From: Polyporus tsugae | Taxonomy: Eukaryota; Basidiomycota; Agaricomycetes; Polyporales; Polyporaceae | Length of the DNA: 64,000 nucleotides | Reading direction: 5' to 3' | Assembly: GCA_024305745.1 (NCBI GenBank) | Contig: JAHRBS010000013.1 | Span: 1,674,001-1,738,000 of the forward strand | Part shown: positions 1-64,000 of the stretch, piece by piece | How the letters are laid out: each line of letters starts with the position of its first letter | How positions within the stretch are numbered: the stretch's first letter is position 1 | Notes under the pieces: generated by a model | What the model saw: only the letters and a program-made list of their open reading frames with translations | Told to the model about the DNA's origin: nothing | Databases searched by the model: none | Made by a program: the position numbers and the translations under genes

Positions 1-6
1 GTTTAA

Positions 7-92
7 GCCTTCTTAGCTCAGTGGTAGAGCGCGCCACTCGTATCAAGTTGTGCGATATGGTGAGGTCGGTTGTTCAATCCAGCCAGGAGGCA
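7..92 (+). tRNA. tRNA-Thr (anticodon CGT), with 14-nt intron
   Basis: A full cloverleaf can be folded. The acceptor strands at 7-13 and 85-91 pair with one G-T. The D arm is GCTC/GAGC. The anticodon stem pairs 32-36 with 58-62. The T arm is GGTTG, loop TTCAATC, CAGCC. The loop reads CTCGTA, which places anticodon CGT at 39-41 and predicts threonine (ACG codons). The anticodon loop is interrupted one base 3' of the anticodon by an intron at about 43-56, the canonical position for nuclear tRNA introns. Spliced length is 72 nt with discriminator A92. No CCA is encoded, as expected in eukaryotes. Confidence 0.85.
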
Positions 93-324
93 CCTAACCG
101 GTTAGGTAACTGTTTTTATCCTTTTGTACATAACGACCACACTTGATATGGTTTTTATTCTGGTCATCAAACCATGGATTCCACTGACACCGGGATGGGC
201 TGATTAAACGGGCGAACGAGAAGTATTACGGTGGCTGTCTGTTCAGTCATCACCGTGTCTTAGAATTTAGTACGTTATACACACATCAACATGTCACAGC
301 TCCAAACATACAGTCCTGCACACA

Positions 325-3300
325 TCACCGATGCAGCTTCCACATACCGTCTTTGACCGTCACCAAACCCTCCCTCCGAGCCGCCTCCATGAATTCCGCC
401 AGTTGCTCGATCGTACGGTCGTAACCATTCGCAAATTTGAGCATACCCTGTATGCGCTGTAGGCTTAGCGCACCAAGGTTCGTAAGCATGCCTTCGATGA
501 ACTAACAAGAAAATAGAATCAGTTACCCATCCTGCACAATTCGAAGCAGAGAAATTGGTGTTACATACCTTCCAGTACACCTTCATCTGTTCGGCTTGCT
601 GCTGCTGGGCGGTTAGTATTGCCGGCACGTCCTCGATGACTAGGGCCCATCTCGTCAGACGATCAACGATTGCGCGGCAAGTTAGAAATGCGTACCCTGT
701 CTGGAAACAGTCTTCGTGCCAGCAGGCCCATCCTCCGCGACCTCGAGCAGCTTGTAATGGGTCACGTCCTCCTCCTTAAGCACGCCGAGATCTGCCCATG
801 TCATCAGCGCTTTCAGAACCGCTGCCTTATCGACCTTTATCTCCGCCGCTAGCGCAGTGACGTCCCATGTGTCTATAATACTGTCAATTTCCCATCCTCG
901 AGAGGCTTGGCGATGATACAAGCCGCACCTTTGGTGGAGAAGAGCTCAATGACGGCAGCTTCGAGGGGAGGGACCTCCACGTTGACTGTACGGTCTTGCA
1001 GCTCGATCTCGAGGGAGATCGTTCCGAGGTATGGAAGCCAATGCAGTTTCTTGTCCGGCTTGAACGTATGGAATTCTCCGGAGTACGCGTCCTGGATCCT
1101 AGTGTCCATCTACATGAGTCCATTACGACCTCGTACAAACCAATGTAAAGAACGTACTCCTTGAACTGTCCCGGCATGTTGAAGCTGCCGGTTTGCAACG
1201 GGGGCCAGAAATGGCGAGACACGATTGTCGGATGCAGAGTCATCTATGTTGACCAGTTAGCTAGATGTAGGGTTTAGAGGACGGTAGACGCACCGGCTTC
1301 TTCTGCTGGACATGCTGATCGATACGCCTCGAGTCCGTCATGTCGCGCAGCATGACCTCGCACACCTGCAGCGCCGCCTCTCCGAAACGAATCTTTAGGA
1401 TTTCGATATTCCTCCTCTATAGGTTACCTATCAACCGCCGAGTCCCTGGTCCGAATGCATGACGACGCACCTCCCGTTCGTAGTTGCCATCCGTGACAGC
1501 TAGAAGACGTTGGGCAAGGAGAACCTGCAGCTCCTTGACGAAGAGATCCTTAGAGTCATATATACTGACAAGAGTGCTTATGACGTCTGTCGGCTTGTTT
1601 GTGCGGAAATCTGTTCAAGAATTTTAATGCCAATTGAGCCGCTGCCGAGTAAAGCCCACGCGAGATTGGACATACCTGGGCCAGCATCGATGGGCTCTGG
1701 CTCCCAGTTAGGATCAACAAAATCGTCGGCCTGCCTCTGTTGTAAAGGCTGAATGGGCTCGTTCTCGTCTACCAGTGAGTCGCCGCTCTCCCCATCCCCT
1801 ACAAGACTTGCGACAATGCAGCGGATAGTGTCTGGACGTTCTCTCAGGTACTTTCGGATGGGGTCGGCTACCTTGTACAGCAACACGCCTGGCGGGTCTA
1901 TCATGCGTAGACATCGAATGATAGAAACATATTGGGTAAGGATGTCCTTGGTGTCAGCACCTGGGTGCAGAAGACGCTTCTTGTTTCTGAGATGCATGAA
2001 GACGCGTTAGTAAATAGTGAAATGGATTGTATCAACACTTACGCCTTCCGCAGGGTCATGACCAGTTCGCTACGCTGGTCGACCCGGATGAGACACTCCT
2101 TCAAGTCCTGTAAAGCCGGCTGAGAATCGGGGTAGTCAATGATAATATCGAAGATCTCTTGCGTCCTGAGGTCGCAGAGAGTCTTGCAGACATGATAATC
2201 GAATCTCGATCCAACGCCCTGGAGCATCGAACGAGCTTCATCCGCTAGAGGCAAAAACGTGTTTGTCAAGCACGTGTAAGTGCACCCCAAAGCTGGAGAC
2301 GCACCACTTCTCGCCCCTCGAGCATAAGGCATCACCATCCATGGTACGATCTTCTCGGCCATCCACTCTCTCAAGGGGGTGAGCATTGACTCGTCCCACT
2401 TTTTGGCACATGTCTCCATGACGTGCTCTTCGATATACTCGTAGCATACGCTCGCGATGAGTGATTCGTACCTGTCCAGCAAACCTAGCGTCTCACATGC
2501 AGTCCACAACGGCAGGTCTGGACGTTGTGGAGACGAAGAGGACGCAGCTTGTGGCTCAGATGGTACTGCCCATGGAGGCGGATAAGACGCGCTTGCAAGG
2601 GTGAATGTGGACGCAATGAGGGCTTTGAAACCATATGAGAAGGTTGGCGGGAAGGTCGCATATATGTGAGTTTGGAAGGTGAGAGTGTATGCGGAGAGCA
2701 GCGTTGAGCCGAGCCTACGGGGATAATTGGGCGAGGCTCATCGGAAAATGTATAGCAGCGACGTACTCAGGAATTGGCGACCAAGCCTTGTACCACTCCA
2801 CCAGTCGGAATAGCAGCCTTCCGATTGCCTCTGGAGAATCTGTCTCCTGTTCATGATCAACAGCACTTCCCAATGGACATGTGGGTTACTCACCTCGTAT
2901 TCGGCCATGTACTTGTGGATGTCCCGCTCAACAAGATACAGCTGCTGTCGCATGTTCTCTAGGTCGCTGTAAATAAGGCTGAAACGCTCTCATAAGCGAA
3001 GCTACTCACCAAGGAAATTCTCCATGAGCAGCGGAAGCATCTTCGGCTTGCCGAGGATGTCAAACGACGCTCTTACATCTTGGATATCTGGGTGGCTAGC
3101 CTCAGTCTGCGCCATCTCGCACGACTGAAGTTCATCTACACACCATGTTCCTCGTATGACGAGGGATTGTTCAAGTCCTTAGGATAGAGAAAGCCTGTGG
3201 CTATCCTCCAAGCCTATAAACAACTTATCAGAGTGGGCATAAACTCCGGAAAGCGTGAGTGGCGGACCTGACTGAATGATAGCAGTCCTGTGATCCCAGG

Positions 3301-3378
3301 CTCGCCCCGGTTGAGGCGGTTAAGGGAGTGATTCCATTTCAACTGGACTTGGTTCGCGAGGGTCGTGTTTGACATTGC
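325..3378 (-). CDS. APC2: Anaphase-promoting complex subunit 2 (cullin-like)
   Basis: This is the cullin-type scaffold of the APC/C ubiquitin ligase, which binds the RING subunit APC11 and drives mitotic exit in the nucleus. Many introns split it, but conserved blocks appear in order. They are an N-terminal helical part (WRIATGFLYPKD near 3200), the stretch around DYPDSQPALQDLKECL (about 2110), RLLHPGADTKDILTQYVS (about 1960), RKYLRERPDTIRCIVASL (about 1830), a DFVDPNWEPEPIDAGP linker, the cullin-homology region (HPTIVSRHFWPP, about 1210), and a winged-helix C-terminus ending in DGMWKLHR and stop. All follow human APC2 order. The start at 3378 is the first Met of an open exon that splices into the WRIATG block through a GTCCGC donor. 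The exons between 2960 and 3230 could not be joined with certainty, so the 5' model is approximate. It runs divergently from the hydrolase at 3590. Confidence 0.9.
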
Positions 3379-3589
3379 CATCACATGAGATCGTTGTAGG
3401 GGGAAAGCAATGTGGTAGTCGAGAACAAGGAAGCCGGGACCGCGTCGAGTCGCGCGACGCCTTCGAACGCGATACAGTCGGAACAGACGCACGGTCCTCT
3501 CCCTCCAACCACAACTATCACCTCACTCAGGCTCGCTCCTTTCACAACGAATCTCCGTGCCTGACTCCAGTCAATTGGTTCTACTCGCG

Positions 3590-4933
3590 ATGTCCAACTT
3601 GGTTTCCTCCGCAAGAACTCCCGAACCGCTGTCCCTGGTGTACAAACGCGTCGCGGACCATCCTATCAATGTCGATATTTACTCTCCAGCCCCTTCAAAC
3701 CCACACTCTCAGGACCCTCTCGCAAACCCGCTCCGGCTCCCCGCAGTGGTCTATTTCCACGGAGGAGCATTGACTGTAGGAAACAGGACAAGTTGGTTTC
3801 CGGCCTGGCTGCATCGTACGTGTCCCGACTGAGTCGCGTACCAAGCGACCCCCTGCGGCCGTGGGTCCCGCACTTACACGCTCTCTGTGCCTACAACGTA
3901 TTTCATTGGCGCCTTGTGTGGGACACAAAGGCTGGGTGGTCTCCTCCGGCATCGTCTTCATCTCAGCGGACTATCGACTCATACCCCCTGCCACCGGACA
4001 TGATATCCTCGCCGACATCAAAGACCTGTTCATCTTTCTAGATCGCGACGTGAACGAGCTCATAATAGGGGCCCTGGGAGAGCACGCCTTCGAAATTGAC
4101 AGCCACGCTCTCGCAGTCGCTGGAAGCAGCGCTGGCGCGCTGTGCGCATACCTCGCCGCAACACACGCGTCCCCCAAACCCAAAGTCGTTCTCTCCTTGT
4201 ACGGCATGGGTGGCGATATGCTGGTACGTCGCCACCTTGACCCACATGCGTTTCTGCGTTCTCACTGGCATAGACGTGGCAATATCTCGCGACCAAAACC
4301 ACACCCTTCTTCCGCGGTCGAGAGATGCTTGACCCTGCCGAGTTCTCCGACTTCCTGTATCCCGACTGTCAGCATCTGCAGCCTACTTCGGATTCTCCTC
4401 TGGCGTACCATCCACCGACATACCGTATACCCGGGTACCCCGCTAACCCTCGACAACTGCTGGGTCGACTCTACCTCCAGCTAGGCACCTTTCTTGACTA
4501 CTATACCGGCGCCCACGAGCCTGGTCTCAGTAGCTCCTTGCGGGATCTACTCGCTAAAGACGGAAGATTAACACAACATCCTAATATAGAAGATACCGAC
4601 GCCGAATACGCAGCCCACATACCCACAGAACATCGCCACTTGTTCCCTCAGTTCAGCGTCAACCCCAACTTTCCACCCACCTTTCTGATTCACGGATCCG
4701 CCGATACCCCAGTTTTCGTTAAAGAATCGCAGGCTATTTACGCGCAACTGAAGAGTTCTGGTGTGCGCTCAGAGCTCAAGGTCATGGAGGGGAAGGAACA
4801 TAACTTCGACTACGAGCCGAAAGCTGAAGAAGAGTTCGGACAACCTGGAGGGCTATTTGAACAAGCCATAGACTTCCTGAAGGAACACCTGCATGGGTGC
4901 GTGATGACTCTCAAACGATGTTACCCATCATGA
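3590..4933 (+). CDS. Alpha/beta-hydrolase, hormone-sensitive-lipase type esterase
   Basis: Exons 3590..3815, 3931..4223 and 4274..4933 give 392 residues in frame. The protein shows the HSL-family hallmarks. These are an oxyanion HGG in VVYFHGGALTVGN, the nucleophile elbow GSSAG (AVAGSSAGALCAYL), an acid in HGSADTPV, and a catalytic His in EGKEHNFDY near the C-terminus. There is no signal peptide, so it is probably cytosolic. The family cleaves short acyl esters or lactones; the substrate cannot be read from sequence. The block ADYRLIPPATGHDI is typical of the fungal branch of alpha/beta-hydrolase fold-3 proteins. It ends about 220 bp before the convergent sirtuin gene. Confidence 0.88.
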
Positions 4934-5154
4934 CCCTCAACCCACACACCGGATTCACAGAGAGAAAAGACTAGGTTAGAAGTAAAGCCGTAGATCTTTA
5001 CACATCAATACAATGCGATCCCCAAAGCAAAATACCAGAGCAAGAAGACCAAAAAACAAAACCCCTGCTCATCTAGTCCCATATGTCCTAAGTACTGTCG
5101 GTCAACAACCGTCCGTCCTGGACCAAATCGCCCTCAACTCTACCCAAATAACGA

Positions 5155-6908
5155 TCACAGCTTCCCCTCCACAGGGATCGCCGTTCCCCCAAGGATAAAC
5201 GACGCCTCATCCACCGGCGTCGAGTCACCCGAATCGCCCACCGCGGTCGTCGCGAGCAGTAGCTCCTCCGCACTTAGCGTGCGCGCCGCGAACGTGACCG
5301 CGGCCTCCTCCATCAATGGCACGATCTTCTCCGAGCTCTCCAGCGCGACGCACAGCCGCTCCGTCAGGCTCTCCTTTGCGTCGAGCTTCTCCTGCCACTC
5401 CGCCGCGGTCGGCGTGCTCGTCCCGTTGGAGCCGCCGCCCCCAAGCCCCAGCCGGCCGATCTCGACCTGCTCGTGCAGGGGCAGCGCATCCTGCGCTGCC
5501 CTCAACACCTTGTCCTTGTCCTTGTCCGCGCCGTTCGTAGCGATGGGGCTGAGGATGCCCGTCGAGAGGCGCGAGGACGGCAGCTCGGTCTTTGCCCACT
5601 CACGCTCGAGCGCGTCCTCCCAGCCGAGCTCTCGGCAGAGGTCGCGGACGATGCCGTCGCACTTGCCGAGGAGGAGGACGTCGTCGGCGCGCGTGCCGAT
5701 GTCGCCCGCGAAGTCGAGGTTGATGAGCACGCGCGGGCACGTCTCGGGGGCCATGGAGGCGAGCTTGGCGAAGGGCTGGATGGTGAGCGACGTGCCGATG
5801 ACGAAGAGGAGGTCTGCGCTGCTGATCTTGGGGATCGACTGCGAGAACAGCTCGGGCAGCTGTGTCACTATATTAGCTTCCTGGTCTTTTGGGGCCGTCG
5901 AGGTCTTTGATTTCTGTCCTCGGACACTCACCGACTCGCCAAAAAACATGACGTCAGGCTTCACAAGCCCAGTACACGACTCATCGTCGCAGTGGACGAC
6001 CTCCGCCTTCTCCACAGCCCGGCGCATCTTCTCCAAATCGTATTCCTTCTTGCAGTCGATGCAGTGTTGCGACGCGAAGCTACCGTGGGCTTCCACGAGC
6101 CGATCGAGGGGAACACCGGCCTGGCGCTCGAGGCTGTCGATGTTTTGTGTGAAGCACGTGTGGAGCAACTCGGTGTCGGCGAGTAGCTTTACGAAAGTGT
6201 GGGTCAGCGTTGGCCGAAACCTGCCGGGGTACAACTCATGCGTCAAGGTGAAAACTGTTTCGTAGCGGATCGTTCGTAGAGGGCGAAGGCAGGGATGTGG
6301 GCCCCCACGATCAGCCATGATGGACATCAGAATTCCTTCCAAGAATTATGAGAGCCGCACGGACGTACAGGGAACGGGGTTGAACCGGAAGTAGTTGAGC
6401 TCGAAGAGTGCGCGGGGGTATGGAAGGCTGAGTTTCGCAAGGTTTGCCTGCGTGCCGCCGCGCCGTGAAGGGATTTGAGTTGGGTTAGCCGTTTAGAAGA
6501 CCATTGGGAAGAGGCGAAGGGGGGGTTCGTACATAGAGTCCTGGGTTCGGGATGTCAGTCGCAGATCCAGCTGGACGAACAGCGAGCCAAACGCGGAGAG
6601 CGCACGCACCAGTTCGTGGGGATCTGACGTCCGGGATTCCGGCTGCCGTACTCACGCCTGCCAGCAGATTGGCGTCAGTGGATGGGTAAACGCAAGCTCT
6701 TTCCCCTCATCGAATGTCTCACCTGCGCCCAGCTGCGAGAAGGAATGTCAGAACGTCGATGGAAAGAGGGGAATACGGCGCGTACCATAACGAAGACCCG
6801 CTTGCACTGCGGAGATTTCATGAACCTTGCGATCGAAGGGAGGTCTCGACCGTCGAGGATTGTTGTGGGCCCATCGTAAAGCATCAGCAGTTCGTCCGCG
6901 TCGTCCAT
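5155..6908 (-). CDS. Sirtuin NAD-dependent deacylase A (Hst2/SIRT2 class), tandem paralog 1
   Basis: Exons 5155..5859, 5932..6254, 6369..6447, 6533..6540, 6610..6657, 6723..6732 and 6786..6908 give 431 residues. The 10-nt exon encodes the start of the NAD-binding GAG motif and the 8-nt exon encodes the end of TGLY. Seen: MLGAGVSTAAGIPD, TQNIDSLERQAGV, catalytic His in VEAHGSFA, KPDVMFFGES and VIGTSL. Two oddities stand out. The usually invariant GIPDFR is GIPDVR, and the second zinc pair is C-x4-C (CDDESC) instead of C-x2-C. The 72-nt intron at 5860-5931 has no in-frame stop, so retention would leave the frame open. The C-terminal tail of about 150 residues is low-complexity and acidic. Family knowledge: removes acetyl groups from histones or tubulin using NAD. 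The substitutions make full activity uncertain. Confidence 0.92.
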
Positions 6909-7874
6909 TCTGTCCAGGCCGTCCCGTATAGGCGCTTCGGTCCCGGTGCGTGCTGTCGTCGTCCCCTTGCGCGACGCGGCTGGGTGCAGGGACCCAGCAT
7001 GGTCAGCAGGCGGATGCATTTGCAGGGTCCCAAGCGTACCTAAGCCGGGGTGATAACGAGGGAGGGCCGCAGGGCTCCGAGTCCAACAAGCTTTCGAGCC
7101 CCCAGTTAGGCAGATGCTTCCGTTGTTGAAGGGAACACGATTTTGCCTGGTGGGAGACTGTCAGCGGGTCCAGTCCTGCTCCTAAAGCTTCTGCGAGGTC
7201 GGTAGACGCACCTATGGGGACAGGACCGCGGGGGAGTCAAGATGGGGGAGGAAACAGGGCCGTGAAACTAGTGAATGTTGACAGTTGGTTGGAAGGGCAT
7301 GCGCAGGGGAGGTATTTCCTCGCTCCCCCGAGCTCAGGCTCTGGCATCTGTGATTGTGAAAAGACCGGGGAGCGTGTACGGTGTCAACGACCTCGATCAG
7401 ACCTTGCCATGCCAAATCCGATCGCATGCACTCACTACCCACTGCCGCAGTGACGGGGATATGACGTGGTTGCACAACGAGGACAGGCAAGGTACATCCC
7501 CAGAACGGGTTTAGACACATGGCCTAAGACACGTGCAGCCACCAATGGATTAAATACATCACGATCAGAGCCGAAGAAGAGGTCGGTGCAGATGCGCGGG
7601 AGTCAACCGGGGGGGGGAGGTGGGATACTTAGATACTTAGGTGCAACCGAGTCAGTCTGGCGAATGCCAGCGCCGGGTTTAGACCTTTGTCCGCCCAATC
7701 CCACCACAAAAAGGCTGTTCTAAATTCGGCGTATGTCACACATATACAAGATATAGAGCTTCTCCACTTCTGCACCAAGGAAACAGCGGTGAGTAAAGCA
7801 ACCTCACTGCGAATCCCAACTGCAGTCCACGAGCTCGAGTGACTCGATGGATGTTGGACATGGCCAAATGACCA
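6909..7874. other. Spacer between the tandem sirtuin genes, nothing recognised
   Basis: About 970 bp lie between the start codon of the first sirtuin and the stop codon of the second. Only short overlapping open frames without family resemblance are seen, plus a G-rich run near 7610-7625. It presumably carries the 5' flank of paralog A and the 3' flank of paralog B. Confidence 0.5.
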
Positions 7875-9569
7875 TCATAGTTTCTCCTTCTCCTTTACCG
7901 TGTCCGCATCCCCGTTGGCCGCTACCCCTCCCGCGTCCGCGTCTGCATCCTCCCCAGAATCCGAATACGTCGTCGCGCCGCTCGCAGGAGTACCTAATGG
8001 GGTGATCGTTTTCGTCCGAGCCGCCTCCACTCCCTTGTCTTCCGAGAACTCTAGGGCCCGCGCAACTTTCTTGGTCAACGCCTCGATCTCGGCCTCCACC
8101 CGCGCGTCTTCAACGTCGGCCTTACCAACGCTGACAACGGGTCCCCCGCGGCCGTCTGCGGAGATAGCAGCTGCGGGCTCTTGGGCCGCGCTGAGGTCAG
8201 TGACCGCTGCGCCCGCCCTCGTCACCTCCTCCACCACCTCCGCCGCCCACTTCTCCTTCTTGCCGAGGGTCTCCAGGAGAACGAGGGTCTCGGTCTTCGC
8301 CCACTCACGATCGAGCTCCTCCTCCCAGCCGAGCTCCTTCGCGATCTCCTTGATAACCTCGTCGCAGCGCCCGAGCAGGACAACGTCATCCGCGCGCGAC
8401 CCGACGTCGCCGGCGGGCTCCAGGTTGATCAGGACGCGCGGGCACCTCGCAGGGACGAGGCCCGTGAGGGACGCGAACGGGTGCACCTTGAGCGACGTCC
8501 CGATCACGAAGAGCAGGTCCGCCTCGCGCAGCCGCGGCACGCTCTTCTGGAACAGCGGTGGGAGCTAGGCAGGCGGACGAGAGAATTCAGCGTTCAGCGT
8601 TCAGCAGTGGGCACGTCGGTCGTCTCGCGATGGACGAATGGCTAAAGTCGCTCACCGATTCGCCGAAGAAGACGATGTCGGGCTTGACGAGACCCCCGCA
8701 CTCCCCGCACCGGACGATCTCGGCCTGCTCGATCGCCGCCTTCATCTTCGCGCCGTCGAAGCCCTTCTTGCACTGGATGCAGTGCTGGTCTGCGAACGAG
8801 CCGTGCGCCTCGACGATGCGGTGCACGGGGACGCCTGCCTGGCGCTCGAGGGTGTCGATGTTCTGCGTGAAGCATGTATCGAGGAGCGAGTGGTCTGCGA
8901 GGAGCTTGACGAAGGTGTGGGTGAGCGTGGGCCGGAACTTGCCTGGGTACAGCTCACGGGCAAGGGTGTAGACTGGAACAGGTTTTTACGTTAGAGAGAG
9001 CCGAATATATGCGGTGTTGGATCCACGTACATGGGAGGGGATTCTCGGCGAAGTAGCTGAGTTCAAAGACAGCTTCTGGGTGTGGAAGGTTCAACCGCTC
9101 TAGATTAGACTAAAAAGCCACCGTGGGTCAACTGGTTAGTAGCGGTACTAGGATATGCGCCCCATTTTGCGACTCGCAAGACGTACGTAAAGTCCTTAGG
9201 AGGGGTTTATCGTGAGATTCCGGCATATACAGCGCTCGGGGGCGACCGCGTACCTGTTCCAGGAGTACGGAAGTCTGGAATGCCAGCTGCTGTGCTCACA
9301 CCTGCGTGACATATGTAGTCAGTCGGGCAACCTCAGCTTGAAGACATACTGTCTCGGTCTACAACGGTCACCATCACTCACCAGCACCGAGCTACAAGCT
9401 CAGAATTAGCACACAAGCCTCGTTCTGGACAAAAGATAAGCGGATGGCGTACCATGACGAATACCTTCCGACATTCCTTCGATTTTATGTATTTCACGAC
9501 AGCACGCACATCGCGTCCATCCAGGACCTCAGGCGGGCCTTCATATGGAGCGGACTGTTCGTTCCCCAT
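7875..9569 (-). CDS. Sirtuin NAD-dependent deacylase B (Hst2/SIRT2 class), tandem paralog 2
   Basis: Exons 7875..8564, 8656..8972, 9031..9109, 9187..9194, 9254..9301, 9382..9391 and 9453..9569 give 422 residues. The intron positions, phases and micro-exon sizes (8 and 10 nt) are the same as in the neighbouring paralog, so the pair arose by tandem duplication. All catalytic signatures are intact here: MLGAGVSTAAGIPDFR, TQNIDTLERQAGV, His in VEAHGSFA, zinc pairs C-x2-C (CIQC) and C-x2-C (CGEC), KPDIVFFGES, VIGTSLKVHPF. The N-terminus MGNEQSAPYEG starts with Gly after Met, compatible with N-myristoylation (inference). The C-terminal tail of about 180 residues is acidic and disordered. This is the likelier active member of the pair. 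Confidence 0.94.
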
Positions 9570-9838
9570 GTTTGCTCAGTCAAACGCTGTAGTAGTTGAG
9601 GTTAGAGGTGCGAGGATCCCACGCGGCGGCGGATGCGGGACTTGGCTATCCTCCGGCGGTGACTCTGCAAGACACCGAAACGCCCACTAGCGGCGATATC
9701 GGGCGCTTGTCTAATCCCACGCCTGACGTCACAGAATACTCAACTCCCAAGATATATGGAGAACTGGGCATTCAAATATTTAACGGCAAGTTAGCTTGTG
9801 AACAAAGACTTCTCCGTATACATTCATGGTGCAGCACG

Positions 9839-12145
9839 TCATGCCTGGACACGCGCGGTGCCCTTCGCCGCCCAGTCCTCTAGCCACGAGGTCACGAAAA
9901 CAACGATGTCCTCATGGATCATCTGGATCTGAGAGGGCTCCTCGAGCAGATCCCTGCGTCCGTTCTCGTCCCAGTGATGCACGCCGCCACGGATGACCTT
10001 GAAGGGGCGTAAGATGGTATCTTCCCTGTCGCGCGCGTAGTCGCTATGAGGCGTTACCGGTCTCCAAGGGTCGACTGTGATATCAGAAAGAGGTGAGGCC
10101 TGTGAACGATCGAGCGTTAGACGAGAGCACTGTACCTTCGCCGTCAATGATAGCCAAACGGTCGGCCGCAATGTCGAAGTCTCCGAGCGCGTTCACAGCG
10201 CTGATGTTCGGGAACGAGGGTACAACGAAGTGCTTGCCTGGGGGGTATGCCTGCTTGCAGATTTTCGACTCGTACTCGAGCGTCAGCAGGCGGGAGACGA
10301 TGCGAGGTTGGCCCTTGGGCGGAGCAGTCTACACATGCAACTTGTCAGAGTCGAAGGGGGGCCCTTCAAGAAGAGTGTCTGACGAACCGAAAAGTACCCC
10401 CACTCCGTACAGACTTGGAAAAGCCAAAGCCTCCAGATCTGGTCGAGGCCGGTATCCAGGAACTTCGAGTCATCATAAGTACCGAAGCACTAAGTTCCAC
10501 TTATGTTTAGTACACATCCCAGCTTGGAGTGAGCGAGCAACACATACATCTTCGACAGCACCATCAGGGCAAAGCGCGACATAGTTCTGAAACATGCGAA
10601 CGCGTAAGAAAACGTCCACGGCAGCATATCTAACGGGGAACGACAAACCTCCTTGATGTGCCGCGCGTAGTTGTAGACAGGCACAGGGACCATGAGGTCT
10701 TCAGCAATGGTGACCATGTCCATACCCTCGTCGTACGAGACGAAGTCCACGTCGGGGTCGTGAACGAACTTGCCATCCAAAGCAGCACAGAAGTCATCCC
10801 AGCCCGTCGTGCCCACTTCTGGATCCCAGTTGCGGGCCTGCCAGTGACCAAGAGGACTCTACGCATGTGCCCGGAGCCACATCGTCAGTGCCCATACAAA
10901 CTGAACAGATCTGAAGGGGACGGGACGGACCTCCAAGATGGAGGCGAAGTCCTCGTTGTGCTGGAGGCCAGCAAGCCCGAAGAGCGCCTTGATAGGCTTG
11001 CTAGTGATGGGGTTGCCGAGGAGCGAGTCGACGATCTCGACCGTGAGCTGGATGTTGCCTGAGCACTTGAGGTCCGCAGCGCGCCGGATGATCTCCATGT
11101 ACTCCCAGTTCTCCAAGCTCGCGTGCGTGACGCCTGGACAATAAAGTTATCATTACGGTTTGGATGGATTCTCGGGGGGAACGCAAGGCGTACCGCTGGA
11201 AGCGATTGCACCCCAGACTAGGTCGGGGTAGAGAACCTTCATGTGGGCGGCGCGAGCACCGGCATATGAGCCCTACATCACGAGCAGATGTGAGCTTTCC
11301 AACAGGCTTAGTTCGGCACGCATACGTACACCGTAGTAAATCCAGGGGTGGTTGGGCGCGGTCAGGACCTCGTCGATACCTTCGAACTTCACATTCGCCA
11401 TGAAATTTGCAGAGTCAGCAGCAGACTGCGCATTGTTCAGAAAGCTTCGCATCTGGCTGAGTAACACAGGAGATAATTGTCAGATGAGGGATGAACTCAC
11501 CGCAGGGAATCCGTGGTCAAGTTCTTCACGGGGAGGGAATTGCCTGACCTACACATCAGCTTCTTCCCAGAAACGATACAAAACTTCGCGCCGAACACGC
11601 ACCGTAGTATCTGTACAGAAAACCAAGCTCCAGCACAAACGTCCTCCAAACCGCCCCCCAAGCAAAAACACGCACCTGTGCTCTAGCACGACACCGACCC
11701 CACCCGTCGCCCTCGCCAATATGTCCGCAATGCCCGTGTCCAAGAACCCCAATCGGTCCTCCCCGCTCGTCTCCCCTCCATCAATGACAAACACAGGCGC
11801 ATTCGGCCCCGGAACGTAGTGCCGCGTATTGATCCAGTATCGCTGCTTCCACGTTTCCGTCTGGCCTTCCCCCGCGAAATGGTCCAGCGGCTGCTGGAAC
11901 CAGTGCTCTGGGAACGTTCCTTTCAAGTTGTTCTTGCCCCCATCTTGCACCTGCACGTAGTCCTGCCCTTGGACGACCAGCGAGCCCTGGGCCTGAACCT
12001 GAGAGCGGGCACGCGTGTTCTGCAGCTTCCAGAGGTTAACCGCCTGAGGACCGAGGACGCGGATCTGGTCGGAGATGCCAAGGCCGCAGACAGCAGTCTG
12101 AGCGTGAAGCGCGAGGAGGGCGACGACTGCCCGCCGTTTCACCAT
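9839..12145 (-). CDS. Secreted serine carboxypeptidase, peptidase family S28 (prolyl-Xaa type)
   Basis: The N-terminus MVKRRAVVALLALHAQTAVC is a signal peptide, so the product is secretory. Next come FPEHWFQQPLDHF (the S28 start), VFVIDGGE, an HRYYG block, FLNNAQSAADSANF, and the nucleophile in YYGGSYAGARAAHMK (about 11270). GHWQARNWDPEVG follows, and the catalytic His lies in GGVHHWDENG near the end. The Arg-Tyr-Tyr-Gly block is encoded by an 8-nt micro-exon at 11603-11610. A GTCCGT donor is needed near 10930 to join FASILE to SPLGHWQ. Family role: removes residues next to proline from peptides, usually extracellular or vacuolar, fitting extracellular protein use by a saprotroph. Several short exons between 9880 and 10850 were followed only by conserved blocks. 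Confidence 0.9.
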
Positions 12146-12698
12146 GATTGTGGAGGTCGAAATCGAGGTCAACGTCGGCGTGGGGACCGAGATAAACAAT
12201 TCACACCATCGCTTTACCGCGGGAGGCGTGTCGGCATGAGACGCGTCCGTCACGTGCGCGCTTTGGAATTCATTCGAGGACGTCGAGGCAAAGGCAAGCC
12301 GCCGCGGGCAATCTTATCCGGTCACCAGCTAGCGGGGAGACAAAGCTACAGGTATGATGATATTCGCGACAAAAAGTAAACAGACCGGGAATAAAGTAAT
12401 CGTGCATGTCGTGTGTTCTGAAACTACAAGTGCTGCTGCGATGCTACATACCATTACACGAATACACGGCCATCTCGTCGGTCAGAAAAACGACGCCCAG
12501 CTCGCTCGTACACAGAAAGGAGTCAGGATATATGTGTGCAGGTCTGGCGAATAATCATGGGAGATGAATGGGGTTGGAAACACATGCAAGTCAGACGGGA
12601 ATCGCGCAAGAGTCCAATCGTACACCAGCATCCTCCATCGGAGGGACCAATCAGGCTCGGCAAGTCGAAAAGAGGCCAGGGCTCGGCAGTGGGCAAGA
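12146..12698. other. Intergenic stretch, nothing recognised
   Basis: About 550 bp between the start of the S28 peptidase gene and the stop of the MYND-type gene, both on the minus strand. It presumably holds the peptidase promoter and the 3' end of the MYND gene. No conserved element was recognised. Confidence 0.5.
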
Positions 12699-14147
12699 TT
12701 ACTCCGACAAAGGCTTCGCACAAACGCGCTTGTGCTCCTCCCAGTCGAGCTTCTGGTGCGCCGTCGAGCAGTACTTGACCAGCTTGCACCGGCTGCACAC
12801 CAGACCCGCGAAGGCGCGCTCGCCCTTCTCCTCGCTCGCCTCGCTGCCCTCGATGCTACCCTCGCTACTGCCCTCGGACACAGAGCCCGCAGGGAGTGGG
12901 TCGTCGGCGAAGCACGCGTCGCACTCGATCCAGTTACACATCTCCTTCGGGCGCGCCTTCCTGCCGTACCGATGCCGGATTTTCCGGCGTGCGCTCTTGG
13001 TCATGGGACAGAGCACAGCAGCGTTCTCGGGGCCTTGCTTTGGGAAGCGGACGAGTTCGCAGCAGTTGTCTGTGCAACCAGGATTGGGACAGCCAGAGGG
13101 GAAGTCGTGGTACATGTCCTTGGATGGGACGAAGGTCGGGTGTGCGAAGAGGATCTGGGAGTATGACATGGTCTGGTGCGAGAAGAGGACGATGAAGGGC
13201 GGGCGCTTCTCATGCAATATTGCGCGGAGTGTGAGGTCGATTTGTGGGAAGCATGGTGTTCGGCGGTCGAGTGCATTGTTGAGTACGATGTCTGTGAAAG
13301 AGCACCGGTGTTAAAATTTGAGTCTATGGCAGTGGGGCACTATCCGCCCACAGCTTGCGGCCACCCAATGGGTGTGAAGGGACAGAGGTGTAATCCTCGA
13401 AACCTCCCACCGTCGCGATTATGGGACATAATATCTCACGAAAAATCGTCGCAGTGGTTGGCTGATTACGACCACGGAAGAAAAGGGGGAGAGCCCGCGT
13501 GTACAAAGAACAACACTCACAATCATGATTAATCTTCTGCTCCACGCTCGGTTTGCAGTGGCCTCCCGCAGTATTCTGGCAAACGTACTTGAAGTACTCT
13601 GTGACCTGATCCATTTCGTTCCGTTTGAGATCGGTGACAATGACATAGATGTCGTCGCAGCCGCGGTCGTGCATGCCGCGGAGGAGCATGAGTTCCGGAA
13701 GCTGGCATAGCGAGGAAAACACAAACTCGCGTGAATCGGGCAGGCAGTCGCAAAAGCCAAACGAAATCCACGCACCATGCTGAAAATGACGGGCATCATA
13801 GTAAGCCGCTTCATGGAGCGGTGGTGGTAGACATGAGTGACCCAGGTACGGTCGAGGGGAATGAGGCGGCCGGTATCGACGGTGCGGGTAAAGATGTTCT
13901 CGGGGACGAAGACGCCCTTGTTCCAGAGGAGGACCTGGTCGCGGCGGGTTATGTGGGCATTGGCGTTGGCGAGGTGCTTGCGCTCGCGGACGCGCTGGAA
14001 CCAGTCGTGGTATGAGTCGGGGCGGTGGGGCCGCTCGAGCCATTTGTCGATGAGCATGTCTGTAGCGTCGTTGTCGAGCTTCTGGCACACGAGCTCGCTC
14101 ATGGCGAGGCTCGGGGGGATGAACTTGGAGTAGTGTCGCGCGGGCAT
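12699..14147 (-). CDS. MYND-type zinc-finger protein, fungal family of unknown function
   Basis: Exons 12699..13291, 13521..13701 and 13776..14147 give 381 residues in frame. The last about 60 residues hold a MYND-like finger: CNWIECDAC, then after an acidic Ser/Glu insert CSRCKLVKYCSTAHQ and HKRVC. A second Cys cluster (CPNPGCTDNCC) lies about 110 residues earlier. The N-terminal two thirds (MPARHYSKFIPPS, DSYHDWFQRVRERKH, TWVTHVYHHRS) match no domain I can name. MYND fingers generally bind proline-rich partners and often act in transcriptional regulation. No catalytic SET motif is present, unlike the SET/MYND gene at 59 kb. The first ATG in the open frame after the upstream stop region was chosen. 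Confidence 0.75.
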
Positions 14148-17100
14148 TGGTGCACGCGGGGGAGGGGAGAGGGGGCGAGGAAGGACGGGAGAGGACGGAA
14201 GGGCGAGGGAGTAGGAGATGTGAAGGTGGAGGCCAGCCTGGTCGTCGGTCAAGGTGAAAGGAGGCGGAAGCGAGGATGCTGATCCCAGACAGGCGCCCAA
14301 TGGCACTGGCAGCCCATCCGAGTCCGAGTCCGACGCGAAAAAGCCCGCCCTAAACTGGGTCCGCTTCTGCCACGACCGACGCGTCTTCATCCTGCTTACT
14401 GCTAGCTTGCACTTCCCTCTGCCCACCCAGCTGCGTATATATGCAGCCCCTGGACCTTTCTCCCATGTTTCCCAGTTGCTGGCAGATCCACCATTCCACA
14501 CAACGACCTCGCACAGCCTTTGTCCACCACGTCTGCAAAGAACCCCCAAGACGCCTCTGGACAGCCAAGTTCCTTGGATGCGGTGTTCGAGCTGCACATC
14601 TGCGCTCGCTGCGGCAAACCTCACCCTTTCAGGTTCGTTGGTCCGACATGATACATGATGTCTGGCTAGGGCAACGTTCATCATATGTACTTATAGGCAC
14701 CACGGATACAGTATTCAGCTCGCCTGCCAGTGCCTTGGATGCAGCTGCAGGCCGCCCCCTAATCATCTTCCCCTAAGGCCTCATGTGAAATGCGTTGCGG
14801 TGCTACTACCCTACGTTGCACTCCATCGGGTGGATGCTCGCTGTATTAGGTTTTCCTTGATCTGCAGCTCAACCTGTGAGTGGTCCTAAACGCCAGTACG
14901 CACCGCTATCTATAATCATTCACAATGGCCGTGCAGCGATGCTGCTCATCAAAGCGTGCGTATAAGCTTCTATATAATGTTATAAGGTACCCGGCTTTCG
15001 TCGTGGGCTTCTGGAGAATTCAGGTATGTTCCATTCAAGTGCTTGAGATTACGTCCTGCTGAGTATTGCATACCCCACAAAGGCGGTGGTGCAAGTAATG
15101 GAACGCCTTCTCCTCGTTGTACAGTCGTTGCCTGTCACCGACATCCCTGACATCCTCCCAGGAGCCAGCGTTCTCAAGTTTACCCATGAAGAAGTGGTCT
15201 ACCGCGAGGCGAGGGCGGCCACGACACGTACCCGCTGACCTTGACTTCAGCCGCGAATACCGGTCTTCCGTCCGTAGTCTCGGATCTCAAGGCTGAGGCC
15301 GACCATCAGTTACGGCGGTACTGCATTCAAGCGCACCTTTACCTCATGCACGGTCATGGCCTCTGGATCCTGACCACTGGTCTTCTGGTACGCTTCATCT
15401 GTCCTTGTCCTGCTCTCCGTCCTACAAGCATCAGCTGGCTGGCGCCATTGGCATATCCGACTGTCAGAGCGCACCCATACCTAGCTTTCTTCTTCCGGCG
15501 TCATGGAGCCACTCCCTCTGCCTTCCTTCACCCCCTCGCTGCTCCCACGAGTACAGCAGACGCCATCCTTGCTCGGATGCTTGACGCGAGTGTGTCTGCC
15601 GCGCACACGATTGGCACACAACGAACGGTCGGCCGTTCCCTGACTCCGACTCAGACGCCGCTGTACGAGCCTGGCGTATTTGACTCACGTTTCTTCCTTT
15701 AGGTCCGCCTGCAACAGCAGTACTTTGGTGTCTCTTCAGAGAAGAGTCCTGGCGAAGACTCGAACTCGGGGCGTTGTTGGTTTGGTGCGGCAACTGCTGG
15801 GTGCTTCTCGAAGGGACGGTACACCGAGGACATGACCCGCACATACCTGCAGCAGCGACACAAAGGTCGTATTCAGGATCGCTTCGAATGCGGCGATTGC
15901 TCGAGTGACCAGGCTTCAATCTCTTAGTACAGTAATAAACCGTACCTCCGGCCAGTGCTGAGTGAATTCACTTTGCCCTATTGCGCCGTCCGGTGCTTAT
16001 TTTCTCCAAATCAGACCTGACCATATTCATGAGGGCTTTAATGGCTACCATATCACAAAATCGCAATAACTGGCTGCCTAAATAAAGCTGGTGTCGAGAC
16101 GGCCAATTGGTCAACGTTTAACTTCTAATAAACCCAACGCATACTGCCTACCGCAAGTATCGAACCCACGCTGAGGAGTCCTTTGCCACCGACTATCACA
16201 TGTACACGAATACTGACTAGCCCTGCAAATCCCTCCCTACACTTTGTCGTCCAGTAAACGTCTTCACTGGAGACTATTCACGGTATTTCTAGGGTTTCAA
16301 TGCTCGCCAGTCGATATTCGCCCTACCCGCCGTTTCTGCGCAACCTGCTGCTCACGACTCGGAGTCTTTAAGTTGCTGTGGCCTGAAGGAAGCATCGATG
16401 GGCTGGTCTACTGCCGGTGGTACGTTCCCTACGAGATAGAATTAGTAGTCGAGTGGCGAGTCTTTTGAGCGACCCTGCCGCCATCTCGCGATCGTGATCG
16501 TCCACCACGTCGGGGACCGGGTTGCCAATAGTTAGCAAGTCTACGACAATGTATGTCAACACTGTCCCTGAAGCTGACTGCCGTGCTTACATAGGTACCG
16601 GTTGTGCCCTTGAGTCGACTGGGAGTTTCGATGCGAAGTGCGTTTCTGGCGATCTGTGGTGAGTGCTGTTGTCCTTCACCCACATCTCGTGCCGTCATCC
16701 TGCTCAGTTCTCGTATATTTCTTATAGAACCTTTCAGGAAGTAAGGCACCGCTTTACGGTGCGGCAGTGTCGGCGTGGGCGGCCAGACGAGGCGGTGTTT
16801 GAAGCTGCCACAACAGACCACACTTGACACCACCTTCCACTTCAGTCGTTGCTGGCGTAGGTGTATTGGTAAATAAAGAAACTGGCATGTAATTGTGCAC
16901 ACAAATCTTCATGAAGGCCACCATCTCCCGCTATGCTCATCACAGAAGCTGATGTAGGTAATCAACAATCTGTCTAGTCTCGGGAGGGAACTTCGCGCTT
17001 GGAAATATGCGTCCCGTCCACGACGGCCAGGTTCAGTGTGACTGTCCAGCTGGGCTTTACCGGGGCAAGTACAACACACCGACAGACAGCCGGGCACCCC

Positions 17101-17478
17101 ACTAAGTGACGGGTGGTCTTGAACTCCTCCCATCTGCTTCCTTCCGCATGTAAGTAGACACCACCGACCTCTTGTGGATACGAATGACTCCGTCCTACAT
17201 AGAACCCCACCAGTGTGCTATAGAGGTTCAGGCAAGCTATCTCTCACACACTTTCAAATATCTGTAGCGTTCTTTTGGACCTTTTCTAATCTGATATTCG
17301 CAATCATCTGTCCCAGTCAAAACTAAGTACTGTCACCTTCCACGCTTCGACATCTATATCAGACCCTTTTCGGAGATGATAGTTCTTAGTCAACGCATCG
17401 CTTGAGACCCTTGGGGTACCAGTGGACACACTGGTCGGGACAGCCCGCGCATCTCACCCTTTCTCTCCAACTATAAAG
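14148..17478. other. Gene-poor 3.3-kb stretch
   Basis: No ORF here resembles a known family. Weak candidates on the plus strand are an open frame starting MAVQRCCSSKRAYK at 14925 that could splice at a GTATGT donor near 15025 to one containing VVQVMERLLLVVQS (about 15080-15230), and a 153-codon ORF at 15241-15702. Neither could be joined convincingly, and base composition is less GC-rich than in the flanking genes. It may contain a decayed gene, a long non-coding transcript or a lineage-specific gene. Confidence 0.4.
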
Positions 17479-19522
17479 ATGCCTCCAATTTCTAGGATTC
17501 AATGCAGTATCGATCCTCGTCCCCCATCTCTCATGATGGAGCCTGCAGTTTGACTTGGTCTATCGCTCTCGCTGATCCCTTCGCGTATCAAGGAGGCCCT
17601 TACGTGTGGCCTGATTGCAGTGGTGGTCTCAGCAGGGTGCGTAATTGCTACTCCATGACTATTCCCTCTGCCGACGCGTCCAGGTCCGAGGCTGATCATG
17701 TCGCAATGTAGGGTGTATGGCATCACCATCTTGCAAACCTACCTATATTTCCGGAACAACGATCAGGACTCCAGGCGTATGAAATTCTTCGTAAGCAAGG
17801 CAACTCTTGTAGTGACCATTTGAACAGATGCAATTAATTAACATGGTCGTTTTCAAAAGGTTGCATCTCTATTGTGAGTATGCTAGGAACATCGACTTCC
17901 CATAACTCACCTCCATATGCAGCATCCTTGACTCTGTCTCGTTGGTCTTGGCTGTTGAGGGTTTATACGAATATGTTGTGATCGACTTCGGAGACCCATT
18001 GCTGCTCCTCAATATGCCTCGGTAAGTTCTCCTGGTCCACTGTCTCGCTGTTGGTATCTCTCAATCAATTGGGCTACAGCGCGTTGGCGGTAAGTAACAG
18101 TGTTCTACGCATCAACGAGGCGGTGACATATCGGAACTCCAGTTTGAGCTTGCAGTAACGGTGACTATCTGACAATCCAAGGGTGCTTAAAGCTTTGAAC
18201 TAACTGGGGTTTAGTACCTTATCATAATACTGACACAGTGGTATGTGCACGTTTTCGAAGCTATCAGGGGTCTTTCTCACTATTAGCCAGCTTCTTCGCA
18301 TACCTTCTTTGGGCTCGTAAGTCGTTCTCGACACTATGTACAGTGCAGGATGACTCCTACGTGGCAGAACAGTGAGCGTGCAGAACCTAATGCTCGTGAG
18401 CAGCATTGTAAGGTCTTAATCCCGCCGACATATTCGAATCCATACTCACTCGACCACGGAATTCATTAGGTTATCCTTTCTTTGGGCTCCTTTGGTGCGT
18501 ACATCGCCATTAACCAGCCCCTTAAAGCACGATATTCCTGACGTTTACACCTGTATAGTCTCCGGAATGAGTATGTCGTCGACCCGAACAACTGTCAACG
18601 CCGCAACTTTATAGTTACTGACATTCCAACTTCACGTCAGTGGCATCTATGGTTGTGTATGTGCATCGCAAGGCAATTCTGGCCACCTCGAATCTGACCA
18701 CACTAGGATCCATTAGCTACAAACACAGGGATTTCTTCTTCCTCGGTTCAATCGAGACCCGAATTCTCGGAGGCTTGGCGAACGGCCTGAGTGTACTTTG
18801 CGACCTCGTTATCGTAGCAGCACTTTGCTATTACCTCCACTCCAAGAGAACTGGGTTTCGGAGGTAATTGCATCTTTTTTTTTTTGCGGAGCATGATGAG
18901 CTAAACAGACCTCTCTCCCGCACAGAACTGATTCGATGATTGGGAGACTGATCATATATGCCGTGAACCGAGGGGTTCTTACCGCGTGAGCCTCGAGAGT
19001 AATTGACACCTGCACACGTGTTGCTGATCTTCCTTTGGGGAACCAGTATTTGTCAAGCCAGTGATATGATCGCTGTTCGTTTTTGGGGGATGCAGGTGTT
19101 TCTATGATTCACCAGGTTTTGATAGACCATCGCACTTCCGGGACGCTTCATCTACATCACGTTCGCTCTCCTGAGCGGAAAATGTACGTGCATGTACTAT
19201 GAGCTCATCACTCCGAGTGTTCTACTGACGATGGACATCAGTATATTGCAACACCCTCCTCGCAACGTAGGTCAAACCACAGCCGAGTGCGGTAGGTTAC
19301 TGATCTATTCACGAATCACATAGGCTCAATGCGCAGAGGTCCATCAAGAAAGATGAAAACAATGTCGTGGAAGTGGGCACGCTGCTCCTTAATCGCATGA
19401 ACACGTCCACAGTAGAACATGGGAACAGCCGGAGCACTGCAGGACGGTTGGAGAGCGTCAGTGCCCGTTCCGACCTGATTTTCGTGTCCGCCTTGACTGA
19501 CCATTTGTCCCATACTTACTAG
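17479..19522 (+). CDS. DUF6534-type multi-pass membrane protein (basidiomycete family)
   Basis: A many-exon gene that can be threaded through consensus splice sites. Blocks in order are GLIAVVVSAGVYGITILQ (TM1), TYLYFRNNDQD, ILDSVSLVLAVEGLYEYVV (TM2), a 10-nt exon at 18080-18089 encoding RALA, FELAYLIIILTQCFFAYLLW (TM3), NLMLVSSIVILSLGSF (TM4), GLANGLSVLCDLVIVAALCY (TM5), RTGFRRTDSMIGRLIIYAVN, GRFIYITFALLSGKLYCN and LLATLNAQRSIKK, then a polar tail. This matches the large agaricomycete DUF6534 family, in which SxTGFxxTDxLI and TLNAR are typical. Function is unknown. The exact start is uncertain: the first coding exon must end with the phase that joins at 17709. End at 19522 is a TAG in the tail exon. 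Confidence 0.75.
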
Positions 19523-20312
19523 ACGGCGAGCAACGGCATGCCGGCCTTCCTCATCGACATCTCTCCTGGCAAGACAGTGGTTCGTATACTGCTTGTTAGG
19601 GTAAATATTCGCTGATGCAGGGGGTGCATTAAAAGGACGCGAGGCACACACCAAGTGTCAACAGTGTCGTCTGAGGGGCAACGGCTGGACGTGAAGGTCT
19701 CTGTTCGTGCTCGGACATGGGATTTCAAGGCGGTGGCTAATATAAATATCCCGGTCGCTGATCGTCATGGTATACATATCCTATTTATTGTCTACCTAGG
19801 GGAGGGGAGCACTGTGATGCTTAGAAAATGGATGTTTCGACAATACGGTCTCAGAGCAAGCCAGCGGAGAGGCCCAGCCGATACGCCCGACCACCCATCC
19901 CCTCTATCCCGGGTAGGGAAGTCGCTGCTTCTATGGGACGTCATCAGCCATATGTTGTCGTGGCTCGGGCCCGGGACTGCCAACAACCAAGCTCTGAGCG
20001 ATCTGAGCAATCGCCGCGCTGAACTGAGAAGCGACGGCGCTGCCAAACTTCGCATCGGTGGACCCCGTGCAGAATGGCAGTTAGTGTCGTCTCACATATG
20101 GTAATTTACTTGTAAATTCCCCTCCATGTATTTATTCGGTATGCTTTATAATGCCAGTCGAGTGCGATTCGCAGACTCCAAGAAAATACTTTGATGCGCT
20201 CTGCCGGGATCGAACAGATGTATCCATTGTCAATGATGTCATCACCATAATAGCCCGACTCGCATCAGCACCCGTCGTCCACATCCCTCCGGCCCATCTA
20301 TCCACTTGCGCT
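19523..20312. other. Intergenic stretch, nothing recognised
   Basis: About 790 bp between the DUF6534 gene and the NAD(P)HX epimerase gene. A 149-codon plus-strand ORF at 19655-20104 has no recognisable family features and is probably fortuitous. The last about 200 bp should contain the promoter of the downstream gene. Confidence 0.45.
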
Positions 20313-21457
20313 ATGGCCACGCGATATCTCACCTCAAAGCTTGCCCAGCAAGTGATTCAACCAACCACAGAAACCCTGATCAGGGGAGCTCACGCGATGC
20401 TGTTGCTCGATAGATCGACGAAGAACTCATGGGCTCCGTGGGCAAGTTCAGCATTGATCAGGTCGGTTGTTAGCACACTTCTTCGGGACGGGGACTCGCA
20501 TACGACAAGATTTCGCTCATGGTTAACCCACGGACCAGCTGATGGAGCTCGCTGGATTGGCTTGCGCGCAGACTCTCGTGACGGTGTATGAGAAGGACAA
20601 GTATCCCCATGTGCTTGTGTGCTGTGGGCCGGGAAACCAGGGAGGGGATGGGCTGGTTGCTGCGCGACACCTTGGTGCGTTGTCTGTTTGGGATTCTTCA
20701 ACGGCTCCCGAATGAGATCATGGCGCGCAGGCCTCTTCGGGTACAAGCCAACAATCTGGATGCCCAAGGTAGGTCGACGCGGCACACGCACCCACCGGAA
20801 AAGCCATCCTAGACGGTATGACTGACATACTGGCGACTCAACGAGCAGCCAGGATCGAAAGATATCTACCAGGTGAGTTGTGGTCTCGTGGACAACATCT
20901 TTCGAGGTTAAATTGGGCCAACCCATGCTCTCCTCCTCATACGCAGCGTCTCAAAGCGCAATGCGACAACATGCGAATTCGAACGCTCGAGCCAACCTCC
21001 GACCTGGGGTCCCTCAAGGAAGCCCTCTCAGCCTCGGACGTCATCCTCGACGCGATCTTCGGGTTCTCGTTCAAGCCGCCCGTGCGCGCCCCATTCGACG
21101 ACGCGCTGCCTCTCCTCTCACAGTCCGGCCTGCCGATCGTCTCTGTAGACGTGCCCTCGGGGTGGAACGTCGACGAGGGCAGGGTTGACGCGCGCGCTCT
21201 CGAGCCGGATGTTCTGGTGAGCTTGACGGCGCCGAAGGAGGGCGTGAGGGCATACAAAGGGAGGCATTTCCTGGGGGGCCGGTTTGTTCCCAAGTGATTC
21301 ACTTTTTTCGTCCGTTGATGTTCAGAGGCATGCAGCTAACATATGTGTGTTCATTGGCAGGACATTGGAGGAGAAGTACCAGCTGAATCTGCCGGAGTAC
21401 CCGGGCTTCTCCCAAATCGTTGAGCTGCCTCGCGCGGAGGATTCCCAGAAATTGTAA
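20313..21457 (+). CDS. NAD(P)H-hydrate epimerase (YjeF N-terminal domain)
   Basis: Exons 20313..20351, 20414..20461, 20539..20674, 20731..20768, 20849..20872, 20947..21293 and 21361..21457 give 242 residues, close to yeast Nnr1 (246) and human NAXE. The enzyme interconverts the R and S epimers of damaged NAD(P)HX so that the dehydratase can repair it. Seen: [12 protein letters not shown], the nucleotide-binding loop [56 protein letters not shown] (catalytic Asp in VDVPSG) and [14 protein letters not shown]. The N-terminus [13 protein letters not shown] begins directly with the family's first helix, so this form is probably cytosolic; no clear mitochondrial presequence is seen. The 24-nt exon 5 encodes PGSKDIYQ. 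Confidence 0.95.
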
Positions 21458-21703
21458 ATTCATGTCTGCATGAAGCTTGTAGAAGCTATTGGAACGATAT
21501 ACGATACATTATGCTTTCAAATGTCCCATCTGCCTTGCTCTCCGAAATACAGTGTGACTGGGGTTCGAACCGACGCGAGACGTGTGAATGGTGCTCAGCC
21601 ACCGACGCGTTCGTCGTGATGACGGAGACGCGCTTGGCGTCTGAGTACTGAGTCTTGTCTCCCAACCACCCTCGCTTCACTGCACCTACTGAGATAATCA
21701 ACC

Positions 21704-23169
21704 ATGTCTCGACACCACGACCAACTGGTGGGGCTGCTTTGCCGGAACGATGCAACATTTAAGAAGGCCAAGGCCATCCTACACACTGCGAGCCTTAAGA
21801 CGACGCCAGGATCTGGTTACGACCTTGGTCCAGGTGCGAGCGGGCTGCCAGCTATATGCGCGTACATTGCGGCAGAAGAGTACGTGTTTCTCGCGTTTGT
21901 ACTCGTAAACGATAAGCTAAAGTATGCATGAAGGCTAGGGGACGACGAGGTCGACGAGAAGACCGCGCAAGTCGCGTCCTGTCTCAAGCCCAAGGTCTTC
22001 AAGACCACCCTCAACACCGTCCGCTCCGCACTCGCCGCTGCGGCTGCAGCGACCTCGCCCGCGAAGAAGAGCTTGCGGAATGTGAGCTATAAGCAGCTTG
22101 TCGATGACGCGAAGATCGGGCGGAAGGGTATGGTGACGGGTTGGATGAACGACGCGGAGCGGGCGCTCATGAACAACCGGGAGATGCGAAGGCGGTTTGG
22201 GAGCGCGTACGATGCGATCACCCTCGCAGTGTTTTGCTGGGTTTGTGGGCTTATGGGGGTGCGTCTGCTCTGTGCTTCTACCTTATTTGACGGCGTGGAG
22301 TAATGTGGCTACGACAGAACAAGAAGGTCAAGCCACCGACGCTGGTGGATAAGTACGCCATCCCGCGGGACCAATTCGACGAGCTCATGGATGCGCTGCA
22401 TGAAGTGTGCAAAGTTGTTGCGAAGAACATCCAGGAAGACATCGCCGCGATCAAGACGGGCACCTACGCCCCCATAGCACCCCCCGCCGCGGCCGTGTCT
22501 GCGTCCCCGACGAAAGTCTCCACCGCTAGCCTGCCTCCACCTATCCCGGCACCCTCACGCGCGGTTAGCCGCTCTCCATCCAAGTCCGCGCTGCGCGCCC
22601 CGAGCGTAGGCCCGACACCCACCAAGACCCCCACCCACAAGCGCAAAGTCGCATTCGACGGCCCCATCCCGGAGGAGGACGAAGAGGAGGAGTTCGACGT
22701 GAACGCAACCCCTTCCAAGCGCCGCAAGCTCTCCTCCCCCATGAAACCCTTCCCGTCCGGCACCCCGCGCGCGTCTTCCCGTCTCGCGGACGTTGCCGCG
22801 GCGCGAGAAGCAGCCCTCTCACCTGTATTTGTACCTGCAGCTGGGCCGTCGACTCCGCGGCGCCAGCGGACGACGCCCTCGCAGCCTTCCTCGACACCAC
22901 GCTCGGTCCGCTCGCGATCGCAGGCGGGCAGCGCACCGACGACGCCGAGCAGGAGGCCGAGGTTGTCGACGGTGCGCGAGGAGATGGACGGGCCGCCGAG
23001 AAGGAGGTGCAGGCCGGTGTTCGCGGACCAGCAGCAGTGGCTCAAGGGCGACTCGCGGCTGGAGCGGGAGCTGAAGCCATGGCAGGATAAATGGGAGGAG
23101 CTCGTGCGGCGGGCGGGCGGAGATGTGTGGAAGGCGGCAGCAGCAGCGACGGTGAAGGTGGCTGCGTAG
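21704..23169 (+). CDS. ORC6: Origin recognition complex subunit 6-like protein
   Basis: Exons 21704..21879, 21934..22258 and 22318..23169 give 450 residues in frame. The first about 250 residues look like two cyclin-box-like helical folds of ORC6: LGPGASGLPAICAYIAAEE, then ASCLKPKVFKTTLNTVRSAL, SLRNVSYKQLVDDA and ITLAVFCWVCGLMG. The C-terminal half is disordered, rich in Ser, Pro and basic residues, with repeated S/T-P sites and NLS-like KRKVAFD and KRRKLSSP. It ends in a conserved-looking LERELKPWQDKWEEL helix. That S/T-P-rich tail fits the CDK-regulated ORC6 tails of fungi. ORC6 is among the fastest-evolving ORC subunits, so the call rests on a few motifs and on architecture. ORC6 marks replication origins in the nucleus. 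Confidence 0.68.
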
Positions 23170-23641
23170 TGCTCCAGGCACGAGGGGAGGCTGGATTCGT
23201 GTGTTACTCGTCTGGACTTGGTGGGGTTCATCGGCCTATGGATTGGGACTTCGCGCACGCAATCGCTTTGGAATAGTACTTCATTTACTGGTATTCGAAG
23301 TTCCGAAGCATGGGAGGCGGCCGGGTGGATAGATTTGATTTAGAGACATAACTGGCCCGCAAGGTGGTAGGCAAGTGAGGCACAATGGCCGCGCCGATGG
23401 GTGAGGTAGGTTCGGGACAGGCTAACGTCATTTCATCGCGATGTACGTAGTATACTGGGTACGTAACCGAGATATCGGGCGCAGGAGTATGTCGAGCACG
23501 TGGAGTAGAGATACATGGAGCAGGTGTACCGCGCAAGAAACAGTTTCAGGCCTCCGGGTAGTATGCATGATCTTTTGTGGTAAAGGCGTCCCCGAGGCAG
23601 TGAGGTATAGATGGTAAGGCAAGGTACGTGACAGTGTCCAC
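23170..23641. other. Convergent intergenic stretch, nothing recognised
   Basis: About 470 bp between the stop codons of the convergent ORC6-like and EXPERA genes. It should hold both 3' untranslated regions. No element was recognised. Confidence 0.5.
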
Positions 23642-24560
<919 letters not shown>

Positions 24561-24680
24561 GGTGGGGGATGGATGGAAGGTGGGATGGATGGTGGGAGGA
24601 CTAGCGGCAGGACAGCAGGGCTCTGGGCCTCACACGGTCACATGCGCGACGCGTCCCAATTCAGCGATCGCGTCGCGATA

Positions 24681-24694
24681 AGTACTTAAGTACT
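24681..24694. repeat. 14-bp perfect palindrome in a divergent promoter
   Basis: AGTACTTAAGTACT reads the same on both strands. It is followed within a few bases by further AGTACT-type copies up to about 24706. It lies between the divergent starts of the EXPERA gene (24560) and guanine deaminase (24823). It could bind a dimeric regulator or be a chance AT-rich repeat. Confidence 0.5.
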
Positions 24695-24822
24695 ACTAGT
24701 ACTACTTATCGGTATAGTCTCATCCTCTCCGTCGTCCAAGTCGGCTGATAACTACCTCAGACGTTGCCTCAGCCCAACCTACTAAGCTTGATGGCCTTAG
24801 AGCTAATCCAGACCATCTAAAC

Positions 24823-26545
24823 ATGGAGCGGGCGGATGACTTGAAACGTCGACGCAAGGTCCTCATTCAGGGTGACTTCGTTCAGACACCCGCACTTGGC
24901 AAGCTCGAGATCTTCCCAAACTATCTCCTCCGTGAGATGATCGCCCATTTCTCTCCAAGTACCGTGCTTATGGAGATGCTTGTTGTCCATCCTTTGCGCA
25001 GGAACTAACAGGTCGGGAATCATCGACCACTTCGCTAACGCCACCCATCCCACGTCCCTGGCTATCCTCCGGACTCCACGCCAAAACCCGGAACTGCACA
25101 TGAATGGCTCCTTCATCCTGCCGACCTTCTGCGATCTCCATCTCCATGCCCCTCAGTTCCTCTACCAGGGCACTGGTCTCCACCTCCCATTGATGCAATG
25201 GTTGGACGAGTACGCCTTCAAGGCAGAAGAAAGACTGGACGCGGATCCCAAGCTCGCGGAACGGGTGTACGAGAAGCTCGCTCACAAGTTAATCGAGCAC
25301 GGTACCGGCGCCGTGTTGCTTTTCGGGACCATCAAGACGGAGACGAAGTGAGTGTCCCTCGCCGTATGATCCAAGTTCGTGACATACTAGCCTGATACCC
25401 ACCACGGGGCCCATTCTCAGCCTCATCCTGGCCCGCGCGATGCAACGTGCTGGGCTCCGGGCATTCGTGGGCAAGCTCTCTATGGATGTGTCCTCTCGCC
25501 CGTCATACAAAGAAGCATCCGCAGAGGCTGCTCTTGAGGCGGCGCAGGACTTCTGCCGCGGGTGTCGAGAGTGGGCCAGAGGGGTGGACGATCTATGCCT
25601 GGTCGAGCCGGTGCTCACCCCTCGCTTCGTCCCAACATGTTCCAACGAGCTCCTCTCGGGGCTGGGGAAGCTCGCCGAAGAGAACGGCATCCGGATACAA
25701 AGCCACATGGCCGAGTCGCACGACCAAGTCGAGTGGGTCCGCGCGGAACGCAAGGCAGAAGACATGGACGTCTTCGCACAGGTGATTGATCTATCCCTCC
25801 CGCTCGTTGCTCGGCTCGATTCAGACGCTAATAACCACAACAGCACAACCTCCTCACTCCCCGCACCGTCCAAGCACATTGCACCTTCCTCACCCCAGTT
25901 GACCTCTCGACACTTGCGAACACCGGAGCCGCAATCGCCCACTGCCCGCTCTCCAACGCCTACTTCTCCGCCGAGCCTTTGCGTCTCCGCGAGGCCCTCG
26001 ACGCGGGCGTGCCCGTCGGGCTGGGAACGGACATCGCGGGCGGGTACTCGATCGACATCATGAACGCCATGCGCCAGGCGGTCATCGTCTCGCGCATGCG
26101 CGAGGGCACACGGGTCATGGCTTCCAAAGCCGATCCGGCGAGCACTGGCAGCACAAGCGAGAATGACGATAGGCCGTTGTCGATCGATTGGAAGGAGGCA
26201 CTCTACCTCGCAACGACAGGCGGAGCGGCCGCGCTCGGCCTGCCCAAAGGAAGCGGGACGTTTGCGGTCGGCGTGCCCTTCGATGCGCAATGCAGTGAGT
26301 CCTTTGATGCCGTGCCAACTAAATGTGCAGTTGCCACATTAAATGACACCCTGACAGTTGAGCTGTACCGCGAAAGTAAGGAAGGGGTCGTAAGGTTGAT
26401 AACGTTCTTCGACGACCCTTGGCCTCAAGTACTAACGGAAGACCTGATCGAGAAGTGGTGGTGTTTGGGAGACTTCCGGAACCGTCGCGGGATGTGGGTC
26501 CAAGGACGGCGCGTCGAGATACCTCGTGAGGTGCAGACCATATGA
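24823..26545 (+). CDS. Guanine deaminase
   Basis: Exons 24823..24931, 25002..25347, 25421..25781, 25844..26294 and 26358..26545 give 448 residues, the usual family length. The enzyme hydrolyses guanine to xanthine and ammonia in purine catabolism, in the cytosol. The amidohydrolase zinc ligands are all present: HLH in LPTFCDLHLHAPQF, His in RIQSHMAESHDQ, His in AHCTFLTPVDL or IAHCPLSN, and the catalytic Asp in GLGTDIAGGYS. KLIEHGTGAVLLFGTI and YLATTGGAAALGL are further family blocks. The start at 24823 gives MERADDLKRRRKVLIQGDF, which leads straight into the typical N-terminal beta strands. A shorter in-frame start is not obvious. Confidence 0.95.
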
Positions 26546-26803
26546 GGGAGCGTAGGATCAGAAGTTGTGTCGGATCTGTACAGTACATGCATTTTTGCTC
26601 TACTCGAGACGAGAATGAGGGAGTTCCTGAACTTAACCGGCTAAACTACATCTACGTAAGTGTGCCACAGGCATGCTCCAGCTGCCCAAAGATGTCCGCT
26701 GTGTTGCAATGCATGTCACTACAACCCCATCTCCTTGCCGCCGTACATCAAGAAACTCCTGGTATATTGATCTGGGGGAAAAGGAGCATCTCCCGCGACG
26801 AGC

Positions 26804-27957
26804 TCAGCCCGCCATGTCCATCTTCTCCAACTCCTCCCACGACGGCAGTCCCACGACGCCCGGCAGCTCAGCCCATATCTTCTCCCGGAGGGCAACAACA
26901 TCGCGCTTGAACGCCCGCCGGCACTGCGCGCACACCTGCGGGTCGTCCGCGAGCTCGTCAATGGCCTGCACCATGTAGTGCAGCGGGCCGGTGCGGACGA
27001 CCCACGAGCGCGACAGGCGCGACCCGAGGCGGAGGAACGCCTTCTGGCACGCGCCCTTCGCGCCGACGCACGTCTCGCACGGCGTGCGCGCGCTACAGCT
27101 CTGGCGGATGAAGTCGAGCACGACGGCGATGCGGTGCTGGAACATGAGCGTGTAGTCGGTGAGGTCGCGCGCGGAGAGCTGGGCGGACGGGCGGGAGGGG
27201 TGCGCGACGAGGAGCTTCGGGTGGTCGCCGCGGAGGAGGTCAGGGAGGGTGTAGAGCGATAGGAAGTAGAGCGCGGAGGGGACGACGACGCTCACGTGGG
27301 TCTCGCGGGCGAGGTTGAGGACGTGGAGCGGGTGCACGTACGGGTAGGTGAGGTCGTTGACGAGCGGCGCCTTCACTGCGCGCTCGATGAACTGATCGTG
27401 CCCCTGGAGGGCGTGTGGCCAGGTCTCGAGGAGGTGCCGGATGGCCTGGCTGCGGAGGTGGGCGATGAAGTATTTGGTTGAGAGGCGGAGGATGCCTGCG
27501 AGATGGTAGAAGTCCTCGATGCCTCGACGTTGGAAGGTCCTGTGAGGATTCCGCGAAGGTCCCGTATCGATGGGGCGACAGACCGCGATGCATAGCGAAA
27601 GATTGAGGAAAGAGAAGCGGGACGTTGCCATGAGATCCAACGAAGGGGCGCGCACGACGGACCAAGTCAGACTCACGGTCCGTCGTACAGTGCGCGGATG
27701 AGCGCACTCAGCTCCGTCGGGCGATCGTGCATCCGTACGACTTGGCAGCCGTCTGCTACCTCAACGTCCGTCGCCGCAGGGGAAGGTATGTCGAACATTG
27801 ACTGGAACACTTCAGAATGTCGGGCGAGCACGCCTCTGTGCACCTTGAATGCAACAGTGGTATCCGAGTCGATGTCCTCGGTGAGGAGGATGATGTTGCC
27901 ATCTTCAAACCAAGGCTCTCCTCGCCGATCGGGCGGTATTGTGGCCCGTGGAATCAT
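26804..27957 (-). CDS. BTB/POZ-domain protein, agaricomycete-expanded family
   Basis: Exons 26804..27539 and 27677..27957 give 338 residues in frame. Residues about 15-90 form a BTB fold: EDGNIILLTED, FKVHRGVLARHSEVFQSMF, then GCQVVRMHDRPTELSALIRALYDG. The rest is helical (LAGILRLSTKYFIAHLR) with a Cys-rich segment near the end (CSARTPCETCVGAKGACQ, then CAQCRRAFKRD). This architecture is common in many copies in mushroom-forming fungi; a few members may serve as CUL3 adaptors or transcription cofactors, but function is unknown. An alternative upstream Met at 28008 is in frame. I prefer 27957 because it sits just before the conserved start of the domain. Divergent from MON1 with about 220 bp between starts. 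Confidence 0.82.
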
Positions 27958-28174
27958 AGACAGTCGCGGAAGCTGGCAGCGGTGGGATGTATCCCAGGAG
28001 GATCCCAAGGAAGGATGTGGTCGAGGTCAAGAACACGAAGTCCGTAAACGCCAGAAACAGTCTTGCTCTCTCTCTCTGCCACAGCCATCTGGAGCGTCCT
28101 TGGGTCATCCTCTTCCTCTCGCTCCCTCGGGGTTCTCTTTCTCGGAAATGAGATAGATCACAAGCCACGCTTCC

Positions 28175-30565
28175 ATGTCGTCCACACCGCGTACACCGCG
28201 CTCACGAGCACCGTCTCGTGTGCCATCCCGCTCTGGTACCCCCGTGCCCGGTCGGTCCCCATCGCGTTTAGCGTCACTTCCTGCCGTCCCTCCTATGCCC
28301 TCAGTATCGAATCTGAGAGTATATAGCTATGGCGCTTCAACCTCTGCGGCCGAGTCCCAGTCCGGGCCAACAGAACTCGGGGATACCAGCTCCGGTTCCT
28401 CCGTTGTGGAGGGAATCCTTGTCCAAGAACAAGACGCGGATATTGATATCATGGATGGGGAGCAAGGGAGTGCCGCTGGGCTGGTCGAATCCCCCGCTGG
28501 GAACGAGGAGTCGAAGAAGAATCTGCGGGAGCAATTGAGGAGGACGCTGAGCAAGAAGGAATCGTTCACGGGTAAGAGACAGGTCCTCACAGTCGACGTG
28601 GAAGTTGGTGCCTTATCCACTCTCAGATATCTCGGCCTTCAGGCGGCGATATAGCGAAACCTCATCGTCCATGCAGGAGGTCGTATTTACATCGGGTGAG
28701 TACATGGCCACTCAACTAGATGCATCTATGCTCACATGAAGTTGCGTTGAAGCGGAACACTATGTACCCCGGCAGTACTTTGTCTTGACAGATGCCGGGA
28801 AGCCCGTCTTTGTCAGGTAAACTCATCTCTTTTATCCCAAGGTAGGCTATTGAACTGTGATCCTACAACCTGCAGCGACCAAGATGCAAACTTGGACAGT
28901 GTTACCTCCGTGTTCGGCGTTATCCAGGCTCTCGTCTCTGTCTTCTTGGATGACGGAGACAAACTGCGGTCTATCAATGCGGGAAACACTCGCATTGTAT
29001 TCCTTCTGAGGCCACCACTGTACTACGTTTGCGTATCCTCGTGGGGAGAACCGGAATCAGTCGTCAGTGATTTAACACTCGATTTCCTATTAGATGCTGA
29101 TGTTTATGACGCAAGACTAGGTTCCATCTTGAATATCTGCACTTGCAAATTCTGAGCGTCTTCTCCGCGGAACAACTCCGACGAATGTTTGAGCAACGAC
29201 GGAATTTCGATCTGGGACGACTCCTAAGAGGTGCACTCACTTTCCTTCGTGCGCATACCGCCAGTTGACGCTTGTATTTCAGGCGCGGAGCCGCTCCTGT
29301 ACTCGCTGTTGTCTCGATTGGAGTGGGATTTGGCAATGGGGACGTCGTCGTTGCATTGTCTAAAGCTTGATCCATCACTACGGAAGTCTGTGGCCGACGT
29401 TCTCGTACCCACATCCAAAATCAAGGTGAGTTACATCTTCGCTCGGTAGATTTCTGCCGTCTCACACACTATAGGATATGCTCTACGTGATCTTGATTGC
29501 TCAAGGACGGGTGATCACTTTGGTCAGGCCTAGGAAACACTCCATCCATCCGTCTGGTAATGCAAATTACATAGTTCTTCTGCGACATCCACTGACCGAT
29601 TTACCAGATCTTCATATCCTCATCAACACCATCCACTCCCCATCTATCCTTAACAACTCGGCTACAGCGTCATACATCCCTGTTTGTCTTCCCAAGTTCA
29701 ATCCCTCCGCATTCGTCAACGCGTACGTGATGTTCCTTCCACGAAGTCAACCGCTGGACGCAGCCAGGAAGCCGACGCCGGAGGGCGATACCGAGAGCTT
29801 ACGGTCTGCCTCTGAGGAGCAGCAAGCGGACGATGCTGCAAGCTCGCATAGCTTGTCTTCGGGCTTCTCGACCAGTCGTCCTCCGGAAATAGCGTTGGTG
29901 GCTGTCAGTGGCAGCACGGATTTCGAGCTCGTTAGGGGATGGGCAGACAGTACGATCCAGGTGCATATCCATGGCATAATCCACAGAGGAGCTCCCCCTC
30001 ACGATTAATCGCAGAGATTTGCTAGCGAAGGGTTGTTGAAGACGCTCCACGACACCATCTCCCAAGGCTCGACGGAGTACTCCGTCTCGAACCTCAGTAT
30101 CCCGGGCCTGCGCCACTTCATCTACAAGTCACGGTCGCATGTACAAATCACGATGCCGCTTTTCGAAGACCCATACGACAGTCCTCACGAGAAGCGAAGG
30201 TATGGCTTCCCACATCTGCGACGTGGTCTTTCGCTGATGCACTTGTGGCCAGGCTCATTACACTATACCAGACTCTGTACGATGCGATACACGCCAAGTC
30301 CGGACAAGAGTCCACGCTTAAACTACAGTATATCAAGACCAGCCAGGAAGCTGTAATGGGATGGGTACGATATCACATCCTCTCTACAAATAAAATCCCC
30401 CATTTGACACGCATTTGTTGCCAGATCACGCAGCCATTCGAGCTGTATCTCGCCCTTTCTCCCCGACTTCCGAAGAGTGCTGCCGTTGGGGCCGCGAACG
30501 CCATCGCACGTTGGGTGCAGAAGGAAGATAAACAGCTCTTCCTGAGAGACGCGCCTGTATTTTAG
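28175..30565 (+). CDS. MON1: Vacuolar fusion protein MON1
   Basis: With its partner CCZ1, MON1 forms the guanine-nucleotide exchange factor for the Rab7 GTPase Ypt7 on late endosomes and autophagosomes. A disordered Ser/Pro-rich N-terminus of about 150 residues (SSTPRTPRSRAPSRVPSRSG) precedes longin-type domains. Family blocks in order are ISAFRRRYS, QYFVLTDAGKPVFV, SVFGVIQALVSVFLDDGDKL, FLLRPPLYYVCVSSWGE, LHLEYLHLQILSVFSAEQLR, FDLGRLLRGAEPLLYSLL, DMLYVILIAQGRVITLVRPR, DLHILINTIHSP, ESWIPVCLP-like ASYIPVCLPKFNPS, FIYKSRSHVQITMP and a final ITQPFELYLALSPRLPKSAA. About nine introns interrupt it. Length after splicing is about 640 residues, normal for MON1. Confidence 0.93.
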
Positions 30566-30745
30566 GATACACTCTAATAGTGCTGGACGGGGAGATATCC
30601 TAGGCTGTAGAATTTATCGATGTTAGTATGATGCTCACTGAGGGTGCATGATGACATATTAGTGCAACGTGATGGTCGTCCATTGATGGTGGAAAGCAGA
30701 GGTACAATGTTCAGAAATACACTATATGCTACACAGCACGATCTT

Positions 30746-33700
30746 CTAGTCTTGTGATACATCCATGTGAACCACCTCCGGCGGCCGGTCGAGCGCAGTG
30801 TCCTTGTTGCGTCTTTCAGCAAGGAATGCGTCTATACGCTGCTTAAGCTCCAGATCTGCAATTCAGTAAATGGTCAGCCACAACCATAGCTGGATCTTGC
30901 AAATATAGGAGACGCACTGGGAGTAACCTCCTCGAAGGTCAGCGGCACACGATTGAACGGGTCTTTGGAGTCGGACAGGAGGTGAGACTTGATAGTGGAC
31001 CTGTCGACAACAGCCTTGGAGGAGGGGAGAGTGACGGGGTCGCGCATGAGAGTGTACATCAGGGGATCTGTGACCCAAAAGAATGGTGAGCCCAGGCGAC
31101 CAGACGATGCAGCGCATACACTCACCGAGGAACTCGTCCGGGATCTCGCCCAGGTCCTCCTCCGCCTCCAAGGTCGCCTTAGTCTCCTCGACCTTGACCA
31201 CGAACAGCATAAGCTTCTCGATCTCGTCAGGAGACTTGAGCGACGTCCGCTTCAGGACGTCGGCGGCCTGCTCGAATAGCTCCTTCTTGTAGCTCCGCCC
31301 ATCCGCCGCGACGGCCCGTGCGAACTCGTCCTGGTCGCTCAGGTTGAGGTACACCTGGATGATGTCGCTGAGGAGCGTCTTCGGGTTGAACTTGTACTTC
31401 TCCGGGTTCTTCACGATGAGCCCCCGTGAGCGCGTCACGAGCGTCTCCAAGTTGTAGTCCAGCATAGCCGCGAGCCTATCGACGATCTCGGGGACCATGA
31501 ACGGCGCCTTGGTCTCCCCAGTGAAGATCTTGAGCAGGTCGACGGTAGAATTGCCGAGCTGGACGTAACCGCTTGCGTGCCGCTCGAGCTGACGGAGGGC
31601 GTTCTCTCGCTCGCGACGGTATTGAGCAGGCTTTGCCTCAAACGCTTCACGATCCTTCATCTCCATCTGGATATCGTGGATCTTGGCGAGTTCGCTGAGC
31701 GACTCGTCTAGGAGGTACGTAACGTCGTTGATCATGAGGTTCACGAAGCGGACGAATTTCTCGTGGTTGTGACTAGAAAAAGTGGTCATGAGCACCCTAG
31801 CTGATGAGGAAGAAGGGGGCAGCCAATACACTCACATTGACTCATTCTTCAACGCTTCGCGATGTGCCCGATTGTTCCAGATTACCTTGAAGATGTAGGC
31901 GATGTTCCTCCGAGCGTCTGTTCAAGTCAGTCAGCCTGCACCCGCGCCAGTATGCCGTGATCAAGCATCAACGTACTGAATTTATCATAGAATTGGGAGC
32001 TAGCCCCTGTCTGTTCGACCTCTGTTGTACGCATCAGACAAGTCGTCAGGGCATAGGCGGACGCCTCCTACCGATGTAGAAGTGCATGAGAGCAGGCATC
32101 AAGTGCTGCAAAGCGACAGGATGCGTGTTAAGGAGGGTCGTGAGGACACTGCGCTGCTCGCCCCAGTTCCAGCAGCCGAGGAACAAAACCTCGACGATCT
32201 TCGCCTTGAGGAAGGGGTTCTTAATGTACCATGTTGACGTCAAGAAGACAAGACACCAAATGAGCATCTCGTTCCTTCCGGACAGCTCGAGGCTCTTCGG
32301 GCTTTGCCTGATGACATTCACGGTCGGTTCAGTACCAGATATATGGTTGGTGGCCATGTAGACATACCGAATGACGAAGAGATGGTATTCAATCACATCC
32401 TCGACTAGATACTCGGGCAAAACTCGCCACGACATGGGAACGTCCTTGGAGAGAGGCAATCTTGTTACCATGCCAAAGGTTAGCACCAGTATCGTCAGAA
32501 CAAGGAGACGACAGACTCGATTAGAGGGTTGGGGTGCTTCTTCCGCGGGTCTACCTGCCGGATCAGCCATGTCGAGACGGTGTTGGCAAAGCTAATCGAG
32601 CGGAATACGAGCTCCGGATCTGCGAGCTGTGTCTCGTATGTCAATTGGGCCGCATATAGCTTGTCTTGTTCGGCCTACATTGAAGTCAGGAAGTCAGCCA
32701 CGACGGTAACCTGATGTATGCGAGCAAACCGACCTTCCCGGCATTGATCGCGGCCTCTGTGCGAGCTTGGAACGGAGTCTAGCCGCCATGACATTTCAGT
32801 GCCCCCACCATATGTGCGCACACATCGATGAAACGCACCCCTCTCCACGATTGATCACTCTGTAGGACGTCGAGATGTCTGCGGATGTCGTCGTACTGCC
32901 TGCCTAAATCCTCGACGTTGTTCACTAGCTTCATCTGACCGATGTGGTTCACAGCAAGTGCCAAGTAGAAGATGTCCGAGATGAAGTTTGGTGGCGCTGT
33001 ATATGAGAAAATAATCAGCGAACGCTCTTTCACATAAATATCGAATGCGCCTTACCAGGAGCTAATTCGTTCTGCTTCCTCCACTCTTCCGCTTCGTCAT
33101 TCGTGGCATTAATGCGTGTCTCGTCGGTAAGGTCAACGCGAGAGGAGTGCGCGTAGTACGCAGGATCGATTCGGTCCATCTAAACCATGCTTGGTTATCT
33201 TCGACCCCAAATCGTACAAGCCGTGTATACCTTGCTATACTGCGCGTCCATGAATGGCTCACAAAATTGCAAGATAATGATCTGTAAGTTCATGATGAAG
33301 GTATCAGATGAGACCGTCAGCATGTCGACCTGCATGCCGGCGCGTTTGCGGTTGAGATTGATGGCGCGGGCGAAGTACTGAAGGACTGCTTCCCGTGCGT
33401 CCGCGGATGCGCGCACCAGGGTGTTGAACACTTGGAAGAGAGAGCCCTAACAAAGTGATGTCAACGTTTTGGCCGGGTGGGATGATTAACTGGTACTAGC
33501 CTGCAAGGTCTTGAGAGTTCCCCGTAGACTAGCTATGGCAGAGCTGATCTCGCCTTGTGGACGCGTCTCGTGGTTCATGAAGTAGGATCCTGAGATCGAA
33601 GGCTACATATGGACGTGAGTGAGCCATCTGCGGTGGTCATTCGAAAGAAAAAATGATCACCCAGTCTCGGTGGAACACGCCCAGCCTTAGGAGCGGACCC

Positions 33701-35055
33701 AACAGGCTCCGCGTCTCGAACTCGTGCGCGGACAAAGTCTCCGGATTCCACTCCGGGAGGCGAGTAATCATCGCAGCGATGGGCTTGACGCTGACAAGCG
33801 CCTCCAAGCCGCTAATGACACCGCGCCACCCGTCTCCGCTGGCGAAGCCGACGGCCAAAGACTGGTGGGAGCAGAGCCGGGTGACCACAGGGCCGAGGAC
33901 TCCGTCAATCTCGTTGTCGGGCTCAAACCGGCGGACGAGATCCTGGAGGAACGTCTCGATTTCCGACGAATCAAGTAGGGCACCAGATGAGTTCGCAGTG
34001 AGGTAAGGGCCCGAGAGTGCCGAGAGCGACATGAAAGACGGAACGAGCTCGGCTGCGCCGAATTCTTTGCCGGGGACGCTTGGCTGAGGGAACATTTCTG
34101 GATCTTGGAGAGTCAGGCCGATATAGCTGATTACGAGGTCGCGGAGCTTGTCGAGAACATCGAGTGCTTTCTGTTGCTCTAATGGTACATAGTTCTGCGA
34201 TTGTGTTGCCATCAATACCGCGCAGAAGAGAACTGCGGTATGCACTGACCATCTTCAGCAGGGCATTCCTAGCGGCGTTCAGTCGTTTCCAGCATCCGAT
34301 CAAGTACTCTAGCACCGTTTGCTGTGATGGGAGAGACGCAAGCACGGGGAGGAATTCGAGGTCGTCTCTGCTCCTCCATGAGAGGGTGCATCCGAGAACA
34401 AGAAAGTGAACTTACGACATCGTCTGTGGGTCCAGCTCCAGTCGGCCAATCAATGCACGGTCTGCCACTCCGGCGTTCAGTTGCGGAGAGAGACCTGAAA
34501 ATGTTCAGCACACAATCGCACTTGTCAGACGCAGTAGACCGACATACCATCACCCTGCAATTCCTCCGCCAGATCCTTCAGCCACACGACCTCATACGAT
34601 GACCTCTCTGCAACTTCTTTCTACAACAAACCGTCGGACGCGCTAAATGCATCGAAACTGGAACAGACGCACCTTCAAAGTCACGTTGAACACCCTCGAG
34701 ATGGACTCGTCCTCCCAGGTGGGCAGATCAAGATGCACCGGGGTGGCGACCGCTGGAGCCTTCTTCTTGACCTGCACGGGCGGCGGGGCAACGACTGCCT
34801 GTACCACGGGCCTCTTCTCCACAGCTTGGGGCGGGGTAGCCTTTTGCACCTGCTTCGATGGGATAGGCGTCGATGGACGAAGGGGAGACGTGGAAGTGGA
34901 GGCGGTCGGCGGGCTTGAGGCAAATGGTCCTGGCCCTCCCAGCTTAGCTAACCGCTTCAAGCGGATCTGTATCCCGCTCGTCAGCGCATTTGATAGTAAA
35001 ATTCCAAGGATGTGAAACATACTCTCTCTGCGTCGTCCTGAGGGTTTGATGCCAT
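30746..35055 (-). CDS. UFD2: Ubiquitin conjugation factor E4 (UFD2), U-box ligase
   Basis: UFD2 extends ubiquitin chains on substrates handed over by Cdc48 in the UFD and ERAD pathways. The N-terminus [11 protein letters not shown] and [15 protein letters not shown] is the usual UFD2 opening, followed by a Pro/Thr-rich linker and [15 protein letters not shown]. The long central helical core covers about 31.4-34.4 kb (for example [47 protein letters not shown]). The C-terminal U-box is seen in [20 protein letters not shown] with [12 protein letters not shown] and [13 protein letters not shown], then [13 protein letters not shown] and a short acidic tail. About 1,050-1,100 residues are expected. 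Start 35055 is 198 bp from the divergent bL35m start. Confidence 0.95.
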
Positions 35056-35252
35056 GGTGGTGTTGGAGGTGGGGGGAGCAAACGAGATCGGCGCGCGTCC
35101 TCGGATTGCTTCGAAGCGCCCGTAGTGCAGTGGCTCTCGCGACCGCCTGGGTCCTTGACACGAAACCGTCTCAGTGGTCGTGCTCTGTTCGGTGTCCTTG
35201 GGCCTCATTGTTCACCCTCTCTGGCGCGACATTCTCCTTCGCGTTCGCTATC

Positions 35253-35580
35253 ATGTTCTTGTTTACGCGCGTCCTAGGGACGGCACGGCTCTTCTCCACG
35301 TCGGCGACCGCGCAATTCCCGAAGTTGAAGTCGCATTCAGGAGCCAAAAAGAGGTGGAGATCAATCGCATCGGGCATCTTCAAGCGGGTATGCATTCTGG
35401 TACACATGATCAACCTGGGAGTGTTCTAACACGTTATGTATTGTGTAGGGGAGAGCAGGTCATAAACACTTGAACGTAAACAAGAGTCCGTCACGGAAGA
35501 ACGCGTTAGGGCAAACAGCCTACTCGAATGTCTCACAAACGTCACGACTGAAGAAGCTGCTCCCTTACGGTTCACCATGA
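35253..35580 (+). CDS. Mitochondrial ribosomal protein bL35
   Basis: Exons 35253..35387 and 35449..35580 give 88 residues. The first about 22 (MFLFTRVLGTARLFSTSATA) form a mitochondrial targeting peptide rich in Arg, Ser and Thr. The mature part has the bacterial L35 signature: KLKSHSGAKKRWRS, FKRGRAGHKHLNVNKSPSRK and a short C-terminal SRLKKLLPYGSP. The protein belongs to the large subunit of the mitochondrial ribosome. It shares a 198-bp divergent promoter with UFD2, so the two may be co-expressed (inference). Confidence 0.95.
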
Positions 35581-35743
35581 TGCGTTGAGCTCGGCGGACC
35601 ATGATTCACATAGACAGGGATTGTGGTGCGTAGTGCCGCATTCTGATATACCTCTTCGCTAAAGCCTTCCCAGTCCACAATATATTGTATCATACTACAC
35701 GCTTGTCGTCTAATGCATGTTGGATTCTGAAACCCCCAGCCCA

Positions 35744-36985
35744 CTAGTTCATTTCTACGTCTGCCTCATCTAGCGCATTGCTCGCCGCACGACCTTCCTC
35801 CAGTTTCGCTCCACCGAAGAACGCGCGAATATCTTGCTGCTTGAGGTCGTGAGCCGCACTGCCTATGCCACCTTTCTGGCGTACCTAGGTCCCCGTGCAC
35901 CGTTAACCCGACGACTCTACACACGACTGCAGCGACTTACCACACCGGCGAGGTGCTGACGGCTATTCACATCGGTGACCTTGATGTGAAGCTTCGGAGG
36001 GTCATTGTCCGGGAAATCCAACGGTTGCCCCTCCCTGGCCCCCTACGAACCACGCTTCAGTCTTCCACCTCAAGCCCAAAGCAGAAGGAGAGTTACCTGG
36101 ATCTGGACAGTCAACCTTGTCCACGCCGTGTTATACAATCCTTTGTACTTGTCCCCAGGGTGGTGTCCCCTTTCGTCTTTGACGAGCAGGGCTGGGATGA
36201 GCTCGCTGATACACAGGCCATGACTCGCAAGAGCAATATTGACTCCTACTTTCCCGTCTCGTGCAGCTTGCCAGATGTGGGGCATCACCAGCTCGTCAAT
36301 CGCCTTCGACGCGCGGGCATACAGGTCGTCCAGGCTCTCGCCTCCCGGGAACTTCTGCGAGCGTCCATGAAGTACTGGCCAGATACCCTTTGCGAAGTTT
36401 TCCTCCAAGGACGAACCAGCGGTTTGGTTCCAGGACCACGGCTCTCCCTCGGCGTCACCGAAGTGTTGCTCTCGCAGGAGAGGAGACTCGGTGACCGGAG
36501 GTTTGGGGTCGGGCTGGGCGTCGCGGACGGCTTGTCCCGTCCAGAGGGCGCGCTTGAGGGGAGAAGTGTAGATGGCGGCGAAGCGGGTGTTGGATAAGGA
36601 TTTGCCCAACGCTCTGGCTTGCTGCAGACATTAGGTTGTTATCCAATCTGTCTTTGCTTCTCGAGATATTGCCTACTCACGTTCATACCTCGAGACCGAT
36701 CGGTGAGTGCCTTGTATACTCAGGCAGTTTGGACGCTTACCGTGGTTGCTCAAAGGCGCATCTTTCCACCCTGCCCAAACATCAAGCTATAAGTTGGACA
36801 TAGACGGCGACAATTTCAGCCCACTTTGGTGCTCAGAAATGAGAGTGCCAAGTACAGTACCAGGTTATCTGTAGATTCTCCGTGTCTAATCTATGTTTCG
36901 GCTGTAAGTCTTTCATCGCACTTCAAGATTTCAGTTTTCCACTCACAAAGGTGACAATAACTGTGGGCGTGGACTCGGACGACAT
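35744..36985 (-). CDS. Histidine phosphatase (phosphoglycerate mutase type) with C-terminal extension
   Basis: Exons 35744..35884, 35941..36042, 36097..36621, 36681..36688, 36741..36786, 36861..36890 and 36947..36985 give 296 residues. The histidine-phosphatase core is complete: IRHGESTDNL with the phosphorylated His, VWAGWKDAPLSNHG, TSPLKRALWTGQ with the phosphate-binding Arg, LREQHFGDAEGEPWSW with the acid, and ASHGLCISELIPALL with the second His. The 8-nt exon at 36681-36688 completes NHGMN before QARALG. Ser/Thr-rich N-terminal residues are few, so it is probably cytosolic. A C-terminal extension of about 80 residues (LDFPDNDPPKLHIKVTDVN, then QQDIRAFFGGAKLEEG) is beyond the usual fold and is typical of a fungal subgroup of unknown substrate. 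Yeast Tfc7-like and YOR283W-like proteins are relatives. Confidence 0.9.
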
Positions 36986-37336
36986 GGCAAAGAGCATCCA
37001 CACGATCTATGATAATACATGCAGCATGGTGAACCGCCTGGCACTGCAGCCGAACGACCCGAGTCAACGTGTGTTTGCCGCCATTGGCGTCTAGTGATGA
37101 CTAAGCGCCGGGGGGGGGGGGCACGGGAAGGTTCGCTCCTGTTCGCTCTCTCTCCTCAGCCTCTTGACAACACCCAAGCAGGCGAGCTTGCGCGTCGTCT
37201 TCCTCGTTGGTGGACGCGCGTCCTCCGACGTTTCCTCATATAAGTAAGCTTCGTTCTGGACTGCTGCTTTCCACCGTCTTTCTCGTACCACATACTACCC
37301 CGCAACCACACCAAACTCCTGGATACCTCCTCAGTC

Positions 37337-38605
37337 ATGCCTGGTTCAGCCACCCCGGAGCGCGACGTCCAGCTTCTCGACATCGGGAAGCAATGCTCTG
37401 ACCCGACTTGTCTTCTCATTGACTTCCTCCCATTCAAGTGTCAGCATTGCACGCAGCCGTTCTGCGGTGAACACTTTCTGCCTGCCTCCCACCACTGTTC
37501 CAAGTACGATGCAGCGCAACATGATCGGGTCGCGCCCTCTTGTGAGTCCACCATTCATCTTGCTTTTTTGCGCTTTATCGGCGTGCCACTTACGCCCGAG
37601 TATAGGTCCCTTGTGTAACACTCCTGTGGCCATACCTCCAGGGCAGGATCCCAATATCCGCATGGAGCGGCATATCAACACCGAGTGTTCTGTTATGACG
37701 GGGAGATCGGGTAAAACCAAGTCTACACCCCACTGTGCGCGACCCAAATGTGGCAAGGTGCTGTTCTCGCCCATCCGCTGCGATGTGAGTGATTTCTCTT
37801 TCGGTGCGGGGTATCATCCCCATCCAGACGATGTCCTGTATTCCGTTCTTGCGTCTCGCTTCCTAATACTATTTCGACAGTCGTGTAAGCAACAGTTTTG
37901 CCCCGAACATCGCTTCCCGAAGGATCACTCCTGCTCTACGACCAAGGCGTCTGGCTCGACTCAACAAGCTGGCATGAAAGCGTGGGCGAATGTTCAGCAC
38001 CAGACGAGTGCCGCGTCAGCCGCCGCCATGGCCGCTATCAAACGCGCTGGTGCACCCTCGAATGTCCCCGTCCGCACAGATCCTGGGGCACGGACGCAAG
38101 CGAAACCGCACCCACCATCTCCCGACAGCAAAGCTAGTTCTTCCTCCTCCCGATCCAACCCATTCTCCGCGACGGACCGGTGCGTTATCTCCGTTACGTT
38201 TGTTTTCAGTGGATCACTCATGGACGTGCAGTCAAACTATCACGCCAACTTCGATGTCCGTTGCCGCCTTGACGCCTGACGACGCTGACGATTCCCACAA
38301 CCCGCCCGAACGCTGTGCGCCCAAATCTCCCGCGTCAACTAATGCCCTTACGCTGTCTTTTGTACCTCCGCCATTGTTTGGCATGGCATAATACTCCGAC
38401 GACACCACTGTATCGATATCCTCGTCTCGCGATTGCTTTCCTTTGTATCATATACTATCACTCACATTGTAGGCGCGCGAAGGCGGAGCGGGAGAGTCGG
38501 AGGAAGGCTATTGAAGCTCGGGTGAGGAAAGGTATTCCGCTGACCGAGGCAGAGAAGGCTTTCTTGGCGGAAGGGAATGGGAAGGAAGAGTGCGTCATCA
38601 TGTAG
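37337..38605 (+). CDS. AN1-type zinc-finger protein (ZFAND2/Cuz1-like), intact copy
   Basis: Two AN1 fingers are seen. The first is CSDPTCLLIDFLPFKCQHC, continuing with FCGEH and HHC. A CPLCNTPVAIPPGQDPN linker follows, then HCARPKCGKVLFSPIRC, SCKQQFCPEHRFPKDHSC as the second. The tail contains Ala/Ser-rich sequence, a block ending SFVPPPLFGM, and a basic helix ERESRRKAIEARVRKG with PLTEAEKAFLAEG at the end. Yeast Cuz1 and human ZFAND1/2 deliver Cdc48/p97 and proteasomes to stress-damaged proteins, a plausible role here. Introns lie near 37540-37605, 37785-37880, 38180-38252 and 38390-38485. The last join seems to require a GC donor at 38389 (ATG followed by GCATAA), where the duplicated copy has GTATAA. 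About 300 residues are expected. Confidence 0.85.
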
Positions 38606-38884
38606 GACCTCTACTGTAACGTAATGTGACTCTTTTGACTCTATTGGATCCACATATTAAGTGTCCATGTCGCCGATAGCTTGATTTTTCGGACCGTGAG
38701 CAATAGGGTAATAGGCTATGGTTTGGTCTTCTCCTCTCTTCTATTCCCTACCTCAGTGTCTAATCCTCTGAACCGTTGCACAGACTACGAACCACACTCC
38801 CACGGAACGTCGTGTCCTCGGTCACCACACGAAGGCGGGGGGGGGCTGTGGAGACTGGAGTGTGCTGCTTCTAGCAGCTCATAA

Positions 38885-39330
38885 GTATGCCATACTCGAT
38901 CATTATCAACGCCTTCAGGAGTGCAATTGTCACGAGGTACTGTCCGTCAGACCGCCAAGTCTCGCTGGCGTCCCTAACACCCGTCTCCAGCATGCTGAGC
39001 ATCTTGTGCTTGCTCGTCGTAAGTGCCTTGCCTTCGCGGTTTACTGTGCGTGATGCTAATTTTCCACAGGCAGTGTTCGAAGGGACGAATGTCGTTATCA
39101 TCCTGCTCAACCTGGCGGTCGCGAAGACTCGGAGTGAGTTCCCCGTTGAACTCCTGCCTGTGCTCACCGATGCTAACACTAACACTGGCCGACAGTTTAC
39201 GCAAATGCAACACTCGTGACCTAAGTTCTCCAGAAGGGTCGTAGATATGCGGACATTAACATGCACGCTTCCAGGCTGAACACCCGGCGCGATATGTCCG
39301 AAATGCTCACCGCACCTGGTGGAAGTGAAC
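38885..39330 (+). pseudogene. DUF6534-type gene remnant (C-terminal exons only)
   Basis: This segment aligns by eye with the C-terminal exons of the gene at 41.7-43.8 kb: SIIINAFRSAIVTR, the intron with GTACTGTCC, SMLSILCLLV, AVFEGTNVVIILLNLAVAK and RDMSEMLTAPGGSELL all have near-identical counterparts downstream. The upstream five membrane-helix exons are missing here, since the AN1 gene stop is only about 280 bp away. It is therefore a truncated copy left by a tandem duplication. Similarity seems to continue to about 39400. Confidence 0.75.
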
Positions 39331-39559
39331 TGCTAAGCTCGAGCCTCTTCCGTTGTGCACCGCGACAATCAGAAAGGAGCGGAGGCAACGCCTACACCCC
39401 AGGATGCCACGGATCGATCCTCGATAGCGAAGTGTGACGACCATAGCCGGGAAGATTGGCCGCAATCGGGGCTACTACAAGCACTGGCGGTAGGCGATGT
39501 GGAGGAGATCCGCATGGGCCGCGCTAGTGAACTGCATTTTTGAGCCTCGTATTGGTGCC

Positions 39560-40440
39560 GCAGTGTCTCACAGACATGATGTGAACTCGGTCGGACCAGC
39601 TTGTACGAACTCGCTTACGGCTCGACATCCGACCGATATTCTATACCTCGGTCCAGTTGACCATCGTGCTAGGCTGGAAAGGGGTACATAATAGAGGGAT
39701 GTGGATTAACCCGCAACGTGAATGTATGAGAAACCCGGCGTTTTTTTAATACGGCGACATAGCGTTAGGCGTAGTCGATAAAGGTCACTCGTTAGAGGGC
39801 GGCCGGACTCGGAAAAGCTGAGGATAAGGGACAAAGCTGTGCACTCGCTTTCGTTCGATAATAAAAATTGGACTATGCAATGCATTAGGAACATTGACTG
39901 ATATTAGAACGTTGACTGATATCAGTATACAGTGAAAAGAAATTAATTGTATTGGATCGCCCGCTGGCACCCGCCCGGCCCTGTTCGAATCCCCCATGAT
40001 CACTGGCATCCCTCCAGTCTCCTTCCCCTCCATAGATTATCTGAAGTCTGCCTAGGGGAGACAACAACACTTGGGGAACGCGCCCTCGTACCTCCATACA
40101 TCGTTAAGCATCTCTCTTGAACATACGACCAACGCGGCCTCGCCGACACCCTAATATATATTAGTATGCCCATTCCCCCTCTTTCGACTGCGTGCGACTG
40201 ATCAGAATCTCGATCTGCGACCTAGTTTCTCGATTTCCGACTGCGTTCTTTGACTTGCGACTTCGTATTTCCATCTCAGGGTTTCTTATCGACCTCTACC
40301 TTCGACTCACTCACACTTTCAGCTTCCTTCTCATCGCACTTCGACTCGACACGGGCCGCATTTGCACAGCGTACATCGTGAGGATTTGGTCCGTGACCAA
40401 CTACCACCACCACCACCACCACCTTCAGACCCTGCTCTGG
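39560..40440. other. Spacer between duplicated units, with CAC repeat
   Basis: No gene is recognised. It contains an AT-rich part (39700-39960) and, at 40401-40424, a run of CAC/ACC triplets. The run would read as His or Thr repeats but sits upstream of a broken AN1 copy, so it is best seen as a simple-sequence repeat. Confidence 0.5.
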
Positions 40441-40446
40441 AAATGC

Positions 40447-41395
40447 TTAGGATGATCATCGGCATCGGCAACGGATTCTCTGACCCGATTTGTCTTCTGG
40501 TCGACTTCCTATCATCCAAGCGTCAGCATTGCACGCAGCCGTTCTACGGCGAACCCACCACTGTTTCAAGCGGAACGAAGCTTCTGGCGCCCGGTGTGTG
40601 TCAACCTCGTCCTAACGCTGTCTTGGATTCACTTTCTGCGCTTCGCTCCCTATTTCGATAGCCGTGTAAGCAACAGCTCTGCCCCGAGGATCCCTTTCCT
40701 AAGGACTGCGTATGCTCTTGCTCCACGGCCAAGGCATATGGCTCAAGTCAACAAGCTGGCGTGAAAGTGTGGGCGAATATTTAGCACCAGACGTGTACCA
40801 CGTCAGCCGCCGCTGTGGCCGCTATCGCGGCCAAGCGTGCTGCCACATCCCCCGGTGCTCCCGCTCGGACAGATCCTCGGATGCAGAAACAAGTAGAACC
40901 GCAACCACCATCCTCCGATCGCAGCTTGTTCCTCTTCCCGATCCAACCCATTCTCCGCGACAGACCGGTGAGTTACCTCCGTTGCGTTGGTTTCGGTGGA
41001 GCACTCATGAATGTGCAGTCAAACAGTCACGCTGACCACACCAACTTCGATTTTCCTTGCTGTTTCAACACCTGACGACGCTGATGATTTCAACAACCCG
41101 CCCGAATGCTGTGCGCCCAAACCTACCACATCGATTAATGCCCTTACGCTATCCTTCATACCGCCTCTACTGTTTGGCATGGTATAATACTTGGGACAAC
41201 ACTGTATCGATGTCCTTGTCTCTCAATTTCTCTGCTTTGTATCATATACTCACATTATAGGCGCGTGAAGAAGGCGGAGCGGGAGAGTCGCAGGAAGGCT
41301 ACTAAAGCTCGGGCCAGGAAAGGGGTCCCGCCAACCGAGGCAGAAAGGGCTTTTTGGCGGAACGCGATGGGATGCGTCATGCAGGACTTCTGCTG
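40447..41395 (+). pseudogene. Decayed tandem copy of the AN1 zinc-finger gene
   Basis: The copy follows 37385-38600 along most of its length but is broken. The first zinc-finger cysteines are lost (FSDPIC for CSDPTC, FYGE for FCGE). The segment containing the linker between the fingers and the start of finger two is deleted. An in-frame TAG interrupts the Ala-rich stretch near 40785 (after VWANI). The C-terminal basic helix region (SRRKATKARARKG) is still recognisable but out of step. Intron edges are preserved: a GTGAGT donor at about 40971 and GTATAA near 41183. It is very unlikely to give a functional AN1 protein. Confidence 0.8.
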
Positions 41396-41710
41396 TACCA
41401 CAATGTGGCTCTTTTGACGCTATAGGGTCCTCAAATTAAACTGATGATGTCTCCGCCGAGAGATTCACTGCTAATTTCGGGCGACTTTTTTCCAGGCATG
41501 CTGTCCAGGGGCACAAGGCTCTAGGGCTCCGAAGCCTAAGCCCACGCCTCGGATTCTCGGGAGACGTCTCTTCTCTCCCCGTTTTGGATGGCAATGCGTA
41601 GATCTGTAAGTTTATGGATGCCGTGCCCATATACAATGAGCCTGCACGGGTCTAATATAAATAAGCCCGATGTACCTCCCATCCTGCCACCCACCCTCTT
41701 TCACACCGCA

Positions 41711-43839
41711 ATGGTTCTGTCTGACGACATTGGCCTTCCGACAACACAGGTTACTATTACGTGGATGTTGTTCGGTCTCTCCTTTGGACTGCTGTAAGTG
41801 ATCAAATTTTCAGAGTGATCTGATTCGGACGTGGGCTTACGGTCAGTGTTGTAGACTTTATGGTGTCATGTTATGTCAAGGATACTCGTACTTCCGGACG
41901 TACCAAGAAGACCCTCTGGATCTCAAGTTTACTGTGAGTGGCGTCTACCATATGCAGTGCAAAATTATCTGAAACAAGCGGCGTGTACAGGTTGTTGGGA
42001 TATTGTGAGAGGAGTTATTGGTTTTTCTGTGGTCCCAATGAATGTATACCGGTTGCTTTTTAGGCTCACCAACGCCGTCATCCTTGGTCTCAACATGTAT
42101 CTCTGGTGAGTGTCTGTCGGAGGACTCATTGAACACGAGCTAATAAGTGCATATAACGCAGTTACTACTATGCCGTTGACCTCACAGTGGGTTGTGGGAC
42201 ACCCAACACACTTTCTCGTATACCAACGTGGGCCGTCCATTGTGATTTGCAGTACCATTAACTAACCTTGATACGTGCAGCCCCCTCGTGGTATGTCCCT
42301 GCACATTGTTCATATGCTGCAATATTCAGTCACGATGCATTGGATTTTTCAGATTGTCCCCTTGTGTATAGTGAGATCATTTATGCTGTGGCGGCCTTCC
42401 GACCCGCGCTGACCAGTCGATTTTTGTCAGGTCTCCAGCATTAGGCTATGCGAATAGTGCGCCATAAGACATCTCTGGCCTCACAATCTGCTCACACTTC
42501 GTCGACAGCGTTTACATCAGACGAACCTACTTCGGTGAGACATGAGAGTCGTGGCCTAGGATACCCCAAAGATACTGACTATCAGAAAAGTCATTCTTAC
42601 AAAACGCAGATGTGTCTTCGTCGCCCTTACTGTGAGCTTTAGTTGCCAGGGCCTTCTCGATGTCCACGAATGTGCTAATTCGTTTTGAAGGTCTTGACTG
42701 TCGCATCTGCCACTAGTGAGCCACGCATTGACGGCAATCGGAAACACATCCTTATAATGTATTGATGCCTTCAAATTCTGCAGCTTTCATTACCGGTCCG
42801 TATCCTTATTCCTGAATCAAGAGAGTTATGTTTTAGTCTCACCGTCTGTTCCTTAGTTCTCACCGTGAATCTGTACGTGGATATAGGTTTTTCGGATGTA
42901 CGCTGCTAATGGCGCATTTAGAGCCGAACAGCCAACCTTCCAGAGATGGTTTGAAGTCAAGGTTTGTCTCAACCAAGTACGGGACTTATGTGGGCTGATT
43001 GCAGCTTTGAAGTGGCTTGTCTCCGTGGGTTTCGGCTGCTCTGTGTTGGGTGATATAGGTTTGGCGTGCACCCTCAGCTTTGCCCTACATGTCAGCCGTA
43101 CAGCCTTGAAACGGTGCGTCGTCTGACTTCAACTGGGGTCCGCAACTGACTTTATTCCGGTCAAATAGATCGGACGCTCTCCTCAACTCAATTATCATCA
43201 ATGCCTTCAGGAGCGGGATTGTCACAAGGTACTGTCCGGCCGACCACCAAGTCTCATTTGTGTCCCTGACACCCGTCTCTAGCATGCTGAGCATCTTGTG
43301 CTTGCTCGTGGTAAGTGTCTTGACCCAACAATCCATACATCGTGCGTGAATGCTACCTTTTCACAGGCACTGGCAGTGTTCGAAGGGACGACCCCCGCGA
43401 TCATCCCGCTGAGCCTAGTAGGCGCCAAAGGTGAGCGCCCCATGGAGTTTCCCTGTCTCCAGTCCCCAGTGCTGACCCCACCGTCGGACAGTGTATGCGA
43501 GTGCGACGCTCGTAACGTAAGTTTACCACAAGCCCGTTGCACTGCGGCGTTGACGTGCGGGACACTGAACTGCACGCTTCCAGGCTGAACATCCGGCGGG
43601 ATATGTCCGAAAAGCTCACTGCACCTGGAGGAAGCGAACTCGTAACCGGCGTAAGCTTAAGGTTCAGTCGCGCACCGCGACAATCATCTGGAGAACGCGG
43701 TGAGGGCGGCGCTCGCGTCCATGTAGGCAGCGGGCCGATGTTTGATCTGAGCGAAGTGGGAAGATCCTCCCCAGTGCTGACGACCATGGGTGAGCAGGAA
43801 ACGTGCCGGGGAGAACTCAGAGGTCAACACATGCCATGA
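41711..43839 (+). CDS. DUF6534-type multi-pass membrane protein, duplicated copy with full exon set
   Basis: Start MVLSDDIGLPTTQVTITWML enters TM1 (LFGLSFGLLLYGVMLCQGYS) across a GTAAGT intron and is followed by YFRTYQEDPLDLKFT. Then come VVGILLTNAVILGLNMYLWY, YAVDLTVGCGTPNTLSRIPT, VLTVASATTFITG, WLVSVGFGCSVLGDIGLACT, HVSRTALKRSDALLNSIIIN, AFRSGIVTSMLSILCLLVAL, FEGTTPAIIPLSLVGAKVYA and TLNIRRDMSEKLTA with a polar tail. The order is that of DUF6534 proteins, although residues in the middle (42.3-42.7 kb) diverge and some exon borders there are uncertain, so mild decay cannot be excluded. Function is unknown. It lies about 315 bp downstream of the broken AN1 copy, as the truncated copy does relative to the intact one. 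Confidence 0.65.
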
Positions 43840-44109
43840 GCGTGAGCTGAAATCCACGACTGCCTTTCGTATTGATGTACACGCAGACATGTTATGGATT
43901 CAACCTTTCTTGGTATAGGCTTGTACCTACTACACCGCTGATGATATGAACTAGCTCTAGCTGGCACGAGGTTTACGTTGGACTTCATACTACCAGTACA
44001 TGACATTGACTAACACATCTGACATAAGATCGAATCCGTTGGCGCACATTCAGAAAGGAGGCCAACAGCTCAGGCTACGGCTCCATCGGAGGCCAAACCT
44101 TCACCGAGT

Positions 44110-46487
44110 TCAGTTCGTCGTTGCAGGGCGGAAGCCGCGGAAGAGCCCCCGCTCCGTCTCGAGCCAAACCGGGAGCGGCTGGGCGTCGACCTTCGCAACG
44201 AAGCCAAGCTCGGTCCACTGGTGCACCATATCGGTACAACCAGGGAAGAAGGCACTCGACACATCTGCGTGCAGAGGCATCGGTCGGAAAGTTAATGCCC
44301 TGAACCGGCGCAATCAGAGGCGAAACTCTCACCGTCGGGGGTGTCCCGCAGACCCTCGGTCCACTTGCGGCGCGGAATCTGCGCGAGCTCAGCCACCGTT
44401 GTCCCTATCTTGGGCTTGGAGTCTTCGTCGTGCAAATCGATGAGGGGAACGGCAACCTCATCAGGACGGGCGGACGGCCACCTATTAATTGGGAGATATG
44501 AAGTCTAACTCTAACTCTCACGCCGATCCATGCAGGGGAGAATACGCACCAGTGGGTGTTGCACTGGCTGAAGTCGCTCTGCCATGGCAAGCTCAAGCCA
44601 CGCGACAAGAAGCCTGGGAGTACCTTCTCGTGGTTCACCCTGAACGGCGGGCGGAGCCCCTTGATGCCCGTGTCGAACGTCGCAGGGAGCTTCGCGATCC
44701 AGTAAGTCTCGATCCCAGGGAACAGCGGATCGCCGATGGTCTGCTCGAGCACCGCGCGCGTGAGGACGGCAGGCTGCTCCTGCAGGTCGTACTCCTCGAT
44801 GGACTTCTTGGTGCCGAACGGCGTCCCGACGGCGAACTTGCCGTCCTTCCAGTTGCCGAAGCGCTCGTACTGCAGCGCGGTGAGCGCCGCGAATTGCTCG
44901 ATGGACTTCTCATTGAGCTTGGGCACCGTACCGGGCTCGTTGGCATCGCCTGAAGAACATATACGTAAGCCCCACATCGTATTATGTGTAAGTGTACACC
45001 ACTGTACCATTGTCGCCGGACAACCGGGGCATGAAAATGACGTGGCCCTGGTCCTTGTTCTGGTAATCGGGCTGGCGAAGCCTACCGAAGATGTGATCGC
45101 GTAACGCCTTGTGTTGGGCGTCCTTAGAAGCAAGATTGTCCAGCTGCGGCCAGAAGTTGCCAAACCCACCGGGGCCTAGATACAAAAAATTAGCGGGCAG
45201 GTCTGCGCGAGAGATTCGAACGACGTACCGTGACCCTGAAACGCCTTCTCGTTAACCCAGGACAACTTGTACGTCCCAGAGAGCACCGGCCAGATGTCCT
45301 TGAAGAAGTCCGTCCCAGAGTGCTCCTCGTAGCTCGCATGCTTCTTATAGATGTCCTCCATGATGTCGTAGAGCGATGTCGGCGAATCGACGCCCCAAGC
45401 AAACTTGGGCGGCCCACTCAGGACCGTCGCCCTGTACGGCTTTCTGCCCCACGGTCAAAGGTAAGAAGATCGCGCTCAGCCGAAAGAGATCAAACAACGC
45501 ACAGCGTAGCGAGCTGGGGGCGATTCTGATGAGAAACGGAGACTTCGACCCATCCGTCGCATGCATTGTCGTACCAGTCCACGCTATCGAACTCGGAGAT
45601 GATGTTCGGCTGGCCCTTGAGAAGGTAGTCGGTCTGGACGGAGCGCGCGTGACCGCTCCCTCCGAGGAAGACTAGGCGGCCGAGACCGTCAGTGCGCAAC
45701 TCTCCTAGGTTGACGTCCACGGGTTTGTCCGCGGTGCCCTGGAACCTCCCGTTGAGCGGGACCGGCTTGGGGTCGGTCTTGGCGCGCACGATGGTCTTTG
45801 GGCCGGGGTCGATGATAAGTCTCTTCCGGGACTCCAAAGATAAGTCGAACGGGTCGCCGGAAACATGATCCTAACAAGGCAGCTGTAAGTATGGATTTAT
45901 CGCTGAGACGTGAGCATGGACAACGTACGACGGGGTCAACATCGGGGTTGCGTAGGTCTGTGTCTACTTTTGCCAGCCGTCCTGAATACATACAAAGTGG
46001 CCGTGAGTAATTATATATTGCAAGTAAGGAGTAACACACCACGAAAGATATAGTATGCAGCCTTCTTGTTCGCAACGTGGACAGTCCAAGTGAGGCGGTA
46101 GTTCTGTGTGTTGTTAATTTCCCCGAGAACCTTCCCCTGGCTGTCATACGCGTACACACGGAACCGTGCAGCCTGGTGAATAGTGAGCCCAGTTATGCTA
46201 AGAGTGTAGCAAACGGAATATCACTCAACCTGTCGCTTGATGCGGTACTGCGGGTCCCGAAACAATCCAAACGGGTGGTCGTTGAGACCAGGGACCTCGG
46301 GGCCGTAGAAGTACTCGATATCGGGATGCTCGGGGTCGGGTTGTCCGTTCGGCAACGTCCCTGAGTCGCCGACGCGAGCGACGCCGATAGGAGGAAATAT
46401 CTCGAGACGGGCGATCTTTGACGGATCGACGTTGGCGTACGTCTTGCCAGCACTGGGATCGTAGGGGGTGAACGGCGTAGAGACCAT
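44110..46487 (-). CDS. LodA/GoxA-type CTQ quinoprotein amine/amino-acid oxidase
   Basis: Exons 44110..44264, 44333..44481, 44550..44949, 45008..45175, 45229..45443, 45503..45870, 45929..45981, 46040..46172 and 46230..46487 give 632 residues in frame. Family blocks are IFPPIGVARVGDS near the start, LVFLGGSGHA, DWYDNACDGWVEVSV, PPKFAWGVDSPTSLYDIM, VIFMPRLSGDNG, GLSLPWQSDFSQCNTHWWPS and MVHQWTELGFV near the end. In Marinomonas LodA, Cys516 and Trp581 crosslink to the cysteine tryptophylquinone cofactor. The counterparts here are Cys528 and Trp598, 70 residues apart against 65. LodA-family enzymes deaminate lysine or glycine and release hydrogen peroxide and ammonia. The substrate of this one is not predictable. 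No signal peptide is seen. Eight introns argue against recent bacterial transfer. It lies beside the ferritin-like and LodB-like genes. Confidence 0.9.
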
Positions 46488-47693
46488 TTTCGAAAGGGCA
46501 GCGAACTGGAGTCTGTGTTGGGGGCGGGTTCTGGGGGACCCTTGAAATGGGTGAGCAGACGTTCATAAGCCACACTTCAAGCTCTGAATCACCGCATGCC
46601 CGAGGACGCCCAAGGTGCACTCAGCCCCGTCTGGTTCGGATAGCTGTCGCTCACATGAACAGGCATCCAGATTCGTCCCGGAGAAACGTCCATTCGACCT
46701 ACAGGAACGTGTTGGGGTAGTAAGAGTGGTAAGTCAGGGCACATATGGGATGCATGGAATGTGTGACTTAGAGACGCGCATCCACGGCCAACATTTCGGT
46801 TTGGGCCTTGGAAGAACGGAATGGAACCTCCTGAAACGTAATATTTTGCATCAGCTGAAGAGAGTACTAGTGGCACAGTCGATGTTCGCTACCTGGTAAG
46901 GGGTACCGGGGTTTCAACACTTTCACCGGATGGCAGTATCACCGGCCCCAGGCCCCCAGCAACGTTTGCCAGTGGTCGGTTAATCGCGGCATTACCTCAA
47001 TCGATGCGCTGGCCGTCAATGCACACGGGAAGGAGGGAACACAGGATTCCAAAACGTAAAGATTTGAAGACTGAAGTTGTCCTGGCATGCGGCTATCCAG
47101 ATGGAGGTCATTGAGTATCGACTTTATCTGACTAGAGGTGACCAGATTTGGCAAGAACAAGAACATGCCGTTCTAACCGTTTGGGTTGACGTCGCCAATG
47201 TCCGGCACCCGAGGGAAGGGCCAGCTGTTCATGTATTCAATGAGCGTACCGGCCTTGCACCAGCCCCGGGCCCTACTCAGGCTCGGCGGGGTGATTGGAT
47301 ACCACCATGATTAATATCGACAATGAGCGGGCGAGCGCGTGTCTCAGGGGGCCGACTACTCGCAATGCTTCCGGGAAGTTCCTTGGATCTGTTGGTAGTT
47401 CGGAATATCGTCAAGACAGCTGCCAGAGTCGGAGAGGTTGCAGAAGGTTGCAAGCTAAGTGACCGTTACTACTTACGTGACCGTGGACGTTGAGGCGCCA
47501 AGTACTAGCGCGCGTTGATGAGATGATTGGCTGACCAAGTGCAGCTCTGTCGGAACCACTGCCCCTCGACCGCCGCGAGAATGACATGGTGTGGGATTCT
47601 CATTGTTCTGAACTGGTAAACCGTACAACAAACACACGCGCTTTCGAGACACAAACACCGGTGACGTATCGTACAATCATCAATCCGATTCGC
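46488..47693. other. Intergenic region upstream of the LodA-like gene
   Basis: About 1.2 kb between the LodA-like start and the stop of the ferritin-like gene, both minus strand. Short open frames on either strand lack family features. It should carry the oxidase promoter. No clear repeated operator was recognised. Confidence 0.5.
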
Positions 47694-49141
47694 TCACGCC
47701 GCAGGCGCCAACGCCTTCAAGCAGAACACGATCTTCCCAATCGCCTCCTTTGTTTCCCCGGAGGCAGCCTGGTACGCTCGATCGACCTCCGCCGTCAACC
47801 GATCGTACAGTTCCTTCGGGCTCAACGCCTTCCCCTGTGAGTCCGGAGGGTAGAACTCGAAGCACGGCGCCGCATGCTTCTCGCCCTCGATGATCTGCTC
47901 GACGAGGACGTGCGCGACTGGAGACAGAATCTCGACCATGAGTCGGTGGATGTTCCGGAACAGCTGCGTCCGCTTGACGGCCGACCCTTCCGCCCAGCAG
48001 CGGTCGATCGTCTGCAGAAGGAAGCAGAAGGAAGCGTCGACCGCCAGCGACATCTGGTATCATCACAATTGTGTTAGCGGCTACAACAAGCAACAAGCAA
48101 GACGGAGAATAGCGCACCCGGTATGCAACCTCACTCTTGCCCGCGTAGTCGGCGGTGTGGGGCTTGTCGACATAGTCGATACAAACCCACTCCTTACGGC
48201 GCTGGTACAGCTCGACGAAGATAGAATAGTGCGAGTCGGGGACTCCAATGCTGCCTTCGCCTTGGTCGACGATCGTCTCGAGCGCCTGGAGGGCGGTCTT
48301 GGTGTCGACGACCGCCGTCATCCTCTCGTCGAAGAACTCTTCCCCCGTGAACTGCTTGTCGTTGTTGCTCGAGAAGAGATGGGAGTCGTTCTTGGAGACT
48401 TCAAGGATACCTGCAATACGAAAGTTACGTTAACCGCCGTCGCGCACCAAGGCACACCGTGCGCCCACCATGCTGAAGCTCCTTGTAGAACTCTCCGATG
48501 CTTTGGTAGCTGGGCAGGATCTCGGCGTAGAACATAGGCTTCCCCTCGAGCTCAGGGGGAGGCAGGTAGGGGGCTTCGATCTGCGAAAACCCACGTCGGT
48601 GAGCCAACGTTCACCATCCTCGTCAGCGAGACAATGCTCACCTTCAAGAAGCACTCCAGGTTCTTTTTGTCGGCGGGACGCAGCTCCATGTCGATCTTGT
48701 CGAACAGGATCTGGGACGGGTACTCCGGCATGAACGATTTGTTGTACAGGAGCTGAGTCCCGCCCAACGCGCGCAGCATGTTCCCAGCGAGGGCGAGATG
48801 CAACATCTCCTGCTCGGCTACCGCTGCCAGTGGGGCAAGTTGGTCAGCCAAGACAAGCACATCGACGGCACTCTGGAAGATGACTCGTACCGAGGATGTT
48901 GGCGCGGGCTTTCGAGCCCCATTGTCCGTTGTCGCGCTTGATGCTGTACAAGGCGCAGAAGTAGATGGGGAGCGTCCCCAACTCTACTTGCATGCCCTGT
49001 TTACACAGCCGTAGTGAGCATAAACGAATGACAGGCCCACGTATCAGGGAGTATGTGCAGTCGTACCGTCTTAACATGTTCGATGAGGGCATCCTTGGTC
49101 CATTGCCCGGGGGCTCCATAAACAGGGGTATACGAAGGCAT
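47694..49141 (-). CDS. Ferritin-like diiron protein, iminophenyl-pyruvate dimer synthase (VioB/RebD) domain type
   Basis: Exons 47694..48053, 48118..48410, 48469..48580, 48642..48823, 48891..48996 and 49067..49141 give 375 residues in frame. The N-terminal half has two ferritin-type helices: GMQVELGTLPIYFCALYSIK with a ligand Glu, and AVAEQEMLHLALAGNMLRAL with the Glu-x2-His pattern. SIGEFYKELQHG supplies a third helix and DYAGKSEVAYRMSLAVDAS a fourth. The block YNKSFMPEYPSQILF and a Pro-rich APYLPPPELEG loop are typical of VioB/RebD-related standalone proteins. In violacein and indolocarbazole synthesis this domain is part of the synthase that couples two imines made by an amino-acid oxidase. 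Here it sits next to an oxidase, so it may act on the imine product or on cofactor maturation (inference). Confidence 0.82.
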
Positions 49142-49685
49142 TGTTGAGTCGAACGAACGAGTCGAACGAGCGATGCTGGATATAGAAGGGTGGGGGGAGG
49201 TCTTTCAGCCAGGCGAAGCGTTATACCAATGATTGCCCTAGCGCTGGGCTTCACCCATAACGCCTGTGACATTGCTTGTCCGTCGGTAACAACATGCGTA
49301 AGGTTCCATGGAGTTTCTCGCGTTAGCACTTCCATTCATCGCGCATGCACGCCTCAACCCCGGATAGTAAGGTTCGGTCTGGGTTCGATGCCCATGTTGA
49401 GCGTTGATGTGAAGGGTAGTGGCGTAACACCGGGGCAGCAAAGGCTCCGAAGGCATTTCGAGGGAAGTGCCCGTCAGGCACTAGCGTCCTTGTCTCTACC
49501 GAATGAGACACGATGCATTATGATAGACACGAGGTGGTCAGTTGACCTTAGGTTAGCAGGCATGGATATCTCGGACTGCAGCTGGGGGACAACGTGAGCG
49601 TTTTTTGAAACGTCGTAGAGCCAAGTACCCCACATACCGCCACACTCCCCTAACTCTGCCCCTAGGAACGCTTGACGTTGAAGCG
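49142..49685. promoter_or_regulatory. Bidirectional promoter region of ferritin-like and LodB-like genes
   Basis: The 544 bp between divergent start codons (49141 minus, 49686 plus) must contain both promoters. It is GC-moderate with no clear TATA box. Shared control of the two genes is an inference from spacing alone. Confidence 0.5.
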
Positions 49686-51202
49686 ATGATGGGTGCTGTT
49701 TCCCGCGACCACGACAGTACGTGTCTTGGCAGATGGCCCGTTAGAAGTCCTGCAACCTAACGCACACATTGTCAAGTAATCATAATCGGCGGAGGACCCG
49801 CAGGGTGTGCTACCGCGCTCTCGATTGTGAAGCACACTTCCGAAGAGCCTGTTCGTGTCTTAGTGGTTGACGATGCAGATCCACATGCCTACAAGGTAAG
49901 GCCACGTTAGATGTGAGCTAAACCAATAACTGATTAACACACATACAGATAGGCGAGTCGCTGCCTGCAGCGGCAAGACGTCCATTGTCCATACTTCATC
50001 CGTCACTACTACCCCGCCTCACCGACGATGCTTCGCAGGGCCTGCACGACATTTGCACAGGAAACGCTTCCGCATGGGCGAGCGCGAAGCTGCACGAAAC
50101 GTACTCACTCATGAATCCCTACGGTGTGGGCTGGCACCTTGACCGGGCGCACTTCGACGAGATGCTGCGCGGAGCATGCGGTGCCATGCTCCTGAAAGGC
50201 AAAGTCGTCGCCGTACGCCGCACGGACGTCGAGACTGCCAACCGATCGCATCGGTTGGGGTGGGAGGTGGACGTCAAAATTGGGGCGTCTGATAAGGAGG
50301 AAACATTCAGCGCCAAATGGGTAGTCGACGCGACCGGTCGCAAAGCCTCTGTGGCACAGAAGGTTAGTAAGAGCGAGTTAAACATTGTTCAGGATATAAC
50401 TTACCTAAAGGACCAGATTGGAGCCAAGACGCGCAAGCATTCGGACCTTCTCTCGTTCTACGTCGTCTTCGAAGGAGGCGATCCGGATACAGACTTGGGG
50501 GACGGCGACGATGACACCCGTACGCTCATCGAAGCTGCGCCGAACGGCTGGTGGTACTCCGCCCGTCTTCCGCATCGTAAACGGCTCGTTATGTACACGA
50601 CCTCGCCATCCAACCCGACAGTTCGTGTGGCACGCTCCGCGACTGGCTTTCTCGATCTGCTCCACTCAGACACCGTGCATATCTCACGCTCTCTTGGGGG
50701 CACTCCGCATCAAGACGTGTTCCCTGCGGGTGCCAGCGCGACCATGCAGTGTCCGCTCTACGAACTTCCTCCCGGGACGAAGTTCACGAGATGCACCTCG
50801 GCAGCATCGTCGATCTTGGAATCGTACGCCTCATGGGAGCCACAGCGCGAAGTCGGGGGCGAATCGGAATCGGAGGAGGATCCCCCGGGACGAGGCTGGT
50901 GCGCGGTGGGCGACGCAGCGCTTGCCTTCGACCCCCTCTCGTCCCAGGGGATCATTACCGCTCTGAATGCAGGCGCGTTCCTCGGTTCCGTGCTGGTGCG
51001 GCACCTTCGCCCGTCTGCGGCTGACGGCGGCTCTCGCCTGAGGGGCGGCGATGCTGTGGACGAGATTCAGCGGGCGTACGAGCGAGTGCGGGAGAAGTAC
51101 GAGGAAGGTCGAAAATATTACTACCGCATCGTGAAACGGTTTGAAGTCGCTGGGGAAGAAAACGAGGACAACGGTCCAGGATTTTGGGAGCGGCAGAGGT
51201 GA
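49686..51202 (+). CDS. LodB-like FAD-dependent flavoprotein (tryptophan-halogenase superfamily)
   Basis: Exons 49686..49716, 49777..49895 and 49949..51202 give 467 residues in frame. Residues about 11-20 are the FAD Rossmann loop IIIIGGGPAG. They are followed by VLVVDDADPHAYKIGESLPA, a GESLP motif of the halogenase/LodB group, GWHLDRAHFDEML, WVVDATGRKASVAQK, and WCAVGDAALAFDPLSSQGII, the C-terminal FAD-binding block. The halogenase active-site WxWxIP motif is not seen, which points to the LodB type rather than a halogenase. In bacteria LodB is required to form the quinone cofactor of LodA. The adjacent LodA-like gene makes the same role likely here. ATG at 49686 is followed by a second in-frame ATG at 49689; either may be used. 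Confidence 0.88.
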
Positions 51203-51558
51203 ATGAATGCGCACCTTGAATCGGCCTCAGATCCCATGATTGCAAGACGATGTTCAACGCCAAACAGTGTGCACGGAATTTTTTTGCTTTGCTTTGCTCA
51301 GAGTTGGTTCAGATGCATATACGAAGCTGCTTATGGTATCGCGTGCTGGAAAAACCTCGACCTGCAAGATGATGATGGTTGATGCTGGTGTACTCCGGCT
51401 ATTGCCGACCGCTCCAAGCAGCGGCGTCACGCCCGGCGCCGTCTTTCCGCCACCAGCGCCAACAGCGAAGTCGACCCGATTAATGCTTGCCTCACCCTCA
51501 CACCTCCACACTCTGCTCGTTCTTACTTCATCCAACTCTCTGGTCTCGTTTATGCACT
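51203..51558. other. Intergenic stretch, nothing recognised
   Basis: About 355 bp between the LodB-like stop and the PPWD1 start, both plus strand. It presumably holds the PPWD1 promoter; nothing else was seen. Confidence 0.5.
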
Positions 51559-54082
51559 ATGTTTGACTCGGAGAATGACGCGACTGTATTGGGGAAGCGG
51601 TCTAGACATGGTCAACACTTGGAGAACGGGACGGTGGAGGATGTCGACAAACCCCGCGAGCAAATGGATGTGGATGATGATGACGACGACGACGACGACG
51701 ATGTGGGTCCCATGCCTATGCCTGCCGGTGCGGACGGCCATGCTGTGAAAAAGAAGCGAAAAGGTCCGCCCAGCGCGCCGTATCTTGTGCATTGCGCGTT
51801 CTGAAAACAGACCGTGTAGTGCTCCCACACGAGAAGCTTTACCTGGGGCATCTTCCGAGCGCAGACCGTTACTACAAGAGCTTCATGCATAGAGACGTGA
51901 TAAACTTCAACATTGTCACAAAGTACGCGTCCCATGGCTACACAGTTACCCTTCTTGCTGAGTGAAGCGTCTCGCCTCCATAGAACGGAGTTCCTGATCA
52001 CGGCTTCCATCGATGGCCACGTCAAGTTCTGGAAGAAGCAGGAGCAAGGCATCGAGTTTGTAAAGCATTATCGAGCTCACCTTTGTCCAGTTGTTGGGGT
52101 ATCCGCTAGCGCGGATGGGCAACTATTTGCGAGCGTCGCGGAGGACGGGAGCGTCAAGGTGTTCGATGTCATCAACTTTGGTGCGTTGTCGCGTTCTCGT
52201 GGTGGCGCTGTATTGACTGCTCCCAGACACAATCAACATTCTGAAGTTGGGCTACACGCCGCACGCATGTTGTTGGGTACACAAGCGTGGACAAGCATTA
52301 GGCGTGCTCGCGATGTATGTTCTCTCGACTTCTTTGCGAAATTAACTTCCTGACGGCCGTGTAGTTCAGAACGTGGCACAGGCACTATCCGACTCTATGA
52401 CGGAAGAGGTGGCGACAAGCCTTTGGAGACCATTGACAAGCTGCACCGTTCCCCAGTACACATCATGACGGTATGTGATCTTCCCTCCAGGCGAGTCTCC
52501 TCCGCTCAAGTCCTCCTTTCAGTACAGTGATAGGTATGACTGTGTCATTTCCGCCGACGAGGGTGGCTTCGTGGAGTACTGGCAACCATTAGAACCATTT
52601 GAGCTGCCAAAGAACGTTCACGGCATGTGGAACTACAAGAGTGAAACTGATTTGTACGAGTTCAAGAAGGTAATTCCTTTTTTTGTTCCGCTCTCCATCA
52701 TATGCTAACTCGACCCAGTCGAAATCCACCCCAACCTGTATCACACTGTCTCCAGACTCCTCGCAATTCGTGACCTTCTCCCTCCCCGACCGTCAGATAC
52801 GTATCTTCTCCTTTTTGTCAGGGAAAATGACGCGGAAGTATGATGAATCTCTCGCGGCTGTTCAAGAGATGCAGCAGGCGGGTACGGCGATATCCAAGGT
52901 CGAAGACATGGAGTTCGGTCGGCGATTGGCCGTCGAGCGCGAACTGGAGCTACCTGGACCAGACGACAGGGTACCGGGTATGTGGATAAACGCAGTCTGG
53001 GACGAGAGTGGCTCTTTCGTGATCTACCCGACGCTGCTCGGAATCAAGTGTGAGCGTCACTAGCAACCACAGTCTGTACGCCACTGATGACAATATGCAG
53101 TCGTGAATATTGTCACGAATAGGGTCTCGAGGTTGTTGGGCAAAGACGAAACAGTTCGATTTATGAACCTCACGCTGTACCAGGGTGCGCCAGCGAAGAA
53201 GGGGCTTACAACAGCGGTATGTCGCCCACGAAGCTTCCTGTGACATTATTGTACTGATGAATGCGTTGTTCACCAGGCCGCAGCTGCGTCCGCTAACCCC
53301 CTCCTTGCCGAAAAAGGCGTGCGCGACCCCACCCTAGTGTGCACAGGATACAAACGCCCACGGTTCTATATGTTCACTCGCTCTCAGCCCGAGTATGTCA
53401 TTTCCTCTCTCTCTAGTTGAGCGCCGTCACTGAGACCGTGGTAGGGACGACAAGTCTGGCGATCGTGACATCTTCAATGAGCGACCAACCCGTGACGAGC
53501 AAACCATCGCTGCCGCCGCACCTGCGATCAGGGGCGGCCCATCGCCCGTTGCCAATAGCGCGACGATACACACCACGCAGGGAGACATGCACCTTCGCTT
53601 GTTCCCTCAGCAGGCGCCAAAAGCGGTGGAAAACTTCGTGGGCCATGCGCGCAGCGGGTACTACGAGGGCGTGATCTTCCACCGTGTCATCCCAAAGTTC
53701 ATGATCCAGACCGGAGACCCGCTCGGGGATGGTACTGGTGGGACGTCTATCTGGAACAGGGAGTTTGAGGATGAGTTCACGGACGACCTGAGGCACGATA
53801 GGTCAGTTCATTTCCAGCCTTTGCTAACCCACCGTGGACAAGGACGAGCTGACGCCCGGGCACAGACCGTATACTGTCAGTATGGCCAACGCGGGTCCTG
53901 GTACGAATGGGTCTCAATTCTTCATCACGACGAACGCAACGCCGTGGCTGGACAAGAAGCACACGATCTTTGGGCGTGTGCTGTCTGGGCTGGAGGTTGT
54001 ACATGGGATCGAGAACGTTAAGACCAACAAGCTGGACAAGCCGTACGAGGATATCAAGATTACTAACATTGACATCGAGTGA
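51559..54082 (+). CDS. WD40-repeat cyclophilin (PPWD1/Cyp15 type peptidyl-prolyl isomerase)
   Basis: A run of Asp residues (from GAT/GAC repeats, 51675-51708) and KKKRK follow the start. WD-repeat blocks are then seen: [104 protein letters not shown] and [19 protein letters not shown]. The C-terminal third is a cyclophilin: [70 protein letters not shown]. Human PPWD1 is nuclear and associates with spliceosomes. The first intron (51764-51810, 47 nt) uses an atypical GTCCGC donor, the only choice that keeps the frame. Joined length is about 650 residues. Confidence 0.94.
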
Positions 54083-55313
54083 TGTATCCTGTAAGTTACC
54101 TACATATGTAGCCATACGTACCCAGTGGGTTCCCTACGCCGTGTAGACTGCACATTTTTGGCACATTTGATCGATTTTACCCCCACGCAGGAATTAATAG
54201 TCCCACGGGGACATATTGTTTAAAGTAAAGTAAACTGTCAGTAACCTTCCCGCGACCATCTACGCTGCCGGGGAAAACCTGTAGAATATGATGGGCGGGT
54301 CACATAGAGCGAAACTAGGAGTAGAACTGGGCTGTGGGTACGTCGGGGAGGCTGGGGCAGGCACCGGGAGGACCATGACGAGACCCGAAGAAGGGAGGAA
54401 AAGGACTACATAATGATGGGGCCAATGTAGGGGACGGGGAGTTCACCAGTTTCGACGCTCAACCTGACACCGAGGAAGCACTTACCGTGCTCAACCTAAT
54501 GTGAGCTCCTCCACTATGCCCTATGGTCCCAGGCGACAGTTGCTTTCCCCTCTCCGACTGCGGATGGTCCCAGTCCTTGTGAAGTGTGGCTAGTGCAAGT
54601 CGTTGGAGTTGAGGTCCGGGTGGTCGCCAGAAAATAGCCGGTTTGACAGTGCAAGCCGACTAAACGTCGACGCTTCATGCACAAAAAGGAAGAGAATGAA
54701 GCAAAGTACTCAAGGGGAAGATTGTCGACTAGAAAAGCCGGCGGCTGGCGGTGACGGTGGAAGGGAGGAACGACGTCGCGCTACTTATCCACGGTGATGG
54801 GCAGCGCCCGGCCTTAGCGAGGGTGGCGCCGTCCAAGCGCCAAAAGGGCGCCTCATCCACCAGGTGTTATCTGCAAGAGAGATAACATTCGGTCAGCATT
54901 CGGTTGTGCCGCGTGCGGCGGCGGAGTATGCCAAGAGCTGGGCTGTCGCATTCCAAGAATTCCAAGGGCGGACTCGGAGGCGCCGAGGCTGCAAGGCTCG
55001 AGCGCTAGTTGAGGCCCAGAACCTGCCGGATGGATGGCGGGCCGTAGGCGTCTAAGGTACATCTGTGGCGAGAACTTGAAGTTCCTAGCCAAGTGAAGTG
55101 CACACTACACGGCATAGTCCTCCCCCATTGTGTGTACGCTGCCCTTTCCCTCGTTCTCCCACCTACTCCGATACTTGACTACATCCCCCCAAATCGTTCA
55201 CGGTGACCATTGCTATTCAACTCCCCCACAGCTGTCCCTGACGGTGCGTACTGTTTCTATTCCTGTGTCACCCAAAGCTTAAATACATCGACGACCACTA
55301 GATATCCTTCGCG
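54083..55313. other. Intergenic stretch, nothing recognised
   Basis: About 1.2 kb between the PPWD1 stop and the HET gene. No ORF here has family features. It is GC-rich with Gly/Lys-like short frames only and would hold the HET promoter at its right end. Confidence 0.45.
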
Positions 55314-58300
55314 ATGCGTTTGATCGACACGGAGACTGGGAAATTTGTCAACGTTGTTGACTCGTCGACGGCCCCCCTGTATGCCGCTCTGTCGCATACC
55401 TGGGATCCCAACGGGGAGCAGTCGTATCAGCAGGTCGTGAAGATACAAGAGAACTTCGGGCTTTCCATGCGTGATCAGCTTTTTCTTCTCGTTTTCAGCC
55501 CCGAGCCTTACCTTGTGTCGTAGTCGGCTTTGGCTGGAGAGGTCCCCTCCGAACCACTTTCGAACACCCCTAGCCAAACCCCGCAGACAGTCGTTCTCGA
55601 TGCATCGGAACCCCCCATGCCCACCCACTCCACACTCTCCGCGTCCCAGGTGCCTCACCTCTCCCCCTCAATGCCCGCCCTCCTGAGTTCCTTACTCGTG
55701 TCGATACTCGCCCGAGCAGTCCTCTACTTCCTCTTTGGTTCGTCAGTTCCCCCGCGGCTGGAACCTCACAGCGAGGCTCAAACTCCTCGTCCATCCCCCA
55801 CTCGCCCCTCCATCTGGGATCCTGACTCCCCGCTCTCCGAGAAGGTCCGGAAGGCGTGCGAGATCGCCCGCAACGACGGCTACCGCTACATGTGGGTCGA
55901 CTCCTCCTGCATCGACAAGACCAGCAGCTCTGAGTTGTCTGAAGCCATCAACTCGATGTTCAAGTGGTACTGCGATGCGCAGATCTGCTATGCCCTCCTC
56001 TCGGATGTTCCCTCTGATGGGGATGTGAGAGCAAGGAACTCCAAGTTCCGGAAGAGCCGATGGTTCAAGCGCTCATGGACACTCCAGGAGCTCGTCGCGC
56101 CCCGTATGGTCGTCTTCCTCTCGCGGAACTGGAAAGGTCTCGGGACGAAGGACGCATTGGCGGATCTCATCGAGGAGATCACGCATATCGACCGCGACGT
56201 CTTGACGCACAGGAAGGCGTTGGCCGACGAGTGCGTTGCCGAGCGGATGCGGTGGGCGGCCGAACGCAAGGCGACTCGGGTCGAGGATGTGGCCTACTCG
56301 TTGCTCGGGATCTTCGGGATCACGATGCCTACGCTCTACGGAGAGGGCGAGTACGCCTTCCTGCGGCTACAGGAGGAGATCCTACGACGAATCCCCGATC
56401 GTACCCTGTTCGCTTGGGGCGAGTGTGTGCCCTTTCCCCAGGGGCCCTCAGCCTGGATCACTGTCGTTCCCGAAGCTGGATCACTTGTTGCATCGTCTCC
56501 TCGTTCCTTCGCCTCACTCACAGGCAAGATTGACGTGCTATCTCAAGAGGATATCGAGTCTCTAAAGCTATCTGTTGAACCAGAAGAGTACACCCCCACC
56601 CCCCACGGCATCCGCACACAACTCTTCTTCATCCCCGTGCAGGCTTTGAATCCAAGCTTCTTTATTGACGTCATTCCTGACCGAAGGGTTTCTGCCGTGG
56701 ATTTACCTTCATGGCACTTTGTTCTCCTTGCCTCCCAACACGCTCACAGTGATCGACGACTGCTGGGCAGACTATGCTCCATACCCTGTACGAAATCCAA
56801 CAATACGGTCCTGCATGTACCACGAGGCTCGGAATCATACGTATCCGTAAACACCTTCGCCATCTCATTGGGTGACCTTGTGAGCACCCAAAACCTGGCG
56901 CAGCTGAAGGTGAAGACCGTCTATCTTCCTCATCCAAAACCATCCATGTCCAAGCGGCGACCACCATATGAGCAGGACGCTACATTGAAGTCGACAATAT
57001 CCCTCTCCACCTGGGCCCAAGATTCCCTGCGGCTGTACGGGTACACCATCTCAGATCTCCGCCCTATTGAAGACCACCCTCAGTATTCCTCTTTCCTTAC
57101 ACTCTCCAACGTGTCATTCAACGTACACATTCAATACCGGCACATGCCAGGGAAGAGTGGTACTCCCAAGCGCCACGCCATGGTCATCGAGGCGCGTATC
57201 TGGATCCTCTCCCCCGATTCAGAAGAGGATGTCCAGAGGGGTGCGCTTCAGCGTAACCCGCCCTACACTTCTTCCATCTGGCTTGCTTGTGAACCATCAT
57301 GGGCTGTGACTCTTCCGCTGAGAACCATACACCTGGTCACGCAATCGAGAGACGAGGCGACATTACGACTCGGGCTACTAGGCATTGCAACACCCACTCA
57401 TTTCCACACCCATGTTGAGGTCGCGAGCGACGTTGCGAATCCTACCTGCCAATTGTCCACGCGCGCTCTGGCTGTCTCGGAGGGCCTTCTCGACCGTGTC
57501 ATAGGCGAGCCACACACGGACTTGAAGTTCACTATGCTGGGATCAGTCAGAAGGGCGTTAGAAGCACGCGGGTACTCCGTCGATCTCGAACGGTCTGACC
57601 CAAACACAGGCGACTCCCATTCCCTCTCCCTCATCATATCTAACGTCGCCTCAGGATTCTCCATCTCCATTAAGTATTTTCATATGCTCCAGAAAGGCAT
57701 CGGCAGTTTCAGGAAACAGTTTCAAGAACTCGTAGTTGTCGCCCGTGTCACCTTGGAGTTGCCTTCGGGCGCTAGCCACAACTCCGAGGGGTACCAGGAC
57801 GGTCCATATGTCGCAGGTTGGTCGGATGATGCTTGCTCTAGAGACATAGGATGGCAGTGGCGCCAAGAGGAGAAGAAGATAAGCCTCACGACGCCGACTG
57901 GCGACTCGCTGACACTCCGCCTCGGCTTGGACTTGGCATGGACATCCGAATACTACTTGGTGGTCGATATCGAACATGACGGAGGTTCCTGCTCCCGATA
58001 TGAACCTGACCGCCGTCCCCCTACGGCGCCACTCCTGCTGCGTAATCCCCACAGTCGTATTATCTTGATGCTCCCTGCACATGTCAAGCGCGCGTTGCAG
58101 ATGCATGGATACGATGTCCACTTCGAAGGGCCCAATGAAGACCACCCTGATCACTACCACCTCACCTTCTCCGACGCCAACCTCACGATCGACATCGAGT
58201 ACTCCTACCATCTATCCACAGCCTTGAATGGGAAGCAGGGGTTGACTTTCTGGGCTCGTGTCACGACTTCGTCGTTGCAAAGCTCCCGGGATGCTGCCAC

Positions 58301-58754
58301 TCAGCCCGGCCGTGGGATCCGAGGGACATGGGATGCGTGGGAATCGGAATCGGCTATACAACGTATAATCGGTAGGTTGAAGAGAGGCTGGCGTTGGAAC
58401 CTGCCACAGAAAGACGTCAAGCTCGCACTCCCAACCGGTCTCGAGCTGACTTTGCGCCTCGGCTTCTACCTCGTATGGCTCTCTGAATACTGCCTCATGG
58501 TCGAGATCATTCCCCCGTCACCGCTCTCGGGAACAACGTCGCATGAAGCCCTTGTATCGGCCCACACAAGCGCGCACAGCAGGAATGGCAGGGAGGACGC
58601 TGGTGACGGTGCAGGCATGCAGGAGACGGCAGCGGGCGAAGACGACGATCACGACGTTGCGCACTCTGGTTTGGTCGCACCAGTCACATTACCCTCACCG
58701 GGTATGGAGGAAGCTGAGGTGGAGGGAGCGAGTTCCGGGGATCAGGTTGAGTAG
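55314..58754 (+). CDS. HET-domain protein with triplicated C-terminal module
   Basis: Exon 1 begins MRLIDTETGKF and contains LYAALSHTWDPNGEQSYQ, the first HET block. It must splice into the long open frame that runs to 58754. That frame has ACEIARNDGYRYMWVDSSC and IDKTSSSELSEAINSMFKWY, then RSWTLQELVAPRMVVFLSRN and AYSLLGIFGITMPTLYGEGE, which complete the heterokaryon-incompatibility domain. HET domains in fungi trigger regulated cell death or non-self responses. The C-terminal about 600 residues hold three copies of an unrecognised module of about 150-190 residues, each with a SYG/HGYDVxxE-type strand, IxxxYxHM or YSYHL, and LTLRLGx(n)SEYYLxVxI. The copies lie at about 56980-57430, 57500-57990 and 58030-58520. 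The exact first intron is uncertain. No NACHT motif is seen. Confidence 0.82.
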
Positions 58755-59038
58755 CCGGCGACACTGTTTGCTGACGGAGTGGAATATTGTTTCCGACTCG
58801 TATTATTCACGGCCACTGTCTCGGTGACGGAGTATTTTTCGATTGGACGTATGCGAATATCGAGGTTGTTGGTTTATCTCGCAAGCCCTAGAGACGGATA
58901 GGCGGACCTAGTTGGCTGATCGTTTGTCGCCTGGGCGCCTGTGATTCTCGCAACCGCCTTCTATCTCGAGCGTTTGTGCTCCTTTATCGCCACACTTCTT
59001 GCCGTTGTTTCTCTCTCTGAAAATTTCTGCCAGTTCAT

Positions 59039-60569
59039 ATGGCTGACCTCGTTCGTCTTGGGCCCCATCCTGTGTCTCGGAATGCCGCGCTCACCAAAAT
59101 TCGCGTCCGATCTAGTTCTGTGGTCGCGTCCGTTCCAGCTCTCGCTACCTCCCTACTACCTGCCGAGAAGGGGAGACGATGTGATAGATGCCATGTGCTG
59201 GAATCGGAGTCCGTGACGTTGAAGAGATGCTCTGGATGCGCCTCGTTCTGGTACTGTGGAACAACATGTGCGAAGATATACCATCTCGCTGATCCTATCG
59301 GCTTACATAGCGTGTAAGCCAGGTCAGAACAGGGACTGGAGGTTGCATCATAAGAAGATATGCAAACAATATAACACTTTCGTCGTATCGGGGCAATATC
59401 AAGCGTTGACGACGCACGACAAAGTGGACGCGCTGCTCCTCTCCCAACTCCTCGCCGACCTCGACGTTTGGCGTGCCAGCACTCCCTCTGACACATCGAC
59501 GTTCTTGGACCTGACCAAGGTCCCCCGACCCGATGGATTTGTGCCTCTATTGTGCCTGTCGAAATGTGCGCAGACGGCGGAGACGGTCGCACTGGCGGAG
59601 GACCTCTACGCGCGTTTCGGGAACAACAACTTCATCCTCCACTCCCACCTCGATTCGTACGCTCACGGCGTGTTCCCGCTCGCAAGCCGCCTCTTCAACC
59701 ACTCGTGTGTGCCGAATGCTGCCTGTAAGTATGTGATCACCCCGGCGGAGCTAGTGAAGATGGAAGTTGTCACGCTACGTGACATCGACGAAGGAGAGGA
59801 GGTAGGATCTCGCGATTGCACTATTGTCATGTTCCTTAGCTTCTGGTACTCACACTTCGGCTGCAGGTCACCATCCCGTACCTGGATCCCGCCCTTCCGT
59901 TCCAAACTCGCCAGGACGCACTCCGGATGAATTACGGATTCGAATGCGACTGCAGGTTGTGTGCCTTCGGACGCCGCGTCGAGCCGGTCCCGAACCCGCC
60001 CGCGAGGGGTTCGGTGGAACTACGAGCACTGGAGGCTGCCATCCGCTCTTTCTCCCTGGGGGATCTCAATCAAGGGGTACGGGTCCCGACGGCCCTTGGG
60101 TCGTTCGAGAGGCTTCCTCAGGAACTTCACTGCCTTCTGCACGAATCGTACCTCCCGTCCCTTTCCGAGGCATTCAGCAAGACGTCGCACGAAGGCCCGT
60201 ATGCGGACGCGGTGGAGAGCGGGCTTACGCTGCTCGCCTTCTATGCCATGATATATCCGCCGAATTACCCACAGATCGGTGAGTGTTCCGAGTTCGCAAG
60301 AGCCGTCGGCGTGAGTGCTCGCTCGCCTCGATAATGGCTGACGTGTCATTGGCGCAGGAATGCACACTTTAGAGTTGGCTAAGACTCTCTGGAATGTCAT
60401 CTGCACAGACGTCGGCGCAATCGCGGGCGTGGATGAGGGGCAACTGAAAACCCATGCTAGGGCCGCACTTGACTTCGCTGCTGCGGTATTACGGAACTTC
60501 GGTCCAGAGGGGGACCATGGGGGACCGTTGGAGGAGGTCCGGGTGTTGGCAGGGTTGTTGCAACCGTAG
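59039..60569 (+). CDS. SET and MYND domain protein (SMYD-like methyltransferase)
   Basis: A MYND finger comes first: CDRCHVLESESVTLKRCSGC then FWYCGTTC, and after a short intron DWRLHHKKIC. The SET core follows: LASRLFNHSCVPNAACKY supplies the N-H-S-C-x-P-N signature, and GEEVTIPYLDPALPF the second catalytic block with its Tyr. Then YGFECDCRLC forms the post-SET zinc cluster. The C-terminal helical region (SGLTLLAFYAMIYPPNYPQI, GMHTLELAKTLWNVI) matches the CTD of SMYD proteins. Such enzymes use S-adenosylmethionine to methylate lysines of histones or cytoplasmic proteins. Introns lie near 59270-59330, 59803-59867 and 60282-60358. About 430 residues. Confidence 0.92.
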
Positions 60570-61512
60570 CGTTTGTCAGCGAGAAAACATAGCTGACTGT
60601 AATGGTGCCTAGCTCTGTGGTACCTGAGTCTGACTGACCGATTCTCAATTGCAAGTGCGCTACTGGTGCCCACACTATGAGAAGTTTCGTCATGGTCGAC
60701 CATACGATCGGAAGCGCGAAGTTGGGAAGCTGATTCCTTCCGTATTAACTTTCACCCACGAAGGCGCGACATCCCTTAAAAGGCAAGAACGGCGGCGATG
60801 GATTGAATGGAGGCCGTACCCGGCGCGGAACCGAGTGATAGAGCCAGCGACCTAGGGAGCGGGAATAGAGCGGGCCCATCATGCCCAGACATGCCCAGCC
60901 GTAAATGGTGCAGTGCATGACGTCCTCGTGATGAACCACTTAAACATTTCGAGGAAGGACAATACATACATTGGATCAAAGAAAGCGTGATCGAAAGGGC
61001 CGAGGACCAAGGTCTCATCAGTACAAGCTCCACACATCTATTGAGAGGACCGGGAGGACTTCTGCGCGCAGGCGTGCAGCCTTGCACCCCTAGACTTGGG
61101 TTCGAGTTCGACTACAGGCTCTTGTGGGGGACCGAAGCACAGTGGGACAAGGCGTCATAGCCGCTACTGCAGCCGCTAGAATGTTTAGTGAGGCGGTCGA
61201 CTGGAACGCAATAATGAGTCGAGCAAGACATCGCGAACCCCGGCGACACGTAAGGCGCCTTGCCTGATGCGCTCTCCGAAGAAGGGTAAGATGCTTCCTG
61301 TCGCATGGCCCTGCACAGTACTAGCGTCGTGTTCTGCTTGATGCCGAGACAGAAGAATGTCAGCTGGAGGGTGTTATGGAACCATTCCAGCAGGGATTAT
61401 AACAGAACTAGCGGCCGACTCAACGCCATCGGTGGGCCGTTCACTCGCCCCGCCCATCCCCTCCGACATCCCGACCTTCCTTACGATACCACCCCTCCTT
61501 TTACCGTCGACA
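60570..61512. other. Intergenic stretch, nothing recognised
   Basis: About 940 bp between the SMYD-like stop and the DUF4436-like start. Only short ORFs without family features are present, and a long 5' leader of the downstream gene may start within it. Confidence 0.45.
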
Positions 61513-63098
61513 ATGTCGACCCGCCACTCCTTTCTTTCCACCACCGGCCTGATCAGGCCAATGTCTACTGCGTCCTTCGCGTCTGCAGCCGACGACTATC
61601 TCCCAGACCAATTCGCTCCTTCCGGCGTCCCAACGTCGAGGAGGATGCGCAAGTCGGCGATACCACCACCTCAAACGAAGACACCACTCACCACAAGAGC
61701 CGGGATCATTCCCCTGGGACCGACGTTCCTCGTCTGCATGGCAGTCGCATTGTCGTTGCTGTTCATTGGCACCATATCCCTGGCGTTCATCGCCGACGAA
61801 GACAAACCATCGGCTGTAGCGGCCGTCTTGAATGATGTTGCCTCCAACGCTCCAGGGGTAAGTGAACGCTTGCCATCGACTCAACGGAGGTACTGACAAA
61901 GGGACAAGATTGTGTTGTTCGGCGAGAGCGTCGATGTTGATGTCGATGAGCCGTCGGTGACCATACGTTGGACAATCATCGGTTGCGGTCAAGGGTTTGT
62001 GCTCGAGGGATCCGAGGGGACCCATGGCACCGATAGATGCGGGTTACCCCCTATGGCCTTGCAGTTCTTCGTCGATGGGTAAGCGACCAGCCAAGCACCT
62101 CCAGTGTGTTCGGGAATACTCACCAGAGCCAGCAACGAGGAAGCCGCTGCAACATACAACCCCGACCTCCTTCCATTTTTCAACCGGAGTGGCCAGCGAC
62201 ACAGGCAAGTACCTACAGTGCAAGTTCAATACAAGTTAGCTGAATACTCGAACCTCCAGCATACAGAACATGTTCCAGTTCGATGCGGATCACGTCCTGG
62301 ACGTGCATGAAGCTCGCTTTTACCCGTTCGACACTTACCTCCTCACGACCTCGGTACGGGCAGTGTCGACCGCCGACAACGCAACCTTGCCCATCCAGTC
62401 GTTAGGCACGGTTTCGCTCACGTCCAACTTCGAGACGATCTCCAACGACGTGGCGAGTTTTGTCACCGCCTCGAACGGATCGGAGTCGACGGTACCCGCG
62501 AGGGATCTAAACCTCCGAATTACTAGGCCTGTGGAGGCCCGGGCGTACGCGTTGCTTCTGTTCGGGTCCAGCTGGATGCTCGCACACGCGACCATGTGTC
62601 TGGTAGTACTCGGTTGGCGCGCGGATCGCCAGGAGAAGATGTTGCAGTACCTGGTTGTCGCCTTCGCAATTACGTTGCTCATACCGCAGATGCGTAACGC
62701 GATGCCTGACGCTCCCGGTTTTGATGGTGAGTGTACGACGTGTAATCCAGCGGCGATCTCTTTACTGACGGTTCTGATTCCGTACCGCAGGCGTCCTGAT
62801 TGGTGAGTTCTAAAACCGTTGTTGACTGGGGAAAAAGGGCCGTGAACACGTACTAACCAAGGTCGCAGATGCTATCGGCTTTTTTCCTCAGATGCTAGTT
62901 TGTGGCGTATCAGCCATCATACTCTTCAGCATGATGGTAAAGAGGGAGTTACAGTACCTCGACGCCCCCTCGCCTCCAGTCGACTTCAAAAAAGAAGCAC
63001 CTGCGGCTTTGTCGATTGGCCTTCAGAGGATGCGAAGAGGAGGATCCTCCGTGGATATCAGTCATTTCCGAAACCTAAGTCGTATGCCTAGAATGTAG
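61513..63098 (+). CDS. DUF4436-like multi-pass membrane protein
   Basis: The N-terminus MSTRHSFLSTTGLIRPMSTA is Ser-rich and disordered. A first membrane helix (FLVCMAVALSLLFIGTISLA) is followed by a luminal or extracellular beta-rich region. That region contains SVTIRWTIIGCG, FQFDADHVLDVHEARFYPFD with a Tyr-Pro-Phe-Asp motif typical of DUF4436, and VSLTSNFETISND. Three C-terminal helices are ALLLFGSSWMLAHATMCLVV, MLQYLVVAFAITLLIPQMRN and PQMLVCGVSAIILFSMMV. A 12-nt micro-exon at 62791-62802 encodes GVLI between PGFD and DAIGFF. Function of this family, found in fungi and some bacteria, is unknown. Early exons between 62080 and 62270 are not fully resolved. Confidence 0.72.
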
Positions 63099-63580
63099 GA
63101 GATCGAGATCTTGTGTAGTCGGCATATGTTTCGGACACGTAAATCCTTGTACACCTGGACTGTTGTAGACCGGACTGTTTTCAATGTTGTACATCGCACT
63201 ATAGTTATCACGTTTGGAAGTCAAATCTGAACAAAAAATCCCCGCTGTACGCTTAAATCTTACCATACATGCATGCAGTTGGAATATAGAGTAGCAGTCG
63301 ATAGGTTTTCAACGTCAACGTCGAGGTGGCGGACTCGGAGGTGACTGGTTGATCGTTGCCGTTAGCGCCCATCCATGCCGATAATAGGCACGTGACATGA
63401 CGCACGCCACGTTCGCTGGTATTAGACGCCCATGTCCTGCTGTGGCACGTCCGATGGGAGGATGCTCACTGACCGTCATGTTCCCGTGCCCTGCTTGTCA
63501 TCCCTGCCGCCTTTAGCCTGCTTGTGTACCACCGGAGCGTTCGAACTCATTCCTTTGGAGGGTAGCTAGAAGTAAATACG
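63099..63580. other. Intergenic stretch, nothing recognised
   Basis: About 480 bp between the DUF4436-like gene and the Derlin gene on the same strand. It should hold the Derlin promoter; no element was recognised. Confidence 0.5.
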
Positions 63581-64000
63581 ATGCCGGTCGGGGTTGAAGC
63601 TTGGGTCACTCAGATTCCGCCTATAACCAGGGCATGGCTTGCGCTCTCGGTGCTAACAAGTTTGGCAGTCGTGAGTCCCCTTCTTATGTTCACAAGAGCT
63701 GATGCAAGCGTATTTGTGCTTTATAGCAAACCCAAATGGTGACGCCGTTGCAGCTGTATTTCAGCTTCAAGGCGGCGTTCACGAATGCGCAGGTGAGCAT
63801 GTCCTTTGTGTACCAGCTTACCGTCTTTTGACGGTGCCAAAGCCGTGGAGGGCCTTCACCACGTTCTTTTATTTCGGAACGATATCCCTTGACTTCGTAT
63901 TCCATATGTTCTTCTTGTGAGTCGACCTCTCCCCGTCGCGCCATCCCGATCCGAAATGACATATGTTATGGCAGCATGCGCTACAGTCGGATGCTCGAGG
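63581..64000 (+). CDS. Derlin (DER1 family), 5' part cut by window edge
   Basis: Exons 63581..63670, 63727..63792, 63843..63916 and 63975 to beyond 64000 encode MPVGVEAWVTQIPPITRAWL, then LAVQTQMVTPLQLYFSFK, then PWRAFTTFFYFGTISLDFVF and FFFMRYSRMLE. This is the beginning of a Derlin: the PPITR opening, QLYF, WRxxTxFxxFG and the RYxRMLE end of the second helix all match. Derlins are rhomboid-like pseudoproteases of the ER membrane that help retrotranslocate misfolded proteins in ERAD together with Cdc48. The reading frame stays open to the end of the window. The remainder, including later helices and the tail that binds Cdc48, lies outside. Confidence 0.93.

Follow-up and report, generated by a model that had tools for sequence, protein, structure and literature searches.

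The window analysed here, 64,000 nucleotides of the Polyporus tsugae genome, contains a trio of neighbouring genes. These encode a LodA/GoxA-type putative CTQ oxidase (46487..44110, minus strand; spliced model of 631 aa with nine exons, 46487-46230, 46172-46043, 45981-45929, 45870-45503, 45443-45229, 45175-45008, 44949-44550, 44481-44333 and 44264-44110), a PF12902 ferritin-like protein (49141..47694, minus strand; spliced model of 375 aa with six exons, 49141-49067, 48996-48891, 48823-48642, 48580-48469, 48410-48118 and 48053-47694) and a LodB-type FAD flavoprotein, the putative CTQ maturase (49686..51202, plus strand; 467 aa with three exons, 49686-49716, 49777-49895 and 49949-51202). All introns of the three models are 53-70 bases long and of the GT..AG type. 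The first-pass annotation had described three intact multi-exon genes, which was confirmed by the spliced models, the Pfam domains and the lengths of the homologues; its protein lengths of 375 and 467 aa agree with ours, while the LodA-like protein is 631 rather than 632 aa. The LodB-like gene starts 3.2 kb from the LodA-like start on the opposite strand, with the ferritin-like gene in between, and the 544-bp stretch separating the divergent ferritin-like and LodB-like genes (49142..49685, from the gene model coordinates) presumably holds both promoters. In the 43.2-Mb genome of this fungus, matches to LodA_C and PF12902 (E <= 0.001) occur at the trio locus only.

Analysis of the LodA-like protein revealed LodA_N (3.3e-48) and LodA_C (4.8e-31) of Pfam, PF17990 and PF18417 both being above cut-off and in the expected order, and in the fold test the protein has the LodA/GoxA fold. 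A homologous protein of Ganoderma adspersum has 630 aa (88% identity over 100%). The alignment places the putative CTQ residues within 44478..44563 of the minus strand, at Cys527 (44563-44561), W531, whose codon is interrupted by the intron 44549-44482, and W532 (44480-44478). By alignment count Cys527 corresponds to Cys516 of LodA, and either of the two tryptophans may be the CTQ Trp. The entire Cys...Trp-Trp-Pro motif is kept in 62 of 67 LodA rows (P0074-P0140); of the five rows without it, four are shorter models of 499-531 aa, ending or diverging at this point, and the fifth has Asn in place of Asp. The protein of the trio is a candidate CTQ protein with predicted amine oxidase activity. 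Since it scores below the cut-offs of both NCBIfam oxidase equivalogs (GoxA glycine oxidase, 247 against 750 bits; LodA lysine oxidase, 129 against 600 bits), the substrate cannot be given as either lysine or glycine, and the literature searched, in the portions accessible to us, yielded no known activity for any fungal LodA-like protein.

The ferritin-like protein matches PF12902 at 1.6e-47 (162.6 bits; cut-off 22.3) and is 99% identical over 100% of its length to a 375-aa protein of Ganoderma leucocontextum; the host fungus looks like a Ganoderma close to this species. The six putative diiron ligands, four Glu and two His (E30, E66, H69, E123, E210 and H219), are all present, and their columns are almost invariant in an alignment of PF12902 relatives, so that the protein likely binds two irons as judged from its residues. 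PDB 3hl1 is a relative by sequence and also by fold when a fused homologue is used; a PDB match between VioB and leukemia inhibitory factor was taken as chance. Against TIGR04492, the VioB iminophenyl-pyruvate dimer synthase family, whose members have ~1000 aa including an N-terminal domain, the 375-aa protein reaches 28.5 bits over residues 53-227 only and misses the 1250-bit cut-off; for comparison, the VioB of locus L081 scores 1865.6 bits. Beyond VioB, RebD and StaD, we found no PF12902 protein with an assigned reaction in the literature searched. The LodB-like protein matches FAD families, best of all Trp_halogenase (8.3e-10, Pfam), carries a GGGPAG dinucleotide-binding motif at residues 15-20, and has a best full-length relative with 66% identity over 99%. 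NCBIfam maturase_LodB (135.6 bits, 2.1e-39) and GoxB (133.4 bits) are each under their 400-bit cut-off, and the predicted role of quinone maturase is assigned because of similarity and gene position.

The trio had been put forward as a likely undescribed arrangement; it was, however, already in print in 2015, when a survey that found five fungal lodA genes reported for all of them a lodB in inverted orientation and, close by or in between, a PF12902 gene (PMC4417212). There, the fungal LodA-like proteins form Group V, known from Agaricomycetes only and illustrated by Gymnopus luxurians in Fig. 1C, and, as in our trio, the lodA-like gene has an opposite lodB-like gene and a nearby PF12902 gene and keeps the CTQ Cys and Trp. 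The Polyporus tsugae trio is another instance of this known arrangement. The accessible text of the survey gives no fungal fusion, bacterial PF12902 array or role for the ferritin-like protein; new relative to it are the fusions, the bacterial arrays, the mirrored distances, the near-invariant ligands and the wide PF14518 alternative described below. Among the titles and abstracts listed, a set taking in few subscription papers or preprints, there was no description of LodA-PF12902 fusions or of bacterial PF12902-lodA-lodB arrays, and in the available parts of the Rigidoporus and Trametes papers the sole mention is a table entry for a ferritin-like superfamily protein, not specified further.

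In six fungal proteins from Agaricomycetes, Endogonales and Glomeromycota, a Psilocybe protein being one example, LodA and the ferritin-like domain are fused into one chain, and in bacteria of four phyla the ferritin-like, lodA and lodB genes abut on one strand. These fungal fusions and bacterial side-by-side genes indicate that the LodA-like and ferritin-like proteins are likely one two-step enzyme. The earlier view of the trio as a functional unit is supported by the gene fusions, the operon-like bacterial arrays, matching distances and shared contigs in other mushrooms. The shared-contig test failed in 4/21 and in 6/21 fungal species, counted with one representative row per protein cluster and with contigs identified by their length.

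The frequency of the pairing bears on the possibility that the genes lie together through common descent and serve separate reactions. In even draws of bacterial genomes, which omit three chosen centres and give fairer rates than the set of 79 loci considered below, a PF12902 gene was adjacent in 2/11 LodA genomes and a LodA gene in 2/48 PF12902 genomes (E <= 0.001; 42/48 above the family cut-off). Neither family therefore generally needs the other, and only a minority of these bacterial genomes pair the two, which speaks for ordinary linkage. Distances of the LodA and ferritin-like proteins mirror each other, although in fungi they in part mirror species history as well. Shared tree splits amount to 6/6 for the nine pairs of the main bacterial clade, 6/10 for all 13 bacterial pairs, 5/9 for fungi (12 species) and 19/28 for all 31 pairs, a comparison that omits L047 and the L072 pair with its truncated ferritin-like gene; outside the main bacterial clade the tree shapes agree only in part, which together with the imprint of species history on the fungal distances is a further point for linkage. 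Given the fusions, the pairing at several separate places of the LodA tree and the conserved ligands, we consider mere linkage highly improbable.

On the LodA tree (LG+G4 without mixture; like the ferritin-like tree a quick search without bootstrap, rooted for drawing only), one fungal clade (31 unfused, 4 fused and 1 metagenome row; 100*) lies away from the bacterial ferritin-paired LodAs, and the Glomeromycota fusions sit at a separate place. At least four changes in pairing, gains and losses taken together, are forced by the starred branches. Descent of the fungal trio from the bacterial ferritin-lodA-lodB arrays is therefore unsupported. If, and only if, bacteria are taken as the outgroup, the fused state would be older than the split in fungi (Jimgerdemannia first, support 94).

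With moderate confidence, we propose that the LodA-like and ferritin-like proteins form one catalytic pair whose second step takes place at the iron centre, while LodB builds the CTQ. In this scheme the substrate of the LodA-like CTQ oxidase would be a primary amine and probably an amino acid, and its products an imine and hydrogen peroxide. Imine and peroxide would then undergo a second oxidation, or a coupling, at the iron centre of the ferritin-like protein, as is thought for VioB/RebD-type proteins, and the cysteine tryptophylquinone of the oxidase would come from the action of the LodB-like flavoprotein. At the trio locus the quinone, the iron, the physical pairing and the second step are predictions that go beyond the genes, domains and conserved residues observed there. 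Alternatively, the ferritin-like protein might be a peroxidase- or catalase-like partner that clears LodA peroxide in the cell and leaves the organic product untouched. We regard such a guard as unlikely, because imines are the substrates of the nearest PF12902 relatives that have been characterised, and because many LodAs have no such partner nearby, 32 of the 79 loci having neither a PF12902 nor a PF14518-type part.

To our knowledge, characterised LodA and GoxA need no PF12902 protein. The LodA/LodB and GoxA/GoxB systems of Marinomonas and Pseudoalteromonas differ from the trio, which falls below all four equivalog cut-offs and has the ferritin-like gene in addition. In LodA and GoxA the first hydroxyl is thought to arise autocatalytically (copper-dependent in LodA), LodB and GoxB adding the second only, according to the part of that account available to us (PMC7876137). 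This leaves room for a fungal helper, a diiron protein that would give the first hydroxylation of the CTQ Trp and leave the second to LodB. The same source, as far as accessible, describes the characterised oxidases with LodB or GoxB alone (PMC7876137), the one-to-one joining in six fungal proteins would be unusual for a maturase, and no LodB fusion occurred among the matches listed for LodA and LodB relatives; we thus find a maturation role quite improbable, and a catalytic one is somewhat favoured by the fusions and by kinship with the VioB domain.

With regard to location, a rough screen found a hydrophobic N-terminal stretch in 0/3 trio proteins and, among rows starting with Met, in 0/67 LodA rows and 0/48 ferritin-like rows, which suggests that the trio proteins are cytosolic. 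The suggestion of the first-pass annotation that the peroxide could feed lignin peroxidases is unlikely for these secreted enzymes because this screen found no secretion signal.

A different iron-containing partner is common in bacteria. Of the 79 loci, which are best matches to one alignment that included fused proteins and hence give proportions rather than rates, 35 have LodA joined to a PF14518-type part (verified by Pfam in 4/4 scanned), a joining first noted for five proteins (PMC4417212, in its accessible part). Like the trio, these heme-oxygenase-like fusions add to LodA a domain whose family consists of iron-containing redox proteins, but PF14518 belongs to an unrelated fold family, and the two domains occurred together at 0/79 loci (chance 0.0004 if rows were independent, and confounded by ancestry). 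The set includes near-duplicates (L042/L043 are identical; three are from Chromobacterium), and gene gaps are approximate as frames were read from stop to stop. Outside the 10 counted PF12902 loci fall L047, whose PF12902 gene lies 2.5 kb off lodA without abutting, and L079, where it follows lodB; a second PF12902 match at L081 is VioB and was left uncounted. A search pattern written for the metal motif of PF14518 matched 1/35, and conserved residues were then taken from the alignment; the neighbour clustering, by eye mainly shadow frames, was set aside. Rather tentatively, LodA quinoproteins may often be one half of a two-centre oxidase with a docked or fused iron centre (PF12902 in fungi and some bacteria, PF14518 in many other bacteria) that consumes imine and peroxide on the spot in a second oxidation, the trio pair being a split descendant of a fused enzyme and VioB/RebD cousins whose ferritin-like half took another partner. 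If so, the split pair would make an amino-acid-derived metabolite. Coupled centres would add tandem quinone and diiron chemistry to the protein-derived quinones and set the imine-coupling step of violacein and rebeccamycin in a larger family within which its origin could be sought. Whether the centres are coupled can be tested directly on the LodA-ferritin fusions, each of them a single chain.

VioB, RebD and StaD share with the trio a homologous PF12902 half, at their C-terminus (hhalign 100%), and the three VioB-like rows checked keep all six ligands. They act downstream of an amino-acid oxidase, which unlike LodA is a flavoprotein, and they carry an N-terminal part of ~600 aa, without detected LodA likeness, that the trio protein lacks. 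As RebD and StaD are described as heme proteins and VioB has this extra part, VioB chemistry is not simply transferable to the trio. The idea that the N-terminal ~600 aa of VioB are a degenerate LodA was not borne out by a profile comparison with LodA, in which the shallow alignment of six VioB/RebD-like sequences gave a probability of 2.7% over 20 columns; the ferritin-like halves, run as a control, gave 100%. Relatives of VioB were found in 2/185 genomes of the query's class, one being the query's own and the other having the ferritin-like part only, and on plasmids in 21 records, of which 16 are from Streptomyces clavuligerus and 3 have the ferritin-like part only.

Spliced models with GT..AG introns confirmed the three intact genes proposed in the first-pass annotation: a LodA-like gene (46487..44110, minus strand; 631 aa), a PF12902 ferritin-like gene (49141..47694, minus strand; 375 aa) and a LodB-like flavoprotein gene (49686..51202, plus strand; 467 aa). 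In a Pfam scan of the trio proteins, LodA_N, LodA_C and Ferritin-like all scored well above their cut-offs. The nearest NCBIfam models were GoxA (247 bits) and then LodA (129 bits) for the oxidase, and LodB (136 bits) and GoxB (133 bits) for the flavoprotein. By sequence, the proteins thus fit the LodA/GoxA and LodB/GoxB families; however, since all NCBIfam scores fall under the curated cut-offs, the oxidase cannot be assigned a substrate. Over its whole length, the ferritin-like protein is 99% identical to a protein of Ganoderma leucocontextum and the oxidase 88% identical to one of G. adspersum, which makes the host very probably a Ganoderma. A search of the 43.2-Mb genome returned a single locus for each of the LodA and PF12902 families, that of the trio. 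Nine of the ten flanking frames scanned have a Pfam match (histidine phosphatase, AN1 zinc finger, cyclophilin, HET, Ufd2, amidohydrolase, SET, WD40 and DUF4436), and nothing in these ten frames points to a larger biosynthetic cluster. The HET-domain (heterokaryon incompatibility) frame lies at 55524-58751 of the window, 4.3 kb past the trio.

The system was initially taken to be likely undescribed, yet the arrangement was already printed in 2015 (PMC4417212). The available text of that paper reports five fungal lodA-like genes, all from Agaricomycetes and accompanied by a lodB-like gene in inverted orientation, with PF12902 near or between them, draws the arrangement for Gymnopus luxurians and leaves the function of the fungal PF12902 gene open. 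The accompanying interpretation is partly supported. What is new is evidence that the ferritin-like protein is the oxidase's working partner, namely fusions from three groups of fungi, arrays in bacteria, correlated distances and a complete ligand set.

Co-location in fungi was assessed by reading tables of relatives by eye, with equal-sized contigs taken as the same contig, for the named species having both rows of a pair. The genes share a contig in most of them, as expected of a unit: LodA and ferritin-like in 17 of 21 species (not in Dichomitus squalens, Trametes versicolor, Suillus clintonianus and Scleroderma citrinum), and ferritin-like and LodB in 15 of 21 (not in Dichomitus, Hermanssonia, S. 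clintonianus, S. citrinum, Scleroderma yunnanense and Suillus ampliporus). In Vararia, all three lie within an 11.9 kb contig. Two to three LodA rows fall on one contig in Suillus paluster, S. ampliporus and Hygrophoropsis aurantiaca, and the two Suillus species also have two to three ferritin-like rows, in likeness to Collybiopsis luxurians; LodA, together with the ferritin-like gene in Suillus, is locally duplicated in several mushrooms.

Six of the 120 LodA relatives listed are single chains of 988-1044 aa in which LodA precedes PF12902, as mapped domain positions show for three of them. They come from the mushrooms Russula, Psilocybe and Volvariella, and also from Jimgerdemannia (Endogonales) and Funneliformis and Entrophospora (Glomeromycota), so that the fungal range is wider than the Agaricomycetes of 2015. 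In the LodA tree, the Glomeromycota fusions (P0162 and P0181) stand apart from other fungal LodAs, their nearest relatives by path being bacterial PF14518-fused LodAs, and they look as if separately acquired. LodA and ferritin-like distances were correlated in 13 bacterial (r=0.95) and 12 fungal pairs (r=0.92), values reached by 0 of 2000 permutations. Both trees had 6 of 6 splits in common within the main bacterial clade (9 pairs), 6/10 for all 13 bacterial pairs, 5/9 for the fungal pairs and 19/28 for all 31 pairs.

In the available text of PMC4417212, the Cys and Trp aligned with those of CTQ are kept in all its LodA-like proteins. Cys516 of LodA, numbered by counting from the alignment, sits within the motif PWQADFxxC. 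The corresponding stretch of the window oxidase is PWQSDFSQC, ending in Cys527, and Trp-Trp-Pro (W531, W532) comes after it. Of 67 LodA rows (P0074-P0140), 62 keep the motif in full, the misses being four shorter models (499-531 aa) and one with Asn replacing Asp. In the alignment of 74 ferritin-like rows, E30, E66, H69, E123 and H219 are identical in every ungapped row and E210 in 99% of them, giving a putative ligand set of four Glu and two His, which we take to be the usual carboxylate-bridged diiron set.

VioB/RebD-like proteins have in common with the trio's PF12902 family a ferritin-like C-terminal half (hhalign 100%), which clusters with a bacterial LodA-linked clade in the ferritin-like tree (marked branch, 99*); VioB of the bacterial locus L081 scored 1865.6 bits, above the 1250-bit cut-off. 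Maturation of CTQ is the task of LodB-type proteins. According to the portions of the literature available, the first oxygen of CTQ in LodA/GoxA is thought to be added autocatalytically and the second by the LodB-type flavoprotein (PMC7876137), and the CPA synthases RebD/StaD join two imines from a tryptophan oxidase (PMC10851217). The simplest reading is that the LodA-like oxidase would make imine and peroxide, on which the ferritin-like centre may then act. The peroxide had also been suggested to feed lignin peroxidases. In a rough screen, neither a hydrophobic N-terminus nor a peroxisomal C-terminus was found in the trio proteins, 67 LodA rows or 48 ferritin-like rows, which speaks for a cytosolic oxidase/ferritin-like pair and against supply of secreted peroxidases; 5 of 86 LodB-like rows exceeded the hydrophobicity threshold of 2.2, four barely.

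A PF12902 gene is present at 12 of 79 bacterial lodA loci; at 10 of these it directly adjoins lodA on the upstream side, in the same orientation, and lodB lies downstream. Record titles place these ten in Pseudomonadota, Cyanobacteriota, Planctomycetota and Actinomycetota, the last also by a taxonomy check. L092, L093 and L101 likewise have a ferritin-like frame abutting lodA. At L092 and L093, lodB is next on that strand and either overlaps or touches; L101 is the second such pair of a Calothrix genome, the other being L054. Even genome draws from the phyla of three genomes chosen for carrying the pair (G001, G004 and G002) comprised 299 Pseudomonadota, 246 Actinomycetota and 194 Cyanobacteriota, with LodA_C in 9, 3 and 2 and PF12902 in 15, 21 and 15 genomes, respectively. 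Omitting these three centres, the genes were adjacent in only 2/11 LodA genomes and 2/48 PF12902 genomes; hence, the pairing is real, yet only a minority of bacteria show it, whereas it is the usual state in those mushrooms open to checking.

At 35 of 79 loci, an in-house profile found LodA fused to another iron-type domain, PF14518, confirmed over the Pfam cut-off in 4/4 profile-positive loci scanned; these parts have Glu, His and Asp residues that are invariant in the alignment. PF12902 and a PF14518-type part occurred together at 0 of 79 lodA loci. The available text of PMC4417212 reports pfam14518 in five LodA proteins and a catalase-fold domain in many. In Variovorax (L036:6983-11500), a single open frame of 1506 aa carries multicopper-oxidase, kelch/galactose-oxidase-like and early-set domains ahead of LodA. 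At a Planctomycetota locus (L058:9992-13363 and 14545-16539), LodA carries a VWA domain at its C-terminus, and another lodA-like frame lies right after the lodB-like one. Six PF12902 proteins (P0053-P0056, P0060 and P0061) also have PF06902 and PF09360, which we take to be ferredoxin-like and CDGSH iron-sulfur domains, a hint that the ferritin-like site may be supplied with electrons.
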